Source: Candidatus Saccharimonadota bacterium
GTDB lineage: Bacteria > Patescibacteriota > Saccharimonadia > Saccharimonadales > Saccharimonadaceae
Direction: 5' to 3'
DNA length: 64,000 nucleotides
Assembly: GCA_017460105.1 (NCBI GenBank)
Contig: JAFUBS010000003.1
Location: 1-64,000, forward strand
Notes under the pieces: model-generated
What the model saw: the letters and a program-made list of their open reading frames with translations, nothing else
Database searches by the model: none
What the model was told of the DNA's origin: nothing
In this document: positions 1-64,000 of the stretch, piece by piece
Numbering within the stretch: position 1 is the first letter of the stretch
How the letters are laid out: each line of letters opens with the position of its first letter
Translations under genes and position numbers: made by a program

Positions 1-213
1 CCTAGGGTTACTTTGTATGGAGAGATAGACATGGTAGTTAATTAACCTTCATTACTTATAATAATTATTCTAATAATTCTAATAATTCTTATATTTATTG
101 TACTAGATTTTAAGAAAAACACAAGCGTGTAGTATTGAACTCTAATATAAAATCCCGAATTCTATTTAGAGACATTATTCAAAAACGTATATGTATATAT
201 ACATTAAATATGC

Positions 214-219
214 TATAAT
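214..219 (+). promoter_or_regulatory. -10 box for the first FISUMP gene
   Basis: TGCTATAAT, an extended -10, ends 9 nt before the ATG at 229. No Shine-Dalgarno motif lies between, so the transcript is probably leaderless or nearly so. The 1-213 stretch upstream is very AT-rich and holds no gene I can support. Confidence 0.6.
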
Positions 220-228
220 ATAATTATT

Positions 229-1629
229 ATGGTTACCAGGAAGCTTCTTATATATATAAATAGTCTATTATTAACGGTGTTTACTGTGCCAATGTTACTT
301 GTGGGGGTAAATGCTTCTGCCACCTCCACCCCCCTCACCTGGCAAGACGAAGTAGATGTTAAGTTTACCTTCAATCCTGCACTTTCTGTTACTATTTCTG
401 ATGGAGATATAATAATACCTAATCTAGGTGTAGGAACAAGAGACAATAGTAATGAGATAGCTATTACAGTAACCACTAATAATATAGCAGGCTATCAACT
501 ATCTGCTACAGTAGGCAACTCTACTACATATGATTATAGAGAATTAAAACATGAAACCACTAATACTGCACTATTTAATAGTCTAGCAGTAGGTACTACA
601 TTAAACCAACTGTCTACTCCAAGCACATGGGGATACTCTACTGATTCTGGTACATCATATTCTGGTCTTCCTAAATATGATGATACTACTAATGTAGCTG
701 TGTTAAATGATTCTACTGCTTCTGGCACTGAGACTACCAACTTTCTAATAGGAGCTTATGCAGATCAGAATCAACTTGCTGGTGATTATAGAAACGTAAT
801 TAACTTCAACATTGTAACTAACATGGTCAAATACACCATTGCTAATGCCCCTGATATGCAATCTGTTGCTTCTGGTACTGATGGTTGTCCTAGTACTCTT
901 CCTACTGGACAAGCTTATGAACTTACAGACTCTCGTGATGGTACGACTTACAAGGTCGCTAAACTAGCTGACAATAAGTGCTGGATGTTAGACAACCTTG
1001 CACTAGACCTCACCAATTCTACTACCATGGCTGCTCTAACGCCAAGTAATACCAATGCAGATGCGGATTCACTTACTAGCCTCAGAAGTGGAAACAGGAC
1101 CACTGAAACTCCACAGTATGCAGATGGTGCGTTTGTTGCAGAATGGGATAGTGAGCATACCGCCAATTACTACAACCGTGCTAGTGTAAATGTAGCAAGT
1201 AAGAACACTACGGTTACTAGTTATGGCTCTGGTAGTGGTAAAGTAGGCGTATATTATAACTATTGTGCAGCATCTGCAGGCTCATACTGCTATAATGACG
1301 GTGCTGCTCCAGCAAATACGAATGCCTCGCAAGACATCTGCCCAGCAGGTTGGCGTATGCCTACTGGCGGTAGCACAGGAGAATACCAAGCTCTTTACGC
1401 AGCATATAGTAGTAATGCTACTAATTACAGAAACGCCCTTTCTACGCCCCTCTCTGGCGGATTCAGCGATGGCTCGGCCTACCATCAAGGTGGAGTCGGT
1501 TACTTTTGGTCTTCCTATAAATATGATGGCGACGACATTTATAATCTTTATGTTAATTCGTCTGAGGTATATACTGCTAATGTGATTCTTCGCTATTACG
1601 GTCGATCAGTGCGGTGTTTGCTTCGGTAG
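229..1629 (+). CDS. secreted FISUMP-domain surface protein with DGR-type variable C-terminus
   Basis: A 466-residue secreted protein. Residues 1-32 form a signal peptide (hydrophobic LLLTVFTVPMLLVG, then ASAT). Residues ~33-205 are a Thr/Ser/Asn-rich beta domain almost identical to that of the gene at 49300. Residues ~225-466 are a FISUMP-like domain with CWMLDNLALD, YYNYCAASAGSYCY and CPAGWRMPTGG motifs. The last ~65 residues (from residue 402) align with the DGR variable repeat of the gene at 20584, including FWSS and the terminal SVRCLL. The ligand is unknown; C-type-lectin-like display is inferred from the family. There is no LPXTG or C-terminal membrane anchor. The codon choice (many ACT, CTA, TCT) differs from the neighbouring housekeeping genes. 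The start is fixed by the adjacent -10 box and signal peptide. Confidence 0.85.
   Translation: MVTRKLLIYINSLLLTVFTVPMLLVGVNASATSTPLTWQDEVDVKFTFNPALSVTISDGDIIIPNLGVGTRDNSNEIAITVTTNNIAGYQLSATVGNSTTYDYRELKHETTNTALFNSLAVGTTLNQLSTPSTWGYSTDSGTSYSGLPKYDDTTNVAVLNDSTASGTETTNFLIGAYADQNQLAGDYRNVINFNIVTNMVKYTIANAPDMQSVASGTDGCPSTLPTGQAYELTDSRDGTTYKVAKLADNKCWMLDNLALDLTNSTTMAALTPSNTNADADSLTSLRSGNRTTETPQYADGAFVAEWDSEHTANYYNRASVNVASKNTTVTSYGSGSGKVGVYYNYCAASAGSYCYNDGAAPANTNASQDICPAGWRMPTGGSTGEYQALYAAYSSNATNYRNALSTPLSGGFSDGSAYHQGGVGYFWSSYKYDGDDIYNLYVNSSEVYTANVILRYYGRSVRCLLR
1432..1629 (+). repeat. VR-like region, drifted from the TR
   Basis: The last 66 codons align without gaps to the DGR template at 24791-25046: NALSTPLSG, GSA, FWSS, VNSS, SVRCLL in order. 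Most TR AAY codons are replaced here, but there are also many changes at non-adenine template positions (CAG to CAA, GGC to GGT, TTC to TTT). Homology stops at the stop codon. This is a paralogous variable module, probably not rewritten recently by this TR. Confidence 0.6.
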
Positions 1630-1687
1630 CTGCAGCTTTGTCGCATAAATGTCGCAAAAAGTGTCGCGAAATGCAGTGCAGATATTA

Positions 1688-1693
1688 TATAAT
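1688..1693 (+). promoter_or_regulatory. -10 box of sbcB, leaderless spacing
   Basis: TATAAT ends 7 nt before the ATG at 1701 with no SD motif between, placing the expected start of transcription at or next to the A of the ATG. Confidence 0.6.
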
Positions 1694-1700
1694 ATAGGGT

Positions 1701-3161
1701 ATGGACAAGACGTTTTTCTTCTATGACCTGGAGACGAGTGGGCTGAATCAGCGATACGACCGGATTATGCAGTTCGCTGGGCAGCGGACGGATATGGAAT
1801 TAAATCCGATTGGCGAGCCAGTGAACGTGCTGGTAAAGATGACGGATGATGCTTTGCCGAGCCCTTCTGCGATAATGGTGACGAAGATTACGCCGCAGCA
1901 GACGCTGGCGGATGGAGTGAGCGAGGCGGAATTTTGCCGGTTCGTGACAGAAGAAGTGTTTGTGCCGAATACGATCGCGGTTGGTTATAATACGGTGAGA
2001 TTCGACGACGAGTTTATGCGGGCGACAATGTGGCGGAATTTCTACGATCCGTATGAGTGGGAATGGAAGGACGGTCGTAGTCGTTGGGATATGCTAGACG
2101 TAGTGCGTCTGACGCGGGCGCTTCGGCCGGAGGGAATCAACTGGCCATTCACCGATGAAGGCAAGCCGACGAATCGTCTGGAACTTATCACGAAACTAAA
2201 TGGTCTAAAGCACGAGCATGCGCACGATGCGCTCTCGGATGTGTATGCGACGATTGCGGTGGCAAAAATTATTCGCGATAAACAGCCGGAATTATTTAAC
2301 TATCTACTAAAAATGCGTGATAAACGCGAGGTGAAGAAACTAGTAAATCTGGATAATAAAAAGCCGTTTGTGTATGCGAGCGGGAGATATGCTAATGAAT
2401 ACAATAAAACGACAGTGGTGGTGCCGTTGACGGTGGGAAGAAATGGGAACGTATTGGTGTACGACTTGAGGTACAATTTAGAGAAAATCCTTCCTGTAGA
2501 CGGGTCCTGCCAGGCGCTGTCCCCCCCCATTTCGCAGGCTCAATGGGGGTCCCCCTCCGCGCCTGTCACCCGTCTGGCTGGAGATTTACGTAAGTCGCCC
2601 GTCAAAAACACCAATTCTTCACTTTTCCCAACCGTAAAGGAGCTTTGTTATAATAAGTGTCCGGCGGTGGCGCCACTGGGGGTGTTGGAGTCGGCAAATG
2701 GTTGGGAGAAAATCGGCCTAACTTTGGAGCAGGTACAAAAGAACCTGAATACATTAATGGCGCATCCGGAGTTTGCCGAACAAATGCGGACGAAATGGGA
2801 AAATCAGCCGGAATTTCCGCCTGCGGAAGAACCAGAGTTGGCGCTGTATGATGGGTTCTTGAACGACCGTGACCGCATAAAAGTTGCGGCAGTGAGAAAT
2901 GCCGACGCGAATCGCTTGGCGGATTTTCATCCGGATTTTGACGACGCCAGACTGCCGGAGCTGTTACTGCATTATAAAGGACGCAATTTCCCAGAATCGT
3001 TGAGCGAGAGTGAGAACGAGAAATGGCAGGCATATCGCCGGGCTAGACTACAAAAGCAGGCGGAGAAATTCCTCAAGGAATTGGAGGCCTGCCAGGTGCG
3101 CGATGAATTCATAGCGGAAGAGCTGAGGCTGTATTTCGAGAGTCTGGCAAATTACGACTAA
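1701..3161 (+). CDS. sbcB: exodeoxyribonuclease I (SbcB), DEDDh 3'-5' exonuclease
   Basis: A 486-residue 3'-5' single-strand DNA exonuclease of the DEDDh superfamily, acting in recombination and repair. ExoI motif FFYDLETSGLN (residues 5-15) supplies the first Asp and Glu. VGYNTVRFDDEF (~94-105) is motif II, and HEHAHDALSDVYAT (~174-187) gives the DEDDh His-Asp. The exoI C-terminal signature YNKCP (~316-320) is present. E. coli SbcB is 475 residues, so this is full length. Residues ~266-292 are foreign-looking (CQALSPPISQAQWGSPSAP) and are encoded by an in-frame palindromic DNA element at 2498-2575. Single-gene transcript with its own -10. Confidence 0.92.
   Translation: MDKTFFFYDLETSGLNQRYDRIMQFAGQRTDMELNPIGEPVNVLVKMTDDALPSPSAIMVTKITPQQTLADGVSEAEFCRFVTEEVFVPNTIAVGYNTVRFDDEFMRATMWRNFYDPYEWEWKDGRSRWDMLDVVRLTRALRPEGINWPFTDEGKPTNRLELITKLNGLKHEHAHDALSDVYATIAVAKIIRDKQPELFNYLLKMRDKREVKKLVNLDNKKPFVYASGRYANEYNKTTVVVPLTVGRNGNVLVYDLRYNLEKILPVDGSCQALSPPISQAQWGSPSAPVTRLAGDLRKSPVKNTNSSLFPTVKELCYNKCPAVAPLGVLESANGWEKIGLTLEQVQKNLNTLMAHPEFAEQMRTKWENQPEFPPAEEPELALYDGFLNDRDRIKVAAVRNADANRLADFHPDFDDARLPELLLHYKGRNFPESLSESENEKWQAYRRARLQKQAEKFLKELEACQVRDEFIAEELRLYFESLANYD
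2498..2575 (+). repeat. in-frame palindromic element inside sbcB
   Basis: Nested inverted repeats: AGACGGGT (2498-2505) with ACCCGTCT (2568-2575); CAGGCGC (2511-2517) with GCGCCTG (2559-2565); CCCCCATT (2524-2531) with AATGGGGG (2542-2549). It is 78 bp long, a multiple of three, and the frame is kept. It contains CGGGTCCTGCC (2501-2511), also found at 11053-11063 (reverse) and 20722-20732. It adds about 26 residues to a loop of the exonuclease. Confidence 0.75.
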
Positions 3162-3237
3162 CTAAGACACGGTTTAATTACGACGAGCGAGCAGCACACA
3201 GGGAGGATATTTTTGTGCGAAAACAAATTGCTTATGC

Positions 3238-3243
3238 TATAAT
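3238..3243 (+). promoter_or_regulatory. -10 box of ldh, leaderless spacing
   Basis: TATGCTATAAT lies with only 6 nt between the hexamer and the ATG at 3250; no SD motif. Confidence 0.6.
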
Positions 3244-3249
3244 AGTAGC

Positions 3250-4170
3250 ATGGACAATAATAAAGTGATGATTGTCGGGACGGGGAACGTCGGTGCGAGC
3301 ATTGCATACGCGCTGATTAACCAGCGCACGGCGGTAAATGAAATTGTATTAACGGATATTATAGCAAAGGATGCCGAGGGCGAAGCGATGGACCTGCGGG
3401 ATGCGCTCGCGGTGGCGCCGAGTTATGTGAAGATTAGCAACGGTACTTACAAGGATGCGAAAGATTGTGACGTGGTAGTAATCACGGCCGGTGCCGCACA
3501 GAAGCCTGGCGAGACGCGGATGCAACTGCTGAAGAAGAACGTCAATATCTTGAAGGGCATGATTGAGCAAATTATGGATAGTGGATTTGACGGGATTTTC
3601 CTCATTGTAACAAATCCGATGGACGTGTTGACGTATTTTGCATGCAAATTCTCTGGGCTTCCTACCGAGAGAGTGATTGGTTCTGGTACGGTGCTAGATT
3701 CTGCTAGACTGCGTCAGAGACTCGCGAGTTACTTAAATGTAAATCCGAAATCTGTACACGCTTATCAAGTGGGTGAGCATGGTGATACGGAAGTGTCATT
3801 ATATTCGCTAGCAGATGTGGGTGGACAGAGAGTGACGGATTTGTTGTCGCGTGATGTGCTGAATGGAATTTCTGACTATGTACGCAATGAGGCTTACGAA
3901 ATTATTGAGAAAAAGGGCGCGACATATTACGGAATTGCGGATTGTGTGGTGCAGATACTTAATTCCATTCTCAATGACGAGATGCGAGTGTTGCCAGTGT
4001 CGTCATACGATGGGTTCTCTGGTACGTGCTTTGGCTGGCCGTCTGTGGTTGGTCGTGAAGGCGTAGTGCGCAGACTGGATATCAAGATTACTGAGCAAGA
4101 AGGTCTCGACTTGCAGAAGTCGATTAATGCTTTGCAGAAAGCAATCAAGTCTGTTAAAATAAAAGCATGA
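3250..4170 (+). CDS. ldh: L-lactate dehydrogenase
   Basis: A 306-residue NAD-dependent enzyme reducing pyruvate to L-lactate and regenerating NAD+ in fermentation. The Rossmann motif VGTGNVGASIA is at residues ~9-19. The mobile loop reads AAQKPGETR: Gln at the position that distinguishes lactate from malate dehydrogenase (malate enzymes have Arg there), followed by the catalytic-loop Arg. TNPMDV (substrate Asn/Arg region) and GEHGDTEV (catalytic His) follow. Length is normal. Its TGA stop overlaps the next ATG by 4 nt. A lactate-producing fermentative lifestyle fits Saccharibacteria. Confidence 0.93.
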   Translation: MDNNKVMIVGTGNVGASIAYALINQRTAVNEIVLTDIIAKDAEGEAMDLRDALAVAPSYVKISNGTYKDAKDCDVVVITAGAAQKPGETRMQLLKKNVNILKGMIEQIMDSGFDGIFLIVTNPMDVLTYFACKFSGLPTERVIGSGTVLDSARLRQRLASYLNVNPKSVHAYQVGEHGDTEVSLYSLADVGGQRVTDLLSRDVLNGISDYVRNEAYEIIEKKGATYYGIADCVVQILNSILNDEMRVLPVSSYDGFSGTCFGWPSVVGREGVVRRLDIKITEQEGLDLQKSINALQKAIKSVKIKA

Positions 4171-6110
4171 GGAGGCTAAAAGTGTTTCTTGCTGCGAGGA
4201 AAATGTATGTTTTTGGTGTGGCAATTCTTGTCGTAACGCTCGTAATGGGCGGGATGATTGGTGCAACAGGAGTGGGCGCGCCGAAGGCGCATGCGGTAGA
4301 CACGGATAATTTTTATTTTGATGATTTTACGGCAGATTATTACTTGACGCGGGATGATGCGGGAGTGTCGCATCTTAGAGTAGTGGAAAGTCTTACGGCG
4401 GTATTCCCACTTTATAATCAGAATAAGGGAATTTGTCGTGAGATACCGTTTACGAATATGGATGGCACAAACGTCACCATGGAGAAGTTGAATAGTTCAA
4501 ATCTAAAACTAACTAGAAATGGCCTACCAGAACCAATTTATAGTATTGACAGAGAGCGAGATTTTTACCGCGTTTGTACTGGTACAGAAGATTACGTTAC
4601 AGGGCGCCAGGTGTATACTTTTGAGTATGAATTTGATAAAGTCATTTCGGATTTTAGCAATTACCAGGAGCTCTATTGGGATACGAATGGTAATGGATGG
4701 TACCAAAAGTTTAATACTTTGACGGCACGAGTGCATTTTGGCGACGAAGCGACTAGTGGGGCGTATGATGGCAAGAAATGGTGCTATGTCGGTGCATATG
4801 GTATAAGTGGGCAAGACCGCTGCACGATAACGGAGCTGGGTGACGGCTTGCAATTTGCGACGAGTAATCTGTCTCGTCATGAAAATTTGACGTTTGATAT
4901 TCAATTCAAGGCTGGCTCTTTTGCTATACCAGAGCCGACAAAGAACTATTTGATGCTAGTATATTTGGCTCTTTCCGTAATAGCAATTGTAATATATATT
5001 TGCCTGGGTCCACTCAAACAGTTTAGGGCAGTGAGCGATAAAAGAAAGTACTATGAGGAGTTTTTCGTTAAGCCAGAGTATCAGCCTAATCCAGATTATA
5101 ATTTGATGGAAATGGCGGAGATTTATATTGGGAAAAAGAAGAGTGTGAGAGTCCCGATGCTTCTTGATATGATTATCAAAAAGCGAATTACTTTGATAAA
5201 GACAGAAAAGAAGGGGTTATTTGGCAATAAAGACGGGTGGAAGATAAAAGTAAATAGCTTGGATGGGATAAGAGAACAAGAAAGAACTTTGCTCCAATTA
5301 ATAAACGGCGGAAAAGATGTGAGTGATGGAGCAGAATTTGAAATAGAAAAGCACGAGCCGACAGTCGGACTCCTAGCGATGAGCCACAAAATCGGAAGCA
5401 TAACATTAAAGGAATTAAAACGTGATAAATTAGTGGAGAGTAATTATGGCATGGGCTCATCAGATAAAATAAGTCCAGTGGCTCAGGCGGTATCAGATTT
5501 GATTCTGGGCACATTCGTTTGGGTATGGGTATATTTGTTGCCTTGGGGGGTGATGCAAGAGTATTTCTTTACCAATACCATGGTTGGAAAAGAATACGTT
5601 TTGCCAGTTGGTGGAATAATAATGTTCGTTACGATATTGATTAACCGGTTACTAAGAAGCAATGCGACTATTTACACTAAGTTTACTAAGGAAGGTCTCA
5701 AGCAGTCGCGCTATATGGACGGGCTAAAATTATATATTAGCATGGCAGAAGCAGATAGGTTGAAGATGCTGCAGAGCGTTAAAGGTGCAGATGTTTCGCC
5801 GGAGGGTGTCGTGAGGCTGTATGAAAAATTATTGCCATATGCGGCGGTGTTTGGTCTAGAGGATAGTTGGGTAGAAGAAATGAAGAATTATTGCGAAGTG
5901 AAAGATATCGAACTTGGCTACAATATTAGTACTAATGATATGTTGATTGCGAGTCGTTTTATTACAAACGATGTTTTGGGCCGAACTTTGTCTTCGTCTG
6001 GTAGTTCGTTGATTAGTGGTGGGGGTGGATCGTCATCGGGCTTTTCTGGCGGTGGAGGAGGTGGATTCTCCGGCGGCGGAGGCGGCGGTGGCGGAGGCGG
6101 CGGTCGCTAG
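4167..6110 (+). CDS. DUF2207-type predicted membrane protein with Gly-rich tail
   Basis: A 647-residue membrane protein of the DUF2207 type; function unknown. An N-terminal membrane segment or uncleaved signal (residues ~12-33) is followed by an extracellular domain (~45-255), a membrane segment (~262-282), a cytosolic basic region, two adjacent membrane segments (~433-490) and a tail of almost pure glycine (residues ~612-646), a hallmark of the family. The ATG overlaps the ldh stop (ATGA), and TAAAAT just upstream could act as its own -10. A later ATG at 4203 (MYVFGV, after GAGGA) is an alternative start. Confidence 0.75.
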   Translation: MRRLKVFLAARKMYVFGVAILVVTLVMGGMIGATGVGAPKAHAVDTDNFYFDDFTADYYLTRDDAGVSHLRVVESLTAVFPLYNQNKGICREIPFTNMDGTNVTMEKLNSSNLKLTRNGLPEPIYSIDRERDFYRVCTGTEDYVTGRQVYTFEYEFDKVISDFSNYQELYWDTNGNGWYQKFNTLTARVHFGDEATSGAYDGKKWCYVGAYGISGQDRCTITELGDGLQFATSNLSRHENLTFDIQFKAGSFAIPEPTKNYLMLVYLALSVIAIVIYICLGPLKQFRAVSDKRKYYEEFFVKPEYQPNPDYNLMEMAEIYIGKKKSVRVPMLLDMIIKKRITLIKTEKKGLFGNKDGWKIKVNSLDGIREQERTLLQLINGGKDVSDGAEFEIEKHEPTVGLLAMSHKIGSITLKELKRDKLVESNYGMGSSDKISPVAQAVSDLILGTFVWVWVYLLPWGVMQEYFFTNTMVGKEYVLPVGGIIMFVTILINRLLRSNATIYTKFTKEGLKQSRYMDGLKLYISMAEADRLKMLQSVKGADVSPEGVVRLYEKLLPYAAVFGLEDSWVEEMKNYCEVKDIELGYNISTNDMLIASRFITNDVLGRTLSSSGSSLISGGGGSSSGFSGGGGGGFSGGGGGGGGGGGR

Positions 6111-6222
6111 AAAATAGACATTTGTCTATTTACGAAAAAGCAGAAGAGAAATGCGTTGAAAAAGCATTAGTGATGTATTATAATATAACAAAGAAGAAAG
6201 AACTTAAGTTAAGGAAAATAAA

Positions 6223-6843
6223 ATGGATCCGATCAATCAACCAACACCAAATCCAACTCCAGCAGCACCGACGGCACCAAGCGCGCCAGCTGCGCCTAGT
6301 ATTCCAGAGCCAGCTAGCCCGGCTCCTGCACCAGCTGCACCAGCTACACCAGAGCCGGCCGCCTCTGCTCCAGTTACGCCTCCAGTAAAGCCAGTGTCTG
6401 CAGATATTCCAGATGTAACGGCAGTGCCAGAGGCTCCAGTGGTTACACCAGGTGCGCCAGCGGTCCCTACCCCTGCTAATCCAGTATTTCAGCCAAATGG
6501 TGGCGGACTTGTGGACGCGACCACTCCAATTACTATGCCAGAACAACCAAAAGCTCCGGACCCAGTTGAGGAAGAATTAAAGGCTCCTTTGAAGGCTGCC
6601 GCTCCAGCGCCAGGTTCGATTGGTAGTGCTGTGTCTGGTCCAGACGCAGGTGCTGGTCAGACCCCAAGTGTTTCTTTTGATGATCCTGCGATGGCAAATA
6701 CCATGCAGAGCACTGCACCAAATGCTCAGCCTGCTAAGAAGAAGATGGACAAGAAGACCCTGATAATACTTTGCGCAATTATCGGCGTTATCGTATTGGC
6801 GCTCGCGATTGTACTGATTATGCAATTAACTGGTGCTCTATAA
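6223..6843 (+). CDS. Pro/Ala-rich protein with single C-terminal membrane anchor
   Basis: A 206-residue protein of unknown function. Residues ~1-180 are a low-complexity Pro/Ala/Thr-rich stretch, probably disordered. A KKKMDKK positive patch precedes one hydrophobic helix (TLIILCAIIGVIVLALAIVL) at the C-terminus, giving a tail-anchored topology with the Pro-rich part likely cytosolic. TATAAT at ~6178-6183 and an AAGGA motif upstream of the ATG support the start. A terminator follows directly. Confidence 0.65.
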   Translation: MDPINQPTPNPTPAAPTAPSAPAAPSIPEPASPAPAPAAPATPEPAASAPVTPPVKPVSADIPDVTAVPEAPVVTPGAPAVPTPANPVFQPNGGGLVDATTPITMPEQPKAPDPVEEELKAPLKAAAPAPGSIGSAVSGPDAGAGQTPSVSFDDPAMANTMQSTAPNAQPAKKKMDKKTLIILCAIIGVIVLALAIVLIMQLTGAL

Positions 6844-6858
6844 AAAACGAATGAAAAA

Positions 6859-6887
6859 ACAGCGGGAATGAGTCTCGCTGTTTTTTT
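6859..6887 (+). terminator. rho-independent terminator
   Basis: ACAGCG (6859-6864) pairs with CGCTGT (6876-6881), with extra internal pairs, and runs into seven T residues. Confidence 0.8.
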
Positions 6888-6921
6888 GATTTTTTGAGTA
6901 AAGTATTGTAAAATATATTTT

Positions 6922-8337
6922 ATGAGAAAGACATATATTACAACTGCGATTCCTTATGTTAATGGCGCGCCACACATTGGTCATGCGATGGACTATTGTC
7001 TCGCGGATGTTTTTGCACGTTATCAAATGCTGATTGGTAATGAGGTGCGTTTTCAGGCTGGAACTGACGAGCATGGAAACAAAATTTTTCAGAAGGCGAA
7101 CGAGCTAGGGTTGCCAGTGGAAGATTATGTGAAGGAAAACTCGGATAAGTTCAAGGATTTTATTCACAAACTCAATGTGTCTTATACAGATTTTGTGCGG
7201 ACGACGGACCCGGAACACGAAAAACGTTGTCAAGAAATTTGGATGAAGCTGCGTGACCATATTTATCCAGCAAAATATGAAGGATGGTATTGTACTGGCT
7301 GTGAAAGATTTATTACCGAAAAAGAATATGAAGAAAATCACGGAATTTGTCCAGATCATCAAAAGCCTTACGAACGTCTAGAAGAAGAGAACTATTATTT
7401 TCGGATTTCGGATTTTAAGGAAAGTATAACATCGGCAATCGAAGCTGAAAAATTGAAAATCTTGCCAGAGTTTCGCAAAAAAGAAGTACTGAAGCTACTA
7501 GAAGATACGCCGGATGTGTCGGTGTCGCGGCCAAAGTCGCAGTTGACGTGGGGTGTACCGGTGCCGGATGACGAAAATCAGGTAATGTATGTATGGATTG
7601 ATGCACTCGCAAATTATATTACGGTGCTAGGATACCCGGATAAGGATATTTCGGACTGGTGGCCAGCTGCGGCACAGTTTGTCGGTAAAGATATTTTGAG
7701 ATTTCACGCAATTATTTGGCCGGCGATGTTGCTTGGGCTAGGGTTGCCTTTGCCGGAGAATTTAGTTTCGCATGGAATGGTGTTATCGGACGGGCAGAAG
7801 ATGTCAAAATCGATTGGTAATGTGATAGAACCTGTGGAAGTAATCAATAAACATGGCATTGATGCTTTCCGTTATTATTTCCTGAGACATATCGATACAT
7901 TTGCGGATTCGGATTTTACGTGGGAAAAATTTGAAAATGCATATAACAATGAGCTTGCGAATGATCTTGGCAATCTAGTGCAACGATTAGCAACGCTTGC
8001 TTCGAAGAACAATATCGTGCTTGATGATTATACCTTGGTTTTACCGGAAGAATACCGCGCGTTGATGGACAACTTTGAGTTCTCAAAAGCGTTTGACTAT
8101 GCTTGGGAAAAAGTGCAGGGGATTAATCGTCGAATCGATGAGGAAAAGCCTTGGAGTCTTGCAAAGGAAGGTAAGACCGAGGAGCTAAATGCGTGTATGA
8201 ATAGCCTGATTAATGCACTGCTGAATGCTAATCTAATGCTAAAGCCGTTCCTTCCGAATGCTTGCGAAAAAATTTCTGCTGCATTTGACAAGACTGTTAC
8301 GGTTCCAACGCAACCACTGTTCCCGAAGAGTAAATAA
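6922..8337 (+). CDS. metG: methionyl-tRNA synthetase
   Basis: A 471-residue class I synthetase charging tRNA-Met. The HIGH motif (PHIGH, residues ~17-21) and KMSKS (~293-297) are present, as are the AGTDEHG and MYVWIDALANY motifs of MetRS. The zinc knuckle is visible as CTGC and CPDH (~127-146), so the fourth ligand may be His. The protein ends after the anticodon-binding helical domain and lacks the C-terminal EMAP/OB tRNA-binding domain found in many longer MetRSs. TAAAAT ends 7 nt before the ATG without an SD, implying leaderless expression. Confidence 0.93.
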   Translation: MRKTYITTAIPYVNGAPHIGHAMDYCLADVFARYQMLIGNEVRFQAGTDEHGNKIFQKANELGLPVEDYVKENSDKFKDFIHKLNVSYTDFVRTTDPEHEKRCQEIWMKLRDHIYPAKYEGWYCTGCERFITEKEYEENHGICPDHQKPYERLEEENYYFRISDFKESITSAIEAEKLKILPEFRKKEVLKLLEDTPDVSVSRPKSQLTWGVPVPDDENQVMYVWIDALANYITVLGYPDKDISDWWPAAAQFVGKDILRFHAIIWPAMLLGLGLPLPENLVSHGMVLSDGQKMSKSIGNVIEPVEVINKHGIDAFRYYFLRHIDTFADSDFTWEKFENAYNNELANDLGNLVQRLATLASKNNIVLDDYTLVLPEEYRALMDNFEFSKAFDYAWEKVQGINRRIDEEKPWSLAKEGKTEELNACMNSLINALLNANLMLKPFLPNACEKISAAFDKTVTVPTQPLFPKSK

Positions 8338-8381
8338 TAATTTTCGCGTCCGGTTCGTTTCACGGCGTAACTCTATTTTTT

Positions 8382-8550
8382 GAAGAGTAAATAAATTGCT
8401 TTTGAGCGCGGTTTGCTTCACGCTGGGTTGCTATAAAAAAGTTCCGCCAGGCCTGCGCCGAAATTGCAGTTTCGTACTCGGCTTGGGGAACTTTTTTATA
8501 GTAACTCAGGTTCGCAAAAATGCGCCCAAAAGCAATTTTATTTACTCTTC
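8382..8550 (+). repeat. giant nested palindrome between metG and the aquaporin gene (locus A)
   Basis: Three concentric inverted repeats. The outer arms (8382-8409 and 8522-8550) match over ~28 nt with one mismatch and one extra A. The middle arms (8427-8445 and 8487-8505) match over 19 nt with one mismatch. The core (8454-8486) contains TGCGCCGAAATT and TTTCGTACTCG, shared with 32088-32120 and 43204-43236. The outer arm repeats the last metG codons (GAAGAGTAAATAA, at 8326 and again at 8382), and its mirror image forms the end of the opposing gene. It probably also terminates both convergent genes. Confidence 0.85.
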
Positions 8551-9471
8551 AGCAGAGAGCTTGGCGGTGAAATCGGATAGATAGAATCCGATGATGCCAC
8601 CAATCATTGGCAAGATTGCGTAAGCAGAGAGTGCTTGGCAGATGCCACCGATGATTTGACCGAAATCGTCGCCAGAAGCTGGGAAGATTTGGAGCATCAA
8701 TGCGGTTGCTGGGTTGAAGATGAAGTTATTGCTGAGGCCAAGGAAGGCTGCAGAAATAACATATCCAATCACAACTGCGAGCGCCATACCACCTGCTACG
8801 GTAGCAGCAAAGGTAAAGACGCTGCGTTTGTATTTGACAGCACGTGCATAGAAGAATGCAATTACAAATGCGCCAAATAGTTCTACTAGGGCGATAATCC
8901 AGAATTTGCCTTCACCAATCTCGGCCATCTTGGTGATGTCATAGGCGCCATCGCCGCCAGCTAGGTGGAATGAATTGAAAATCAACCAACCGAGCCATGC
9001 ACCGACGATTTCGGCGATGATGTACATAACGCCACGAATGACGGAGATGCGGCGAGTAGCCATCATGCCGACAGTGACGATAGGGTTGAGGCATGCACCT
9101 GAGAATGCGTAGATTGCAATGTAGATTGCAATGATAGCAAACGAGTAGGTGGCAACGCTGGCAATACCCATGAGTGAAAGTGCAAATAACAGCAAGGTGA
9201 TGAACATTGTGCCGATTAATTCACCGAGCAATGCACCGTAAAATTTGTGGTTCTTGAAGATGGTGAGAATGCTCTCTTTTTCTTCGTACTTTTTGGAGAA
9301 GAAGCCAGCAAAGCATGACTTTTTGGTGCTGGTAACTACTTCTTTTTTCTCCACCGTGTTGGTTTTTGGAGCCTCGGACACTGGTTTCTCTACAGTTTTC
9401 GTGGCAGTTTTCGGTTTCGTCGTCTTGGACTTGTTCTGAGCCTTTGATGACTTTGGCTTCTTGTTTGCCAT
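8542..9471 (-). CDS. aquaporin / MIP-family channel with charged N-terminal extension
   Basis: A 309-residue membrane channel of the major intrinsic protein family, with six predicted membrane helices. The two half-helix loops read SGACLNPIVT and NNFIFNPATAL. The canonical NPA is NPI in the first loop, and the Arg that usually follows the second NPA is Thr, so the selectivity filter is atypical; water or small-solute transport is inferred only. Residues 1-~70 are a Lys/Thr-rich hydrophilic extension absent from typical aquaporins. The start is supported by AAGGAGG 5 nt upstream. The gene is divergent from the one at 9533. Confidence 0.8.
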   Translation of the reverse strand: MANKKPKSSKAQNKSKTTKPKTATKTVEKPVSEAPKTNTVEKKEVVTSTKKSCFAGFFSKKYEEKESILTIFKNHKFYGALLGELIGTMFITLLLFALSLMGIASVATYSFAIIAIYIAIYAFSGACLNPIVTVGMMATRRISVIRGVMYIIAEIVGAWLGWLIFNSFHLAGGDGAYDITKMAEIGEGKFWIIALVELFGAFVIAFFYARAVKYKRSVFTFAATVAGGMALAVVIGYVISAAFLGLSNNFIFNPATALMLQIFPASGDDFGQIIGGICQALSAYAILPMIGGIIGFYLSDFTAKLSAEE

Positions 9472-9497
9472 TTTCCTCCTTAAATTATATTTATATA

Positions 9498-9526
9498 ATT
9501 ATAGCACACTTTTCGTATGATATAAT
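9498..9526. promoter_or_regulatory. divergent promoter pair
   Basis: Minus strand TGCTATAAT (-10 at 9498-9503) drives the aquaporin gene with an SD-bearing leader. Plus strand TATAAT at 9521-9526 ends 6 nt before the ATG of the small membrane protein at 9533. Confidence 0.6.
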
Positions 9527-9532
9527 AAAAAA

Positions 9533-9769
9533 ATGGCAGTAATTGTGAATAAAGAAGAGGACAAAAATATAGATTTAACTCGGCGAATTGACGCGGACCT
9601 TCGTGAAAAAATGGCGGAGAGTTCTAAAATTGGTAACGCTGATCCAGATTTGGCTGAAGATTCGGAATACGTTAAGGATTTCGCTAAAACTGGTAGATTT
9701 GCTTGGGTGTGGATAGTGTTGGTGATTATCGCTATTATTATAATAGTAGCAGTGACACTTCAGAAATAA
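9533..9769 (+). CDS. small single-pass membrane protein, unknown function
   Basis: A 78-residue protein with a charged N-terminal half and one C-terminal membrane helix (FAWVWIVLVIIAIIIIVAV). I do not recognise the family. Leaderless-type -10 spacing supports the start. Topology is probably N-in and tail-anchored. Confidence 0.6.
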   Translation: MAVIVNKEEDKNIDLTRRIDADLREKMAESSKIGNADPDLAEDSEYVKDFAKTGRFAWVWIVLVIIAIIIIVAVTLQK

Positions 9770-9806
9770 CTATTTAATAGAGATTGTGGTATAATATATA
9801 ATAATT

Positions 9807-10766
9807 ATGGAAGAGCTGGAGAAGTTAAAACAAGAGCTAAAAAAGTTAAATATTGAATACGCCAAGATAAAAGACGTGGCGATAGAAAAGCGTGCGGCAT
9901 TTGGGCGCGAGCTGAACACCAAAAAGACTGCGATTATGGACAAAATCGCAAAGGCCGAAGAGGCGCTTTTGGATCGTAAGGTGGAGGCGCTTGATGTGAC
10001 GGCGCCGGTTGCTCCGAACGAAAAAATGCCGGAAGTCTATTCGGTATTTCAGGGTTCTAAGCACCCGTTGATGACAGAATTGGACCGAGTGGTGGCGATT
10101 TATCAGTCGATGGGATTTGACGTGATGGAGTCTAGACAGTTGGATGATGAATATCATATGTTTGATTCTTTGAATTTTGCAAAAGAGCATCCAGCGCGAG
10201 ATGGTTATGATACCTTCCGAACCGAAGAAGGATTGATTCCGCCAGCTCATACTTCTACGATGCAGAATCGTGTTTTAAAATCCTATAAGCATTTGCTTGA
10301 AGAGGGCAAAGAAATTGCTGTAGTAGTGCCTGGACGAGTATATCGTAACGAAGACGTAGACGCCACACATGAGCACACTTTCTATCAGTGCGAAGGCGTA
10401 TATGTGTCAAAGACCTGCACGATGGGCGATATGCTTGGGATTTTGCGTGAGTTTTTCGAGAAGTATTATGAGCAGAAGCTTAATATTCGTACGCAACCTG
10501 GGTATTTTCCATTTACAGAACCGTCACTAGAGTTTATGATTGAAAAGCCAAAGGCGTTGGGTGGCAAGAAAGGTGACTTCCTAGAGATGCTAGGATGCGG
10601 GATGATTCACCCGAATGTCCTCAAGATGGCTGGTATCGACCCCACAGAATATCATGGCTTTGCTTGGGGCGGTGGTATTGATAGGTTGGTGATGCTTCGC
10701 TATGGACTAAAGGATGTGCGATATTTTGAAAGCGGAAATCTTAACTTTTTGAGGGAGTTTAACTAA
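9807..10766 (+). CDS. pheS: phenylalanyl-tRNA synthetase alpha subunit
   Basis: A 319-residue class II catalytic subunit of the (alpha-beta)2 PheRS. The N-terminal coiled coil (residues 1-~55) binds tRNA. Motif 2 is visible as GRVYRNEDVDATHEHTFYQCEG, the Phe pocket as FPFTEPSLEF, and motif 3 as GFAWGGGIDRLVMLRYGL. Slightly shorter than E. coli PheS (327). The extended -10 TGGTATAAT (to 9795) gives a leader of about five bases. The TAA overlaps the pheT ATG by 1 nt (TAATG), coupling the two subunits. Confidence 0.95.
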   Translation: MEELEKLKQELKKLNIEYAKIKDVAIEKRAAFGRELNTKKTAIMDKIAKAEEALLDRKVEALDVTAPVAPNEKMPEVYSVFQGSKHPLMTELDRVVAIYQSMGFDVMESRQLDDEYHMFDSLNFAKEHPARDGYDTFRTEEGLIPPAHTSTMQNRVLKSYKHLLEEGKEIAVVVPGRVYRNEDVDATHEHTFYQCEGVYVSKTCTMGDMLGILREFFEKYYEQKLNIRTQPGYFPFTEPSLEFMIEKPKALGGKKGDFLEMLGCGMIHPNVLKMAGIDPTEYHGFAWGGGIDRLVMLRYGLKDVRYFESGNLNFLREFN

Positions 10767-13285
10767 TGAGAATTTCACTAAATTGGCTTAAAAAATTTGT
10801 AGATATCAAGATTTCCGACGATGAACTCGTGCGGTTAATTGGTGCGCGTCTCGTGGAAGTGGAAGGTGTGATTGATGAGACGCACAAATATGACAATATA
10901 TATGTAGTGCGTGTGGCGAGCGCAGAAAGAATCCCGGATACGCATTTGACGCTGTGCCAGATAGATGTAGGGAATGCGCTGGCGGCGGGTGACGGACTTG
11001 GAAGGGTTCCCGCAGAGCACCCGAAGGGTGGAGCTGCGGGAGGGAAAAGTCCGGCAGGACCCGCTGAGAATTTGGTGCAGGTGGTCTGTGGTGCGCCAAA
11101 TGTGCGCGAGGGAATGCTAGCGGCGTGGATTGCGCCAGGTGCGATTGTGCCGGCGTCGGTAAATGAGGATGCGCCATTTGTAATTGGCAAACGCAAGATG
11201 CTTGGTAAATATGAATCTAATGGCATGCTTGCTGGGGCAGATGAACTCGATTTTGGCGATGACCACTCGGGAATTGTAGAAATTGATCCTGCAGTTGCGA
11301 AGGCTGGCGATAAGTTGGCGGATGTATTTGAACTAAATGATAAGATTCTTGATATTGAGAATAAGTCGCTCACGCATCGACCGGATACGTTTGGCATGAT
11401 TGGGTTTGCGAGGGAAGTGGCGGGGATAATGGGTGTGAAATTTGCTGTTCCTGCTTTTTCCTCGGCTGGACTTGAATTTTCTGGCACGTCATACGCTGGT
11501 CAGCCAGCAGAACCGTCCCTCCGGGACGAACCTGTTGGTGACGTCAGGAATATACGTGCCAAAAATTCAAATCAAACTTTTACGCCTCAAAAAAAGCAGG
11601 ATACAGCAAATTTGAGCATCAGTATTGCTTTGCCAGATATTTGCGAACGATATTCTGCCATCGTACTCACGAAACACGGAGAGATTAAGAAGAAATATCT
11701 CACTTGGCAAGATACTATTCTGGCGAAGTCTGGGATGCGGCCGATTGATCCGATTGTGGATGCGACGAATTATTTGATGCTGTTGACTGGTCAACCGCTC
11801 CATGCGTTTGACTATGATAAGTTTGTTGCGGTTGGCGAGTCGAAGACGGCGAAGATTGACGTGCGTCTCGCAAAAGCGGGAGAGAAATTGACTCTGCTCG
11901 ATGGGAAAGAAATAGAATTAGTGCCGACAGATATTGTGATTTGCAGTGGTAAGGTGCCAGTAGCGTTGGCTGGTGCAATGGGTGGAGCTTCTACGGAAAT
12001 TGATGAAAATACTCGAAAGATTATCATCGAATCGGCGACATTTAGTCTTTACAATCTGCGTAAAACACAGATGGAACACGGGATTTTTTCGGAGGCGATT
12101 ACGAGATTTACCAAGGGACAACCAGCATATCAGACTGTCGCGGTAGCAGAAGATTGTGCTGCAATGCTTGCGGATGGATTCAAGGTGATCGAAGAGGTTG
12201 ACGAGTATCCAAAGCCAGCAAAACAAGATGTTGTGAAAATTACAACACTTGAAATAAACCAGCTACTCGGAACGGATTTTTCGGAAAAAACAATTGTCTC
12301 TACACTAGAAAATGTCGGCTTTATGGTAGAGGTAGAAAAGGGCGGAAATTTGACTGTCACTGCACCTTTGTGGCGTAAAGATATTCATATCAAGGAAGAT
12401 ATCATTGAGGAAGTGGGGCGTTTGCAAGGGTATGATAACATTGTTCCGACTTTGCCGAAGCATGGAACTGCAAATATTAACAAGATGCTAGAACTAAAGA
12501 CGCGGATTCGTGATCTAATGTCTAGTTATGGTGCAAACGAGACTTTGACATATAGTTTCGTAAGTGGGAGACTCTTAGAAAACGCTGGACAGGATTCCAA
12601 GAATTCCTACAAGATTGTGAATTCGATTTCGCCGGAACTACAATTTGTACGTCAATCTATTGTGCCGAGTTTGTTAGATAAAGCGCATATGAACCAAAAG
12701 ATTCCGTTTGATAAGTTTGCGTTGTTTGAATTTAACAAAGTCTACCAAACGGCGTGGGGACGTGATGCAGAAGATGTGCCGGTGGAGAGAAGCCAAATGG
12801 GTTTTGTGCTAGCCGAGCGAAAGACCAAAGGTGCAGCATACTACAAGGCGAAACTATATGTTGAAAAATTATTGGCAGAGTTGAATATTCCAGTAGTTTT
12901 CAAACCGATGACGACTGGAATTGCGATGGCGAAACCATATGAACCAAAGCGTGCAGCAGAAATATTTACGCGTGAGGGACAATTCGTCGGCGTAGTGGGC
13001 GAGTTCAAGGGTGCAGTTCGCAGGAACTTCAAACTGGAAGATTATGCGGCAGGATTCGAGCTAGACCTTGATGTGGTACTTGAAAATGTAAAGAATAAAG
13101 TCATAAGTAGTGATTTCGCCGTGAAAGACAAGGAAGACGTAACGATTACTACGACGAAAACTTATGCTGAGGTGCTTGCAGAAGTAGAGAAGGATAATCC
13201 GGGTGTTGAAATTACTCCACTCGGTATATACCAGCCAGAGGGCGCAAAAGCGAAGAATATTACATTCCATATCGTGAAAAAATAA
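10766..13285 (+). CDS. pheT: phenylalanyl-tRNA synthetase beta subunit
   Basis: An 839-residue non-catalytic subunit carrying the tRNA-binding and editing modules. ISLNWLKKFVD starts the B1 domain. VVCGAPNVREGMLAAW is the B2 OB-fold signature, followed by a B3/B4 editing region and the B5 domain (~450-530), then the catalytic-like core. The C-terminal FDX-ACB domain is short and diverged. Two in-frame palindromic DNA elements insert foreign residues: ~74-100, directly before the VVCGAPNV motif, and ~236-269, in the B3/B4 segment. Without them the length would be close to the usual ~790. Confidence 0.93.
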   Translation: MRISLNWLKKFVDIKISDDELVRLIGARLVEVEGVIDETHKYDNIYVVRVASAERIPDTHLTLCQIDVGNALAAGDGLGRVPAEHPKGGAAGGKSPAGPAENLVQVVCGAPNVREGMLAAWIAPGAIVPASVNEDAPFVIGKRKMLGKYESNGMLAGADELDFGDDHSGIVEIDPAVAKAGDKLADVFELNDKILDIENKSLTHRPDTFGMIGFAREVAGIMGVKFAVPAFSSAGLEFSGTSYAGQPAEPSLRDEPVGDVRNIRAKNSNQTFTPQKKQDTANLSISIALPDICERYSAIVLTKHGEIKKKYLTWQDTILAKSGMRPIDPIVDATNYLMLLTGQPLHAFDYDKFVAVGESKTAKIDVRLAKAGEKLTLLDGKEIELVPTDIVICSGKVPVALAGAMGGASTEIDENTRKIIIESATFSLYNLRKTQMEHGIFSEAITRFTKGQPAYQTVAVAEDCAAMLADGFKVIEEVDEYPKPAKQDVVKITTLEINQLLGTDFSEKTIVSTLENVGFMVEVEKGGNLTVTAPLWRKDIHIKEDIIEEVGRLQGYDNIVPTLPKHGTANINKMLELKTRIRDLMSSYGANETLTYSFVSGRLLENAGQDSKNSYKIVNSISPELQFVRQSIVPSLLDKAHMNQKIPFDKFALFEFNKVYQTAWGRDAEDVPVERSQMGFVLAERKTKGAAYYKAKLYVEKLLAELNIPVVFKPMTTGIAMAKPYEPKRAAEIFTREGQFVGVVGEFKGAVRRNFKLEDYAAGFELDLDVVLENVKNKVISSDFAVKDKEDVTITTTKTYAEVLAEVEKDNPGVEITPLGIYQPEGAKAKNITFHIVKK
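10985..11064 (+). repeat. in-frame palindromic element 1 inside pheT
   Basis: Concentric arms: GCGGGT (10985-10990) with ACCCGC (11059-11064); GGACTT (10994-10999) with AAGTCC (11047-11052); TCCCGCAG (11008-11015) with CTGCGGGA (11034-11041); central hairpin CACCC-gaa-GGGTG (11018-11030). It contains the reverse complement of CGGGTCCTGCC at 11053-11063. The encoded residues are Gly/Ala-rich and interrupt PheT just before its OB-fold signature. Confidence 0.75.
11472..11570 (+). repeat. in-frame palindromic element 2 inside pheT
   Basis: Outer arms TTGAATTTT (11472-11480) with AAAATTCAA (11562-11570), then GGCACGT (11483-11489) with ACGTGCC (11554-11560). The inside holds CTGG-tcag-CCAG, a perfect CGTCCC-tcc-GGGACG hairpin (11514-11528) and the palindrome TGACGTCA. 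Its 99 bp equal 33 codons, keeping the frame. Confidence 0.75.
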
Positions 13286-13308
13286 GTTTGTATTTATTAG
13301 ACTTATGC

Positions 13309-13314
13309 TATAAT
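13309..13314 (+). promoter_or_regulatory. -10 box of the ftsEX operon
   Basis: TATGCTATAAT ends 7 nt before the ftsE ATG at 13322; no SD motif is present. Confidence 0.6.
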
Positions 13315-13321
13315 ATAATAT

Positions 13322-14086
13322 ATGATATTGCTTGATAGTGTAACGAAGAAATATCCTGGTGACGAAGAACCAGCTCTGGATTCTGTGTCGCTACATATTG
13401 AGCCAAATGAATTCGTATTCTTGGTGGGTAAGTCTGGTGCTGGTAAGTCTACTCTAATGAAGATGATTACAAAGGAAGAGACGCCAGATTCTGGAAAGAT
13501 TATTATTGGTGGGATTGATCTTGACTATGTAAAAAAGCGTCATATCCCAGGCTATCGTAGGCGCCTTGGCGTGGTATTCCAGGATTTTAAGTTGCTACCG
13601 CGCAGGACAGTATACGAGAACGTGGCATTTGCACTAGAGATTGTCGGGATGAGTAATAAAGAGATTCGCAACACAGTGCCGAAGGTATTGGAACTGGTAG
13701 ACTTGTTGGACCAGTCGAAGAAATTCCCGGATCAATTATCTGGTGGTCAACAGCAGCGTGTGTCTATCGCACGTTCAATCGCGCGCCAGCCGAAGATTTT
13801 AATTGCAGATGAGCCGACGGCGAACCTAGACAAACTAACCACAGAAGAGATTATCGGTTTGTTGAAGAAGATTAATGATTTTGGTACGACGATTTTTGTA
13901 ACAACACATAACGAGAATATCGTAAATAATTTGCAAAAACGTGTAATTACAATGAAGGGTGGCAAGATTGTTTCTGACCAGAAGAACAATGGTATATACA
14001 AATTGGATGAGAAACCGCAACCGGAAGCGCCAAAGCGTATCGTACAGACACCAGGGCATGCTTTGAGACGAAGGAGGGTGATTTAG
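13322..14086 (+). CDS. ftsE: cell-division ATP-binding protein FtsE
   Basis: A 254-residue ABC ATPase of the FtsEX complex at the division septum. Walker A GKSGAGKST (~37-45), Q-loop VFQDFKLLP, signature LSGGQQQRVSIARS (~139-152), Walker B ILIADEPTANLD (~160-171) and the H-loop THN are all present. It is longer than E. coli FtsE (222) by a C-terminal tail (~225-254) rich in Lys/Arg/Pro. Neighbouring ftsX and a CHAP hydrolase gene show the usual FtsEX role of gating a peptidoglycan hydrolase through ATP hydrolysis. Confidence 0.94.
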   Translation: MILLDSVTKKYPGDEEPALDSVSLHIEPNEFVFLVGKSGAGKSTLMKMITKEETPDSGKIIIGGIDLDYVKKRHIPGYRRRLGVVFQDFKLLPRRTVYENVAFALEIVGMSNKEIRNTVPKVLELVDLLDQSKKFPDQLSGGQQQRVSIARSIARQPKILIADEPTANLDKLTTEEIIGLLKKINDFGTTIFVTTHNENIVNNLQKRVITMKGGKIVSDQKNNGIYKLDEKPQPEAPKRIVQTPGHALRRRRVI

Positions 14087-15127
14087 ATGGAGAAGAAAAA
14101 GTTGGTCAAAGCTGACGACAAAACTCTGAAGAAGGCAGCAAAACGCGGACTGAAGACGATTCGCAAGTCTCGCGCTCATCATCCAATTCGTGAAGAAAGT
14201 AGAATTATTAAATACGGTACGAGTGGTTTCGCGCGTAATATTTGGCTGTCAACTGCTGCAACAATGGTGATGGCTATCACGCTTATCATTTTGTTCGTGA
14301 CGGTGGTAGCAAGTGTGATTTTGACTAATACTGCAGATCTCATGCGTGACAAAATCGATATCACGATTTACTTCAAGCCGAACACCTCACAAGAAAGTTT
14401 GAACGAATTGTCGGAGATTATTTCGAAAGATTCGAATATCAAGAGCGTGGTAGTATCTACGTCCGAGCAGGAATACGACAAATTCTTGGCTGAGAATGCC
14501 GACAGTAGTGAGATTATCGAAATCTTGGATGACGAAATGAAGAAAATGATGATTGCAAATATGCAGGCGACTATGCGCGTGAAAGTCTATAATGTCGATA
14601 ATCTTGATAGTATTAAGAATCTAGTCGAAACAGACGCAACGTTCCAGAAAAATCTTGATGAAAGTATGGCGCCAACTTATGACGTAAACCAGGTCGAAAT
14701 TGCGACGATTACGTCTTGGGCGAGAATTGCGAGGACTGGTGGTATGATTCTGGCTGGAGTGTTCTTAGTAATTTCTGTATTAATAATATTCAGCACGATT
14801 CGAATGGCGATTTTCTCACGTCGCGAGGAAATTTATATGATGAAGTTGGTTGGAGCGGAGAAGAATTTTATCCGCGGGCCATTCTTGGTAGAGGCAGAAA
14901 TCTGCGGGCTAATAGCTGGCATAATTGCTGCAACAGTGAGTTATTTTGGATTTATGTTTGTAGCACCAAAGCTCGCGAACTATGGTATCAATGTAGATAC
15001 AATCAAAGAAATCCTGGAATCCAATAAATTAATTTTCGTGTACTTGATATTTATGGGCATCGGCGTGTTGATTGGGCGTATCTCTTCATGGCTCGCTGTG
15101 GCGAAATACCTGCACAAAGATAATTAG
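14087..15127 (+). CDS. ftsX: cell-division permease FtsX
   Basis: A 346-residue membrane partner of FtsE. A basic cytosolic N-terminus (~1-60) leads to TM1 (~64-85), an extracellular domain (~86-210) that in this family binds the hydrolase, and three more helices (~215-240, ~265-292, ~310-332). The ATG directly abuts the ftsE TAG, with GGAGGG about 10 nt upstream. The order ftsE-ftsX-coiled-coil CHAP protein is the FtsEX-PcsB arrangement of Gram-positive bacteria. Confidence 0.92.
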   Translation: MEKKKLVKADDKTLKKAAKRGLKTIRKSRAHHPIREESRIIKYGTSGFARNIWLSTAATMVMAITLIILFVTVVASVILTNTADLMRDKIDITIYFKPNTSQESLNELSEIISKDSNIKSVVVSTSEQEYDKFLAENADSSEIIEILDDEMKKMMIANMQATMRVKVYNVDNLDSIKNLVETDATFQKNLDESMAPTYDVNQVEIATITSWARIARTGGMILAGVFLVISVLIIFSTIRMAIFSRREEIYMMKLVGAEKNFIRGPFLVEAEICGLIAGIIAATVSYFGFMFVAPKLANYGINVDTIKEILESNKLIFVYLIFMGIGVLIGRISSWLAVAKYLHKDN

Positions 15128-15129
15128 GT

Positions 15130-15158
15130 TTGACATTTGTTACTACGTGTGCCATAAT
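15130..15158 (+). promoter_or_regulatory. promoter of the CHAP hydrolase gene
   Basis: A perfect TTGACA -35 (15130-15135), a 17-bp spacer and the -10 CATAAT (15153-15158), only 6 nt before the ATG at 15165. This decides the start against an upstream in-frame ATG at 15072, which would lie inside ftsX. Confidence 0.75.
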
Positions 15159-15164
15159 GGGCTT

Positions 15165-16337
15165 ATGGCTAAACTCATGAAGACTAAAAAGTTTTTCGCC
15201 ATGATACTGGCAGGGCTTTTGGTTGTGCCAACGCTAATTGGCGGAGTGTTTAGACAAGAGGATGCGTATGGTATTTCACTCGCTTGCCGCAATAGTCCAG
15301 AATGTATGGAGGCGGTAGAGAAAGAACGTAAGGCGAATCAAAATGCAGCATCGGCGAGTAGTTCGGCGGATATGTTACAGAAGAAAGTTCAGGAATTAAA
15401 TGTTGAAATCGCTGGTAGAGAACTAGAAATCGTCGAAACTCAGGCGCAAGTAAAAGAACTTGAAAAGCAAATCAAAGAAACAGAAGAGAAATTAAAGAAC
15501 GAGCAGGAAGCGTTGACGGAATTGCTTGTGGGGCTTCATTTCGAAGGAGATGCGGAGCCAATTACGATACTCGCGGGGTCGAGTTCGATTTCGGATTTGG
15601 CGGAGAGACAAGCGCGTAGCGAAGTGGTAAAGCAACAAATAAGTGCTACGGCGCAGAAGGTTAAAGAAGCCAAACTAAAGCTCGAGGAGGACAAAGCCAA
15701 AGTAGAAGAATTATTGGAACAACAGAAAAGTGCCAAGGCGGAGCTCGTAGCGAAGCGTACAGAGCAACAACAGTTGGTAGAGAAATACCAGAATGATGCC
15801 GCGGCATACGCGCAAGTTGCAGAAGATGCGAAGGCTGCGCAGCGTGCAGCAGAGCAAGCAGAGCAGGAAGCCCATCCAGAACGTTATTCGGGTAGTTCTT
15901 ATACGGGCGTGAATACATATCCGTGGCAAGGTGACTGTCCGCAGCGACAAGATGACTATGGCACAGTTTGGAATGGATATTATATTGGTGGATATGTTTG
16001 CGAATGCGTGAGTTATACTGGCTGGAAGGCATATGAAGCTTTTGGCAAGGTGATTGCCTGGGGTAATGCTTATAGCTGGGACGACCGAGCACGTAGCTAT
16101 GGATACCGCGTAGATCACACGCCGGAGGCGGATTCGATTGGCCAGGTAGACGGCGGTATGTATGGTCACGTATTCTGGGTGGAGAGCGTAAATGCGGATG
16201 GTTCTATTAACGTCACAGAATACAACAACGCCTATGCTACGAAATTGTATTCTGGTAGCTTCCATTACGGCGACTTCGGCGCACGTACAATTTCAGCAAG
16301 CGAAGTCTGGCAATACAATTATATTCACTTGAAATAA
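15165..16337 (+). CDS. secreted coiled-coil CHAP peptidoglycan hydrolase (PcsB-like)
   Basis: A 390-residue secreted cell-wall amidase/endopeptidase. A signal peptide (residues ~8-30, ILAGLLVVPTLIGG) precedes two long coiled coils (~55-135 and ~150-235) with a short hinge. A CHAP domain (~260-390) follows: catalytic Cys in CECVSYTGWKAYE, His in YGHVFWVESV, and the third catalytic-site residue likely in VTEYNNAY. Coiled-coil plus CHAP directly after ftsEX matches PcsB, whose coiled coil is held inactive until FtsX moves it. It likely splits septal peptidoglycan. The start is set by the promoter spacing. Confidence 0.88.
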   Translation: MAKLMKTKKFFAMILAGLLVVPTLIGGVFRQEDAYGISLACRNSPECMEAVEKERKANQNAASASSSADMLQKKVQELNVEIAGRELEIVETQAQVKELEKQIKETEEKLKNEQEALTELLVGLHFEGDAEPITILAGSSSISDLAERQARSEVVKQQISATAQKVKEAKLKLEEDKAKVEELLEQQKSAKAELVAKRTEQQQLVEKYQNDAAAYAQVAEDAKAAQRAAEQAEQEAHPERYSGSSYTGVNTYPWQGDCPQRQDDYGTVWNGYYIGGYVCECVSYTGWKAYEAFGKVIAWGNAYSWDDRARSYGYRVDHTPEADSIGQVDGGMYGHVFWVESVNADGSINVTEYNNAYATKLYSGSFHYGDFGARTISASEVWQYNYIHLK

Positions 16338-16346
16338 GATGTGATA

Positions 16347-16374
16347 ATAGAGCGCTCCAAGGCGCTCTATTTTT
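16347..16374 (+). terminator. rho-independent terminator
   Basis: Perfect stem ATAGAGCGC (16347-16355) with GCGCTCTAT (16362-16370), followed by TTTT. It ends the ftsEX-hydrolase unit. Confidence 0.8.
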
Positions 16375-16409
16375 GGTTATGCTTCGTTTCGTGTGCTATA
16401 ATAGTTGAT

Positions 16410-17603
16410 ATGGAAAAGAAGAAAGAGTGGAAAGAGAAAAAAATTAGTTTAGGCAATGCGATTATCATGTCGGCGGTACTAGCTGTGGTTGGTATAGTAA
16501 TTGGCGCGAATTGGAATGCGATTACGAGAGGTTTTTCGCCATATCTCGGATTGTCACAGACGGCTTCGGATATGGATTGGAGCAGCCTGGATGAAGTATA
16601 TAGCAAGGTAGCAAGTACTTATAATGGTGAGATTTCCAAGGAAGAAATGATTGATGGCGCAAAGAAGGGGATGGTAGATGCGCTGGGTGATATTTATACT
16701 ACCTATATGAATTCACAGGATAGTAGTGATTTTTATGATGATTTGCACGGGAATGTAGGCTCTGGTGTGGGTATTGAAATGGGAATGCGTGATGGCTATG
16801 TGAGAGTGCTGCGCGTGTTGCCTGATAATCCTGCTCTGAAGGCTGGCGTGATGATTGGAGATATTATTTATAAAGTGGACGGTGAAGAAGTCTACACGTT
16901 GTCGTCTGACGAAATTGCCAAGAAGGTACGTGGTGAGGCTGGCACAAAAGTGTCGCTCACGGTAGTGCGGGATGGCAAGGAGAAGACTTTCGACCTTACG
17001 CGCGAGAAGATTAATAACGTGTCGGCATATGTAGATTATGATGGCAACACAGCGATTGTCACTTTGACGCGATTTGATGAAAGCACTGGCAAAGACGTGC
17101 AGAAGATGGCGCAAGAATTTAGCAGCAAGGGTGTAAATAAAGTGATTTTGGATTTGCGTGGTAATGGCGGTGGATACGTGTCGGCAGCGCAGGACCTTTT
17201 GAGTCTCTGGCTAGACAATCAAGTGGTAGTAATTCAGAAATCTAGACACTTTGGTAATTCTACGATGAAGACTTCTGCTGGTAAGGCGGTGCTGAAGGAT
17301 ATGAAGACAATTGTGCTGGTAAACGGCTCGACAGCTTCGGCATCAGAAATCGTGGCGGGGGCTTTGCAGGATTATCAGAAAGCAACAGTGGTCGGGGAAA
17401 AGACATATGGTAAAGGTGTGGTGCAAAATCTATACACACTAGGTGATGGTAGCACGCTCAAGGTAACAACTGCGGACTGGTACACTCCGAACGAGAGAAC
17501 GATTAATAATGATGGCATTACGCCGGATGTAGAAGTAGAGCGTTCGTACGAAGATATCAACAAAATGCGTGATCCGCAAATGGACAAGGCAAAGGGAATG
17601 TAA
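16410..17603 (+). CDS. S41-family carboxy-terminal processing peptidase (CtpA-like)
   Basis: A 397-residue secreted or membrane-anchored serine protease. One N-terminal membrane helix (~15-35), an N-terminal helical domain, a PDZ domain (~110-195, around GVGIEMGMRDGYVRVLRV), then the S41 catalytic core: LDLRGNGGG, catalytic Ser in NGSTASASEI and Lys in GEKTYGKG. It processes C-termini of extracytoplasmic proteins; relatives activate or degrade cell-wall hydrolases, fitting its place after the CHAP protein. TGCTATAAT (-10 at 16397-16402) ends 7 nt before this ATG, so the upstream ATG at 16341, inside the terminator region, is rejected. Confidence 0.9.
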   Translation: MEKKKEWKEKKISLGNAIIMSAVLAVVGIVIGANWNAITRGFSPYLGLSQTASDMDWSSLDEVYSKVASTYNGEISKEEMIDGAKKGMVDALGDIYTTYMNSQDSSDFYDDLHGNVGSGVGIEMGMRDGYVRVLRVLPDNPALKAGVMIGDIIYKVDGEEVYTLSSDEIAKKVRGEAGTKVSLTVVRDGKEKTFDLTREKINNVSAYVDYDGNTAIVTLTRFDESTGKDVQKMAQEFSSKGVNKVILDLRGNGGGYVSAAQDLLSLWLDNQVVVIQKSRHFGNSTMKTSAGKAVLKDMKTIVLVNGSTASASEIVAGALQDYQKATVVGEKTYGKGVVQNLYTLGDGSTLKVTTADWYTPNERTINNDGITPDVEVERSYEDINKMRDPQMDKAKGM

Positions 17604-18853
17604 TGAGAATCACGATCGCCACTGCTGTTTATTATCCAATGATAAATGGAGTGGCGGTTTTTTCGCATAATCTCGCAGTGGGGCTAGCGAAGCGCGGACA
17701 CGAAGTGATGGTGATTTGTCCATCGCAGACTGGTAAGAATTATACGCGGACGGTGGATGGCGTGAAGACGGTGTATCTAAAGTCTACCACGATGAAGGTG
17801 TATCCAGATCAAGTGCATACGGTGCAGCCAAAGAAGAAGGTTATGGGGGTGGAGCTGCCGCATCTACTGTATAAGCATGGATTCAAGGTGTCGGTATTTC
17901 CGGCGAGGCAGGTGAGGAAGGCTCTTGATGACTTTCGGCCGGACGTAGTACACGTACAGGTGTCCGACCCGATAGGTCTCTCGGTGGTGTCATACGCGAG
18001 GAGGCATCATATACCGGTGGTGACGACTGAGCATAATCAGCCGGAAGTGTTGACGGAGCCATTACATGTGCCAGGATTCGTGAGAAGGCCGGTAAATGCG
18101 ATGCTGAATGCGTATTTTGTAAATCGGCAGAGCAAGAGCGACTATGTGACGATGCCGACAGAACTCGCGATAGACAATTTGCTCGGCGAGAAAGATTTGG
18201 GCGTGCCGGTAAAGGCGGTGTCTAATGGGGTAGACCTCACGAACTTTCGTCCGGGGAAAGTGCCGAGTGCTATATATAATAAATATAGTATTTTGCCAAA
18301 TGTTCCGACCGTATTATATATAGGGCGAGTAGATCCAGAGAAGAATGTAGAGATGGTAATAGAGGCGTTTGATGAGTGTCTAAAGACGGTGCCGGAGGCG
18401 CAACTAGTGATAGTGGGAGATGGCGTGGACAGGGCGAGGTTGCAGACGCTGGCGAAGCGTTTGGGAATTGCGAAGTCTGTGAAGTTTTTGGGCAGGGTGG
18501 TCGGTCCGGAACTATATGACTTGTATCGCGTGGGCTGGCTGTTTGCGACAGCGTCGGAAATTGAGACGCAGGGAATAGTGTTGATAGAGGCGGCGGCGTC
18601 GGGGTTGCCGCTCGTGGCAGTGAATGCCGGTGCGGTGGCAGAGGTCTGCCGGGATGGCGTGAACGGAGAATTGTTGTTGCCGGGCGATGTGGACGGTATG
18701 GCCGAAGCAATGGTGAAGATACTGAGTAGCAAGACGCTGCGCGAAAAGTATGCGGCGAATTCGGTAAAGGTAGCGGCGGAGCACGATTTCGCGCGGACGC
18801 TGGACGAGTTTGAGAAGATATATAAGGAAGTGCAAAATCCACAATTCCACTAA
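17603..18853 (+). CDS. GT4-family glycosyltransferase
   Basis: A 416-residue cytosolic retaining glycosyltransferase with a GT-B fold. The N-terminal domain begins RITIATAVYYPMINGVAVFSH. The C-terminal domain carries YIGRVDPEKNVEMVIEAF, VGDGVDRARL and the EX7E-like motif ETQGIVLIEAAASGLPLVA, typical of GT4 enzymes using nucleotide-sugars. It resembles diacylglycerol or lipid glucosyl/mannosyltransferases, but the acceptor cannot be read from sequence. The ATG overlaps the S41 stop (TAATG). Its last codons and stop are repeated in a 3-copy 23-bp tandem array. Confidence 0.88.
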   Translation: MRITIATAVYYPMINGVAVFSHNLAVGLAKRGHEVMVICPSQTGKNYTRTVDGVKTVYLKSTTMKVYPDQVHTVQPKKKVMGVELPHLLYKHGFKVSVFPARQVRKALDDFRPDVVHVQVSDPIGLSVVSYARRHHIPVVTTEHNQPEVLTEPLHVPGFVRRPVNAMLNAYFVNRQSKSDYVTMPTELAIDNLLGEKDLGVPVKAVSNGVDLTNFRPGKVPSAIYNKYSILPNVPTVLYIGRVDPEKNVEMVIEAFDECLKTVPEAQLVIVGDGVDRARLQTLAKRLGIAKSVKFLGRVVGPELYDLYRVGWLFATASEIETQGIVLIEAAASGLPLVAVNAGAVAEVCRDGVNGELLLPGDVDGMAEAMVKILSSKTLREKYAANSVKVAAEHDFARTLDEFEKIYKEVQNPQFH

Positions 18854-18907
18854 CAAAATCGCCACAAAACCACTAATAAAACTGCCACAATTCCACTAAT
18901 ACCTCTG
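18839..18907 (+). repeat. three tandem 23-bp degenerate repeats at a gene end
   Basis: Units 18839-18861, 18862-18884 and 18885-18907 each begin CCACAAttCCACTAA-like (unit 2 has AA for TT). The first unit contains the glycosyltransferase stop codon; the other two repeat the same PQFH-stop reading in frame downstream. Confidence 0.7.
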
Positions 18908-18918
18908 TTGTTTTGGTA

Positions 18919-18947
18919 TTTACAAAGTATGCGTTTTAGGGTATAAT
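18919..18947 (+). promoter_or_regulatory. promoter of the DUF4143 ATPase gene
   Basis: TTTACA (18919-18924), a 17-bp spacer, TATAAT (18942-18947). Unlike most single genes here, a leader of ~15 nt carries AAGGA before the ATG at 18971. Confidence 0.65.
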
Positions 18948-18970
18948 AATTATACATAAGAAGGATTGTT

Positions 18971-20245
18971 ATGAATTATAGACCCAGAATAATGGATACA
19001 GTAATCAAGAAAAAGTTAAAGTCTAGCGGAGCAGTACTGATTGAAGGCCCGAAGTGGTGCGGCAAGACAACCACGGCATCAGAAATCGCAAAAAGCGAGT
19101 TGAAACTTGGTAATCCAGATGCTCTGGAGCGGGCGAAGATGCTGATGCTGGGCGGAGTTGGCAATTTGCTTGATGGTGCTGCGCCGAGGTTGATTGACGA
19201 GTGGCAGAATATTCCGACGCTCTGGGATGCGGTGCGCTCCGAAGTGGATAATCGCAACAAGATGGGACAGTTCATCCTGACGGGTTCGGCGGTGCCGGTG
19301 AATTCGCGCGACATCAAGCACTCCGGCGTGGGGAGATTCGCTTGGGTGAAGATGCGTCCGATGTCACTCTATGAGTCTGGCGACTCTGATGGTTCGGTGA
19401 GCCTCGCTGATTTGTTTGCTGGGAAGAAAATCTCTGGCGAGAACCCACTGCGTTTGCGGGATTTGGCATTTGCGGTGTGCAGAGGTGGGTTCCCCTCGTT
19501 TCTCTTGATTCGCAACAAGGCGGACCAGTTGAGTATATCTCGCGAGTATTTGGAAGCGGTGATCCATTCGGATTTGGCACGGCTGGACGGAGTGAAGCGT
19601 AGTCCAGAATATATCCGCAAACTACTGCGTTCGTATGCGAGATTTCAGGGTGAGCAGGCGGCATTGACGGAAATTAAGAAGGACATGGGTGGTATCACTG
19701 GCGAGTCGCCGAATATTAATACTGTCGTTTCTTATCATGATGCGTTGAAAAAGATATTTGTGGTGGAAGACGTGCCGGCGTGGAACCCGAACTTGCGCTC
19801 GAAAACGGCGATAAGGACTTCGGATACGAGGTACTTCGTAGATCCTTCGCTCGCGACGGCGGCACTGGGGACGGAACCAGATGGTTTAATGCAGGACTTG
19901 AATACGTTTGGGTTTGTGTTTGAGACTCTGTGCATGAGAGACATCAGGGTATATGCTGATGCTTTGGGCGGCAGAGTGTCGCGTTATCGTGATAGTAACG
20001 GGCTAGAATGCGATGCCGTCATACATCTACCGAACGGCAAATATGGCCTAGTACAAATGAAACTCGGCGGAAGCGAAGAGGAAATTGAAGATGCAGTGGC
20101 AAAGATGGACAACCTCGCTGGAATCGTGGATGAGACCAGAGAGAAGGGTCCAGCCTTCAGGATGGTGTTGGTGGGTGTAGAAAAGTATGCGTATCGGCGC
20201 GAAGATGGGGTGTATGTGGTACCGGTGGGATGCCTCAGGCCGTAG
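18971..20245 (+). CDS. P-loop ATPase with AAA_14 and DUF4143 domains
   Basis: A 424-residue cytosolic protein of a very common but functionally unassigned family. Walker A is GPKWCGKTT (~26-34), Walker B-like PRLIDEWQNIP (~74-84) and sensor LTGSA (~107-111); these define the AAA_14 part. Residues ~205-400 match DUF4143, whose end (LECDAVIHLPNGKYGLVQMKLGG) resembles a PD-(D/E)xK nuclease core with the D...QxK pattern. Such genes are often scattered and transferred between host-associated bacteria. A terminator follows at 20306. Confidence 0.85.
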   Translation: MNYRPRIMDTVIKKKLKSSGAVLIEGPKWCGKTTTASEIAKSELKLGNPDALERAKMLMLGGVGNLLDGAAPRLIDEWQNIPTLWDAVRSEVDNRNKMGQFILTGSAVPVNSRDIKHSGVGRFAWVKMRPMSLYESGDSDGSVSLADLFAGKKISGENPLRLRDLAFAVCRGGFPSFLLIRNKADQLSISREYLEAVIHSDLARLDGVKRSPEYIRKLLRSYARFQGEQAALTEIKKDMGGITGESPNINTVVSYHDALKKIFVVEDVPAWNPNLRSKTAIRTSDTRYFVDPSLATAALGTEPDGLMQDLNTFGFVFETLCMRDIRVYADALGGRVSRYRDSNGLECDAVIHLPNGKYGLVQMKLGGSEEEIEDAVAKMDNLAGIVDETREKGPAFRMVLVGVEKYAYRREDGVYVVPVGCLRP

Positions 20246-20305
20246 GGGGGGGTTGCTGGCATTGTTTACTATTAGCGGGTGCCATCGGTGTGGCGCTTAG
20301 CGCTA

Positions 20306-20334
20306 AAAATCCTGGGTTTCCCACAGGATTTTTT
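20306..20334 (+). terminator. rho-independent terminator
   Basis: AAAATCCTG (20306-20314) pairs with CAGGATTTT (20324-20332), continuing into a T run. It insulates the DGR from the ATPase gene. Confidence 0.8.
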
Positions 20335-20354
20335 GTGAAAATGGTTATTTTTAG

Positions 20355-20383
20355 TGTTTACTGTGCGGGAAATGTGATATAAT
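20355..20383 (+). promoter_or_regulatory. promoter of the DGR target transcript
   Basis: Extended -10 TGATATAAT (hexamer 20378-20383) with a weak -35 TGTTTA (20355-20360, 17-bp spacer). The expected start of transcription is at or next to 20390, the first base of the structured leader. Confidence 0.65.
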
Positions 20384-20389
20384 GGTATT

Positions 20390-20522
20390 GCAATTATCAG
20401 AAATATTTAAAATGTAGGCAGTTTAATTTATTATATTGCACATGGCAAGCATAATAACGGCATCAGGATGGTGTCAGTATGCTTGGATGTGCAACTGCCG
20501 TTTGAGTATTTCTGATAATTGC
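20390..20522 (+). ncRNA. structured leader RNA of the DGR target gene
   Basis: Concentric stems: GCAATTATCAGAAATA (20390-20405) pairs perfectly with 20507-20522. Inside, GGCAG (20417-20421) pairs with CTGCC (20495-20499), TTGCACAT (20436-20443) with ATGTGCAA (20487-20494), and AAGCATA (20447-20453) with TATGCTT (20478-20484). The loop 20454-20477 carries CATCAGGATG. A small GCACC/GGTGC hairpin follows directly. The base of the outer stem coincides with the predicted transcription start. No known riboswitch or T-box signature is recognised. It could be a 5' UTR regulator of the surface gene or an independent RNA. Confidence 0.7.
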
Positions 20523-20583
20523 ACCCTCGTGGTGCCATTTCTGTATATGACCCATGAGAAATACTAAATAAGTGAGGTAAGTC

Positions 20584-22383
20584 ATGCAGGTCATACAAAG
20601 AGCTAATAAACTAAATCATAAAAAGCGCTCTTTCTTTGCGTCTAGTTTTTTCTTCCGCCTGCTCGCCATTGCATTACGCTTACCAAATAGCAATGGCGAA
20701 CAGGAGACACAAAGGACTGGACGGGTCCTGCCGGCTGCTATTGTTGGTTTAGTCGCTGTTCCTGCAGTCATGCTTAGTTCTACTGCTCCCGTTTCTGCTG
20801 CTGAAAGTAAACTAGATTTAACCATGTCTTCTGATATTATTTCCGTAGACATTGGCTCTGCTAATGCTAACGGTACGTTCAAGAAGTCAGCCAATAATAC
20901 TATTTCTGTTACTACCGATCATTATACTGGATACACACTAAGTATTAAATCTATAGACACTTCTGCATCTACTACTTCTCCAGCACTGAAGAATGGTAGT
21001 GATACCATGCCATCCATTACATCATCACTCACCGAAGAACAATTCTCATCCATTAGTGCTACTAATTATAATAATAAGTATGGCTATCTTCCGAGTAAGA
21101 TTTGCACTACTGCGAATGAATGTACTTCTAACACCTCATTCCTCCCAGCGCCAACACTGACTGGCGATATACTAGACAAGACCAGTTCTGCTAATCCTAC
21201 TGCTAATACTTATACTATGGCCATAGGTGCTAGGATAGACCAGACTATCCCATTTGGGTCTTATTCTAATACGTTTGAAGTACTACTCGTCGCCAATGCT
21301 ATACCATATACTATTGTATATAATGATGGTGTAGTAAGTGATATGCCAGTAGATGTAGATACTACTTCTATGACTAGTAGTGTTACTATCTCTAGTAATA
21401 CTCCAGTGAGAGACGGTTATACATTTAATGATTGGTGCACTGTGCAAGTAGCAGATAATGAATCTTGTACTGGCACTACTTATGCAGCAGGCTCTACTTA
21501 TACTCTAGACCAGACTGGCACAAATAATCTTCAGTTATTTGCGATGTGGAGCGGAAGTGGCGGAGGTGGATACGGTGAAGACCATTGTACTGGTAGCTAT
21601 CCTTGTATGCAAAACATGCCAGTATCCACCTGTACTACTACCGCTACGGAAGTCCAGGATCGCCGTGATGGCAATGTCTACAAAATCCAACGTCTCGCCG
21701 ATGGCAAATGCTGGATGCTAGATAACCTTCGCCTAGACCCAACACAAGTAGACCTAGCCACACTTCAGGGCAATACTAATGCCTCTAATCAAACCCTAGA
21801 TTACTTTAAGAGCGACGAAGGTGGAAGAAGTGCAGGTAATAATTATGCCACAGCAGGCATAGGAAATCTAACGGAAGGAAATAGTTACTCAGTGCCACGC
21901 ATAAACGCAAAGTATAAAGAAACTGTTCACTCAGATTCTAGTCTAAACTACGGCAATGGCTCACATAAATACGGTGTCTACTACAACTTCTGCGCTGCTA
22001 CTGCAGGTTCGTACTGCTATGGTAACGGCACCAGTGCAGGCACTTCCGTAGGCGATGCTGGTGAAGATATCTGTCCGGCAGGTTGGCGTATGCCTACAGG
22101 CGGAGCCATTACTGTCACCACTGATGGTAAGGGTGAGTATCAAGCATTATATGCAGCATATAGTAGCAATGCTACAGGCTTTAGAAACGCCCTCTCTACT
22201 CCCCTCTCTGGCCGCTTCTACAATGGCTCGGCCGCCGATCAGGGCTCGTTCGGCTTCTTCTGGTCTTCTACGAGGCGCGGTGACGGCCCTATGTACTATC
22301 TCCGCGTGGATTCGTCCGTTGTGACCCCTCAGATCTACAGTGCTCGCTACGCCGGCTTTTCAGTACGATGCTTACTCCAGTAG
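20584..22383 (+). CDS. DGR target: secreted FISUMP / C-type-lectin-like surface protein
   Basis: A 599-residue secreted protein. A charged N-terminus of ~48 residues, partly encoded by a palindromic element, precedes the signal/membrane segment LPAAIVGLVAVPAVMLSS (~49-66) and SAA cleavage region. Residues ~75-235 form a Ser/Thr-rich beta domain; ~238-325 resemble a Listeria-Bacteroides (InlB B) repeat (VRDGYTFNDWC, LFAMW). The FISUMP domain (~345-599) has CWMLDNLRLD and CPAGWRMPTGG. Residues 535-599 are the variable repeat, so diversity is displayed at the C-terminus, probably as a ligand-binding surface. GAGG upstream of the ATG supports the start. Confidence 0.9.
   Translation: MQVIQRANKLNHKKRSFFASSFFFRLLAIALRLPNSNGEQETQRTGRVLPAAIVGLVAVPAVMLSSTAPVSAAESKLDLTMSSDIISVDIGSANANGTFKKSANNTISVTTDHYTGYTLSIKSIDTSASTTSPALKNGSDTMPSITSSLTEEQFSSISATNYNNKYGYLPSKICTTANECTSNTSFLPAPTLTGDILDKTSSANPTANTYTMAIGARIDQTIPFGSYSNTFEVLLVANAIPYTIVYNDGVVSDMPVDVDTTSMTSSVTISSNTPVRDGYTFNDWCTVQVADNESCTGTTYAAGSTYTLDQTGTNNLQLFAMWSGSGGGGYGEDHCTGSYPCMQNMPVSTCTTTATEVQDRRDGNVYKIQRLADGKCWMLDNLRLDPTQVDLATLQGNTNASNQTLDYFKSDEGGRSAGNNYATAGIGNLTEGNSYSVPRINAKYKETVHSDSSLNYGNGSHKYGVYYNFCAATAGSYCYGNGTSAGTSVGDAGEDICPAGWRMPTGGAITVTTDGKGEYQALYAAYSSNATGFRNALSTPLSGRFYNGSAADQGSFGFFWSSTRRGDGPMYYLRVDSSVVTPQIYSARYAGFSVRCLLQ
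20659..20703 (+). repeat. in-frame palindrome in the DGR target's N-terminal extension
   Basis: 14-nt arms 20659-20672 and 20690-20703 (CTGCTCGCCATTGC with GCAATGGCGAACAG, one mismatch). Downstream lies CGGGTCCTGCC at 20722-20732, the same 11-mer found in the sbcB and pheT palindromes. It encodes residues ~26-40, before the signal peptide. Confidence 0.6.
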
Positions 22384-22440
22384 TTGTTATTTAGCTTAGA
22401 GGTGATTAGATCTACTTCTTATTCTCTCCCCCAACTTTGC
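22187..22440 (+). repeat. DGR variable repeat (VR1)
   Basis: Aligns base for base with the TR (24791-25046, minus). I count about 35 substitutions at TR adenines and one at another base (TCC to TCG) in the variable core. Examples are AAC to CGC, AAT to GGT, AAC to TTC. The invariant stretch covering SVRCLLQ and the stop continues ~57 bp beyond the stop codon with one G/A difference and a 2-bp indel in the pyrimidine-rich CTCTCCCCC tract, the presumed initiation-of-mutagenic-homing site. Confidence 0.93.
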
Positions 22441-22452
22441 AATCTGGGAATA

Positions 22453-22479
22453 ATCATTCAGCCTAAAAGGCTGAATGAT
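22453..22479 (+). promoter_or_regulatory. hairpin/cruciform downstream of VR1
   Basis: ATCATTCAGCC (22453-22463), loop TAAAA, GGCTGAATGAT (22469-22479): a perfect 11-bp stem 12 bp after the VR/TR homology ends. DGRs such as that of Bordetella phage BPP-1 need a hairpin just downstream of VR for target recognition; this is the obvious counterpart. No T tract follows, so a terminator role is unlikely. The TR lacks it. Confidence 0.75.
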
Positions 22480-22496
22480 GGAAAGGAAATGGTAAG

Positions 22497-23246
22497 ATGA
22501 ATAAAAATAAGATAAATAATGTGTTTCAAGCGAGTATTTTTGACAACGAGCCGGGCCAACGCCCGGCGAGTGGCAAAAATACCCCGGTAGAAAAGGCTGG
22601 CAAACGCAAAGAGATTACCAAAGAGCCAGCGACGACGCTGATGAAGACTGTGGCTGAAAAAGCTTTCGTAGAAAGTAAGGCTCGTAAGGTCTTCAGCCAA
22701 GAAGAAATAGACGAGATTCTAGACAAGAAGACGTTTGGTGAAGATCTTACGAAACAAGATCGCGCTATCCTCCGAATACAGTACAAGAAGATGAAATCTT
22801 GGGTGAAAGAAAAGGAAGCTGGGAACCAGTCGCAAGTTATAGCCATACCGTCGCTCACGGATGGCACGGATGAATTCTACAAAGTGTTTGATTTCTCTGC
22901 GCTGTATTATGTCTATCGCTTAGCGGATAGGATGGGTAGGAATGCTACGCTCAGAATAGATAAGGACGAACGGCCAAAGATGTTGTACCAGGCAAGTATT
23001 AAAGATATTGTAAAGTTTGCAGAGCAATTTCAAGAGCTGGAAAACCCTACCATTGAGAAAACGCTGGAGGGTATATATATTTTCACATTAAAGCGGCCGT
23101 TGTCGGACGAGGAATTGGGGCAATTGCGTGCGATTGAAGAAGAACGACGTGAACGACTCAATGGTATAGTGAAGCCAAAGGCGATGGATCCAGCAGTATT
23201 TCAATCTTTACTCACGGTGGTGCGTCAAGTGGCGCCGAAGGTGTGA
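22497..23246 (+). CDS. unrecognised DGR-associated protein 1
   Basis: A 249-residue hydrophilic cytosolic protein lying between the DGR target and the RT. Residues ~1-100 are Lys/Glu-rich and likely helical or disordered. Residues ~105-215 look globular (IPSLTDGTDEFYKVFDFSAL, YRLADRMGRNATLRIDKDE). I do not recognise a family, and it does not look like the small basic Avd four-helix bundle. It begins just after the VR hairpin and is followed after 3 nt by the next frame, then the RT, so the three are likely co-transcribed. A role in retrohoming is inferred only from position. Confidence 0.75.
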   Translation: MNKNKINNVFQASIFDNEPGQRPASGKNTPVEKAGKRKEITKEPATTLMKTVAEKAFVESKARKVFSQEEIDEILDKKTFGEDLTKQDRAILRIQYKKMKSWVKEKEAGNQSQVIAIPSLTDGTDEFYKVFDFSALYYVYRLADRMGRNATLRIDKDERPKMLYQASIKDIVKFAEQFQELENPTIEKTLEGIYIFTLKRPLSDEELGQLRAIEEERRERLNGIVKPKAMDPAVFQSLLTVVRQVAPKV

Positions 23247-23249
23247 AAA

Positions 23250-23522
23250 TTGGAACGACATAATTATTATTTGGTCGGCGAGGATATGTTGAAGAATATA
23301 TATCTGATGCTGGCATATTATTATGACTACGCGCAGGGATTGGTTGATAAAAGAGAATGTGCTGCAAAAATATTGCATAGCGTGAACGAACTCTTTGCGG
23401 CTCTTACGGTATTATCTGAAACACGAACTTGGGATGCGCCAGAATCACTGAGCGTAGGCGTGAATATTAATACGGTTAGAGAAATTGTAGAGAAGAATCT
23501 CGGGATCAAAACAGAGAGGTGA
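23250..23522 (+). CDS. small helical DGR-associated protein 2 (possible Avd-like position)
   Basis: A 90-residue protein, predicted mostly alpha-helical (DMLKNIYLMLAYYYDYAQGL, CAAKILHSVNELFAALTVL). It occupies the slot just before the RT where DGRs usually encode Avd, but it is shorter than Avd (~125 residues) and acidic rather than basic, so homology is unproven. The start is uncertain: TTG at 23250 preceded by GAAGGTG, or ATG at 23286. It ends with TGA immediately followed by the RT ATG. Confidence 0.65.
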   Translation: MERHNYYLVGEDMLKNIYLMLAYYYDYAQGLVDKRECAAKILHSVNELFAALTVLSETRTWDAPESLSVGVNINTVREIVEKNLGIKTER

Positions 23523-24689
23523 ATGGACGATTTTTTTGAAATTATTAGAAGTGAAGATGATGCGCTTGCACGTGAGTGGCTGATGGCAGACGAGAAAAAT
23601 TTATTGCTAGCTGAACTCTATATTGCAGAACAACAGGCGCGCAAGGGAGGGAAGCGCAAAACACGTGACACGCATGCATTTGAAGTGAGCCTATATGAGA
23701 ACCTTTTAAGGCTTCGTGATGCGCTTTGGCGCGAGGAGTATACACCATTGACCGGTACGGCGCATGTAATTTTTGACCCTGTGCAGCGTGAGATTTTTGC
23801 CGCACCTTATTGGGACAGAGTAACGCAACATTGGGTGGTAAATAATATAGATCGATGGTGGGATAAAAGATTGATTTATGATTCGTATAGTTGTCGCGTA
23901 GGAAAAGGGACGAAGTTTGGCGTAGAGAGATTAAGACACCATATATTGTCTGTAAAGTTAAGTAATCCTACTAAGCGAGTTTTTGTAGTAAAACTGGACA
24001 TTACTGGATATTTTATGCATATTAAACGGGAATTAATGTTAGCGAGAGTGTTATGGGGGTTAGATAGACAGTTCGATGGTAATAAAAGTAAGCGTTATAA
24101 AATGTTAAAACATGCAATTACAGAAATCATTCTAGACGACCCGATAGAGGGTGTGAGAATTGAGGGCTCGTATGAAGATTGGCGGAATTTGCCAGAGGAC
24201 AAGAGCCTGTTTTGTCAACCGGAAGGGCAGGGGATGGTAATTGGGAACTTAACTTCGCAGGATTTTTCTAATATTTATTTGGATATGTTGGACAGATTTG
24301 TGACGTTACGCCTTGGTTGGAAGCATTATGGGAGATATGTGGATGATTTCTATCTTGTAGTAACCGAGGATGAACTTTCGCAGGTGAGGCGTGATATTAA
24401 GGCGATAGACACTTTTCTGAATGGAATAGGCCTAAGTCTTAATAGGAAGAAAACTCGCATAATCTCGATAGAGGAAGGTGTGCCGTTTTTGGGGATGGTG
24501 GTGAAGAGTGGTGCGATTGTTCCAGGAAAACGTATTAGGAATAATTTTTTGAATTCGGCATATAAGTTAGTAAATGGTGACGGATCGGTGGAATCTATCG
24601 TGTCGTATCTGGGGCTTTTGATGCATTCGAATAGTATAAAGATGACTTCGGATATTTTTGAGAGAGTTGGCTGGGAATACAATTGGTAG
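23523..24689 (+). CDS. DGR reverse transcriptase
   Basis: A 388-residue reverse transcriptase of the DGR clade. Finger/palm motifs in order: RVFVVKLDITGYF (motif A Asp, ~158-170), GQGMVIGNLTSQDFSN (~234-249; IGNLTSQ is diagnostic of DGR and group-II-like RTs), YGRYVDDFYLV (catalytic YVDD, ~269-279), LNRKKTRI and VPFLGMVV (motifs D/E). No endonuclease or maturase domain is present, as usual for DGRs. It copies TR RNA with adenine-specific errors into cDNA that replaces VR. GAGAGGTG precedes the ATG; the upstream stop abuts it. Confidence 0.95.
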   Translation: MDDFFEIIRSEDDALAREWLMADEKNLLLAELYIAEQQARKGGKRKTRDTHAFEVSLYENLLRLRDALWREEYTPLTGTAHVIFDPVQREIFAAPYWDRVTQHWVVNNIDRWWDKRLIYDSYSCRVGKGTKFGVERLRHHILSVKLSNPTKRVFVVKLDITGYFMHIKRELMLARVLWGLDRQFDGNKSKRYKMLKHAITEIILDDPIEGVRIEGSYEDWRNLPEDKSLFCQPEGQGMVIGNLTSQDFSNIYLDMLDRFVTLRLGWKHYGRYVDDFYLVVTEDELSQVRRDIKAIDTFLNGIGLSLNRKKTRIISIEEGVPFLGMVVKSGAIVPGKRIRNNFLNSAYKLVNGDGSVESIVSYLGLLMHSNSIKMTSDIFERVGWEYNW

Positions 24690-24743
24690 AAAGCCGATGG
24701 TAGACGTGTTCGACTTCGGATGGTGGAGTTTTGCTTGTGACGT

Positions 24744-24770
24744 CCGGAAGCCTCTCTGAGCTCCTTCCGG
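24744..24770. terminator. stem-loop between the RT stop and the TR
   Basis: CCGGAAG (24744-24750) pairs with CTTCCGG (24764-24770). On the plus strand GAGATTTTTCTTTC follows, so it may terminate RT transcription; on the minus strand it would sit just 3' of the TR and could end or stabilise the TR RNA. Confidence 0.5.
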
Positions 24771-24790
24771 GCGTGGGAGATTTTTCTTTC

Positions 24791-25046
24791 GCAAAGTTCT
24801 GGGGGAGAGAATAAGAAGTAGATCTAATCATCTCTAAGCTAAATAACAACTACTGGAGTAAGCATCGTACTGAATTGCCGTTGTTGCGATTATTGTTGTT
24901 CTGAGGGTTCACATTGGACGAATTCACGTTGAGATTGTACATATTGTTGTCATTGTTCCTCGTAGAAGACCAGAAGTTGCCGTTGGAGCCCTGATTGTTG
25001 GCCGAGCCATTGTTGAAGTTGCCAGAGAGGGGAGTAGAGAGGGCGT
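24791..25046 (-). repeat. DGR template repeat (TR)
   Basis: On the minus strand the TR reads through the same frame as VR1 but with 23 AAY codons in place of the variable residues (for example GNFNNGSANNQGSNGNFWSS). AAY codons allow many amino acids but no stop when adenines are randomised. Homology to VR1 runs from ACGCCC (25046) past the stop-codon equivalent to GCAAAGTT (24791). The TR is antisense to and convergent with the RT, a less common DGR layout. Confidence 0.94.
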
Positions 25047-25273
25047 CGTGGCCTGGTCGCCGAGAGTCTATGTATAGCAACATTACGTCCAATAATCCGC
25101 AGAAAGAATGCTCATGTATACCATTGGCCGTAGCCGCCGGCTTTTTTATACTCAGCTCATCGCTAAAGTGCATTCTTTGAACTTTGCTGTTAAAGAAACG
25201 GATGAGGCGATAGAGCGCTTGGTTGTTTGCAGCTCGCCGTCGCGACATCTGCGATATCTCCTCTATAATTATA
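25047..25273 (-). ncRNA. 5' part of the TR transcript with its own promoter
   Basis: The minus strand carries TATAAT (25268-25273) about 222 nt upstream of the TR. The transcribed stretch includes a 9-bp stem (AAAGAATGC at about 25104-25112 with GCATTCTTT at about 25170-25178 on the plus strand). DGR TR RNAs are known to need structured flanks. A minus-strand ORF runs from 25248 through the TR with GAGGAG in front of its ATG, but I regard it as read-through of the template, not a gene. Confidence 0.5.
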
Positions 25274-25489
25274 TATTATGCCTGAACGATTTGTATGATT
25301 TTGTGCGAATTGTTCAGTTGAGTGAACAATTTGCTTGGCTTTTGACAAATTGTTCAGCGGCGTTTACCGGAAGCATGATGCTTTTTCGCGATAAGTGCGG
25401 GTGTGGGGTTGAAATAATAATTGTTTAATGATACATTTGCTTTGGCGGGATTGCATTTTAGAGTAAAAACGCGAAGAGAAAGGAGGGCT
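25274..25489. other. non-coding stretch between TR promoter and leuS region
   Basis: No convincing gene. It holds three near-copies of TTGTTCAG / ATTGTTCAG (about 25307-25353), that is, short direct repeats of a GAACAAT motif. A plus-strand 106-codon frame from 25108 crosses the TR leader and lacks support. Confidence 0.4.
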
Positions 25490-25573
25490 ATGAAGAAAGA
25501 TTTAGAAATAAATCTACTCTTTGGTCTAATAAAGATCAAAAAGATTTCTTCCAAAAGGAAGAAATCTAAATAA
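25490..25573 (+). CDS. possible 27-residue basic peptide
   Basis: ATG at 25490 preceded by AAGGAGGG (an ideal SD, 5 nt spacing) opens a 27-codon frame beginning MKKDLEINLLFGLIKIKK, ending in a Lys/Arg/Ser-rich tail and TAA. The tail is encoded by a perfect 11-bp hairpin, AGATTTCTTCC (25542-25552), loop AAAA, GGAAGAAATCT (25557-25567). It could be a genuine micro-peptide or a leader for leuS; no family is recognisable. Confidence 0.35.
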   Translation: MKKDLEINLLFGLIKIKKISSKRKKSK

Positions 25574-25685
25574 CCCTTAACGTAATTCTATCGCGCTACG
25601 CTAATTAAGTCAAGGCCTTTTCGGGTCTTCGCGCCCGTAAGGGTAGCAACCCCGCCAGAACGGGTCATTTTTGAATATTATATGG

Positions 25686-25691
25686 TATAAT
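25686..25691 (+). promoter_or_regulatory. -10 box of leuS, leaderless spacing
   Basis: ATGGTATAAT ends 8 nt before the ATG at 25700; no SD motif is present. Confidence 0.6.
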
Positions 25692-25699
25692 ATATTATT

Positions 25700-28078
25700 A
25701 TGGATAGATATGAACCACTGAAGATTGAAGCAAAATGGCAAGAGAAATGGGAAGCGGAGCAGCCATATCGGGCGACAGAGAAGCCTGGCGTGCCAAAGAT
25801 GATGCTCGCAGAGATGTTCCCATATCCGAGCGGAGCTGGGCTTCATGTGGGACATGTGCGTAACTTTACTATCGTGGACGTCCTGACGCGATTTTATGAG
25901 CAGCAGCGGATGAATGTGATGCGCCCGTTTGGGTATGATACCTTTGGTCTGCCGGCGGAGAATTATGCGATAAAGACTGGTGTTTCACCGAAGGTGGCGA
26001 CCGCGACGAATATCGCGAATTTCCGTAAGCAGGCGAAGCGACTGGGTTTCGCAATAGACTGGTCGCGCGAGATAAATACCTCTGATCCAGAATACTACAA
26101 GTGGACGCAGTGGTGTTTCTTGCAACTCTACAAGAAGGGTCTGGCTTATCAGAAAGAGTCGTATCAGTGGTGGTGCCCGGAGGATCAGACGGTGCTTGCG
26201 AATGAGCAGGTAGAGAACGGCAAGTGTTGGCGCTGTGGGCGCGAGGTAGAAAAGAAGAAGATGAAGCAGTGGTTCTTCAGAATCACTGAGTATGCGGACG
26301 AGTTGTTGGACGAGATTGATGCGTTGGACTGGCCGGAGAAAATCAAAACGATGCAGAAGAATTGGATCGGCCGCAGCGTTGGCGCAGAAATTGATTTTGA
26401 AACGACGGATGGAGCGCCAAAGATCACAGTCTTTACGACGCGGCCGGATACGATTCTGGGGGCGACGTTCCTCGTGCTGGCGCCAGAATATCCTGGACTA
26501 GATTATATTGTGAGTGATGATTGCCGTGATGCGGTGGCAAAGTATAAGGCTGATGCGCTAAAGAAGTCCGAGATTGAACGTCAGGAAAATAAGGAAAAGA
26601 CAGGCGTCTTTACTGGTGCTTATGCCGTAAATCCGGCGACTAAGGAAAAAATTCCAATTTGGGTGGCGGATTATGTACTAGCTGGATATGGCACGGGCGC
26701 AATCATGGCGGTACCGGCGATGGATGAGCGCGACCGTGAATTTGCAGAGAAGTTTGATTTGCCGATCGTGGAGACAGAGCTCGTCGATAGAGATTTGTAT
26801 GGTACGCCGAAAGTGACTTACAAGATGCGTGACTGGCTGATTAGCCGTCAGCGTTATTGGGGCTGTCCGATTCCGATTGCTTATGATAAAGACGGCAACC
26901 CGCATCCGATTCCGGAAGACCAGTTGCCGGTAATGATTCCAGAAGTAGATGATTATCGTCCAGATAATTCTGGTCGCTCTGCTCTCGCAAAGGCGAAAGA
27001 TTGGCTAAAAGTAGAAATTCCAGTGACCGACCCGAAGACTGGCAAGACTCACATGGAAGAAATGACGCGCGAAACAGATACGCTCGATGGCTACGCGTGT
27101 TCGTCGTGGTATCTCTGGCGTTATGCTTCGCCGCACGACACGGAATATGCCTGGAACCCCGAAGCAATTAAATATTGGGAGCCAGTGGATGTGTATGTGG
27201 GCGCAGATCATGCGGTGGCGCATTTGTTGTATATCCGGTTCTGGTGTAAGTTTTTTGCGGATGAAGGATTTTTGCCGTTCCGCGAGCCGATCAAGAAATT
27301 AATCTATCATGGTTACATTAATGCACCAGATGGTAAGAAGATGAGTAAGTCCAAGGGCAACGTAATTGACCCGCTAGATGTGATAAATGATGGATATGGT
27401 GCAGATACGCTTCGCACTTATGAGATGTTTATTGGACCGGTGGAACTCGATGCTGCGTGGGACCCACGCAGTGTGGGTGGCGTGTATCGATTCCTGAATC
27501 GATGTTATAATCTAATGACAGATAAAGGTAAGGAATCGGCAGCAGCGTGTCCTTCGGACACGCTCCGGGCCGCTCAGGCCAAGTCTTCAAGGTCCGCAGA
27601 ACACCGTGCTACCGATTCCTTACCAAGTTCTGAAAATTGTGCCATTAGGCATAAGACAATTAAGAAAGTGACAACCGATATACACAAGTGCAACTTCAAT
27701 ACGGCGGTGGCGGCGCTGATGGAATATGTGAATGAACTGTATAAGGTCGGGGCGACAGCTGAAGACCTCGTGGTACTTGCAAAATTGCTCAAGCCTTTCG
27801 CGCCACACTTGGCGTCAGAAATGCTGGAAAGATTAGAGGCAGACGATGAGTGGCCGAAGTGGGATGAGAAGTATCTGGTAGATGAGAATGTAGAAATCGT
27901 AGTGCAAGTGAATGGCAAACTTCGTGCGAAACTAAATATTGCCGCAGATGATGCAACAAACGAAGACAAAGTCAAAGAACTCGCATTTGCAGATGAAAGA
28001 ATCCAAAAATACACCGCTGGTGGTGTAAAGAAAGCCATCTTTGTGCCACGAGCGAAGCTGCTCAATCTCGTTGTATAA
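25700..28078 (+). CDS. leuS: leucyl-tRNA synthetase
   Basis: A 792-residue class I synthetase charging tRNA-Leu. HIGH appears as HVGH (~50-53) within MFPYPSGAGLHVGHVRN. The zinc/CP1 region and editing domain show TTRPDTILGATF and GTGAIMAVPAMDERD with the discriminating Asp. KMSKSKGN (~549-556) is present, and the anticodon domain runs to the C-terminal VQVNGKLRAK. Residues ~609-642 are an insertion encoded by a palindromic DNA element, placed just before the anticodon-domain helix that begins HKTIKKV. The stop is 2 nt before the next gene. Confidence 0.95.
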   Translation: MDRYEPLKIEAKWQEKWEAEQPYRATEKPGVPKMMLAEMFPYPSGAGLHVGHVRNFTIVDVLTRFYEQQRMNVMRPFGYDTFGLPAENYAIKTGVSPKVATATNIANFRKQAKRLGFAIDWSREINTSDPEYYKWTQWCFLQLYKKGLAYQKESYQWWCPEDQTVLANEQVENGKCWRCGREVEKKKMKQWFFRITEYADELLDEIDALDWPEKIKTMQKNWIGRSVGAEIDFETTDGAPKITVFTTRPDTILGATFLVLAPEYPGLDYIVSDDCRDAVAKYKADALKKSEIERQENKEKTGVFTGAYAVNPATKEKIPIWVADYVLAGYGTGAIMAVPAMDERDREFAEKFDLPIVETELVDRDLYGTPKVTYKMRDWLISRQRYWGCPIPIAYDKDGNPHPIPEDQLPVMIPEVDDYRPDNSGRSALAKAKDWLKVEIPVTDPKTGKTHMEEMTRETDTLDGYACSSWYLWRYASPHDTEYAWNPEAIKYWEPVDVYVGADHAVAHLLYIRFWCKFFADEGFLPFREPIKKLIYHGYINAPDGKKMSKSKGNVIDPLDVINDGYGADTLRTYEMFIGPVELDAAWDPRSVGGVYRFLNRCYNLMTDKGKESAAACPSDTLRAAQAKSSRSAEHRATDSLPSSENCAIRHKTIKKVTTDIHKCNFNTAVAALMEYVNELYKVGATAEDLVVLAKLLKPFAPHLASEMLERLEADDEWPKWDEKYLVDENVEIVVQVNGKLRAKLNIAADDATNEDKVKELAFADERIQKYTAGGVKKAIFVPRAKLLNLVV
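27527..27624 (+). repeat. in-frame palindromic element inside leuS
   Basis: Perfect 13-nt arms GGTAAGGAATCGG (27527-27539) and CCGATTCCTTACC (27612-27624). Inside are a perfect GCGTGTCC-ttc-GGACACGC hairpin (27545-27563) and GGCC-gctca-GGCC. The inserted Ala/Ser-rich peptide is absent from LeuRS motifs known from other bacteria, and the reading frame is preserved. Confidence 0.75.
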
Positions 28079-28080
28079 TT

Positions 28081-28653
28081 ATGCGTAAACATTTATTGTC
28101 ACAGCATTTCCTGAGGAACCCGCGACTAGCGCTAGTACTAATTGGGCATTCAAATCTGAAGAAGCGTGATTTGGTAGTGGAGATTGGTGCGGGTTCTGGT
28201 GTGATTACGAGCGCTCTCTCGCGCAGGGTACGTAAGGTGATTGCGATAGAGCCGGACCATGAGACTGCGGCAAAATTGCGGGAAAATTTGGCGCGCCGCA
28301 ATTGTGATAATGTAGAGGTGGTGGAGCAGGATTTCCTAGAATATCAATTGCCAGATGAACCGTACAAAGTATTCTCGAACCCGCCGTTTCATCTCAGCTC
28401 GGCGATAGTGCACAAGCTGCTTGAAGCAGAGAATCAGCCAGAGGCGTTTTATTTGATTTTGCAAAAACAATTCGCTCTGAAACTACTCAATACTGATAGA
28501 CATTACACGTCACAGCTAGGCCAGGCGCTGATTCGTGAGTATCAGACAAAAATCCGTCTGCCGCTAAAGCCGACAGATTTTACGCCGCCACCGGCAGTAC
28601 CAACGGTGCTATTTGAAGCAAAAAAGATTAGAGATTCTTTAGAGCGCGCTTGA
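28081..28653 (+). CDS. Erm/KsgA-like rRNA adenine methyltransferase, short form
   Basis: A 190-residue SAM-dependent methyltransferase. SQHFLRNP (~7-14) is the Erm/KsgA N-terminal signature; VVEIGAGSGVIT (~32-43) is the SAM motif I; the catalytic motif IV reads SNPPF (~99-103), where KsgA has NLPY and Erm NIPY. The C-terminal helical RNA-binding domain is missing (family members are ~245-270 residues). Substrate is likely 16S or 23S rRNA adenine, unproven. It starts 2 nt after leuS without an SD, and its 3' end overlaps the opposing glutaredoxin gene by 26 nt. Confidence 0.8.
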   Translation: MRKHLLSQHFLRNPRLALVLIGHSNLKKRDLVVEIGAGSGVITSALSRRVRKVIAIEPDHETAAKLRENLARRNCDNVEVVEQDFLEYQLPDEPYKVFSNPPFHLSSAIVHKLLEAENQPEAFYLILQKQFALKLLNTDRHYTSQLGQALIREYQTKIRLPLKPTDFTPPPAVPTVLFEAKKIRDSLERA

Positions 28654-28828
28654 TAGCGGGACGGTCAAAACCAAGGATGCGCTCGCCGTTGATCTCGGTA
28701 ACTGGTACTGAAGTGATGTCAGGATGTTTGGTGGCGTCTACTTCTCGGTAGGCGATGCCTTTGCTGTCTAGCCAGTCCATCAGAGCGTGGCAATACGCAC
28801 AAGTAGGTGTAGTGTATACTTTAATCAT
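28628..28828 (-). CDS. glutaredoxin-like (NrdH-type) redox protein
   Basis: A 66-residue thioredoxin-fold protein with active-site CAYC (~10-13) in TTPTCAYC and the cis-Pro region VPVTEING (~41-48). It transfers electrons to disulfides, possibly to ribonucleotide reductase. The stand-alone length is typical of NrdH-like or Mycoplasma-type glutaredoxins. It overlaps the upstream methyltransferase stop (TAATG) and so is translationally coupled. Confidence 0.85.
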   Translation of the reverse strand: MIKVYTTPTCAYCHALMDWLDSKGIAYREVDATKHPDITSVPVTEINGERILGFDRPAIKRALKNL

Positions 28829-29331
28829 AAATTCATTATACCATAAATCGCAATGCCGGCGGCGACGGAGACGTTGAAAGACTCCTTTTGGCCGCGCATT
28901 GGTATTTCTACGAACAGGTCAATTATATCGTAGAGTGAATTATCTATGCCGGATACTTCTTCGCCGAGAACAAGGACAACTTTGTCTTTTAGGACAGATT
29001 TTAGGGCGGGATTATTGAGAGCAAACAGTGGCACGTTGGAGATATTGTTTTCGAGCCCAACGATTTGCCAGCCATCACTACGAAGCTTCTTTAACTCCGA
29101 AATTATATCACCGGACGAATAAATATCTAGCATATCTTCGGCGCCAAGAGCGGTCTTATGAATTTCGCGATCTAGTTTGTCGCGAAGATGCGGCAGGAGA
29201 TTGGTATCATGAATACGAGGAGTATAGCCGGACAGAATGACTTGTGACACGCCAAAGCCCTCAGCCGTACGTAGAATCGCGCCGACGTTATAACATGAAC
29301 GGATGTTATGCAGGGAAAGAATTAATTTCAT
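28825..29331 (-). CDS. TrmH/SpoU-family RNA 2'-O-methyltransferase
   Basis: A 168-residue SPOUT methyltransferase. Motif 1 NIRSCYNVGAILRTAEGFGV (~9-28), motif 2 VLVLGEEVSGID (~129-140) and motif 3 IPMRGQKESFNVSVAAGIAIYG (~148-169) form the trefoil-knot SAM site with the catalytic Asn and Arg. It methylates a ribose in tRNA or rRNA; the target is not readable. Divergent from the YrdC gene at 29355, with a TATCAT box six nt before its own ATG. Confidence 0.88.
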   Translation of the reverse strand: MKLILSLHNIRSCYNVGAILRTAEGFGVSQVILSGYTPRIHDTNLLPHLRDKLDREIHKTALGAEDMLDIYSSGDIISELKKLRSDGWQIVGLENNISNVPLFALNNPALKSVLKDKVVLVLGEEVSGIDNSLYDIIDLFVEIPMRGQKESFNVSVAAGIAIYGIMNL

Positions 29332-29341
29332 GAAACTATGA

Positions 29342-29347
29342 TATAAT
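29342..29347 (+). promoter_or_regulatory. -10 box of the YrdC-like gene
   Basis: TATGATATAAT ends 7 nt before the ATG at 29355; leaderless spacing. Confidence 0.6.
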
Positions 29348-29354
29348 AATATCT

Positions 29355-29837
29355 ATGGATTGTCAAAAAGTAACAGTTGTGCCAACCGAAACCGTAGAAG
29401 GTTATGCGGTGGCTCTTAGTTCCGAAAATGGAATCCGGGAATTAATGCGCATTAAGGAGCGCGACTTTGATTCGGGGAAAGTTTTTACTTTGGTGCCGGA
29501 GAGTAAGGAGGCGATTAAAAAGTACGTGGTGGTTTCCGAGCGAGCACAGAAGCTGATCGATAAATATATTCCGGGTGAAATTACTTTGATTTTGCCAAAA
29601 AATCCGGATTTTCATCACTTCTACTATGACCATTATGATACGATTGGGATTCGCATACCCGACCATCCGCTATTCGAGGAGCTTTTGCCGAAGACTGGCG
29701 CTCTCCTTCTAACTTCGGCGAACCCGCGGGGCGGTACACCAAAGTCTATTACTGGACATAGACCATCTACAATAGTGGATTTGACGGGAGAAACGCCAAA
29801 AATCGTGCGTCAAGGCGAGTTGGTGGTTGAGCTATAG
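29355..29837 (+). CDS. YrdC/Sua5-family protein (threonylcarbamoyl-AMP synthase-like)
   Basis: A 160-residue YrdC-fold protein. The ATP/threonine-site signature PTETVEGYAVAL (~10-21) corresponds to PT(D/E)TVYGLA, with Glu and Tyr in altered order. KERD (33-36) and LTSANPRGGTP (~118-128) match the KxR and SxN motifs. It likely makes threonylcarbamoyl-AMP for t6A37 of tRNA. It is shorter than TsaC (~190), and the changed signature leaves some doubt about activity. Confidence 0.8.
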   Translation: MDCQKVTVVPTETVEGYAVALSSENGIRELMRIKERDFDSGKVFTLVPESKEAIKKYVVVSERAQKLIDKYIPGEITLILPKNPDFHHFYYDHYDTIGIRIPDHPLFEELLPKTGALLLTSANPRGGTPKSITGHRPSTIVDLTGETPKIVRQGELVVEL

Positions 29838-29880
29838 TCGGAGGCACACAACCTATATAGTATATATAGCGGAGATTCAC

Positions 29881-29909
29881 TTGATTTTTGGCCTGTTTGG
29901 TGGTACAAT
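29881..29909 (+). promoter_or_regulatory. promoter of the rpmF-nusB-NUDIX-rnc operon
   Basis: TTGATT (29881-29886), a 17-bp spacer, extended -10 TGGTACAAT (hexamer 29904-29909). A ~20-nt leader with AAAGGAG precedes rpmF. Confidence 0.65.
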
Positions 29910-29940
29910 GGGTAAAATTATGTATTATTAAAGGAGTAAA

Positions 29941-30111
29941 ATGCCTGAACCGAAAAAACAGAGCAGCCCACGCAAGACCGGACTTCGCCGAAGTCATCTT
30001 CGCCTGAAACTTGCTCGTAGAGTTAACAAAACATCACCTGTCAAGGTCTTTGAAACCAAGAAAAAGACCCCAAACTTGAAAGTAAAAACTATTAAAAGTA
30101 AAGAAGCTTAA
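29941..30111 (+). CDS. rpmF: ribosomal protein bL32
   Basis: A 56-residue basic protein beginning MPEPKKQSSPRKTGLRRSH, with the Pro-Lys start and RRSHLRLK core of bL32. Zinc-binding Cys residues are absent, so it is a C-minus form. AAAGGAG lies 5 nt before the ATG. It heads an operon with nusB, a NUDIX hydrolase and rnc; rpmF next to RNA-processing genes is a usual association. The identification rests on the short motif only. Confidence 0.75.
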   Translation: MPEPKKQSSPRKTGLRRSHLRLKLARRVNKTSPVKVFETKKKTPNLKVKTIKSKEA

Positions 30112-30114
30112 CGT

Positions 30115-30696
30115 ATGGCTAGCAATCGACATTTAGGTAGAGTAATTGTTTTACAAAGTTTGTACGAATACGAACTGAGAACCCTCGCAGCGGACCCAGA
30201 AGTCGATTTGGACATAATAATAGCGAAGAACATTGAGCCTTATGAAAAGGCGCTGGGGGATACGGAGTTTGTTTATAATCTCGCGCATAAGGTCGTTGAG
30301 AATTTTGAGTCGCTTGATAAGGCGCTCACTCCTATGGCACCAGAGTGGCCGATTAGTTCTATTGCCGCTATTGACCGAAATGTCCTGAGGATGGGGCTAT
30401 ACGAACTTTCGGAATGCCGTGATACGATTCCGCCGAAAGTTGCAATTAATGAAGCCGTAGAGCTTGCGAAAGCTTTTGGTTCTGATAATTCGTCACGTTT
30501 TATTAATGGCGTACTCGGAACTGCATATCGCAAACTTGGCATTGTAGAAGAACAAAATAATGGATCAAAAGATAAAGCCGTCAAGGCCGGTGCAAAATCG
30601 TCCGCGCAGCCTAAATCGACCGATGCCCCAGAGGACAAATCTCGGGCCAAGGCGTCCGATGACGCAGGCGGAACCGACAGCGCGAAGAACGCTTAA
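30115..30696 (+). CDS. nusB: transcription antitermination factor NusB
   Basis: A 193-residue all-helical protein that joins NusE (S10) on boxA RNA during rRNA antitermination. Typical residues are [18 protein letters not shown] at the N-terminus, [13 protein letters not shown] (~85-98) and [27 protein letters not shown] (~107-133). Family length is ~140. The extra ~50-residue Lys/Ala/Asp-rich tail is probably disordered, and its last codons overlap the NUDIX frame. Confidence 0.92.
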
Positions 30697-31222
30697 AGTT
30701 CCTGAGGCGTTGCCGACAGAGCAGCAAGTCAAAGATTCACCGTTAAAAAAGATTACATCGGTTTTCCGTAAGAAAACCACGATTCAAGAAATCGTGCGCG
30801 AACCAACTTCTGGTGGGATTGTTTTTAGATTGTCGCACGACCAGAAAGATGTAGAAATTCTTTTGATTCAAGATTCAAAGGGTCGTTGGACGATACCTAA
30901 GGGACATATCGAGCCAGGAGAAACGGCCAAGATGACTGCAAGACGCGAAATTGAAGAAGAAACAGGGCTAAGAAACTTTTCGGTTCTTTCTTGGTTGGGA
31001 AAAATTCATTTCAAATATCGCAGGACGGATAAATTGGTCTTGATGACGACGCAAATATATTTGGTGCAGTCGCTAGATGCGCGTGAAATGCCGACTGGCG
31101 AGAAGTGGATGCGTGGTATTAAGTGGTTTTCATTTAATGACGCGCTTAATGCGATTGAATACGAAGATATTGAAAAACTAATGCTAATTGCGAAAAAGAA
31201 AATTCGCGCTGGCGATTATTAA
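30659..31222 (+). CDS. NUDIX hydrolase
   Basis: A 187-residue Nudix enzyme if started here. The Nudix box is complete: GHIEPGE, then [10 protein letters not shown] at the right spacing (G-x5-E-x7-REUxEExGU), following [10 protein letters not shown]. Substrate is unknown (nucleoside diphosphate derivative, possibly Ap4A or RNA 5' end). The frame stays open to an ATG at 30560, which would overlap nusB by 137 nt; the start at 30659 (overlap 38 nt, AAGG upstream) is preferred but not certain. Confidence 0.85.
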
Positions 31223-31250
31223 ATAATTGGCTGGGTGGCCAGGAGAAGAA

Positions 31251-32030
31251 ATGAACAACGAAATAACTTTGGGAGCAGTTGATTTGACGCCGTACAAAGA
31301 GTTTGCAAAAGAGCGGCTGGGATTTGATTTTAATGATATTAATCTCTTGGTAACCGCTCTTACGCATCGTAGCTATGTCAATGAACATCGTAATATCAAG
31401 GTCGAGCATAACGAAAGACTAGAATATCTCGGCGATGCTATTCTAGAGATGGTGACTTCGGATTATTTGTATCGAACATATAATGAGCCGGAGGGAATCA
31501 TGACATCGCTTCGCGCTGCGATGGTACGCACGGAATCAATCGGCGCGGCTGGGTACGAACTCGGATACGAGCCTTTGGTACGCTTGTCGCGAGGTGAGAA
31601 GCATGGCCTCGAGCGTGCGCATGAAGTGATTATGGCGGATTGTTTTGAAGCGGTAATTGGTGCAATATACCTAGATCAGGGTTATGATGTGGCGAAAGAT
31701 TTTATTTACAAACATATTATTTCGAAATTAGATGATATTATCCGCGAAGGGACTTGGCGCGATGCAAAGTCTTACGTGCAAGAATTGGCACAAAAGTCTA
31801 AGGGCGTAACTCCACGTTATCGTACTTTGGGCGAAAGTGGACCGGATCACGATAAGCATTTCACGGTGGCACTCTACATTGACGACGAAAAAATTGCAAC
31901 TGGTGAAGGGCACTCAAAACAAGAGGCACAGACAAATGCTGCAAGAGCAGGCGTTAAGAAACTACGCGAAATGCTTGGGCCGGAAGTTGACCAGTTCAAG
32001 AAGAATCTACAATCCGAGGAACAGCAATAA
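31251..32030 (+). CDS. rnc: ribonuclease III
   Basis: A 259-residue double-strand RNA endonuclease for rRNA and mRNA maturation. The catalytic signature NERLEYLGDAILEMV (~54-68) and DCFEAVIGAIYLDQG (~131-145) provide the metal-binding Glu/Asp residues. A C-terminal dsRBD (~170-240) ends GEGHSKQEAQTNAARAGVKKL. AGGAG 5 nt upstream fixes this ATG over a TTG at 31227. The last codons and stop lie inside the palindrome at 32022-32176. Confidence 0.93.
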   Translation: MNNEITLGAVDLTPYKEFAKERLGFDFNDINLLVTALTHRSYVNEHRNIKVEHNERLEYLGDAILEMVTSDYLYRTYNEPEGIMTSLRAAMVRTESIGAAGYELGYEPLVRLSRGEKHGLERAHEVIMADCFEAVIGAIYLDQGYDVAKDFIYKHIISKLDDIIREGTWRDAKSYVQELAQKSKGVTPRYRTLGESGPDHDKHFTVALYIDDEKIATGEGHSKQEAQTNAARAGVKKLREMLGPEVDQFKKNLQSEEQQ

Positions 32031-32176
32031 TCACATCAGTTTGCGGTTCGCTGCACGCCGGGAACAAAAAATAATTTCCGTCAAGTCTGCGCCGAAATTA
32101 CAGTTTCGTACTCGACTTGGGAAATTATTTTTTCGTTCTCGGGCTTGCTCAATGCAAGCTGCTGTGATTATTACTG
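32022..32176 (+). repeat. giant nested palindrome between rnc and rpsP (locus B)
   Basis: Outer arms 32022-32044 and 32154-32176 (23 nt, 3 mismatches) contain the stop codons of both convergent genes. Inner arms 32062-32087 and 32114-32138 pair over ~24 nt. The core 32088-32120 is 33 nt long and identical to that at 43204-43236. The arms differ in sequence from the other loci yet still pair. It likely terminates both genes. Confidence 0.85.
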
Positions 32177-32542
32177 CTCTTCAGCAGGTGCTTCTGCGGC
32201 TGGAGCTTCTTCAGCAGGGGCTTCTTCTTTTGGTTGGTTCTTGCGAAGCTTGTCAGCGTGCTTAGCTTTGACTGACTTCTTTGGGGCTTCTTTGTACCAT
32301 TTTGGAAGCTTGACGCCGTTCTTCTTCAAGATGAAGGCTACGCGGCTAGATGGCTGGGCGCCATTATTTAAATATTTTTCCACCAACTCTTTGTCAAGAG
32401 TGAGGGCCTTAGTGGCTGGGTTGTAATTGCCGACCTCAGCTACGACGCGACCCGAGAGTGGGTGGCGCTGCGCTTCTTGGACGATTATCCGATACGTTGG
32501 GTAATGCGTACGGCCATTACGTTGCATGCGAATCGCTAGCAT
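32171..32542 (-). CDS. rpsP: ribosomal protein bS16
   Basis: A 123-residue small-subunit protein. The S16 signature MLAIRMQRNGRTHYPTYRIIV and GRVVAEVGNYNP are clear in residues 1-42. The folded part ends at ~85; a tail of Lys then Glu/Ala/Pro repeats (EEAPAEEAPAAEAPAEE) is atypical and of unknown use. AAGGAG precedes the ATG and an extended -10 TGCTACAAT lies on the minus strand at 32572-32580. Divergent from the KH gene, whereas in many bacteria the two share an operon. Confidence 0.93.
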   Translation of the reverse strand: MLAIRMQRNGRTHYPTYRIIVQEAQRHPLSGRVVAEVGNYNPATKALTLDKELVEKYLNNGAQPSSRVAFILKKNGVKLPKWYKEAPKKSVKAKHADKLRKNQPKEEAPAEEAPAAEAPAEEQ

Positions 32543-32668
32543 TGTTTCTCCTTAAATTAATTATCCGTATAATTGTAGCATGTTTTTCTCATAAATTCAA
32601 GTGGTGAAAAGTTAAGTAAAATCCAACAATGTGGTATAATTAGAGAGGAAAACTTAAATGGAGAAAAT

Positions 32669-33085
32669 ATGGCTACTATTGACCAACAATTCGTAGAATA
32701 CATCGTAAAAACCTTAGTCAACAATCCAGACAAAGTTGTGGTGGACCGCAAAATCGACGAAAAAGGCGTGCTCTTATCACTGACGGTAGATCCAGAGGAT
32801 GTAGGCCGTGTGATTGGCAAGCGTGGTGTGACTGCACAATCTATCAGAATGCTACTTCGTGCACTAGGCACTAAGCAGGATGCCCGCTATAATCTAAAGA
32901 TTGTAAACACTGACGGTGATGGCGATCATCAAATACACAATACACACGAGACGCCAGCAGACGAAGAGCCAGTGGCGGAAGCTGCAGAAGAGGAAGTCGA
33001 AGAGACATCTGAAGACGACAACACTTCGGAGCTTGCCGAGAAGACTCGTGCAGAGCTTGCGGATCTTGACGATCTCGATATATAA
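32669..33085 (+). CDS. khpA: KH-domain RNA-binding protein (KhpA-like)
   Basis: A 138-residue protein with one KH domain: VEYIVKTLVNNPDKVVVDRK, then VGRVIGKRGVTAQSIRMLLRA with the GxxG loop GKRG (~51-54). KhpA proteins are ~75-80 residues; here an acidic tail (Glu/Asp-rich, ~90-138) is added. It probably binds RNA in ribosome maturation or sRNA control, often with KhpB. GGAG precedes the ATG; -10 TATAAT lies ~30 nt upstream. Confidence 0.88.
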   Translation: MATIDQQFVEYIVKTLVNNPDKVVVDRKIDEKGVLLSLTVDPEDVGRVIGKRGVTAQSIRMLLRALGTKQDARYNLKIVNTDGDGDHQIHNTHETPADEEPVAEAAEEEVEETSEDDNTSELAEKTRAELADLDDLDI

Positions 33086-33096
33086 CTAACATTAAC

Positions 33097-33124
33097 AAAT
33101 CCGCCGCGTAGTCGGCGGATTTTT
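33097..33124 (+). terminator. rho-independent terminator after the KH gene
   Basis: AAATCCGCCG (33097-33106), loop, CGGCGGATTT (33113-33122) and T run. Confidence 0.85.
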
Positions 33125-33138
33125 GTTCAAAAAAGTTA

Positions 33139-33166
33139 TTGACAAATGATTTATAATGGTTATAAT
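33139..33166 (+). promoter_or_regulatory. strong promoter upstream of the rpoB leader
   Basis: Perfect TTGACA (33139-33144), a 16-bp spacer and TATAAT (33161-33166). The best consensus promoter in this intergenic region. Confidence 0.7.
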
Positions 33167-33172
33167 TAAATT

Positions 33173-33277
33173 AAGCTAACTAACTGCGAGTCGGCTTATA
33201 AATAATCAATTCTCCCGTTGAGAGTTTATATATGTCTAAAAAACGCCCTTTGTCGTTGAGCAAACTGGGTGTTTTTT
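33173..33277 (+). ncRNA. short RNA or attenuated leader upstream of rpoBC
   Basis: From the promoter at 33139 the transcript would run ~105 nt to an intrinsic-terminator-like hairpin, AAAAAACGCCC (33238-33248) with GGGTGTTTTTT (33267-33277, one G-U pair). A TCTC/GAGA hairpin lies before it. This could be a free small RNA or an attenuator for rpoBC. A 39-codon frame (33232-33351) crosses the terminator but has weak start signals. Confidence 0.5.
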
Positions 33278-33349
33278 GGTGGATTCGAGAGGTAATTTTC
33301 GGTGATTTTGGTATTGTATTATTCTTGGAAGTGTGGTATTCTAATTTAT

Positions 33350-33517
33350 AAGAAGTAGTGTGCCCTGTTTTTATTACTTATGAGATTTGGCGAGTCTCAG
33401 GGGGAGACAGGACAGTAATCTTCGGCGCTGAGACAATTTGAGAACCTAGAAAAGGAGTTATTCCGGGGTCTTAACTATTGTCAAAAAGATACTAAACACT
33501 AATAAATAAAGGATAAA
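33350..33517 (+). promoter_or_regulatory. rpoB 5' leader
   Basis: A second promoter (TTGTAT 33314-33319; TGGTATTCT, hexamer 33337-33342) would start a leader of ~168 nt. It contains several inverted repeats: CCCTG/CAGGG, GAGA/TCTC, and ATTACT/AGTAAT around 33362-33420. Feedback or antitermination control of RNA polymerase synthesis is plausible. I recognise no Rfam family. rplJ-rplL, which often precede rpoB, are absent. Confidence 0.4.
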
Positions 33518-36500
33518 ATGGCTACAAAACCGAAGTCTGGTGAACGTGTGTTTTTCACCGAAGGCGATCAAGCCCTTCCGATTCCTGATATGATTGCACA
33601 TCAGAAGGATTCTTGGGATGATTTCGTCAAGAACGGACTAAGGGAAGTTTTTGCTGAGCTTAATCCGATTGACGATTATACTGGGCAAAAGTTATCTCTC
33701 CGTTTTAAAGATTATTATTTTAAAGACCCGAAAGAGGACGAAAAGACTGCAAAGTACAACCTCGCTACTTACGAGGCGCCTCTTCATGTATTGGTCGAGC
33801 TAGAGAACAAGGTAACTGGCGAAAAGAAAGAACAGGATATTTACTTTGGTGACTATCCTTGGATGACCGAACGCGCTACCTTTATTATTAACGGTACAGA
33901 ACGCGTTATCGTGTCGCAGCTGATTCGCTCGGCTGGTGTATTCTTCAACGCAGAGACAATTGGACTCAAGCGTTACTACGGTGCAAAGGTGATTCCTGGT
34001 CGTGGTGCTTGGCTAGAGTTCGAGACTGCTGCGAATGGTTCTCTTAGCGTAAAAATCGACCGTCGTCGCAAGATTCCAGTAACGACGTTCCTTCGCGCAC
34101 TTGGCATGACCAAGTCCGAAATCAAGAAGGCATTTGAAAATGTCGATACTGGTGACAGGAAGTTTATTGATATCACGTTGGACAAAGATACCACGTCTAG
34201 CCAGGGCGAAGCATTGCTCGAAGTATATCGTAGGATTCGTCCAGGCGATCTCGCTACGGTAGAGAACGCGAAGTCGATGATTGAGAGAATGTTCTTTGAT
34301 CCAAAGCGTTATGATTATTCAAATGTTGGTCGCTTCAAGATGAATCGCAGACTTGGCTTTGATACGCCAAATGATTCTGCGCACCGTACTTTGCAGATGC
34401 AGGATGTGGTGGCAATTATTTCTGAGATTATTCGTCTCAACAATACGCAAGAAGCGCCAGATGATATTGACTCTTTGTCAAATCGTCGTGTGAAACTAGT
34501 CGGCGAACTCGTACAAAGACAATTCCGTCTCGGTATGCTTCGCTTACAGCGTAATATTCTAGACCGTATGTCAATGGCAAGTACTGATGATGTAACGCCG
34601 TCGCAGTTGCTCAATTCTCGCCCAGTTGTGGCTGCCGTAAAGGAATTTTTCTCTACTTCGCAGCTTTCACAGCTCATGGACGAAGTGAACCCATTCTCTG
34701 AGCTAGCACATAAGCGCCGTCTAAGCTCGATGGGTCCTGGTGGTCTTACTCGTGAGCGTGCTGGATTTGATGTACGTGATGCTCACCCGACTCACTATGG
34801 CCGTATTTGTACGGTAGAGACACCAGAAGGTGGTAACGTAGGTCTCGTACTTAACTTTGCTACTTACGCGAGAATCAATGAATATGGTTTCATTGAAGCG
34901 CCTTATCGCGTAGTTAAAAACGGCAAGGTGACTGACGAAGTAGTATATATGGACGCTGATACTGAGCAAGACAAAATTATCGCCGATGCTTCAGTAAAAC
35001 TAGACAAAGATGGTAAGTTTGTTGAAGATTGGGTATCTGCTCGCGTACATGGTACGCCAGCTCAGGTAGAAGCTTCTCGTGTGACGCACATTGATGCAGC
35101 ACACAAGGAAATTCTCGGTGTATCAGCATCACTCATTCCATTTGTTGAGAAAAACCGTGTCGACCGCTCCCTCATGGCCTGCGCCATGCAGAAGCAAGCA
35201 GTGCCACTACTTAGAACTGATAATCCAATTGTTGGTACTGGTATTGAGCGTGAAGTCGCTAAGAACACTTCACAACTAGTCACTGCATCTGGCAATGGTG
35301 TCGTAAAGAAAGCCGACGGCGTATCCGTCATTGTAACTTACGATAAGGGCGGTGACAGAGAATACAAGTTGCAGCACTTCGAGAAGACCAATGACGATCG
35401 TTGTTATAATCAGCGTACTGTCGTAGCACGCGGTCAGAAAGTAAAGAAGGGCGATGCTCTTATCGAAGGCGCATCGATTCATGATGGCGAACTCGCACTT
35501 GGCCGCGACCTCTTGGTAGCATTTATGCCATGGCGTGGTTACAACATGGATGACGCTATTGTGATTTCTAACCGTTTGGTAGAAGATGATACTCTTACTT
35601 CTATCAACATCAAGGATTTTGACGTAGAAGTACGTGAAACAAAGCTTGGTCCAGAGCAAGTAACTCGCGATATTCCTAATGTATCTGAGCACTCGCTTCG
35701 TCATCTTGGTGAAGATGGCATTGTGACCGTTGGCTCTGAAGTGAAGAATGGCGACATTCTCGTTGGTAAGATTACTCCTAAGGGCGAGCAAGAGCTCAGC
35801 TCTGAAGAGAGATTGCTCCGTGCTATCTTTGGCGAAAAAGCCAAGGACGTACGTGATACTTCCGTGCGTATGAACGGTTCTTCGACGGGTAAAGTAGTCG
35901 ATGTGCGTGTCTATACTCGCGAACAAGGTCACGAGCTCAAAGCTGGCGTAATTATGCAAATTAAAATCTTTGTAGCTGAAATGCGCAAGATTGGTGTGGG
36001 TGATAAGCTCGCTGGACGTCACGGTAACAAGGGTGTGGTATCCCGCGTACTCCCAGTGGAAGATATGCCATTTATGGAAGACGGTACACCAATTGATATC
36101 GTGCTTTCGCCAATGGGCGTACCTTCACGTATGAACCTCGGTCAGTTGTTTGAAACTCACCTTGGTATGGCGGCTCGCGCACTTGGATACAAGGTCGCGA
36201 CCCCATCATTTAACGGTGTACCTGACGAAGTAATTTCTGACCAATTAGAGAAAGCTGGATTTGCTCGTGATGGTCGTGTACAGCTATACGATGGTCTAAC
36301 TGGTGAACCATTCAATGAGAGAACATCTGTTGGTGTAATGCACATGCTAAAACTTCACCACATGGTGGAAGATAAGATTCACGCTCGTTCAACTGGTCCT
36401 TATACAATGGTGACACAGCAGCCACTCGGTGGTAAGGCTCAGAACGGTGGTCAGCGTTTCGGAGAAATGGAGGTGTGGGCACTCGAAGCTTATGGTGCTG

Positions 36501-36934
36501 CTACTACACTTCAGGAAATGCTCACTATTAAGTCTGATGACGTCTATGGACGTGCGAAGGCATACGAAGCAATCATTAAACACGAACCAATTGAAGGTCC
36601 GAAGCTTCCAGAAGGCTTTAACGTTCTCGTGAAGGAACTTCAAGGTCTTGGTCTCAAGGTAGACCTCTTGGATCACGGTGAATCTAATGATGCAGGTGAT
36701 GTGATTGAGCGCACATCTCGTGAAATTGAAAAATCAAAAGATGATCAATCGATTTATGATCAACATAAGAAAGACACTGAACCGCAAATCGTTGATCTTG
36801 ATGACGAAGAAGCGGCCGCAATGATGGCGGAAGAAGGTGTCGAAATAAAAGAGGGCGATGAAGAGTCTACGGATAGTTTCGCAGAAGAAGAGGAACTAGA
36901 CGAAGGTACAATTGACCTCGGAGAGGAGTTCTAA
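33518..36934 (+). CDS. rpoB: RNA polymerase beta subunit
   Basis: A 1138-residue catalytic beta subunit. Recognisable regions are the rifampicin-pocket stretch SQLSQLMDEVNPFSELAHKRRLS (~376-398; a normal Ser/Asp/His/Arg set), GRICTVETPEGGNVGLV, the KxGDALIEG region, GYNMDDAIVIS, GRHGNKGVVS (~829-838) and the C-terminal GGKAQNGGQRFGEMEVWALEAYGA. Shorter than E. coli (1342) through loss of lineage-specific insertions. An acidic tail follows ~1075. It is separated from rpoC by one base after GAGAGGAG. Confidence 0.97.
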   Translation: MATKPKSGERVFFTEGDQALPIPDMIAHQKDSWDDFVKNGLREVFAELNPIDDYTGQKLSLRFKDYYFKDPKEDEKTAKYNLATYEAPLHVLVELENKVTGEKKEQDIYFGDYPWMTERATFIINGTERVIVSQLIRSAGVFFNAETIGLKRYYGAKVIPGRGAWLEFETAANGSLSVKIDRRRKIPVTTFLRALGMTKSEIKKAFENVDTGDRKFIDITLDKDTTSSQGEALLEVYRRIRPGDLATVENAKSMIERMFFDPKRYDYSNVGRFKMNRRLGFDTPNDSAHRTLQMQDVVAIISEIIRLNNTQEAPDDIDSLSNRRVKLVGELVQRQFRLGMLRLQRNILDRMSMASTDDVTPSQLLNSRPVVAAVKEFFSTSQLSQLMDEVNPFSELAHKRRLSSMGPGGLTRERAGFDVRDAHPTHYGRICTVETPEGGNVGLVLNFATYARINEYGFIEAPYRVVKNGKVTDEVVYMDADTEQDKIIADASVKLDKDGKFVEDWVSARVHGTPAQVEASRVTHIDAAHKEILGVSASLIPFVEKNRVDRSLMACAMQKQAVPLLRTDNPIVGTGIEREVAKNTSQLVTASGNGVVKKADGVSVIVTYDKGGDREYKLQHFEKTNDDRCYNQRTVVARGQKVKKGDALIEGASIHDGELALGRDLLVAFMPWRGYNMDDAIVISNRLVEDDTLTSINIKDFDVEVRETKLGPEQVTRDIPNVSEHSLRHLGEDGIVTVGSEVKNGDILVGKITPKGEQELSSEERLLRAIFGEKAKDVRDTSVRMNGSSTGKVVDVRVYTREQGHELKAGVIMQIKIFVAEMRKIGVGDKLAGRHGNKGVVSRVLPVEDMPFMEDGTPIDIVLSPMGVPSRMNLGQLFETHLGMAARALGYKVATPSFNGVPDEVISDQLEKAGFARDGRVQLYDGLTGEPFNERTSVGVMHMLKLHHMVEDKIHARSTGPYTMVTQQPLGGKAQNGGQRFGEMEVWALEAYGAATTLQEMLTIKSDDVYGRAKAYEAIIKHEPIEGPKLPEGFNVLVKELQGLGLKVDLLDHGESNDAGDVIERTSREIEKSKDDQSIYDQHKKDTEPQIVDLDDEEAAAMMAEEGVEIKEGDEESTDSFAEEEELDEGTIDLGEEF

Positions 36935-36935
36935 T

Positions 36936-39900
36936 ATGGCGTGGATGGACAACTTTATTAGTGCTTCAGACTTTGATTCAATTCGCTTGTCGGTAGCAAG
37001 TCGCGACGACATCTTGAATTGGAGCTACGGTGAAGTAACCAAGCCAGAGACGATTAACTATCGTACTCAAAAACCAGAACGTGATGGTCTGTTCTGTGAG
37101 AGAATCTTCGGACCAACAAAAGATATTAATCCACACGATAGCAAGCTGAAGGGTGTACGTTCACGCGAGGCGGCAGTCGATAAGGAAGGTAATCTCGTCA
37201 CGAAGTCAATTACACGTCGTGAGCGTATGGGCCACATTTCGTTAGCTGCGCCAGTTGCACACATTTGGTTTATGCGTGGAATTCCATCAGCTTTGTCGCT
37301 TTTGCTCGATATTACAGTTAAGAATATCGAAAAGGTGGTTTATTTTGCAACGTATCTTATTACCGATGCAAAGACTGATGAAATTCAGAAGACTCTTGAA
37401 AGTCTCGAAGGCCAGACTATGGCCGCACGTGATGCGATTCGCTTGCGCTATGAGAAAGAATCAAAGGCCGACAATGCTGACGTAAAGGCACTCGCCGAGG
37501 CACAGACTAAGGAGCTAGAAGAGCTTGAGTCTGATTATGCCGCTCGCAAGTCGATGCTAGAATCTTTCAAGAAGGGTGGCGTAATTACGGAAGTCGAATA
37601 TCGTAATCTTCCAGAAGAATACGAAGATTTGATCACTGTAGAGATGGGCGCACAGGCAATCAAGAAATTGCTTGATGAAATCGATCTTGATAAGTTGATT
37701 GAAGATTTGCGTGCTGAAGCTGCTGAGGCTAAAGGCCAGAGAGAGAAGAAGCTTCAAAAGCGTCTCAAGACTCTTGAAGGCATGCAGGCTGCGGGTATCA
37801 AGCCAGAGGATTTGATACTTACAGTAATTCCGGTGATTCCACCAGATCTACGTCCAATGATTGCACTTCCTGGTGGTCGTTTTGCGACGTCGGACCTCAA
37901 CGATTTGTATCGCCGCGTAATTAACCGTAACAATCGCCTGAAGAAGTTGATTGACCTTAACGCTCCAGAAGTGATTTGCCGCAACGAAATGAGAATGTTG
38001 CAGGAAGCTGTTGATGCTCTTATTGATAACTCTGCAGCGCATGGCTCTCGTGGCGCAAATTCCACCAATGGTCGTCGCAAACTGAAATCATTGTCTGACC
38101 TTCTCAAGGGTAAGCAGGGTCGTTTCCGTCAGAACCTTCTTGGCAAGCGCGTAGACTACTCTGGTCGTTCTGTAATTGTGGTAGGTCCAGAGTTGAAACT
38201 CAACGAATGCGGTCTGCCAAAGCAAATGGCGCTTGAGCTATTTAAACCATTCGTGATTTCATGGTTGATTGCTAATGAGCATGCAAATAATATTCGTGCA
38301 GCTTCACGTCTAATTGAAGCGAAGGAAACTATTGTTTGGGATGCGCTAGACGACGTAATTAAGGGTAAGTATGTACTTCTCAACCGTGCTCCGTCACTTC
38401 ACCGTTTGTCAGTTCAGGCTTTCCAACCAAGACTGATTGATGGTAAGGCAATTAAGCTTCATCCACTCGTGGCGTCTGGCTTTAACGCAGACTATGATGG
38501 TGACCAGATGGCAGTACATCTACCGCTTTCTGAGGCCGCTCAGACGGAAGCCAGAGAGCTGATGTCTGCTTCGAAGAATCTTTTGAAGCCAGCTGATGGT
38601 TCTCCAGTACTTGCGATTTATCAGGACGTGGTGCTTGGTGCATATTATCTGACTTATGATAAGCCAGGTACGGATCAAGGCGATCCAAAGGCATTCTCGT
38701 CGGTTTACGAAGCTGAAATGGCTTATGATCAGGGAATTATCGCTCTTCAGACCCCAATTCGTGTGTTTGCGAAGAAGGAAATTCGCGATACTACCCTCGG
38801 TCGTGTGATTTTCAACGAGATTTTGCCAAAGGAATATCCATACGATAACTCCGTCCAGACCAAGAAGCATTTGTCTAAAGTTATGGCAGATATCTTTGAT
38901 TTGTACGGTGCAGATGTGATGGTGAAAGTTGCTGACGATCTCAAGGATTTGGCGTTCGAATACGAAACGGTCGCATCGATTTCTACCGCAAAAGATGATT
39001 ATCCTACCTACGATGAAATTGATGACTTTATCGCAGAAGGCGATGCAAAGACGGCGCTAATTCAGCAACAGTACAATGATGGTCTTGTCACCGATGAAGA
39101 GCGCTACAAACTAACGATTGCCAACTGGCGTGATATTGACAAGAAGATTTCGGAGTTCTTGCAGAGCAAGCTCTCTGAAATGGACACCGATATCGCAGTG
39201 ATGGTGAACTCTGGCGCTCGTGGTAATATTTCCAACATCAAGCTCGCTTCGGCAGAGATTGGTATCATGGTGGATATTAACAACAACGAAATCGAGCTCC
39301 CGGTGAAGTCGTCTTACAAGAAAGGTCTTAACACTCTAGAGTCCTTCATCGCGACGCGAGGTGCTCGTCAGGGTCAGGTATCTACGGCTCTTCGTACGGC
39401 AGACTCTGGTTACCTTACTCGTCGTCTCGTCGATGTGTCGCAAGACGTATTTACGACTGACGAAGAGGCGGAAGACCCAGGCTTTACTGTATATAAGTAT
39501 GAGACAGAGCTATCTGGTATCGACTTCTCTGCACGTATCGCTGGTCGTTACACTGCAGAAGCAGTTCCTGGATATTTGGAAGCTGATCAACTAATTTCGA
39601 ATGAAGTTGCCAAGCAAATCGAGGCAGACGAAAACATTGACTCTGTAAAGATTCAATCTGTTCTTTCGACGACTGCTGTTGAAGGCGTGCCACGCAAGGC
39701 TTACGGTATCGATATGGCTACCCGTGCATTGGTGGCTGCACATGAACCAGTCGGCGTGATTGCGGCTCAGTCACTTGGTGAACCAGGTACCCAGCTGACG
39801 CTTGATACCAAGCACGGTTCTGGTGTGGCAGGTTCTGGTGCTATCGCACGTGGTCTTCCTCGTGTAGAAGAGCTTCTTGAGGCTCGTACGCCAAAGGGTC

Positions 39901-40769
39901 AGGCTTACGTATCGCCAATCGATGGTGTCGTAGAAGTCTGGGAGGATAATGGTCATTATGTAGTCCAAATTACTCCACAGTCCGGTGATATCAAGAGATT
40001 TGAGCTCGATGGTCGCAAGCCAGCGGTAAAGGACGGTCAGTCGGTCAAGGCGGGCGCAACTCTCATCAAGAAGAGTGGCGACAAGCCAGCCGTAAAAGCA
40101 ACCAATGATGGTATCGTAGAACTTGTCAAAGACGCGGTTATCTTGGTATCTGCGGCTACTGCTTCGGCAAAGATTGAAATCCCAGGTGAAGCAGAACTCG
40201 TTGTAAAGTCTAACGACAGCGTCCAAGCGGGCGATCGTTTGACGACTGGTTCTTTGAACTTGCAAGACTTACTCAAATACAAGGGCATTGAGGAAACTGA
40301 ACGTTACATCATGAACGATGTTCTATCAGTCTACTCTGCGCAAGGTCATGAGATTTCACCAAAGCACCTTGAGATTTTGGTACGCCAGATGTTCTCACGT
40401 GTACAGGTGAAAGAGCCAGGTGATTCTGATTTCGTAGCTGGAGATATCGTCTCGAAGGCTGCCGTAATCGAAGAGAACAACAAGCTAGAGGCAGAAGGCA
40501 AAGAGCCGGCAACCTATAGCAACTTGCTCCTCGGCATTACGAAGGTCTCTATCTTCTCTGATTCGTTCTTGTCAGCAGCATCCTTCCAGGATACCACCCG
40601 TGTGCTTATCAATGCGGCTATCAATGGACGTGTTGATCACTTGAAGGGCCTAAAGGAAAACGTGATTATTGGTCGCAAGATTCCTGTAGGTACTGGTGTT
40701 GCTCCTATCGAAGATTTCGAAATGCCGGAGTCTAAAGAGCCGACAGAAGAAGATCTAGAGAATCTTTAA
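36936..40769 (+). CDS. rpoC: RNA polymerase beta' subunit
   Basis: A 1277-residue catalytic subunit. The active-site metal motif NADYDGDQMAVH lies near residue 518-529. LLGKRVDYSGRSVI and PSLHRLSVQAF precede it. The trigger loop region (SYKKGLNTLESFIATRGARQG) and the C-terminal GEPGTQLTLDTKH are intact. The N-terminal zinc-binding Cys cluster seen in E. coli and Bacillus beta' is not evident. The ATG is chosen over an upstream in-frame GTG at 36912 because GAGAGGAG sits 7 nt before it. Confidence 0.97.
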   Translation: MAWMDNFISASDFDSIRLSVASRDDILNWSYGEVTKPETINYRTQKPERDGLFCERIFGPTKDINPHDSKLKGVRSREAAVDKEGNLVTKSITRRERMGHISLAAPVAHIWFMRGIPSALSLLLDITVKNIEKVVYFATYLITDAKTDEIQKTLESLEGQTMAARDAIRLRYEKESKADNADVKALAEAQTKELEELESDYAARKSMLESFKKGGVITEVEYRNLPEEYEDLITVEMGAQAIKKLLDEIDLDKLIEDLRAEAAEAKGQREKKLQKRLKTLEGMQAAGIKPEDLILTVIPVIPPDLRPMIALPGGRFATSDLNDLYRRVINRNNRLKKLIDLNAPEVICRNEMRMLQEAVDALIDNSAAHGSRGANSTNGRRKLKSLSDLLKGKQGRFRQNLLGKRVDYSGRSVIVVGPELKLNECGLPKQMALELFKPFVISWLIANEHANNIRAASRLIEAKETIVWDALDDVIKGKYVLLNRAPSLHRLSVQAFQPRLIDGKAIKLHPLVASGFNADYDGDQMAVHLPLSEAAQTEARELMSASKNLLKPADGSPVLAIYQDVVLGAYYLTYDKPGTDQGDPKAFSSVYEAEMAYDQGIIALQTPIRVFAKKEIRDTTLGRVIFNEILPKEYPYDNSVQTKKHLSKVMADIFDLYGADVMVKVADDLKDLAFEYETVASISTAKDDYPTYDEIDDFIAEGDAKTALIQQQYNDGLVTDEERYKLTIANWRDIDKKISEFLQSKLSEMDTDIAVMVNSGARGNISNIKLASAEIGIMVDINNNEIELPVKSSYKKGLNTLESFIATRGARQGQVSTALRTADSGYLTRRLVDVSQDVFTTDEEAEDPGFTVYKYETELSGIDFSARIAGRYTAEAVPGYLEADQLISNEVAKQIEADENIDSVKIQSVLSTTAVEGVPRKAYGIDMATRALVAAHEPVGVIAAQSLGEPGTQLTLDTKHGSGVAGSGAIARGLPRVEELLEARTPKGQAYVSPIDGVVEVWEDNGHYVVQITPQSGDIKRFELDGRKPAVKDGQSVKAGATLIKKSGDKPAVKATNDGIVELVKDAVILVSAATASAKIEIPGEAELVVKSNDSVQAGDRLTTGSLNLQDLLKYKGIEETERYIMNDVLSVYSAQGHEISPKHLEILVRQMFSRVQVKEPGDSDFVAGDIVSKAAVIEENNKLEAEGKEPATYSNLLLGITKVSIFSDSFLSAASFQDTTRVLINAAINGRVDHLKGLKENVIIGRKIPVGTGVAPIEDFEMPESKEPTEEDLENL

Positions 40770-40890
40770 CAACTAGATAATATCACTCGTGGCCGCGTCC
40801 GGCCGGCCCGTCGCCACGGGCGGCCGGCGCTAATTCTCGCGCTGCCGCGCTCCGAAATGCCACGAGTTGATATTATCCTAGTTGTTTTTT
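40768..40890 (+). terminator. large palindromic terminator after rpoC
   Basis: Arms 40768-40793 and 40859-40886 pair over ~26 bp with two single-base bulges, beginning AACAACTAGATAATATCA and starting inside the rpoC stop codon. The centre is a GC-rich hairpin (GGCCCG-tcgcca-CGGGC). T6 follows at 40885-40890. It resembles the other giant palindromes but lacks the shared 33-nt core. Confidence 0.8.
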
Positions 40891-41035
40891 GTTATCTGCT
40901 ACTTAGTGCTCGACCTGATTTGTTGACGAAACTTTCGCTTGGGCTTGCAAAATGCTCACAAGGAGATAGTATTTTTATTCTTCCAAAATCTCCATAAGTG
41001 TGATATTATTATAGGTAGTACTGTAAAGAGGTTTT

Positions 41036-42469
41036 ATGCATTTCAAGAATATTTTCAAATCCCTGAAGAACAAAGACATGCTAAAGAGAATTTTAATCAT
41101 CTTTGGTATTTTGGTGGCGTATCGGTTTCTAGCAGAAGTGCCAGTGCCGATGGGTGATGCGGCGACATTTAAGGAAGCCGTTTCAAATTTACTCGAAAAG
41201 TCAGATTTTTCTAATTTCTTGAACTTGATTTCTGGTGGCGGACTTGCATCATTCAGTATTATCCTGGTAGGTCTGTCGCCATATATTACTGGTTCTATCG
41301 TGGTGCAATTGATGACAAAAGCGATTCCGAGCCTCGAAGAACTGTCAAATGATGGCGAGACGGGTCGTCGCAAGATTAACCAGTGGACGCGTATGTTGAC
41401 TGTGCCACTAGCGATTATTCAATCTATTGCTTATATTTATATTCTTTATCAGGGTACATTGACGCCAAATATTGCTACGGATTTTGTACCAACAGCTGGC
41501 GACTGGGTACTATCCATTATCTCGATGACGACTGGCTCTTTGATTCTGATGTGGCTCGGCGAGCTGATTACGGAACAGGGAATCGGCAACGGTATTTCTA
41601 CACTTATCTTTGCGTCAATTATTTCACAATTGCCTACGACAATGGCTTCGCTCGGCGCGGCGCTATTTGACACGAGTGCTGGTACGCTTAATTTGTTTGG
41701 CTGGTTAGAACTGCCAGTGAATCCTACGGTATTCTGGATAGTGCTGGGATTCGCTGTCGCAATGCTCATTGTGATTTACTTCTTGGTAAAGTTAAACGAA
41801 GCTCAGCGCATAATTACCATTAATTATGCCAAGCGTGTACATGGCAACTCTTCTTATGGTGGAATTAAGTCAATTTTGCCAATTAAGCTGATTGCGGCTG
41901 GTGTGGTGCCGGTGATTTTCGCGACGGCGTTCTTGTCGCTTCCTGCACTGATTGGCCAGGTAATTACATCTGTGGATCCAGGCAATGAGTTTGGTGCATC
42001 ACTAGTCACAATTTTCTCGGCACCGTCGGCAAGTAACTTTGCTACTATGTATCCTGATGGTATCACGCCGCGCTGGTTTGCTTATCCTGCGATGTATTTT
42101 GCACTAGTGTTTGTATTTACATATTTCTATACTTCGATTGTATTTAATACTAAGGAAATTGCCGATAACCTGCAAAAGCAGGGTGGCTTCATCGAAGGAG
42201 TGCGTCCTGGGTACAAGACGGCGGAATATTTGAGCAAAGTAGTGAATCGTCTTAATCTGTTTGGTGCTTTGGCGCTAGGTGTGATTGCGATGCTTCCATT
42301 TGCGACGGATTATATCTTCATTCTGACGATGGGCGCTCCGCAAGGACTTTCAATCTCGGGTACAGGTCTTCTTATCGTTGTGACGGTGGCTTTGGAGAAT
42401 CTAAGGTCGTTAGATTCTCGCGCATTAATGATAACATATGACGATTTTAGCAATGAGTTTGAGAATTAG
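41036..42469 (+). CDS. secY: protein translocase subunit SecY
   Basis: A 477-residue ten-helix membrane protein forming the Sec channel that exports the many signal-peptide proteins of this window. The N-terminal FKSLKNKDMLKRILIIFGILVAYRFLAEVPVP and SPYITGSIVVQLM are SecY signatures; the cytosolic loop NEAQRIITINYAKRV and the C-terminal GTGLLIVVTVALE helix are present. It is longer than E. coli SecY (443). Unusually it sits away from the ribosomal operon, paired with a sortase gene whose start overlaps its 3' end. Confidence 0.95.
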   Translation: MHFKNIFKSLKNKDMLKRILIIFGILVAYRFLAEVPVPMGDAATFKEAVSNLLEKSDFSNFLNLISGGGLASFSIILVGLSPYITGSIVVQLMTKAIPSLEELSNDGETGRRKINQWTRMLTVPLAIIQSIAYIYILYQGTLTPNIATDFVPTAGDWVLSIISMTTGSLILMWLGELITEQGIGNGISTLIFASIISQLPTTMASLGAALFDTSAGTLNLFGWLELPVNPTVFWIVLGFAVAMLIVIYFLVKLNEAQRIITINYAKRVHGNSSYGGIKSILPIKLIAAGVVPVIFATAFLSLPALIGQVITSVDPGNEFGASLVTIFSAPSASNFATMYPDGITPRWFAYPAMYFALVFVFTYFYTSIVFNTKEIADNLQKQGGFIEGVRPGYKTAEYLSKVVNRLNLFGALALGVIAMLPFATDYIFILTMGAPQGLSISGTGLLIVVTVALENLRSLDSRALMITYDDFSNEFEN

Positions 42470-43142
42470 TGGGCACGGCAAGACAATTGCCAAGTGGGCG
42501 ATAGTTGGTACTCTCGGAATACTGGTTTTGGTGTTCTTTGTACGTGTGGCCGTATGGGAAGCAAATTATTACAATGAAAAGGACGGCAGCGAACGTGAAG
42601 TACTTGCCGTAGAGACTCAACAAGAAGAATTAGTCGAAGAAAAGCCTAGCGAGGAAGATGTCTACAACTACTATGTATCTGCAGAAAAGCCAAGGTATTT
42701 GACAATTTCGAAGTTGGGTGTGGAGAATGCTCGCATTTTGCCGGTATCGATTAATTCTGACGGAGCATTAGGAACGCCAAACAACATTTTTGACGTGGGA
42801 TGGTATGTCAATTCTGGTTTGCCAGGTAAGGGTGGCACGATGCTGATTGACGGTCACAATGGCGGGCCGCATGTGCATGGAGTATTCAAGGATTTGCCAA
42901 TACTCGAAAGCGGAGATTTAATTATCGTTGAGCGTGGTGACGGGGAAAAGTTCACGTATTCCGTGGTGGACAACAAGGAAGTGCCACTCTCTGAGTCTGA
43001 TGTGTATATGGCGACTGCGATGAAGTCGCCGGAAGCGGGCAAGGAGTCTGTAACGTTGATTTCGTGTACTGGAGAATGGTCGCAGAGCCAAGGAACTTAT
43101 CTTTCTCGTCAGTTCGCAAGAGCAGTACTAGTAAAAGATTAA
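42438..43142 (+). CDS. membrane-anchored sortase
   Basis: A 234-residue cysteine transpeptidase. One N-terminal membrane helix (~16-38, WAIVGTLGILVLVFFVRVAVW), a linker, then the sortase barrel (~85-234). Catalytic His is in MLIDGHNG (~135-142), Cys in VTLISCTGEWSQ (~208-219), Arg in YLSRQFAR (~224-231). It would attach proteins to the cell wall or polymerise them; no LPXTG-type substrate is visible in this window. The start is either this ATG (32-nt overlap with secY) or one at 42453. Confidence 0.87.
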   Translation: MTILAMSLRISGHGKTIAKWAIVGTLGILVLVFFVRVAVWEANYYNEKDGSEREVLAVETQQEELVEEKPSEEDVYNYYVSAEKPRYLTISKLGVENARILPVSINSDGALGTPNNIFDVGWYVNSGLPGKGGTMLIDGHNGGPHVHGVFKDLPILESGDLIIVERGDGEKFTYSVVDNKEVPLSESDVYMATAMKSPEAGKESVTLISCTGEWSQSQGTYLSRQFARAVLVKD

Positions 43143-43291
43143 AATAGCAATTTGTTTGCGGTTCGCATGCGCGCCAGGAACAAAAAATAATTTTCGTCAA
43201 GTCTGCGCCGAAATTACAGTTTCGTACTCGACTTGGAAAATTATTTTTTGTTCTTGGGCTTGCTCAATGCAAACAAATTGCTATTTTAATC
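43137..43291 (+). repeat. giant nested palindrome between sortase and infA (locus C)
   Basis: Outer arms 43137-43159 and 43269-43291 are a perfect 23-nt inverted repeat and include the sortase stop codon. Inner arms 43178-43203 and 43230-43253 pair over ~24 nt. The core 43204-43236 is identical to locus B. Here the flanking genes are co-oriented, not convergent, so the element is not simply a shared convergent terminator. Confidence 0.87.
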
Positions 43292-43320
43292 TTTACAATT
43301 ATTGTTTTTTGTGATAAACT
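43292..43320 (+). promoter_or_regulatory. promoter of infA
   Basis: TTTACA (43292-43297), a 17-bp spacer, extended -10 TGATAAACT (hexamer 43315-43320), 13 nt before the ATG. Confidence 0.6.
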
Positions 43321-43333
43321 AGAAGAGTAATTT

Positions 43334-43558
43334 ATGGCTAGTCAAAAGGAAGTGATTAAACTCACGGGTACTGTTGTTGAAGCATTACCAAATACCCAGT
43401 TTCGGGTTGAACTCGAGAATGGTCATGTTATTGTTGCCCATATGAGTGGACGCATGCGAAAGAACTACATTCGCTTGGTCCCGGGTGACAGAGTAGAGGT
43501 TGAGTTAACCCCTTATGATCTTACAAAGGGTAGAATCAGCTTTCGACTCAAAGATTAA
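43334..43558 (+). CDS. infA: translation initiation factor IF-1
   Basis: A 74-residue OB-fold protein that blocks the ribosomal A site during initiation. [60 protein letters not shown] shows every conserved IF-1 element in order across residues ~9-69. Heads the classic infA-rpmJ-rpsM-rpsK-rpsD-rpoA-rplQ string. Confidence 0.96.
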
Positions 43559-43648
43559 TATTAAGCGTTGTATTTTTTACAACATTTGTGATTTCTGCAC
43601 AAACGAATGTAAATTTTACAACATAAAAGGAAAGGATATTTTAACACT

Positions 43649-43765
43649 ATGAAGGTACGTGCCAGTGTTAAGAAAATCTCGCCTGATGACATTATTGTAC
43701 GCCGCAAAGGTGTGCTTCGTGTTATCAATAAGAAAAAACCTAAGAACAAGCAAAGGCAGGGTTAA
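43649..43765 (+). CDS. rpmJ: ribosomal protein bL36, zinc-free form
   Basis: A 38-residue protein: [19 protein letters not shown] at the start and KNKQRQG at the end match bL36. The usual three Cys and one His zinc ligands are all replaced (ISPDD where CxxC stands), so this is a C-minus form. AAGGA lies ~12 nt upstream. Two nt separate it from rpsM. The region 43559-43648 before it holds a GTTGTA/TACAAC hairpin and may contain an operon-internal promoter. Confidence 0.9.
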
Positions 43766-43767
43766 GA

Positions 43768-44154
43768 ATGGCTAGAATAGCTAGCGTTGTGATTCCTTCC
43801 GAAAAGCAAGTGTGGATTGCCCTCACTTACGTTTACGGTATTGGTCGCACAACAAGTAAAAAAATCCTTGCGGAGGCTAAAATCGAGCCTACCACTCGGG
43901 TGAAAGATCTCACCGAGGCTGAAGAACAGAAAATCAACGACATTATTTCCGCGAAATATCATGTTGAAGGTGATCTACGTCGTCTCGTGAGCAATAATAT
44001 TAAACGCTTAAAGGATATTAATTCCTACAAGGGTATCCGCCACAAGGCTAAATTACCAGTCAACGGCCAACGTACTCGTACGAATGCACGTACTCGTAAG
44101 GGTAAGGCGATCGCGGTCGGTGGTGCACAACCAAAAGCAGCAAGTAAAACCTAG
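43768..44154 (+). CDS. rpsM: ribosomal protein uS13
   Basis: A 128-residue small-subunit head protein contacting tRNA and 16S r[36 protein letters not shown] and the C-terminal [25 protein letters not shown] are typical uS13. Full length with a slightly extended basic tail. In the infA-rpsI operon. Confidence 0.96.
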
Positions 44155-44163
44155 GAGTAAAAT

Positions 44164-44601
44164 ATGGCAGAAGAAGAAATCAAGAAAACTACTGCTGAAG
44201 CTAACGAAGCTCAGGCTCCTAAGGCTAAGGCAGCTAAAAAAGGCAAAAGAATTGTTAATAGCGGTGCTGTACATATTCAGGCCACCTTTAACAATACAAT
44301 TATTAGCGTCACCGACAAAAAAGGTGAAGTGCTAGCTGCATCATCCGCTGGTGCTAATGGCTTCCGTGGCTCTAAGAAAGGCACGGCATTCGCAGCTGGC
44401 GTAGCGGCAGAGAAAGCACTTGATATTGCGAAAAAGAACCATGCACTAAATTCCGTAGATGTGTATGTCTCTGGTATTGGTCTTGGTCGTGATGCTGCGA
44501 TTCGCGCAGTTTCGACTGTAGGAATCAAGATTGACAGCATTACTGATGTAACCCCGATTGCGCACGGTGGTGTGCGTCCGAAGGGAGAAAGGAAACCGTA
44601 A
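44164..44601 (+). CDS. rpsK: ribosomal protein uS11
   Basis: A 145-residue small-subunit platform protein. AVHIQATFNNTIISVTD (~37-53) and GIKIDSITDVTPIAHGGVRP (~121-140) are diagnostic. An Ala/Lys-rich N-terminal extension of ~25 residues is added. The TAA shares its A with the following rpsD ATG (TAATG), with GGGAGAAAGG as SD upstream. Confidence 0.96.
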   Translation: MAEEEIKKTTAEANEAQAPKAKAAKKGKRIVNSGAVHIQATFNNTIISVTDKKGEVLAASSAGANGFRGSKKGTAFAAGVAAEKALDIAKKNHALNSVDVYVSGIGLGRDAAIRAVSTVGIKIDSITDVTPIAHGGVRPKGERKP

Positions 44602-45218
44602 TGGCACGTGATAATTCTCCAATTGTAAAACAGAGTCGCCGTGAGGGCTATGCTCTTGCGCCAAAGGCTCACAAGGTGATGGCCAAAAAGTCTGGCATTC
44701 CAGGCGAGCATGGCGATAAGCGCGTGCGTGGCGGTAGCCTATATCTCACTCAGCTTCGTGAAAAGCAAAAAGTTCGCCGCATCTACGGCTTGCTCGAAAA
44801 GCAATTCGCAAAGGTAATGAGCGAAGCACAAAAGGCTGAAGGTCTAACTGGTGAGAAACTTCTTGAGTTTCTCGAGAGGCGCGCAGACAACGCGGTATTC
44901 CGCGCTGGATTTGCTACGACTCGTCGTCAGGCAAGACAATTAGTCAGCCATGGACATTTTCTATTGAACGGTCGTCGAATTGATATTCCATCGATTCGCT
45001 TGAACCCGGGTGATGTTCTGGAAGTTCGTCCTAAGTCTCAAAAAACAGAATACTTCAAGAATCTTCCGAATATTATGGGTGCTGCATCCACTGCTCCACT
45101 CTCTTGGCTCAAGGTCGACGGCAAGAAAATGAAAATTGAAGTAACGGCAATGCCAAAACGCGAAGAAGCGGAAGCTGGCATCAATGAACAATTAATCGTT
45201 GAGTACTACTCACGTTAG
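44601..45218 (+). CDS. rpsD: ribosomal protein uS4
   Basis: A 205-residue primary 16S rRNA-binding protein, also an antitermination and translational regulator in other bacteria. The S4 RNA-binding domain shows LERRADNAVFRAGFATTRRQARQLVSHGHFLLNGRRIDIPS (~91-131). The N-terminus lacks the zinc Cys cluster, so it is C-minus like L36 and L32 here. Confidence 0.96.
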   Translation: MARDNSPIVKQSRREGYALAPKAHKVMAKKSGIPGEHGDKRVRGGSLYLTQLREKQKVRRIYGLLEKQFAKVMSEAQKAEGLTGEKLLEFLERRADNAVFRAGFATTRRQARQLVSHGHFLLNGRRIDIPSIRLNPGDVLEVRPKSQKTEYFKNLPNIMGAASTAPLSWLKVDGKKMKIEVTAMPKREEAEAGINEQLIVEYYSR

Positions 45219-45226
45219 GAGACAAA

Positions 45227-46177
45227 ATGACTACAAAATCAATTCACGAAGCAACGCTTGCTGAAGTAAAGCAAATTAGCGATACTCAGGCTGAGTTTGT
45301 AATCAAGCCATTATATTATGGCTATGGCAATACGCTTGGTAATTCACTACGTAGAGTCCTTTTGTCTAGCGTTAAGGGTGCAGCAATTACTGCATTCTCT
45401 ATCGAGGGCGTCACGCATGAGTTTACGTCGGTTCCGGGTATCCGCGAAGACGTTGTAGACATCATGCTAAATCTTAAGAACATTCGTTTCAAGATGCATA
45501 CTGATGCTCCAGTGGAACTAAGCCTAGAAATCAAGGGCGACAAGCAGTCCGAGAAAGATGGCGACAAGCGCGTAGTAGCAGGCGATATCAAGCTTCCATC
45601 CGAAGTAGAAATTGCCAACCCAAACCAAGTGATTTGTCACATTGACGATCCAAAGTACGTTCTTAAAATGCACTTTGTAGTAGAAACTGGACGTGGATAT
45701 CTAACGATTGAACGTTCTAGCGAAGAGCGCATTCATTCTGATATGATTGCGATTGACGCAGTATTTACGCCTGTACTTCGCGTTCGCTACAAGGTAGAGA
45801 ACACTCGTGTTGGTCAGGATACTAATCTCCAGCAGCTTACGCTCATGGTAGAGACTGACGGCACGATTACGCCTAAAGAGGCTTTTGAGGAAGCTGCGGC
45901 AATTCTCGTCAACCAGTACACTGCACTTGCAGGCAGTACTAGAGTAGAGAGTACTCCAGCTCCTGGTACGAAGCAAGAGGATGATGATGCGGGGCTAATG
46001 CTCCCAATCGAAGAACTCGATCTTTCTGCTCGTACGGCTAATGCACTTCTTAATAATGATATCAAGACAGTTCGTGACCTCGTAATGTTGTCCGAGACTG
46101 ATCTCAAAGACCTCAAAGGTTTTGGTACGAAGGCATTAGACGAAGTTAAAGAAAAGTTAACGGAGTTAAATATTTAA
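45227..46177 (+). CDS. rpoA: RNA polymerase alpha subunit
   Basis: A 316-residue subunit assembling beta and beta'. N-terminal dimerisation domain: YGYGNTLGNSLRRVLLSSVKGAAITAFSIEGVTHEFTSVPGIREDVVDIMLNLK (~27-80). The C-terminal domain (~255-316; PIEELDLSARTANALLNNDIKTVRDL, LKGFGTKALDEVKEKL) contacts UP elements and activators. AGGAG overlaps the rpsD stop. Confidence 0.97.
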   Translation: MTTKSIHEATLAEVKQISDTQAEFVIKPLYYGYGNTLGNSLRRVLLSSVKGAAITAFSIEGVTHEFTSVPGIREDVVDIMLNLKNIRFKMHTDAPVELSLEIKGDKQSEKDGDKRVVAGDIKLPSEVEIANPNQVICHIDDPKYVLKMHFVVETGRGYLTIERSSEERIHSDMIAIDAVFTPVLRVRYKVENTRVGQDTNLQQLTLMVETDGTITPKEAFEEAAAILVNQYTALAGSTRVESTPAPGTKQEDDDAGLMLPIEELDLSARTANALLNNDIKTVRDLVMLSETDLKDLKGFGTKALDEVKEKLTELNI

Positions 46178-46178
46178 T

Positions 46179-46592
46179 ATGCACCGACACGGATATAAAG
46201 GCCGTAAGTTCGGCCGCGAAACCGATCAAAGGCTAGCACTCAAACGTGGTTTGGTGTGTGCTTTGATTAATTATCAAACTATTACAACTACTTTGGCTAG
46301 AGCTAAGGAAATTCGTCGCATCACTGAGAAGCTTATCACGATGGCTAAGAAGGGCGACCTTCATAATCGTCGTTTGATTATTGCTCGTCTCAATGATATT
46401 GACGCTGCAGATTTGCTAGTTGATGTAATTGCGCCACAGATTAAGCGCGATTCTGGATACCTACGTATTGAGCACGCTGGATATCGTCGTGGTGACAATG
46501 CCGAGATGGGCACAATCAGCTTCGTAGACGATATCGACCTAGACGTTAAGGTAGAAAAGCCTGCCAAGAAGGCAGCTAAGGAGGACAAGTAA
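46179..46592 (+). CDS. rplQ: ribosomal protein bL17
   Basis: A 137-residue large-subunit protein at the exit-tunnel region. MHRHGYKGRKFGRETDQRLALKRGLVCALI matches bL17, as does LAKRAKEIRRITEKLIT-like LARAKEIRRITEKLITMAKKGDLHNRR. The TAA overlaps the rplM ATG by 1 nt. Confidence 0.95.
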   Translation: MHRHGYKGRKFGRETDQRLALKRGLVCALINYQTITTTLARAKEIRRITEKLITMAKKGDLHNRRLIIARLNDIDAADLLVDVIAPQIKRDSGYLRIEHAGYRRGDNAEMGTISFVDDIDLDVKVEKPAKKAAKEDK

Positions 46593-47017
46593 TGAAAACT
46601 TATTCTCAAAAATCTTCAGAAATCAAGCGCGAATGGTGGGTAATCGATGCTGCGACTTTGCCACTAGGCAAACTCGCGGTAGTAATCGCTGACAAGCTAA
46701 TGGGCAAGAGCAAGGTGACTTACACTCCACACATCGACAACGGTGATTATGTGGTAGTAGTGAATGCCAAGAACCTCAAGGTAACTGGCGACAAGATGCT
46801 TCAGAAGAAGTATTATCGTCACAGTGGCTTCCCAGGTGGCCTCACCGAACTAAAGCTCGAGGAAGTAATCGAAAAGAACCCAGCAGTTGCGATTAACGAA
46901 GCTGTCAAGGGAATGCTTCCAAAGAACAAATTATCAGCAGAGAGAATGAAGCGTCTTCGCGTATTCGATGGCGCTGAACATACTCATGCTGCACAGAATC
47001 CAAAGGAGATTAAGTAA
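46592..47017 (+). CDS. rplM: ribosomal protein uL13
   Basis: A 141-residue early-assembly large-subunit protein. REWWVIDAATLPLGKLAVVIADKLMGK and KYYRHSGFPGGLTELKLEEV are conserved uL13 segments; GMLPKNKLSAERMKRLRVF is at the C-terminal end. GGAG precedes the start. The TAA overlaps the rpsI ATG by 1 nt (TAATG). Confidence 0.96.
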   Translation: MKTYSQKSSEIKREWWVIDAATLPLGKLAVVIADKLMGKSKVTYTPHIDNGDYVVVVNAKNLKVTGDKMLQKKYYRHSGFPGGLTELKLEEVIEKNPAVAINEAVKGMLPKNKLSAERMKRLRVFDGAEHTHAAQNPKEIK

Positions 47018-47418
47018 TGGTTGCAACTAAGAAATATATTTACGGCCTTGGTCGCCGCAAAGCTGCGACCGCTACGGCTCGTCTCTATAAAGGGAAGGGT
47101 GAAATTACCATCAATAATAAGCCTGCGTTGGACTATCTGTCTGGCAACAAGACTTATTTGGCGGAAATCACCGACCCACTAGCAATTGCTGAAAAGCAAA
47201 AAGAATATGATGTATCTATTCTAGTAAAGGGCGGTGGGCTCGCTGGCCAAGTAGATGCGATAAAACTCGCCATCTCGAAGGCACTCGTGCTTGAGGCTCC
47301 GGACCTACGTCCAGTGCTAAAGAAAGCCGGACTTACTTCACGCGATCCTCGCGAAAAGGAACGCAAGAAATACGGTCTGCGCTCGGCACGCAAGAAAGAG
47401 CAGTTCAGCAAGCGTTAA
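47017..47418 (+). CDS. rpsI: ribosomal protein uS9
   Basis: A 133-residue small-subunit protein whose C-terminal Lys-Arg tail contacts P-site tRNA. YGLGRRKAATATARLYKGKGEITINNKP and GGGLAGQVDAIKLAISKALV lead to the terminal RDPREKERKKYGLRSARKKEQFSKR, ending in the conserved basic tip. Last gene of the operon; terminator follows. Confidence 0.96.
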   Translation: MVATKKYIYGLGRRKAATATARLYKGKGEITINNKPALDYLSGNKTYLAEITDPLAIAEKQKEYDVSILVKGGGLAGQVDAIKLAISKALVLEAPDLRPVLKKAGLTSRDPREKERKKYGLRSARKKEQFSKR

Positions 47419-47426
47419 AGACGGAA

Positions 47427-47456
47427 AACAAGTTGGAGCAAATCCAACTTGTTTTT
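47427..47456 (+). terminator. rho-independent terminator after rpsI
   Basis: AACAAGTTGG (47427-47436) pairs with CCAACTTGTT (47444-47453), continuing into a T run. Confidence 0.88.
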
Positions 47457-47469
47457 TGTGCGATTCCTA

Positions 47470-47498
47470 TTGACTAAATTAATGATGAGGCTTATACT
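47470..47498 (+). promoter_or_regulatory. promoter of the two-gene surface operon
   Basis: TTGACT (47470-47475), a 17-bp spacer, TATACT (47493-47498). ATAAACGTA follows at 47509, close to the expected transcription start; the same nonamer sits at the start of the transcripts for 53033 and 53750. GAGAGG serves as SD. Confidence 0.65.
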
Positions 47499-47530
47499 AA
47501 ATATAAGTATAAACGTATAAGAGAGGTCAT

Positions 47531-49300
47531 ATGTCCAAGATAAAAACTAGAACATCATTATATATAATGGTTGGTATTTTGTCTGGTATTACATCTCTTA
47601 CTGCTACTAGTGTTGTTTCTAATGCTGTATTCGCAAAGAACGTAGACTACAAAGTAAACCTAGAATCCTCTCTCGTAGTCACAGTCCCTACTAATACTGT
47701 AGTGTTAGACATCAATCCTGCTACTTCTGCCTTTAGCTCTAAAAACCTAGGCGTAACTGTAGGTACTAATAATCCTACAGGATATACTCTCACTATGTCT
47801 GCTGATGGTACAGACCTCACTAAGACTACTGGTACTGCTGCAGTCATTCCTACACTAGAAGAATTATCAGGAGGTTACACAGAAAGTACCTTTACCGTAA
47901 ACCATTGGGGATACAAACTCCCTACTACTAACTATCTACCATTTGCTACAAGTGTCCAATTGGATTCTACTGATGCTCCTACGGTTAGTAAGACTAGCAC
48001 AGTTACCTTTGGCGCTAAAGCTAATGTAGAACAACCTGCTGGTGCTTATGAACTAGAGATTAGCTTTGCTGCGGTAGCGAACCCACTCTTACCAACATTA
48101 CTCTATGACAACATTGCCTCACTCAGCAAAGGCAAGAATACAGACCCAGCAACATCTCACTTCTCCTGGACAGAGATTACTGAGCCAACTTCCGAAATCC
48201 CCAGTGCAGATACTTCTACTTCTGGAGTCTTTGAATGGGATGGCATGACTGCTGGTAATGGTATAGACAGCAATGGAGGCAACCAGAAAATCTACTTCTA
48301 CCGTGGTATCCTAGAAACTAGCGCAGGTTCTGGCACTTACGGCTCAGACGGCTCCGCCAATGCCTATCCTAACTATGTAAAGCTCGCAAATAATACTTGT
48401 TGGCGTATTGTTCGCACTACTTCCACTGGTGGTGTAAAGATAATCTATAACGGTATGTGGAATGAAAGCACTAGTACTTGCGCGAACGCCATTACTGCCG
48501 CCCAGCTCACCGTCTCACCATTTAATACAGATTCCGCTACCGTCGCCGATGTCCCCTATACCGGTCTCGAGTATCGGAACATCCATGCTGTAGGCTACAC
48601 CTATAGTAGTCTCGCTGCAGGTACTGAATCCGCCACCCCTATCTCTACTATCTTCGGCTCTACCGGCGATGATACTACTACCAATACCAACTCTTCCATC
48701 ATCAAGCAGTATCTAGAAAGCTGGTACAATGCTAATATGACTGCCTACACTTCTAAACTAGAAGGTGACGCTGGCTATTGTAATGATAGGACTCTGAACA
48801 CAGGTACTTCCTGGACCACCCCACTAGTAGATACAGATACTATCATCCCATACGGCACTACTGGCATGACACAGTATTATTTTGGCTCATATCCAAGAAA
48901 TATGATTCGATCCACCTTCTCCCCCACCCTCACTTGCCCACGTGGCAAAGTAGATCTCTATTCTTACACAAATAATGCCGGTAACGGTAATGGTCAGCTC
49001 ACTTACCCAGTAGCCCTCCTCACTGCCGATGAAGCCTCCTTAGCTGGTAATGGTTACAATAATTCCTACAGTGCTTACAACGCCAATTCATACCTCCGCT
49101 CCGGTTGGGTCTTCTGGTTGCTCTCGCCGTACTCCCGCTATTCGGGCGGCAGTATTCACGGATTCCAGGTGAGCTTGGGTGGCAACCTCGTTAGCAGCGG
49201 TGTCATCGGCGCCAACGGTGTTCGCCCCGTCATTTCACTCGCACCAGGTACGACAGTTCTCGGCTCCGGCACCGCCACCGACCCATGGGAGGTACAATAA
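47531..49300 (+). CDS. large secreted surface protein, DUF6273-like C-terminal domain
   Basis: A 589-residue secreted protein. Signal peptide ~1-36 (LYIMVGILSGITSLTATSVVSNAVFA). A beta domain (~37-190) has the same style as the FISUMP proteins' N-terminal part (NPATSAFSSKNLGVTVGTNNPTGYTLTMSADGTDL). The C-terminal ~330 residues, with CWRIVRTTSTGGVKIIYNG and an end reading RSGWVFWLLSPYSRYSGGS then GVRPVISLAPGT, resemble DUF6273 lectin-like domains. That end resembles a variable loop but has no match to the TR. Ligand unknown. The TAA overlaps the next start. Confidence 0.8.
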   Translation: MSKIKTRTSLYIMVGILSGITSLTATSVVSNAVFAKNVDYKVNLESSLVVTVPTNTVVLDINPATSAFSSKNLGVTVGTNNPTGYTLTMSADGTDLTKTTGTAAVIPTLEELSGGYTESTFTVNHWGYKLPTTNYLPFATSVQLDSTDAPTVSKTSTVTFGAKANVEQPAGAYELEISFAAVANPLLPTLLYDNIASLSKGKNTDPATSHFSWTEITEPTSEIPSADTSTSGVFEWDGMTAGNGIDSNGGNQKIYFYRGILETSAGSGTYGSDGSANAYPNYVKLANNTCWRIVRTTSTGGVKIIYNGMWNESTSTCANAITAAQLTVSPFNTDSATVADVPYTGLEYRNIHAVGYTYSSLAAGTESATPISTIFGSTGDDTTTNTNSSIIKQYLESWYNANMTAYTSKLEGDAGYCNDRTLNTGTSWTTPLVDTDTIIPYGTTGMTQYYFGSYPRNMIRSTFSPTLTCPRGKVDLYSYTNNAGNGNGQLTYPVALLTADEASLAGNGYNNSYSAYNANSYLRSGWVFWLLSPYSRYSGGSIHGFQVSLGGNLVSSGVIGANGVRPVISLAPGTTVLGSGTATDPWEVQ

Positions 49301-50739
49301 TGAAATATCGATTAGATTCTAGATTATTGAGGTGCCTATCGATGGGGATATCTGGTGTTGTCCTCGGAAGCACACTACTTACTACTGTAGCTTCCGCCAC
49401 CTCTACCCCACTCACCTGGCAAGACGAAGTAGATGTCCAGTTTACCTTCAACCCAGCACTTTCTGTTACTATTTCTGATGGAGATATAATAATACCTAAT
49501 CTAGGTGTGGGAACAAGAGATAATAGTAATGAGATAGCTATTACAGTAACCACTAATAATATAGCAGGCTATCAACTATCTGCTACAGTAGGTAACTCTA
49601 CTACATATGACTATAGGGAATTAAAACATGAAACCACTAATACGGCATTATTTAATAGTCTAGCAGTAGGTACTACACTAAACCAACTATCTACTCCAAG
49701 TACATGGGGATACTCTACTGATTCTGGTACATCTTATTCTGGTCTTCCTAAATATGATGATACTACTAATGTAGCAATACTTAATGATTCTACTGCTTCT
49801 GGCACTGAGACTACTAACTTCCTCATAGGTGCTTATGCAGATCAGAATCAACTTGCTGGTGATTACAGAAATGTAATTAACTTCAATATCGTAACCAACC
49901 GTGTTCCAGTTACTTGGGAAATGGCCTATGCTAATGCTAGTAAGACTAAAACTGATGGCTACTACTCTATCCAAGATGCTACTTCTGCTATGTGTACTGA
50001 AGTAGATATGAACGAGACTATTACAGTACGTGATGTGCGGGATGGTGAGACTTACTTAATTGGTAAGTTGGCGGACAATAAATGTTGGATGCTGGATAAT
50101 CTTGCACTAGACCTCACTAACCCATCAGTCTTAAATTCACTTAGTTCTGCTAATACCAACATAGACTCAGCTACTGAGACTGCTACACTTAAGAGTCTAA
50201 AAGAAGGCAATAGAACAACGGAAACTCCATGGTATGCAGATGGTACATTTGTCGCAGCATGGGACAGTACACACACTACCGACTATTACAACCGTGCTAG
50301 CGTAAATGTAGCAAGTAAGAACACTACGGTTACTAGTTATGGCTCTGGTAGTGGCAAAGTAGGAGTATACTATAACTACTGTGCAGCAAGTGCGGGTTCA
50401 TATTGTTATGATGAAAATGCAGGTACTAATAATGCTACCCAAGACATCTGCCCAGCAGGCTGGCGTATGCCTACTGGTAGTGACAGTGGAGAATACCAAG
50501 TCCTTTACGCAGCATATGGCAGTAATGCAACCAACTTCAGAAACGCCCTTTCTATTCCTCTTTCTGGTAGTTTCAGCTATGGCTCGGCTCGCAATCAAGA
50601 ATCTATCGGTTTTTTCTGGTCTTCTACAAGGAACAGTGATAATAATATGTACGACCTCGCCGTTGGTTCGTCTTTTGTGTCTCCCCAGGCATATAGTTAC
50701 CGCGTTGCTGGCAATTCAGTGCGTTGCTTGCTCAAATAG
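49300..50739 (+). CDS. secreted FISUMP-domain surface protein with VR-like C-terminus
   Basis: A 479-residue paralogue of the protein at 229. Signal peptide ~8-32 (LSMGISGVVLGSTLLTTVASA). Residues ~33-200 are nearly identical, also at the DNA level, to residues ~33-205 of the 229 gene. The FISUMP domain follows (CWMLDNLALD, CPAGWRMPTGS). Residues 415-479 align with the DGR variable repeat (FWSSTRNSDNNMYDL close to the TR reading FWSSTRNNDNNMYNL). The start at 49300 (MKYRL) is chosen over ATG 49285 because GGGAGG lies 7 nt before it and TAATG couples it to the upstream gene. Confidence 0.87.
   Translation: MKYRLDSRLLRCLSMGISGVVLGSTLLTTVASATSTPLTWQDEVDVQFTFNPALSVTISDGDIIIPNLGVGTRDNSNEIAITVTTNNIAGYQLSATVGNSTTYDYRELKHETTNTALFNSLAVGTTLNQLSTPSTWGYSTDSGTSYSGLPKYDDTTNVAILNDSTASGTETTNFLIGAYADQNQLAGDYRNVINFNIVTNRVPVTWEMAYANASKTKTDGYYSIQDATSAMCTEVDMNETITVRDVRDGETYLIGKLADNKCWMLDNLALDLTNPSVLNSLSSANTNIDSATETATLKSLKEGNRTTETPWYADGTFVAAWDSTHTTDYYNRASVNVASKNTTVTSYGSGSGKVGVYYNYCAASAGSYCYDENAGTNNATQDICPAGWRMPTGSDSGEYQVLYAAYGSNATNFRNALSIPLSGSFSYGSARNQESIGFFWSSTRNSDNNMYDLAVGSSFVSPQAYSYRVAGNSVRCLLK
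50542..50739 (+). repeat. VR-like region of the 49300 gene
   Basis: Aligns without gaps to the TR over 66 codons. Variable codons coincide with TR AAY codons, but silent changes at non-adenine positions (GGC to GGT, CAG to CAA, GAC to GAT, GTG to GTT) show drift or a different template. A CACCCCTGT-gat-ACAGGGGTG hairpin lies ~25 bp after the stop (about 50764-50784), reminiscent of the hairpin after VR1. Confidence 0.65.
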
Positions 50740-50851
50740 CGACGTATATTATATATGGTTATTCACCCCTGTGATACAGGGGTGGATGTTTTGCCATTTT
50801 GTTGTCGCGTTATCTAATTATTCTATCAGAAATGTGGTATAATAATGCTAT

Positions 50852-50927
50852 GGGGTATTAGCTCAGCTGATAGAGCGCCGCATTCGCATTGCGGAGGTCG
50901 CGGGTTTAAGTCCCGCATACTCCACCA
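50852..50927 (+). tRNA. tRNA-Ala (anticodon CGC)
   Basis: A 76-nt cloverleaf: acceptor GGGGTAT / ATACTCC with the G3-U70 identity pair of alanine tRNA, D-loop GCTCAGCTGATAGAGC, anticodon stem CCGCA/TGCGG with loop TTCGCAT, T-arm GCGGG/CCCGC, encoded CCA. TATAAT at 50838-50843 leaves only 8 nt to G1, so a 5' leader is short or absent. Confidence 0.95.
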
Positions 50928-51053
50928 GCGTAGGAAGCGAAACGAAAGTCTCTTTTTTTGTGAGCAAATGTTTGTTGAGCCTGATTTAGTAATAAAAAAG
51001 AGAGTGTCGCCAGCTCCATACGGTGCCTTGTTTCACTCTGTACTATTATTTTA

Positions 51054-51443
51054 TCATAGCTCGGATGTAAAGTCAATAACTTTATGGTTTTTCGTAATGA
51101 TTATTAGTCTTTTTATTCCATGTTTGTTATTTTTGAGGTAGTATTTTGTCCTAGAGAGCGCTTGATTGCCATTCATTTTTATACGCGAGAAGTCTAATAC
51201 TATATTCTTTGACTGTTTTGCAGCTTTTCTTATAATATTTTCAATAGTTTTAGCTCCATCGCCTTGAGGTGATTTAAGCTCCCATTCAATATTCTTAATT
51301 CTAAGGTCTGGAGTTTTCCCGGAGCCAGGGTTAATGCATGTAATATCGGTATCAAAGAAATCTAGTAGAAGCAAAATCGCATTAACTTCGTGATAGCGAA
51401 GTTGTTTGCGGGTTTGGCCTTCGAATATTATTTTGTTGCTCAT
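51054..51443 (-). CDS. stand-alone CdiA-CT-type nuclease domain protein
   Basis: A 129-residue soluble protein. KTPDLRIKNIEWELKSPQGDGAKTIENIIRKAAKQSKNIVLDFSRIK (~43-89) matches the tRNA-nuclease domain at the C-terminus of contact-dependent inhibition toxins, a PD-(D/E)xK-like core (Asp in TPDL, ExK in WELKSP). Here it stands alone, with no delivery domain, signal peptide or obvious immunity gene. It lies 15 nt downstream of glyA on the same strand with its own TATAAT. It could be an acquired toxin fragment, a defence nuclease or a domesticated RNase. Its AT-rich composition suggests transfer. Confidence 0.65.
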   Translation of the reverse strand: MSNKIIFEGQTRKQLRYHEVNAILLLLDFFDTDITCINPGSGKTPDLRIKNIEWELKSPQGDGAKTIENIIRKAAKQSKNIVLDFSRIKMNGNQALSRTKYYLKNNKHGIKRLIIITKNHKVIDFTSEL

Positions 51444-51458
51444 CTCATTTATTAATTA

Positions 51459-52883
51459 TTATATTCCTGGGACAGGGAACTTCAGCGCGAGGTCTTGGAC
51501 CTCTTTTTTGATGGTGAGGAGTTCTGCGGAATATGGCTCGAGTAATGCTGCGGTAGAAGCGCCTGCTGGCTGGTCTTTGATGGCATCGGCGCAGATGTCC
51601 GCGACTTTTTTCATCCAGAGCGCAATCTGCTTCATCTCTGGTTCGGCGAGGCCGCGCGTAGTAATGGCCGGAGTGCCGAGGCGGACGCCGGACGGGCGGA
51701 AGGCGCCACCTTTGTCGGTAGGGAGAGCGTTGGCATTTAGTGTGAGGCCGACCTTGTCCAGGGCCTTTTCGTAGAGTTTACCGTCGAAACCAAAACTAGA
51801 CAATACATCAACGAGAATTAGATGGTTGTCGGTGCCGCCACCTTGGAGACGGAAGCCAAGAGCCTTGAGATCGGTGGCGAGAACCTTGGCATTATCGATA
51901 ACTTTTGCGACGTAATCGTGAAATTCTGGCTGCAGTGCTTCACCGAATGCGACGGCCTTGGCGGCAATGATGTGCTCTAGTGGGCCGCCCTGAGTGCCAG
52001 GGAAGACTGCACGGTCAATCAAGATAGGAATATTTGCCAAGGTCTTTTCTGGGCGTTTCAAAGGGGAAGCGACGTTGCCGTTAGATAGGATAATTCCACC
52101 GCGTGGCCCACGCAAGGTCTTGTGCGTGGTGGTAGTCATCACGTTAAATCCGTAATCCAGGGGATTTGGATGTACGCCACCAGCGATAAGGCCGGCCACG
52201 TGTGCCATATCGGCCATTAATAAGACTTCTTCGCCAGTTTGTTCTTGCAACTGGTCGCGAATCTTGGCGATGCGCTTAAAGTCTGGAATTTTCATGAATG
52301 CAGAATAGCCGACGAGGATGAGTCGCGGTTCGTACTTGAATGCGAGGCGCTCTAATTGCTCGTAGTCGATATCGCCTTTGGCTGTAACGCCGTAGCCGAC
52401 AAAATTATAAAAATGTGCCGACATAGTGACGGGCGCGCCATGAGTGAGATGTCCGCCAGCGGGGAGCGACATACCAAGTACAGTATCGCCTGGCTCTAGC
52501 CACGCATAATAGACAGCTGTGTTCGCCTGAGCGCCAGAATGAGGCTGAACGTTGGCATGGTCGGCATGAAAGAGGCGGCAGGCGCGGTCAATAGCGAGAC
52601 GTTCCACGCGATCGACATTTTCTTGTCCGCCATAATAACGGTAATTCGGCAAGATTTGTTCGGCGATTTGGTCTTCGGTCCATTCGGTGAAGTCTGGGTC
52701 ATCGGCTCGTCCGCACCCAATACCATCGAAGTATGGGTAGCCCTCGGAATATTTGTTGGTAAATACCGAGCCCATAGCCTCGAGAACTGCGGCAGAGACG
52801 TAGTTCTCGCTAGGGATAAGTTCTAATCCTTCGGATTGGCGGCGCTTTTCGGCGTCGATTAGATCGAATATTTTGTCATTCAT
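51459..52883 (-). CDS. glyA: serine hydroxymethyltransferase
   Basis: A 474-residue PLP enzyme interconverting serine and glycine and supplying one-carbon units. SENYVSAAVLEAMGS, YPYFDGIGCGRADD and the PLP-lysine motif TTTTHKTLRGPRGG (~257-270) are present, with the LPAGGHLTHG substrate loop. It is ~55 residues longer than E. coli GlyA (417), with extra sequence between GCGRADDPDF and the active core. Minus-strand -10 TGCTATAAT at 52910-52915. Confidence 0.94.
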   Translation of the reverse strand: MNDKIFDLIDAEKRRQSEGLELIPSENYVSAAVLEAMGSVFTNKYSEGYPYFDGIGCGRADDPDFTEWTEDQIAEQILPNYRYYGGQENVDRVERLAIDRACRLFHADHANVQPHSGAQANTAVYYAWLEPGDTVLGMSLPAGGHLTHGAPVTMSAHFYNFVGYGVTAKGDIDYEQLERLAFKYEPRLILVGYSAFMKIPDFKRIAKIRDQLQEQTGEEVLLMADMAHVAGLIAGGVHPNPLDYGFNVMTTTTHKTLRGPRGGIILSNGNVASPLKRPEKTLANIPILIDRAVFPGTQGGPLEHIIAAKAVAFGEALQPEFHDYVAKVIDNAKVLATDLKALGFRLQGGGTDNHLILVDVLSSFGFDGKLYEKALDKVGLTLNANALPTDKGGAFRPSGVRLGTPAITTRGLAEPEMKQIALWMKKVADICADAIKDQPAGASTAALLEPYSAELLTIKKEVQDLALKFPVPGI

Positions 52884-52968
52884 GATGAGTAGTTTTCTCC
52901 ATTTACTCTATTATAGCATACAGGGGCGTTAATCGGCAGCATAGTTGCCTGGATAGCGCTCAATATAC

Positions 52969-52997
52969 TTGACTAAAACGCTAATGTATGCTATAAT
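52969..52997 (+). promoter_or_regulatory. promoter of the secreted sortase-like gene
   Basis: TTGACT (52969-52974), a 17-bp spacer, TGCTATAAT (hexamer 52992-52997). The transcript would begin within ATAAACGTA (53004). Confidence 0.7.
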
Positions 52998-53032
52998 TAA
53001 AGCATAAACGTATAGAGTTTATAGAGAGATTT

Positions 53033-53662
53033 ATGAAATATTGTGTAATATTATTTACTATTTTGTCAAGTTTTTTGGGATTATTATTTAATCCTGAGAC
53101 TATGATGGCATCAGATACGGTGTCAATCCAGGGTTTTGATAATCTTGGCATGGTGGAGACTGTGTTGCCTCCAGAGCCAGAGCCAGAGCCCGTAGTCTAT
53201 GCTGAGCCTACGACGTATGCGATTGCTGCGCCGTCCGCAGGTGCTACTTACGAAGAAGTTGCGCGTGATGGTATTTCGATTGGTGGTCGTGTGATTCCAG
53301 TCTATGACGTGGACAGCACGGAATATGATGCTGGAAATAGCGTGTATCGTTTCAGAAAATTGCTTTATGGTCATAACTCGCGTGCTGTGTTTGGTCGTTT
53401 GTCTGAACTCGGTGTCGGTAGCACATTTACGATTACTGAAGGTGGCGTAACGCATACCTATGTGGTCGCGAATGTTGATATGTATGAAGCAAATTACAAT
53501 GGTGAGTTTGCGAAGTTGCAAAAGAATGGTTCTGGTAACTATATGGGCGGAATCGCGAACCGTGCGCAAGGACATATGCTTGCTTTGATGACCTGTGCCG
53601 GTGAGGATTTGGGTGGTGGCCGTGCAACGCATCGTTTGGTGGTGTTTGCTGACGAGATATAG
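53033..53662 (+). CDS. secreted sortase-fold protein
   Basis: A 209-residue protein with a signal or anchor at ~4-24 and a Pro/Glu-rich linker (PPEPEPEP). The C-terminal ~130 residues have a sortase-like triad: His in YGHNSRAV (~112-119), Cys in LALMTCAGED (~183-192), Arg in ATHRLVVFA (~198-206). It is smaller than the sortase at 42438 and resembles class E/F-like sortases or YkuD-like folds only loosely. A cell-surface transpeptidase or hydrolase role is inferred. Own promoter and terminator make it monocistronic. Confidence 0.72.
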   Translation: MKYCVILFTILSSFLGLLFNPETMMASDTVSIQGFDNLGMVETVLPPEPEPEPVVYAEPTTYAIAAPSAGATYEEVARDGISIGGRVIPVYDVDSTEYDAGNSVYRFRKLLYGHNSRAVFGRLSELGVGSTFTITEGGVTHTYVVANVDMYEANYNGEFAKLQKNGSGNYMGGIANRAQGHMLALMTCAGEDLGGGRATHRLVVFADEI

Positions 53663-53674
53663 ATAGAGCTTAAG

Positions 53675-53706
53675 AAATATGTCGCTGAAACGGCGACATA
53701 TTTTTT
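53675..53706 (+). terminator. rho-independent terminator
   Basis: AAATATGTCGC (53675-53685) pairs with GCGACATATTT (53693-53703), then T run. Confidence 0.88.
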
Positions 53707-53749
53707 GGTGTATGATATAATAGAATAAACGTAAGGAGAATTATATTAT

Positions 53750-54700
53750 ATGTGCACCGGCATTAGGTTTAGCGATGACAAAGGGAGTATGTTCTTTGGT
53801 AGAAATTTGGATTGGTCTACTGGCTATGGTCAAAAAGTCGTCGTTACGCCGCGTGGATATTCTTACGATAGTGCATTTCTAGGCAAACAGAACCCTAAGC
53901 ACGGTGCGATTATTGGGATGGCGATTGTAGAGGAAAATACGCCACTTTATTTTGATTGTGCGAACGAGGCAGGTCTTGCAATTGCGGGTTTGAACTTTCC
54001 TGGTTATGCCAGTTATGCGCCTGATGCGATTGATGGTAAAACAAATGTTGCCGCGTATGAATTTCCACTCTGGGTAGCAATGAATTTTCAGAGTGTTGAT
54101 GAAGTGGAAGCCGCTTTGAAGGATGCGGTTATCGTTGCAAAGCCGATTAATGATAAATATCCTGTATCTGAACTACATTTTATTATTGGCGACAAGGACC
54201 GGTCTATCGTGGTAGAATACACCGAAAGAGGTATGGAGATTTTTCATAATGATGTGGACGTTTTGACGAATCAACCAGGGTATGGTTGGCACAAGGAAAA
54301 CTTGCGTAATTATATGAATTTGTTCCCGTTAATGCCAAAGGCTGTGGACTGGAACAGGGCTAGATTAACAGCATTTGGTAGTGGTTCTCTAATGCGCGGG
54401 ATTCCTGGCGATTATTATGCGCCATCTCGCTTCGTGCGCGTAGCTTACTTAAACACGCATTATCCAGTGAAGTCTACTGAAGAAGAAAATGTTTCTCGCT
54501 TATTTCATACTTTGACCGGTGTAGCAATGATTGATGGTGCTGCGCAAATGGCTGACGGTAAGTGTGAAATTACAGTCTATACTGGTGGCTATTCCGCAGC
54601 GACGAAAACCTATTATTATAATACTTATGAAAATCCGGCAATCGTGAGCGTAAAAATGACCGATTATAACCTCGATTCTGCCGATTTGGTACAAGTCTAG
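53750..54700 (+). CDS. choloylglycine hydrolase / penicillin V acylase family amidase
   Basis: A 316-residue Ntn hydrolase of the linear amide C-N hydrolase family. Met1 is followed directly by Cys2 (MCTGIRF), the catalytic nucleophile exposed by Met removal. FFGRNLDW (~16-23) supplies Arg and Asp; TNQPGYGWH (~173-181) the conserved Asn; GDYYAPSRFVRVAY (~218-231) the conserved Arg. Family members deconjugate bile salts, open penicillin V or cleave acyl-homoserine lactones; the substrate cannot be fixed here. No signal peptide. TATAAT and ATAAACGTA lie upstream, AAGGAG as SD. Followed after 3 nt by a GH25 lysozyme gene. Confidence 0.88.
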   Translation: MCTGIRFSDDKGSMFFGRNLDWSTGYGQKVVVTPRGYSYDSAFLGKQNPKHGAIIGMAIVEENTPLYFDCANEAGLAIAGLNFPGYASYAPDAIDGKTNVAAYEFPLWVAMNFQSVDEVEAALKDAVIVAKPINDKYPVSELHFIIGDKDRSIVVEYTERGMEIFHNDVDVLTNQPGYGWHKENLRNYMNLFPLMPKAVDWNRARLTAFGSGSLMRGIPGDYYAPSRFVRVAYLNTHYPVKSTEEENVSRLFHTLTGVAMIDGAAQMADGKCEITVYTGGYSAATKTYYYNTYENPAIVSVKMTDYNLDSADLVQV

Positions 54701-54703
54701 CCT

Positions 54704-55435
54704 ATGTTTCGACGTTTGCTTGGATTTATAATAACTGTGGCAGTAATAGGTGGACTTGCTGTTTGGTGTTATTTTGCAGTCGTGAACCAGCAGATAAATA
54801 TTAATACTTTCTTTGTAGGCGGTATGACGCGTGGTGTAGATATTTCTTCGTACCAAACCGATGTAGATATGGAAAAACTAAAAGAGCAAGGAATTGAATT
54901 TGCTTATATCAAAGCGACGGAAGGCAGTTCGCACAAAGATGCGACTTTTGACGAGAAATGGGCGGCGGCGCGTGAGGCTGGACTCTCGGCGGGGGCGTAT
55001 CATTATTTCTCGTATGGCAGCAGCGGAGTGAGTCAGGCGGAGAACTTTATCAAGACCGTTGGGGATTTGGAAGGGCGGTTGATTCCGGCGATTGATATGG
55101 AACTTACGACCGAGGAGGTAAAAAATCCGCCAGAAAAGGATGCAGTGGTACGTGGGTTAAAGGCATTTGTCGCAATAGTGGAAGAGCATTACGGCGTGAA
55201 ACCGCTAATTTATTCGCGCCAGGATTATTATGACAAGTATTTGAAAGATGATTTTGCTGGGTATCCGCGCTGGATTACGAACGTATTTTACCCAGTGTTT
55301 ATTGAGGCTGGCGAAGAGTGGGCGGTTTGGCAGTATAGTATGCACGGGCTGCTCGAAGGATATGGTGGCGAGAAAAATATCGATCTAAATGTAGTGAATA
55401 AGAAAATCGGACTTGATGGTCTAGTCTGGAAGTGA
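54704..55435 (+). CDS. membrane-anchored GH25 lysozyme
   Basis: A 243-residue muramidase. N-terminal membrane helix or signal (~6-26), then a GH25 domain: RGVDISSYQTDVDMEKLKEQGIEFAYIKATEGSSHKD (~43-79) with the catalytic Asp of GVDIS, and IPAIDMELT (~127-135) with the second acidic pair. It cleaves the MurNAc-GlcNAc bond of peptidoglycan, either its own or that of the bacterial host on which Saccharibacteria live. In operon with the amidase upstream. Confidence 0.92.
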   Translation: MFRRLLGFIITVAVIGGLAVWCYFAVVNQQININTFFVGGMTRGVDISSYQTDVDMEKLKEQGIEFAYIKATEGSSHKDATFDEKWAAAREAGLSAGAYHYFSYGSSGVSQAENFIKTVGDLEGRLIPAIDMELTTEEVKNPPEKDAVVRGLKAFVAIVEEHYGVKPLIYSRQDYYDKYLKDDFAGYPRWITNVFYPVFIEAGEEWAVWQYSMHGLLEGYGGEKNIDLNVVNKKIGLDGLVWK

Positions 55436-55449
55436 TATAATTTAGGTAC

Positions 55450-55525
55450 GGGGCACTAGCTCATTTGGTAGAGCGCTTCCATGGCATGGAAGAGGTGAGG
55501 AGTTCGAATCTCCTGTGCTCCACCA
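55450..55525 (+). tRNA. tRNA-Ala (anticodon GGC)
   Basis: A 76-nt cloverleaf: acceptor GGGGCAC / GTGCTCC with G3-U70, anticodon stem CTTCC/GGAAG with loop ATGGCAT, T-arm GAGGA.. /..TCCTG region with TTCGAAT, encoded CCA. TATAAT at 55436-55441 ends 8 nt before G1, so transcription probably begins at or beside G1. Confidence 0.95.
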
Positions 55526-55573
55526 GATGCTAAAAATATAATTGTTAACAATGTCCCGCGAAGGGATTTTTTC

Positions 55574-56584
55574 GTGAAAACGATTCTTACAGGCATTCGC
55601 TCAAACTCGATTCTTACGCTCGGTAATTACCTGGGCGCGTTACTGCCGATGGTGAGGCTAGCGAATGAACATTCGCGCGAGATGAATGTTAACATTTTTG
55701 TACCAGATTTGCATTCAATTATTTCTAGCGTTGATGGTAATTTGCAGGAGAACATTGTTCGAACTATCAAGTATTATTTAGCGGCCGGGTTGGAAATTAA
55801 CGAGAATGTGCATATTTATCGTCAAAGTTATGTGCCGGCACATTCCGAGCTTTGTTGGATTTTGAACTGTGTAGCTACAATGGGGGAGACTTCACGTATG
55901 ACACAGTACAAGGAAAAGTCCGAAGGGCGCGATTCTTGCAATGTAGGTATTTTTGACTATCCGATTCTGATGGCGGCAGATATTTTGCTCTACTCAGCAG
56001 AATATGTACCAATTGGCGAGGATCAGTTCCAGCATATTGAGCTGACGCGGAATATTGCGACGCGCTTTAATAATCGTTTCGGTGAAATTTTTACGGTGCC
56101 AGCGAAGACTGCTGATCAAGTGAAATTTATGGAAGTAGACAATGGTCTTCGGATTCGAGATTTGTTGAACCCAGAGAAAAAGATGAGTAAATCTACTGCG
56201 GCGGAGAATTCCAAAATTATGTTAGACGACGAGCCGGCAAAGGCCGCAAAGAAAATCATGTCTGCTACGACAGATTCACTTGGCAAGGTCAAATATGATA
56301 TGTGGGCACAGCCGGGAATCTCTAATTTGCTACAAATTGAAGCGCTCATTACCGATGTGCCTTTGCAAGATGTCATTTCTACTTGGGCGGGTGAGACGCG
56401 CTACGGAGATTTGAAAAAGAAGGTGGCGTCGAGCGTATCCGGGATGCTCTCGGAGTTTCAAGAAAAATTAGCTAAGATTTCTGATCAGCAAGTATACGAA
56501 TTGTTCGAAGCTGGTGAGAAGTATGCAAACGAAGTAGCGAACGCAAAACTCGCCGAAGTGCAAAAAGCATTTGGACTACGTTAG
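55574..56584 (+). CDS. trpS: tryptophanyl-tRNA synthetase
   Basis: A 336-residue class I synthetase. TGIRSNSILTLGNYLGALLPM (~5-25) holds the HIGH-equivalent TLGN; DLHSII, YPILMAADILLYSAEYVPIGEDQFQHIELTR (~124-156) and EKKMSKST (~204-211) are TrpRS landmarks. The usual TG(I/V)QPTG start reads TGIRSNS, a mild deviation. GTG start with AAGGGA eight nt upstream. Begins 48 nt after tRNA-Ala and may share its transcript. Confidence 0.93.
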   Translation: MKTILTGIRSNSILTLGNYLGALLPMVRLANEHSREMNVNIFVPDLHSIISSVDGNLQENIVRTIKYYLAAGLEINENVHIYRQSYVPAHSELCWILNCVATMGETSRMTQYKEKSEGRDSCNVGIFDYPILMAADILLYSAEYVPIGEDQFQHIELTRNIATRFNNRFGEIFTVPAKTADQVKFMEVDNGLRIRDLLNPEKKMSKSTAAENSKIMLDDEPAKAAKKIMSATTDSLGKVKYDMWAQPGISNLLQIEALITDVPLQDVISTWAGETRYGDLKKKVASSVSGMLSEFQEKLAKISDQQVYELFEAGEKYANEVANAKLAEVQKAFGLR

Positions 56585-56592
56585 GAGCATTG

Positions 56593-57471
56593 ATGATTCG
56601 GACGGGCAAGAAGTTCAGCAAACCAGAAATGTCACGAGTAATTAATGGCGACATTGTTCTGGACAGCGGACCGGAAAAGCCGGAAAAGAAGCGTCTTGAT
56701 TTGATTTTGGTAGGAATCTACAAGAGTTATAATCGTTCTACTTTGCAAAAGTTTATCGAAAATGGTTTCGTAAAAGTAGACGGTGTGCTCGCAACAAAGC
56801 CGAACCAGAAATTCGAGGATGGCGTAAAAATCGAGCTGAATGTGCCAGAAGAACAAAAGAATGCAGATTTGAAGCCAGAAGTAATATACGAAGACGATAA
56901 CGTGTTGGTACTGAATAAACCAGCAGGGCTGCTTTCGATGGCCAAAGGTGAATATTGCCCGGAAAAGACATTGGAAGATTATGGATTATTGGTACACAGG
57001 CTAGACCGCGATACTTCTGGTGTGGTGATAATGGCCAAAAATGAAGATACACAGACTATGCTGAGACGCCAATTCCAAGACAGGAAAGCGCATAAGACTT
57101 ATTACGCCGTGGTGACCGGGAGGCCAAAGATGGATGAGGCGCGTATTTATTTGCCGATTGCACGTGATAAGAAGCGCCCGACGACTTTTCGTGTAGATGC
57201 AAATGGCAAGGAATCTGAGACTTTTTATAAGGTGGTTAAGGCCGACGATAAACATTCTTTGATTGAGCTTCGACCGACGACTGGGCGTACACATCAGCTG
57301 AGAGTACATCTTAATTATCTAGGCCATCCGATTATGGGAGATGCTGTTTATGGTGGCGAGAAGGCTGACAGGCTATATCTCCATGCCAAGAGTCTAGAGA
57401 TTACTTTGCCGGGCGGTGAGAGGCGAACGTTCGAGGCGCCACTGCCGGAAAGCTTTAATAATGTTTTTTGA
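56593..57471 (+). CDS. RluA-family pseudouridine synthase
   Basis: A 292-residue enzyme converting uridine to pseudouridine in rRNA or tRNA. An S4 domain (~36-90; RLDLILVGIYKSYNRSTLQKFIENGFVKVDG) precedes the catalytic core: IYEDDNVLVLNKPAG, then VHRLDRDTSGVVIMAKN (~134-150) with the catalytic Asp, and ELRPTTGRTHQLRVHLNYLGHPIMGD (~235-260). Start at ATG 56593 with AGGAG six nt upstream rather than the TTG at 56590. Confidence 0.93.
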   Translation: MIRTGKKFSKPEMSRVINGDIVLDSGPEKPEKKRLDLILVGIYKSYNRSTLQKFIENGFVKVDGVLATKPNQKFEDGVKIELNVPEEQKNADLKPEVIYEDDNVLVLNKPAGLLSMAKGEYCPEKTLEDYGLLVHRLDRDTSGVVIMAKNEDTQTMLRRQFQDRKAHKTYYAVVTGRPKMDEARIYLPIARDKKRPTTFRVDANGKESETFYKVVKADDKHSLIELRPTTGRTHQLRVHLNYLGHPIMGDAVYGGEKADRLYLHAKSLEITLPGGERRTFEAPLPESFNNVF

Positions 57472-58123
57472 TTCTGTAGAGCAGATTAAGGAAATCGCTT
57501 CTAGAACTGGTTGTGCGATTTTTGTAGTGCCGAAAGATGTGTCTGTTGAAATATCTGGGGCTATTTTGTTGCAGCCAGAAGAAAAGAGTATCATTACGAT
57601 TGAACAGGTAAGAAATGTAATTTCGCGGCTTTCGGTAAAGCAGTTTAATGACGTTTTTGTATTGGTGCGTCCTGCGGACTTGTTAGGTGAAGATGCTGCG
57701 AATGCGTTTCTTAAAAATCTTGAAGAGCCTAAAGAAAAGGTGCATTTTGTTTTGATCACTGACTCGCCGTCGCGACTGCTTCCAACGATTCTGAGTAGGG
57801 CGGAGATATATTTCCTGAGACAAAAATACGCAGTGGATGGCGATTTGACGGCTGACGCAAAAATGCGTGATCTTGCAAAACGTTTGATTGTCGCAAAACC
57901 AGCAGAACTGGTGAAGATTGCTGATGAAATGACGAAAAAGAAAGATGGTGTACGAGCTTACGTTCTATCTGTACTAGGAACGACGATTGAAATGCTGTTT
58001 AAGTCATACTTCAAGACTGAGAAAAGTGTGTTTGTCGAAAAAATTCCGAAGTTTCTGGCTTGCTATGAAGCCATTGAGAGAAATGGCCACATCAAACTTC
58101 ATTTGGTGGCAGATTTGATATAG
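57461..58123 (+). CDS. DNA polymerase III delta-prime-like clamp-loader protein
   Basis: A 220-residue AAA+ related protein overlapping rluA by 11 nt. VRPADLLGEDAANAFLKNLEEPKEKVHFVLITDSPSRLLPTILSRAE (~67-113) is the hallmark of HolB/DnaX sensor-1 and SRC regions (ILSRAE). No Walker A motif is present, as expected for a stator-like delta-prime subunit, but the N-terminal ~60 residues are also unusually short (family ~300-330). Probably the clamp-loader delta-prime of a reduced genome. Confidence 0.75.
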   Translation: MFFDSVEQIKEIASRTGCAIFVVPKDVSVEISGAILLQPEEKSIITIEQVRNVISRLSVKQFNDVFVLVRPADLLGEDAANAFLKNLEEPKEKVHFVLITDSPSRLLPTILSRAEIYFLRQKYAVDGDLTADAKMRDLAKRLIVAKPAELVKIADEMTKKKDGVRAYVLSVLGTTIEMLFKSYFKTEKSVFVEKIPKFLACYEAIERNGHIKLHLVADLI

Positions 58124-58149
58124 AAATCAAATTATGCTAATATAATAAT

Positions 58150-58902
58150 ATGATTGCAGTATTTGTAATTTTGGCTTTTGTCGTCTATTTATCTTTCTTT
58201 TTCCCGATGGAGCCCAAGGAAAAGAAGGAAGAGGAGAAATCCGCCAAGTATTCGATGCAAATGAAGAAGCTCTGGCAAATTGCCCAGACTTCGATGAAGG
58301 AGCGTAAACCTTTCCGTGCAGAAAAGGCGCTACTAACCATCTTGAAATTCGACGAGAAGAACGCGGCGGCATATAACCGTCTGGGAATTTTATACGCAAA
58401 GAGTCAGAAGTATGATGAGGCCGTGGAGTGTTTCGAGATTGCGCAATCGCTAGACAATAATCCGGCGTCGATTCATAACGTTGGTCTGATTTATTTAGAG
58501 ATTGGTGAATATGAAAAGGCTAGTATGGCGTTCGAGCAGGCAATAGAACTAGAAGGTGATGTGCCGGCGAGATTCATCGCTCTTGCGAAGGCTCAGGAAA
58601 AGCTGGGTAATTATCGTCGCGCAGTGGAAGCGCTGGAAAATGCATATGAACTAGATCCGAACGTATCGGTTTTACGTCAGATTCTGGCAATCTACGAATC
58701 TACAAATGATGCTGAGGCCGTGAATGCTACCGCAGCGAGGATTGAAGAGCAGATTGCGCGCGATACTTTGGCAAGGCGCAAGAAGGCTGCAAAGAAAACT
58801 GTGCGAGCCAGTAAAGCTGCTAAGCCGGAAAAGCCTGTCAAGCCAGTAGCGAAGACCCCTGCAAAGCCGTCAAAGGTACGCACTTTGCGACGCAAAGTCT
58901 AG
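58150..58902 (+). CDS. membrane-anchored TPR protein
   Basis: A 250-residue protein with one N-terminal membrane helix (~2-19), two to four TPR motifs (~43-185; AYNRLGILYAKSQKYDEAVECFEIAQSLDNN, NVGLIYLEIGEYEKASMAFEQAIELE, and a third) and a Lys/Ala/Pro-rich basic tail (~205-250). It is likely a scaffold for an envelope complex facing the cytosol or surface. Starts near TATAAT (58141-58146) with no SD. Confidence 0.8.
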   Translation: MIAVFVILAFVVYLSFFFPMEPKEKKEEEKSAKYSMQMKKLWQIAQTSMKERKPFRAEKALLTILKFDEKNAAAYNRLGILYAKSQKYDEAVECFEIAQSLDNNPASIHNVGLIYLEIGEYEKASMAFEQAIELEGDVPARFIALAKAQEKLGNYRRAVEALENAYELDPNVSVLRQILAIYESTNDAEAVNATAARIEEQIARDTLARRKKAAKKTVRASKAAKPEKPVKPVAKTPAKPSKVRTLRRKV

Positions 58903-58950
58903 GGATTTTCTTCTACTGATAGTAAAAGTATGTTATAATGGTTGAAGCAA

Positions 58951-59026
58951 GCCGCGATAGCTCAGTTGGTAGAGCGCATCCATGGTAAGGATGAGGTCAC
59001 GAGTTCAAATCTCGTTCGCGGCTCCA
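58951..59026 (+). tRNA. tRNA-Thr (anticodon GGT)
   Basis: A 76-nt cloverleaf: acceptor GCCGCGA/TCGCGGC, anticodon stem CATCC/GGATG with loop ATGGTAA, T-arm ACGAG/CTCGT with TTCAAAT, discriminator T, encoded CCA. TATAAT at 58934-58939 leaves 11 nt to G1. Confidence 0.95.
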
Positions 59027-59036
59027 TTTTATTGCA

Positions 59037-59069
59037 TAAAAAATCAGCGGTATGGGCCGCTGATTTTTG
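59037..59069. terminator. bidirectional terminator
   Basis: AAATCAGCGG (59041-59050) with CCGCTGATTT (59057-59066), flanked by A and T runs, serves tRNA-Thr and the convergent gene at 59073. Confidence 0.85.
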
Positions 59070-59072
59070 TTG

Positions 59073-59582
59073 TTATTCTTGGATACCTGGTTCGATATCC
59101 TGAGCTTCTTCGGTGATATCTTGAGGCCCCGTGGCATCTGGCGAAGGCTGCGGTGCGGCAGGCTCAAGTCCGTATGCGTGGTCGATAATTTCGGAAGTGG
59201 TCCCAAGGTCTTCGGCGACGGTGATTTTGTAAACAATTCTTTCGGAAATGTAACCGTCTGCAACGCTGGCGTAATCATAGGTGACTTTGGCTTCGCCGGG
59301 TTTTACGCCTTTGAATTTGTATGATATTTGATATGGCGTACCGACCATTTCAGAATCTTGTTCGTCTTTCTTTTCTTCTAGTAGTTCAACTACGCCGTCA
59401 TTCTCGAGCGTGTATGACCAGAAATATGGTGTGCCAGATATAGCGTTCATGGTGATAGTTGTAATATCTTTTGGTTCGCTCGATTGGCCTTGACTGTTCT
59501 TCGAGATGACAATAGCAGCGGCGGCCACACCAATAGCGACAACTCCTGCAATGATAATTCCAATAACAACTTTCTTTTTCAT
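59073..59582 (-). CDS. secreted or anchored chagasin-like (I42) protein
   Basis: A 169-residue protein with an N-terminal membrane/signal segment (~4-27). The middle (~40-128) has the pattern of chagasin-type cysteine-protease inhibitors: GTPYFWSYTLENDGVVEL (cf. NPTTGYxW), GTPYQISYKFKGVKPGEAKVTYDYA (the loop ending in PGEA..). A Pro/Glu/Asp tail follows. It may protect surface proteins from host or neighbour proteases, but the key loop motifs are imperfect. AGGAGG is placed 5 nt before the ATG. Confidence 0.55.
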   Translation of the reverse strand: MKKKVVIGIIIAGVVAIGVAAAAIVISKNSQGQSSEPKDITTITMNAISGTPYFWSYTLENDGVVELLEEKKDEQDSEMVGTPYQISYKFKGVKPGEAKVTYDYASVADGYISERIVYKITVAEDLGTTSEIIDHAYGLEPAAPQPSPDATGPQDITEEAQDIEPGIQE

Positions 59583-59637
59583 TTTCCTCCTACTTTATAT
59601 AACTATTATAACATAGGCATTAGGAATTTGGCTGATG

Positions 59638-59643
59638 TATAAT
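59638..59643 (+). promoter_or_regulatory. -10 box of the Y-family polymerase gene
   Basis: GATGTATAAT ends 6 nt before the ATG at 59650; leaderless spacing selects this start over an ATG at 59635 inside the box region. Confidence 0.6.
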
Positions 59644-59649
59644 ATAAAT

Positions 59650-61014
59650 ATGGTGAAGGTCTATATCGCGATTGATTTGAAATCTTTTTATGCGTCGGTG
59701 GAATGTGTAGAAAGAGGATTAGATCCATTGACGGCGCGCCTTGTGGTGGCGGATTTTTCGCGTACAGAGAAAACGATTTGTTTGGCGGTTTCACCAGCGC
59801 TCAAGGCATTCGGGCTGTCTGGGCGCGAGAGATTGTATGAAGTTTTGCGTGTAGCGCGTGCCAATAAAGTAGATTTTGTGGCTGCTCCACCTAGAATGCG
59901 CAAATATATGGAGGTCAGTCGCAAGATTTTTGGGATTTATGCTTCGTTTGTATCGCCGCATGATATTCATGTTTATTCAATCGATGAAGTTTTTATCGAC
60001 GCGACGGATTATGTAAAGCTATATAATGTCACGGCACATGAACTCGCGGAGCGAATGATTCATAAGGTGTTAGACGAAACGGGAATTACAGCAACGGCAG
60101 GAATCGGCACGAATATGTATCTTGCCAAGGTCGCGATGGATATTGTGGCAAAACATATTCCGGCGGATGAACATGGTGTGAGGATTGCCGAGCTTGACGA
60201 GATGACATATCGCCGGAAACTCTGGGAACATACACCGATTACGGATTTTTGGCGAGTGGGACGAGGATATTCCCGTAGATTAAAAAATCTTGGTATCTAC
60301 ACTATGGGAGATTTGGCAAATTATTCTTTGACTGGATACGAGAAACTTTATAAAGTTTTTGGCGTCAATGCAGAGCTACTAGTTGACCACGCATGGGGCT
60401 GGGAGCCGGTGACAATGCAGGATATCAAAAATTATACTTCCGATAATCACAGCGTAAGCTCTGGGCAGGTGTTGTCCAGACCGTATGAGTTTGACGAGGC
60501 GCGACTGGTGACGTGGGAAATGGCAGATGCTCTGGCGCTTGATTTGTTCTCAAAAAACATCGTGACGGACAAGGCAGTTCTCACTGTGAATTATGATAAG
60601 GATGCACCAAATTATAACGGACCAACGCAAGTGGATTTCTATGGGCGAACGGTGCCAAAAAGTGCGCACGGAACAATTAGTATTGATGGATACACGAATT
60701 TATCTAAAGTTTTTGCTGACAAGACTCTTGAATTGTATGACAGAATAGTTGATCCTAGTCTCAAGGTTCGCGCCATATATGTGGTGGCAGCTGAAGTCAA
60801 AATTGACGATGGTAAAAATATTCCGCGGCAACTGAATATTTTTACGGATTACGCAAAAGAAAATAAGAAGCGAGATAAGGAAAAACGTTTGCAACGGGCA
60901 ACGCTTGAGATTAAAGAGAAATATGGTAAGAATTCTATTTTGAAGGCGGCGAATTACGAGGAGTCGGCAACTATGCGGATGCGAAATAATCAGGTAGGAG
61001 GGCATAAGGCATGA
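59650..61014 (+). CDS. Y-family translesion DNA polymerase (UmuC/DinB-like)
   Basis: A 454-residue error-prone polymerase. AIDLKSFYASVECVERGLDP (~7-26) gives the first metal-binding Asp (MDxxxFFAxVE variant with Leu-Lys-Ser); HVYSIDEVFIDAT (~104-116) the catalytic Ser-Ile-Asp-Glu; ATAGIGTNMYLAKVAMDIVAKH (~150-171) the fingers/thumb. The helix-hairpin-helix and little-finger regions follow. No clear C-terminal clamp-binding motif. Overlaps a YolD-like gene by 4 nt, as Firmicute UmuC-YolD pairs do; SOS control is not visible. Confidence 0.9.
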   Translation: MVKVYIAIDLKSFYASVECVERGLDPLTARLVVADFSRTEKTICLAVSPALKAFGLSGRERLYEVLRVARANKVDFVAAPPRMRKYMEVSRKIFGIYASFVSPHDIHVYSIDEVFIDATDYVKLYNVTAHELAERMIHKVLDETGITATAGIGTNMYLAKVAMDIVAKHIPADEHGVRIAELDEMTYRRKLWEHTPITDFWRVGRGYSRRLKNLGIYTMGDLANYSLTGYEKLYKVFGVNAELLVDHAWGWEPVTMQDIKNYTSDNHSVSSGQVLSRPYEFDEARLVTWEMADALALDLFSKNIVTDKAVLTVNYDKDAPNYNGPTQVDFYGRTVPKSAHGTISIDGYTNLSKVFADKTLELYDRIVDPSLKVRAIYVVAAEVKIDDGKNIPRQLNIFTDYAKENKKRDKEKRLQRATLEIKEKYGKNSILKAANYEESATMRMRNNQVGGHKA

Positions 61015-61226
61015 AATATGATAAGATTATTGGCTTGGCGCATTTTCACGCCCCAGGGCATGCCTATATGTCTAACCGTGATAGGGCGGCACAGTTTGCT
61101 CCGTATAAATCGTTAGTAGGCTATGAAGAACTAATTGAAGAAAAGTCTGAGGATATTTTAGCTGGTGGCAACGAGATAATTGATTATTCCGAATCGCAGG
61201 AAGAATACCCGGATGATGTGATATAA
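61011..61226 (+). CDS. YolD-like small protein
   Basis: A 71-residue protein. MSNRDRAAQFAPYKSLVGYEELI (~20-42) matches the YolD-like signature (RAAQFAPFAALTGY) of small proteins linked to Y-family polymerases in Firmicutes. The biochemical role is unsettled. ATGA overlap with the polymerase gene and GTAGGAGGGC upstream show translational coupling. Confidence 0.75.
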   Translation: MKYDKIIGLAHFHAPGHAYMSNRDRAAQFAPYKSLVGYEELIEEKSEDILAGGNEIIDYSESQEEYPDDVI

Positions 61227-61228
61227 AA

Positions 61229-61257
61229 AAATACCCAGTCTTGGCTGGGTATTTTCT
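61229..61257. terminator. rho-independent terminator
   Basis: AAAATACCCAG (61229-61239) pairs with CTGGGTATTTT (61246-61256); symmetric A/T flanks suit both convergent genes. Confidence 0.88.
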
Positions 61258-61267
61258 GGGTCTCTTA

Positions 61268-61825
61268 TTAGGCCTTGAGATTCTTCTTGTTGTATTTGGA
61301 TGAGTCAAAGCCGAGAATTAGCCAGAAGATTGGCTGGAGGAAGATAAGCCCTAGCGTAAAGCCAATGCCGTGACCAAAGACTTTGCTGAGACGGTGCGAA
61401 AAGAGGATTGTCAGGGTTACTCCGTAGATCATTGACAATACAATCGATACGATTACCATTGGGTTCTGTGCGAAGTTGTAGGTCTCGAGGTAGGCCTGAA
61501 CTTGCTCTGGTGTACCGGTTGAAAGCAATTCGACGTCTAGGTTGCACACGTAGAATGAGACTACAGTGAGGACATTGAGTGCAATCATGAACCAGAACCA
61601 GGTCTTGAGCTTGACGATTTTGAGAATGGTGTAATAGTTGTAGAATGGGATAAGGATTTTCCAACCTGGCTCACCGGCTTTTTTGAGAATGCGCCAGCCG
61701 GCGATAATCGATAAAATGCCCATTATGAGACTAATTATGAGTACTGTAGAGAGTGCTCCGCCCAAGACGAATGCTCCCGCTGCAACTTCGTTGGGATTTC
61801 CTGAAATTAAAGTTGGTGTGTTCAT
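61268..61825 (-). CDS. DUF5684-type multi-pass membrane protein
   Basis: A 185-residue membrane protein with about four helices (~24-46, ~75-92, ~120-142, ~155-175). AGWRILKKAGEPGWKILIPFYNYYTILKIV (~42-71) is the signature of the DUF5684 family, found near signal peptidases and in many uncultured bacteria; function unknown. AAAGGAT precedes the ATG. Confidence 0.75.
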   Translation of the reverse strand: MNTPTLISGNPNEVAAGAFVLGGALSTVLIISLIMGILSIIAGWRILKKAGEPGWKILIPFYNYYTILKIVKLKTWFWFMIALNVLTVVSFYVCNLDVELLSTGTPEQVQAYLETYNFAQNPMVIVSIVLSMIYGVTLTILFSHRLSKVFGHGIGFTLGLIFLQPIFWLILGFDSSKYNKKNLKA

Positions 61826-61958
61826 TAAAATCCTTTCGTTTAATTATTACCATTTTATACCATTTTAAGGTTTTATTCAACATATTATGATTTCCTTAAA
61901 AAGATTTATTTTCATTTGGTCTTATTTTTGATATACTTTGATTAAGAAAGGAGTTGTT

Positions 61959-62720
61959 ATGTTTAATTTAATGGGGCGCGTTGCGGTAGTTACTGGCGCG
62001 TCGTCGGGGCTTGGGCAGCAAATGGCTTTGGCGTTTGCGAGGCAAGGTGCTAAGCTTGCGATTTTGGCGCGACGCGTAGAAAGGCTTGAGGATCTTAAAC
62101 CGAAACTCATAGAAGCTGGCGCCGAGGATGTACTAGCGATTAAATGCGACGTGACGTCTACGGATGAGATTAATACTGCGGCGAAACTTGTCGAGGATAC
62201 TTTTGGGCGTGTTGATATTTTACTGAACTGTGCGGGTTCATCGAAAGACAAAGGCGTGTTGGAGATGACTGATGAGGAGTGGGATTTTACGATTGCAACA
62301 GATGAAACCTCAGTGTTTAAAATGACGCGGGCTTTTGCGAATATTATGGCTAAGAATAATTATGGTCGTATCATTAATATCGCATCCATGTATGGATTGG
62401 TCGGTAATACCGAAATCCATACTGTGGCATATCATGCATCAAAAGGCGCAGTAGTGAATTTTACTCGTGCCGTAGCGGCAGAGCTTGCGACGAAAGGGAT
62501 TACCTGTAATGCGATTTGTCCTGGGTATTTTGAAACAGAATTAACTAAAGCCGTGCTTGACACTCCTCAATTTCAGGAGTTTGCGGCTACGCATGTACCA
62601 ATGAAGCGTTATGGCAAACCTGGCGAACTTGACGCGGCAGCTGTATTCTTGGCTTCGGAAGAAGCTTCATATGTAACAGGTTTAATTATGCCAGTCGATG
62701 GCGGATATACAGCAATATAA
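61959..62720 (+). CDS. short-chain dehydrogenase/reductase
   Basis: A 253-residue NAD(P)-dependent oxidoreductase. TGASSGLGQQMA (~13-24) is the classical SDR cofactor motif, LLNCAG (~87-92) the NNAG equivalent, Ser in NIASMYG, YHASKG (~155-160) the catalytic Tyr-Lys, and PVDGGY at the end. Substrate is unknown (3-ketoacyl, gluconate or sugar type). AAAGGAG fixes the start over an upstream ATG at 61938. Nine nt before rubrerythrin. Confidence 0.9.
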   Translation: MFNLMGRVAVVTGASSGLGQQMALAFARQGAKLAILARRVERLEDLKPKLIEAGAEDVLAIKCDVTSTDEINTAAKLVEDTFGRVDILLNCAGSSKDKGVLEMTDEEWDFTIATDETSVFKMTRAFANIMAKNNYGRIINIASMYGLVGNTEIHTVAYHASKGAVVNFTRAVAAELATKGITCNAICPGYFETELTKAVLDTPQFQEFAATHVPMKRYGKPGELDAAAVFLASEEASYVTGLIMPVDGGYTAI

Positions 62721-62729
62721 GGAGATTAT

Positions 62730-63275
62730 ATGAAAACAAAGTATGATGGAACTAAAACTTACGAGAATTTGAAGAAAGCGTTTGCGGGGGAAAGTGAGGC
62801 GCGTAATAAATATGATTTCTTTGCGTCGAAAGCAAAGAAGGATGGCTACGAACAGATTGCGGCGATTTTTGCAGAGACAGCTCTGAATGAAAAAGAACAT
62901 GCGAAGTTGTGGTATAAGGAATTGCATGGTGGTGCCGTGGAGGATACTGAGATCAATCTCGAAGCTGCCGCTGACGGTGAGAACTATGAGTGGACCGATA
63001 TGTATGCAGAATTCGCTAAAGTTGCACGCGAAGAAGGCTTTGAGGAACTTGCCGTAAAGTTTGAAGGTGTAGCAGCGATCGAAAAGACGCACGAAGAGCG
63101 TTATCGCAAATTACTTTCAAATGTTCGAGGCAAGAAAGTGTTTTCAAAGGATGGAGATGCGATTTGGGTTTGTCGTAATTGCGGACACGTAGTGATTGGC
63201 AAAGAAGCTCCGGAAATCTGCCCAGTCTGCGCACATCCGAGAGCATATTTTGAGGTGAAGGCTGAGAACTACTGA
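62730..63275 (+). CDS. rubrerythrin
   Basis: A 181-residue non-haem di-iron peroxidase. The ferritin-like domain (~1-140) carries GESEARNKY (~20-28), [10 protein letters not shown] (~52-61) and the EKTHEERY (~114-121) Glu/His ligands. A rubredoxin-like domain at the C-terminus has two CxxC pairs (VCRNCGH, ICPVCAH). It reduces hydrogen peroxide in anaerobes and microaerophiles, so the organism probably lives at low oxygen. Possibly co-transcribed with the SDR. Confidence 0.93.
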
Positions 63276-63314
63276 GATATTTGAACCTACAATTCTTGCG
63301 TAACTTCTAAAAGT

Positions 63315-63352
63315 CATGAAAAATAGCGAACTAATGTTCGCTACTTTTCATG
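63315..63352. terminator. long stem-loop after rubrerythrin
   Basis: CATGAAAAATAGCGAAC (63315-63331), loop TAAT, GTTCGCTACTTTTCATG (63336-63352): 17-nt arms with one A-C mismatch. Probable terminator, though the T run lies inside the stem. Confidence 0.6.
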
Positions 63353-63553
63353 GTGCACCCTAGTGAAAGAAGTTGTAACTAAGCTAGATTATAATATACT
63401 CATTTCAAAAAGTCAGGTATATTTTGGTTATAGCCGTAAAAGGAATTGGATGAAGGTTATTTAAGTTTATAATTTAATTATGTATTGAACAAAAAACATA
63501 AACGTGATAATATATATAGTATAGACATAAACGATGTGGAGATAATAAAAATT

Positions 63554-64000
63554 GTGCTACTGAATTCTAAGAACAGGTTTTTCTTGGTATGGACAATATT
63601 GTTTGCTACCTTTGTTTATTATTGTCCGTCTGTTTTTGCTGAAGACTTCTCCATTTCTATGACTACTAGTGGAGCAGTAAATATTATTGGTAATGCGGGT
63701 GAAGCAGCAATAGAATCTAGTGATATCCACGTTGCAACTACTTGTAGGTCGGGTTATAATCTGGTGCTAGCTACTTCGACATCAGATAATAATTTGTATC
63801 TAGATGGTATTAAAACAAACGATGCGGAGAGTGCCCACATTTCACCTTCAGATGGCACCACCGCACTTATTGACACTCCCAATACGTGGGGATATTTGTT
63901 GTCTCCCATTGCTCCGACTTCAAATAGCGTCTTCTTGCCAGTATCGTCTGATCCACTAAACCCTTCTATAATTAAGACGGATGATGAGACTGCGTCTGAT
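63554..64000 (+). CDS. secreted surface protein, truncated by window end
   Basis: A frame open from GTG 63554 to the window end (149 codons). It starts with a basic tip and hydrophobic segment (FFLVWTILFATFVYYCPSVFA), a signal peptide, then a Ser/Thr/Asn-rich domain with SDIHVATTCRSGYNLVLAT and NTWGYLLSP, similar in style to the N-terminal domains of the FISUMP genes (TWGYSTDS). GGAG at 63538-63541 precedes it by 12 nt. The upstream region repeats CATAAACG twice. Whether it also ends in a variable module cannot be seen. Confidence 0.7.
   Translation, partial: MLLNSKNRFFLVWTILFATFVYYCPSVFAEDFSISMTTSGAVNIIGNAGEAAIESSDIHVATTCRSGYNLVLATSTSDNNLYLDGIKTNDAESAHISPSDGTTALIDTPNTWGYLLSPIAPTSNSVFLPVSSDPLNPSIIKTDDETASD

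Follow-up and report, generated by a model that had tools for sequence, protein, structure and literature searches.

A diversity-generating retroelement of gut Saccharibacteria with a reverse-strand template repeat, probable dispersed FISUMP targets and a candidate guide element in the template leader

The window, which designates the whole stretch of 64,000 nucleotides analysed here, is part of contig C7 of a 649-kb genome assembled in 13 contigs. It contains a diversity-generating retroelement (DGR) at positions 20584-25046, composed of a FISUMP target gene with its variable repeat (VR), an Avd-like accessory gene, a DGR-type reverse transcriptase (RT) and a template repeat (TR) on the opposite strand. 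We estimate at about 85% the probability that this locus is a genuine DGR of gut Saccharibacteria, the whole of the mechanism proposed below being included in this reading. The DGR is real, and its layout and the number of its targets are new; a guide-like element detected in the leader of the template RNA also looks new.

Components of the retroelement and comparison of TR and VR1

The genes are arranged on the plus strand in the order target (20584-22383), accessory gene (22497-23522) and RT (23523-24689), and are followed by the TR (25046-24791) on the minus strand. There is a single RT and a single TR, the latter just 3' of the former and on the other strand. An Rfam scan of positions 18000-27000 gave no match. 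The RT relatives that could be found by name are MAGs of Candidatus Saccharibacteria, from the ruminant gut for most of them. The RT (388 aa) displays the motifs IGNLTSQ and YVDD and matches PF00078. In a profile search of the solved structures, the first match was the DGR RT of BPP-1 (8ub7_A, E = 1e-36), with group II intron RTs behind it. The assignment to the DGR type, already made in the original prediction, is based on these motifs and on this profile search, the phylogenetic tree being composed of DGR relatives.

The target gene encodes a protein of 599 aa with a FISUMP domain at the C-terminus (PF09603, E = 2e-9; TIGR02145, E = 6e-13). The TIGR02145 match and an apparent secretion signal, read from the sequence of the N-terminus, agree with the secreted FISUMP target that had been predicted. 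The predicted structure of the domain has a pLDDT of 87.6 and was compared with the C-type lectin fold; the Foldseek top match is the C-terminal domain of Lcl, at a weak score (E = 0.07). FISUMP proteins are probably surface-exposed, and it is a plausible suggestion that the diversified target may help an epibiont to recognise its host.

The adjacent VR, named VR1 (22187-22440, plus strand), comprises the last 65 codons of the target, the stop codon and 57 bp of the 3' UTR. Its computational alignment with the TR (25046-24791), which the original prediction had proposed as a check, reveals 37 substitutions, 36 of them at TR adenines: 35 are located in the coding part and one beyond the stop codon, at 22402. 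The sole non-adenine substitution (TR C to VR G at 22249) is synonymous, and the only indel, of 2 nt, is located in a C tract 8 nt before the end of the homology. Read in the frame of the target, the TR contains 23 AAY codons, and 35 of their 46 adenines are changed in VR1, a proportion near three quarters, as expected from random bases. Non-adenine changes affect 0/59 first and second codon positions and 1/52 third positions, and the adenine bias is highly significant (Fisher p = 9e-16). The extent of the VR, the number of AAY codons and the count of about 35 adenine changes with one other change in the variable core are all as first read from the sequence. The other adenines of the VR core, outside the AAY codons, are unchanged (0/11), which selection after mutagenesis would explain.

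The identity of VR1 and TR continues for 57 bp past the stop codon (22381-22383), with the small indel in the C tract, as had been announced. This segment of the 3' UTR (22384-22440) ends in the IMH-like sequence CCCCCAACTTTGC, the TR counterpart being the IMH*-like sequence CCCCCAGAACTTTGC. A hairpin (22453-22479, plus strand), absent after the TR, is found 12 nt beyond the end of the homology; it had been predicted at this position with an 11-bp stem, which measures in fact 12 bp. This stem length was reached by 0/200 shuffles, and the z-score of the RNA fold is -4.8. Among relatives, a stem of at least 7 bp follows the VR in 20 of 52, versus 2% of shuffles, and is thus not universal. The TR/VR homology runs past the stop of the target in all the relatives where a stop is read (50/50, median 34 bp), and adenine changes amount to 976/2536 in the coding part versus 26/183 past the stop. 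Where the homology past the stop measures 20 bp or more (45 relatives), TR/VR mismatches are concentrated in the last 12 nt (58/540, versus 9/1163 elsewhere in the post-stop part). As far as sequence comparison can tell, this clustering is the IMH/IMH* pattern, and it matches the distinction of IMH and IMH* described for BPP-1 (PMC3240598). The RT, the adenine-specific TR/VR pair, the hairpin and the IMH-type signals have thus confirmed that the locus is a DGR.

Accessory gene and orientation of the TR

The locus had been called complete. The parts of the cassette are present, but this word needs a reservation because the accessory gene, missed at first, is interrupted by an in-frame TGA at 23244-23246 (plus strand). 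The first part of the gene (22497-23246, 249 aa) encodes an N-terminal alpha/beta domain and the first helix of an Avd-like bundle, after which the TGA falls, and the second part (23250-23522, 90 aa) encodes the remaining helices; both ORFs are in one frame, and relatives read through. In nearly all relatives, the gene between VR and RT is one ORF of 265-390 aa. The structure predicted for the intact protein of relative L091 (pLDDT 86) has a four-helix bundle at its C-terminal end, and residues 213-321 match Avd of BPP-1 (8ub7_C) with Z of 14.1-14.4 and an rmsd of 2.0 over 104-106 aligned residues. Because unrelated helical bundles reach Z of 10-12 in the same list, the gene context counts too for the Avd assignment. 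Judging from this model, the accessory protein of the relatives holds an Avd-like domain. Searches against Pfam, NCBIfam, PHROGs and PADLOC gave no family match beyond a marginal PHROG hit. A MutS-like N-terminal domain, which had been suspected, was found neither by profile nor by fold searches, which barely probed this part of the model.

Because of the TGA, the element may have been recently crippled in this genome, or may be running with a split accessory protein; with this interruption, any present activity is putative. We consider it rather unlikely that the element is dead, with the TGA as a nonsense mutation and the VR1 pattern as a relic. The TGA does fall within the Avd-like bundle of a gene that is intact in nearly all relatives, but over 254 nt VR1 still departs from the TR, outside the adenines, by a single substitution and a 2-nt indel, the RT is intact, and the second part of the accessory gene keeps the frame over 90 aa from a TTG start three bases after the TGA.

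In relatives, TR/VR pairs were detected by self-comparison followed by an adenine-bias filter. Among the 51 typed loci of the tree, the TR is antisense and downstream of the RT in 38, sense and upstream in 10, and sense and downstream in three, and the tree needs 3 changes to account for all three layouts. The loci with an antisense-downstream TR form one clade, with one exception (the close relative L093, whose TR is sense-downstream). The order of the TR is inherited across this clade, where it occupies the same place and strand and is separated from the RT by 5-180 nt in most loci. An antisense TR-like segment is also present in L090, which is outside the typing by the filter since its VR reads as N. 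The canonical loci (sense-upstream), which come from Bacteroidales, Moraniibacteriota and others, appear as a side branch of the tree. A sense and upstream TR is found in all but one of the typed outgroup and viral relatives; a TR was detected in 66 viral relatives, in the canonical layout for 65 of them and in no case antisense.

The TR antisense to RT and target, predicted from the window and now aligned on the minus strand, is on these phylogenetic grounds a lineage trait of the Saccharibacteria clade, and the layout is worth describing, as had been proposed, because it is the conserved state of this entire clade. The Saccharibacterium L141 and the bacterium L135, both with a sense-downstream TR, adjoin the antisense clade, which suggests that the TR moved downstream of the RT first and was inverted afterwards. 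The layout indicates that a TR may function when transcribed on its own from the opposite strand.

FISUMP copies remote from the cassette

TR-like DNA was detected at 14 further sites of the genome (E of 2e-5 or less), located in FISUMP paralogs. Codon-aware counts reveal in 10 of these copies an excess of changes at AAY adenines over non-adenine third positions (p 2e-7 to 2e-3), and in the copies C3:53726, C11:23220 and C11:63155 the non-adenine changes at first and second positions are 0/59. These counts demonstrate, on the sequences compared, an adenine-targeted divergence at 10 dispersed FISUMP paralogs beyond the adjacent target. Selection on binding residues could favour the AAY positions but would give no reason for third positions within these codons to stay unchanged. 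The copies of this genome look older than VR1. At TR position 184, TR and VR1 have a C and 13 of the 14 remote copies differ from both, so that these copies have not been rewritten of late and the writing of VR1 is more recent. The 3' UTR motif and the hairpin are retained by C11:63155, are decayed in C3:53726, C1:12891 and C7:136271, and are found in no other remote copy.

In relative G049, five remote VRs are located on separate contigs, with 17-26 of 32 AAY adenines changed versus 0-3 of 62 non-adenine third positions. They carry independent variants, and their identity starts at the 5' border of the TR in all five; the IMH and the hairpin were looked for and are absent from all five. Remote VRs were found in G052 and G190 too, one of G190 being changed at 26/46 adenines versus 0/141 other positions, and none was found in G021. 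The simplest reading of the G049 sequences is direct writing in trans. Because remote VRs of a relative appear rewritten without them, the homing signals that the original prediction placed in the 3' UTR are supported at the adjacent target and are not strictly necessary at remote VRs.

We regard as unlikely the alternative in which homing never reached the remote copies, only VR1 being rewritten and snapshots of it being spread by ordinary gene conversion or duplication. The FISUMP genes are indeed mosaic, with stretches of 100% identity upstream (L181), the G049 remote VRs are devoid of IMH and hairpin, and the remote targets of Treponema denticola were read as possible leftovers or duplications (PMC4891356). 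However, conversion tracts should end anywhere, whereas in all five G049 VRs the TR 5' border marks the beginning of the match, and the AAY codon states common to VR1 and any remote copy are not above expectation (genomes G000, G052 and G049). The sequence evidence is thus read here as one cassette serving many genes, and not as a single-target system. VR1 is co-directional by GC skew and 8 of the 10 biased remote copies are not, the contigs being short; this contrast is suggestive and fits the orientation preference reported in PMC12875486. The number of FISUMP copies per genome ranges from 0 to at least 37 across the genus. We have rejected the idea that the FISUMP expansion itself is an effect of the DGR, because copy number does not follow DGR presence and genomes where no RT was found (G004, G033, G051) can hold more than 30 copies.

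The TR-RNA leader and comparison with known systems

The presumed leader of the TR RNA extends over 25047-25273 (minus strand) and includes a TATAAT at 25273-25268 that we take as a putative promoter and that is not among the minus-strand matches listed by the promoter scan. In the proposed mechanism, a minus-strand promoter of its own would drive transcription of the TR, giving an RNA whose leader measures about 220 nt. RT and accessory protein would reverse-transcribe this RNA, placing random bases opposite its adenines. The resulting cDNA would replace the 3' ends of FISUMP genes; its main destination would be the adjacent VR1, which has IMH and hairpin, and other FISUMP paralogs would be reached in trans less frequently. 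A leader antisense of 9-17 nt would probably pair with the coding strand of the target next to the cDNA end, and/or fold onto IMH* for priming.

The leader element of the window, GCAAAGTTC (25179-25187, minus strand), is antisense of the IMH. It matches 8 nt of VR1, which is not significant alone, 9 nt of the TR, and 10 nt of C11:63155 and C7:136271. The TR 3' end GAACTTTGC (24791-24799, minus strand, IMH*-like) is complementary to it, with p = 0.03 for this locus alone. In 51 loci of the antisense clade, the mean helix score of the TR 3' end with the leader is 18.4, versus 15.6 +/- 0.3 when leaders are swapped (z = 9.1), whereas other TR windows give z < 1. With the VR end of the target, the signal is stronger (z = 16.7): the leader often carries an antisense copy of 9-17 nt of the target 3' end (IMH), which matches the VR better than the TR. 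Several windows and scoring schemes were tried first in these tests, and the effect was large in all of them. A perfect antisense of at least 9 bp is present in 21/51 loci versus 3.1% with swapped leaders, mostly 94-180 nt before the TR; controls gave 5/51 on the sense strand and 2/51 downstream of the TR. The canonical loci, gathered afterwards as a separate check and including related phages, display such an antisense to the VR in 31/64 cases versus 3.5% swapped, and to the TR end in only 7/64; the element peaks at about 119-135 nt before the TR, and the first base specific to the VR is frequently where it starts.

At positions that distinguish VR from TR, the element fits the VR, as in L130 (VR CCATCTCCTTTTTTG, leader CAAAAAAGGAGATGG, TR CCCTCTCCTATTCAC). 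Covariation was observed between L124 and L126 (RT identity 84%), with one T in the VR and one A in the leader, and between L132 and L145 (RT identity 70%), with G to A in the VR accompanied by C to T in the leader. In BPP-1, 9-nt antisense matches to the VR occur in avd (AATCAGGTG, antisense of VR CACCTGATT) and in the spacer (AGGTGGTCA), a single case that constitutes no proof. Local folding is unremarkable (z -0.8 for the TR leader, -0.3 for the trailer). We recognised no BPP-1-like spacer, because the complementarity of the sequence downstream of the TR to the TR end does not exceed that of swapped controls. The target of the element is absent from the remote VRs of G049 and G052, and the element therefore cannot be essential for all rewriting.

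We propose that the leader element may guide target recognition. The full reading, to which we give somewhat less than even odds, is that the template RNAs of DGRs have a guide-like element some 95-150 nt before the TR, antisense to the IMH and VR-specific flank of the target. By anchoring the RNA-cDNA hybrid on the coding strand of the VR in its single-stranded state, this element would distinguish target from template. This would be a general step of RNA-guided retrohoming in this DGR lineage. In gut Saccharibacteria, leader and TR would thereby form a self-contained unit able to serve many genes and to be inverted behind the RT. The complementarity could also reflect an internal fold of the TR RNA, in which the leader pairs with IMH* for priming and the better VR match is a by-product. 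The TR end does pair significantly with the leader (z = 9.1), some helices extend into the TR-specific flank, and the BPP-1 spacer that primes cDNA synthesis (PMC12875486) can pair with IMH*; we nevertheless find this explanation improbable, given the stronger VR signal (z = 16.7) and, at canonical loci, helices that often start at the first VR-specific base and reach 9 bp far more frequently with the VR than with the TR (31/64 versus 7/64). An antisense regulator of the 3' end of the target mRNA with no homing role is very unlikely: the element is antisense to the target transcript near the stop codon in every case, but it tracks the IMH, a homing signal, and not a start or ribosome site, and its fixed distance to the TR (mostly 94-150 nt) points to a function within the TR RNA particle.

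How the cDNA of DGRs finds the VR and spares the TR is incompletely understood according to the 2026 literature (PMC12875486). If the guide reading is true, the covarying target antisense carried by the template RNA would provide a simple and testable answer to this choice, and the leader element could be used to retarget diversification in laboratory strains. The remote copies illustrate how one small cassette can allow a genome of 649 kb to maintain a varied set of proteins, probably exposed at the surface.

The locus shares with the BPP-1 DGR of the Bordetella phage (mtd/avd/TR/brt) the RT family, an Avd-like accessory protein, the adenine-specific change from TR to VR, and the IMH/IMH* with a downstream hairpin at the target 3' end. 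In BPP-1, however, the TR is located between avd and brt on one strand and a 3' spacer is needed for priming, whereas here the TR is downstream of the RT on the opposite strand. RT and TR are also transcriptionally separate in the 'inverted' DGRs of Shewanella, Vibrio and Photobacterium (Schillinger 2012, PMC3521204), where only the RT is on the opposite strand, TR, VR and target being together. The present locus is not of this type: RT, accessory gene and target are on the plus strand, and the TR alone is reversed relative to the RT and, in most loci, to the adjacent target. The same work raised TR and VR on opposite strands merely as a possibility, backed by distant VRs of one Pseudogulbenkiania strain. 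The multi-target DGRs of T. denticola (PMC4891356) and of cyanobacteria (PMC7517822) likewise combine one RT and TR with paralogous targets at remote sites, the VRs of which are changed at TR adenines; up to seven targets, FGE-sulfatase or kinase-linked, are reported for them, versus 10 significantly biased remote FISUMP copies in the 649-kb genome studied here. Ultra-small bacteria are rich in DGRs, as described for CPR/Patescibacteria (Roux 2021, PMC8144416; Dore 2024, PMC10907252, citing Paul 2017). In these texts, the CPR targets are described as AAA-ATPase fusions or proteins without recognisable domains, whereas the targets described here are secreted FISUMP proteins and the RT lineage adjoins RTs of Bacteroidales and phages.

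FISUMP genes and contig ends

The genome to which the window belongs contains eight contig ends, on the contigs C1, C3, C4, C7, C10 and C11, that are located at most ~1 kb from a FISUMP domain. The FISUMP family is therefore a frequent break point of the assembly. Two further FISUMP genes of the window, at positions 889-1623 and 49963-50733, display a TR-like end, with an adenine bias that is not significant in either case (p = 0.56 and p = 0.054, respectively).

Repeats flanking the retroelement

A strong nested inverted repeat is present 5' of the target gene (window 20389-20523), with a predicted RNA fold of -60.9 kcal/mol (z = -8.8). The search of Rfam with this repeat gave no match and no full copy was found elsewhere in the same genome; it possibly represents a structured leader or a mobile remnant. 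At the other end, repeats of the TGAACAATTTG/CAAATTGTTCA type are localized immediately upstream of the presumed start of the TR-RNA (window 25283-25357) and could be operator sites.

Reverse transcriptases and variable repeats of relatives

In two related genomes, the DGR-like RT matches, at C5:20128-21294 in G041 and at C31:3206-4372 in G014, are located in open frames of unusual length (672 and 561 aa, respectively), which are perhaps fusions. In a third relative (G052; C20, C28, C10 and C6), some adenine-biased VRs stop short of the TR stop and the reading continues beyond, so that they may be included in multidomain proteins. In the locus L090, from a UBA2866 genome, the record consists of N precisely over the VR of the RT-adjacent target (6725-6948), starting at the first variable codon and extending as far as the hairpin; this run may be an assembly gap due to hypervariable reads, or masking. 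Finally, the saccharibacterial locus L141 contains a second TR/VR pair with adenine bias (7258-7787), ~6 kb from the RT.
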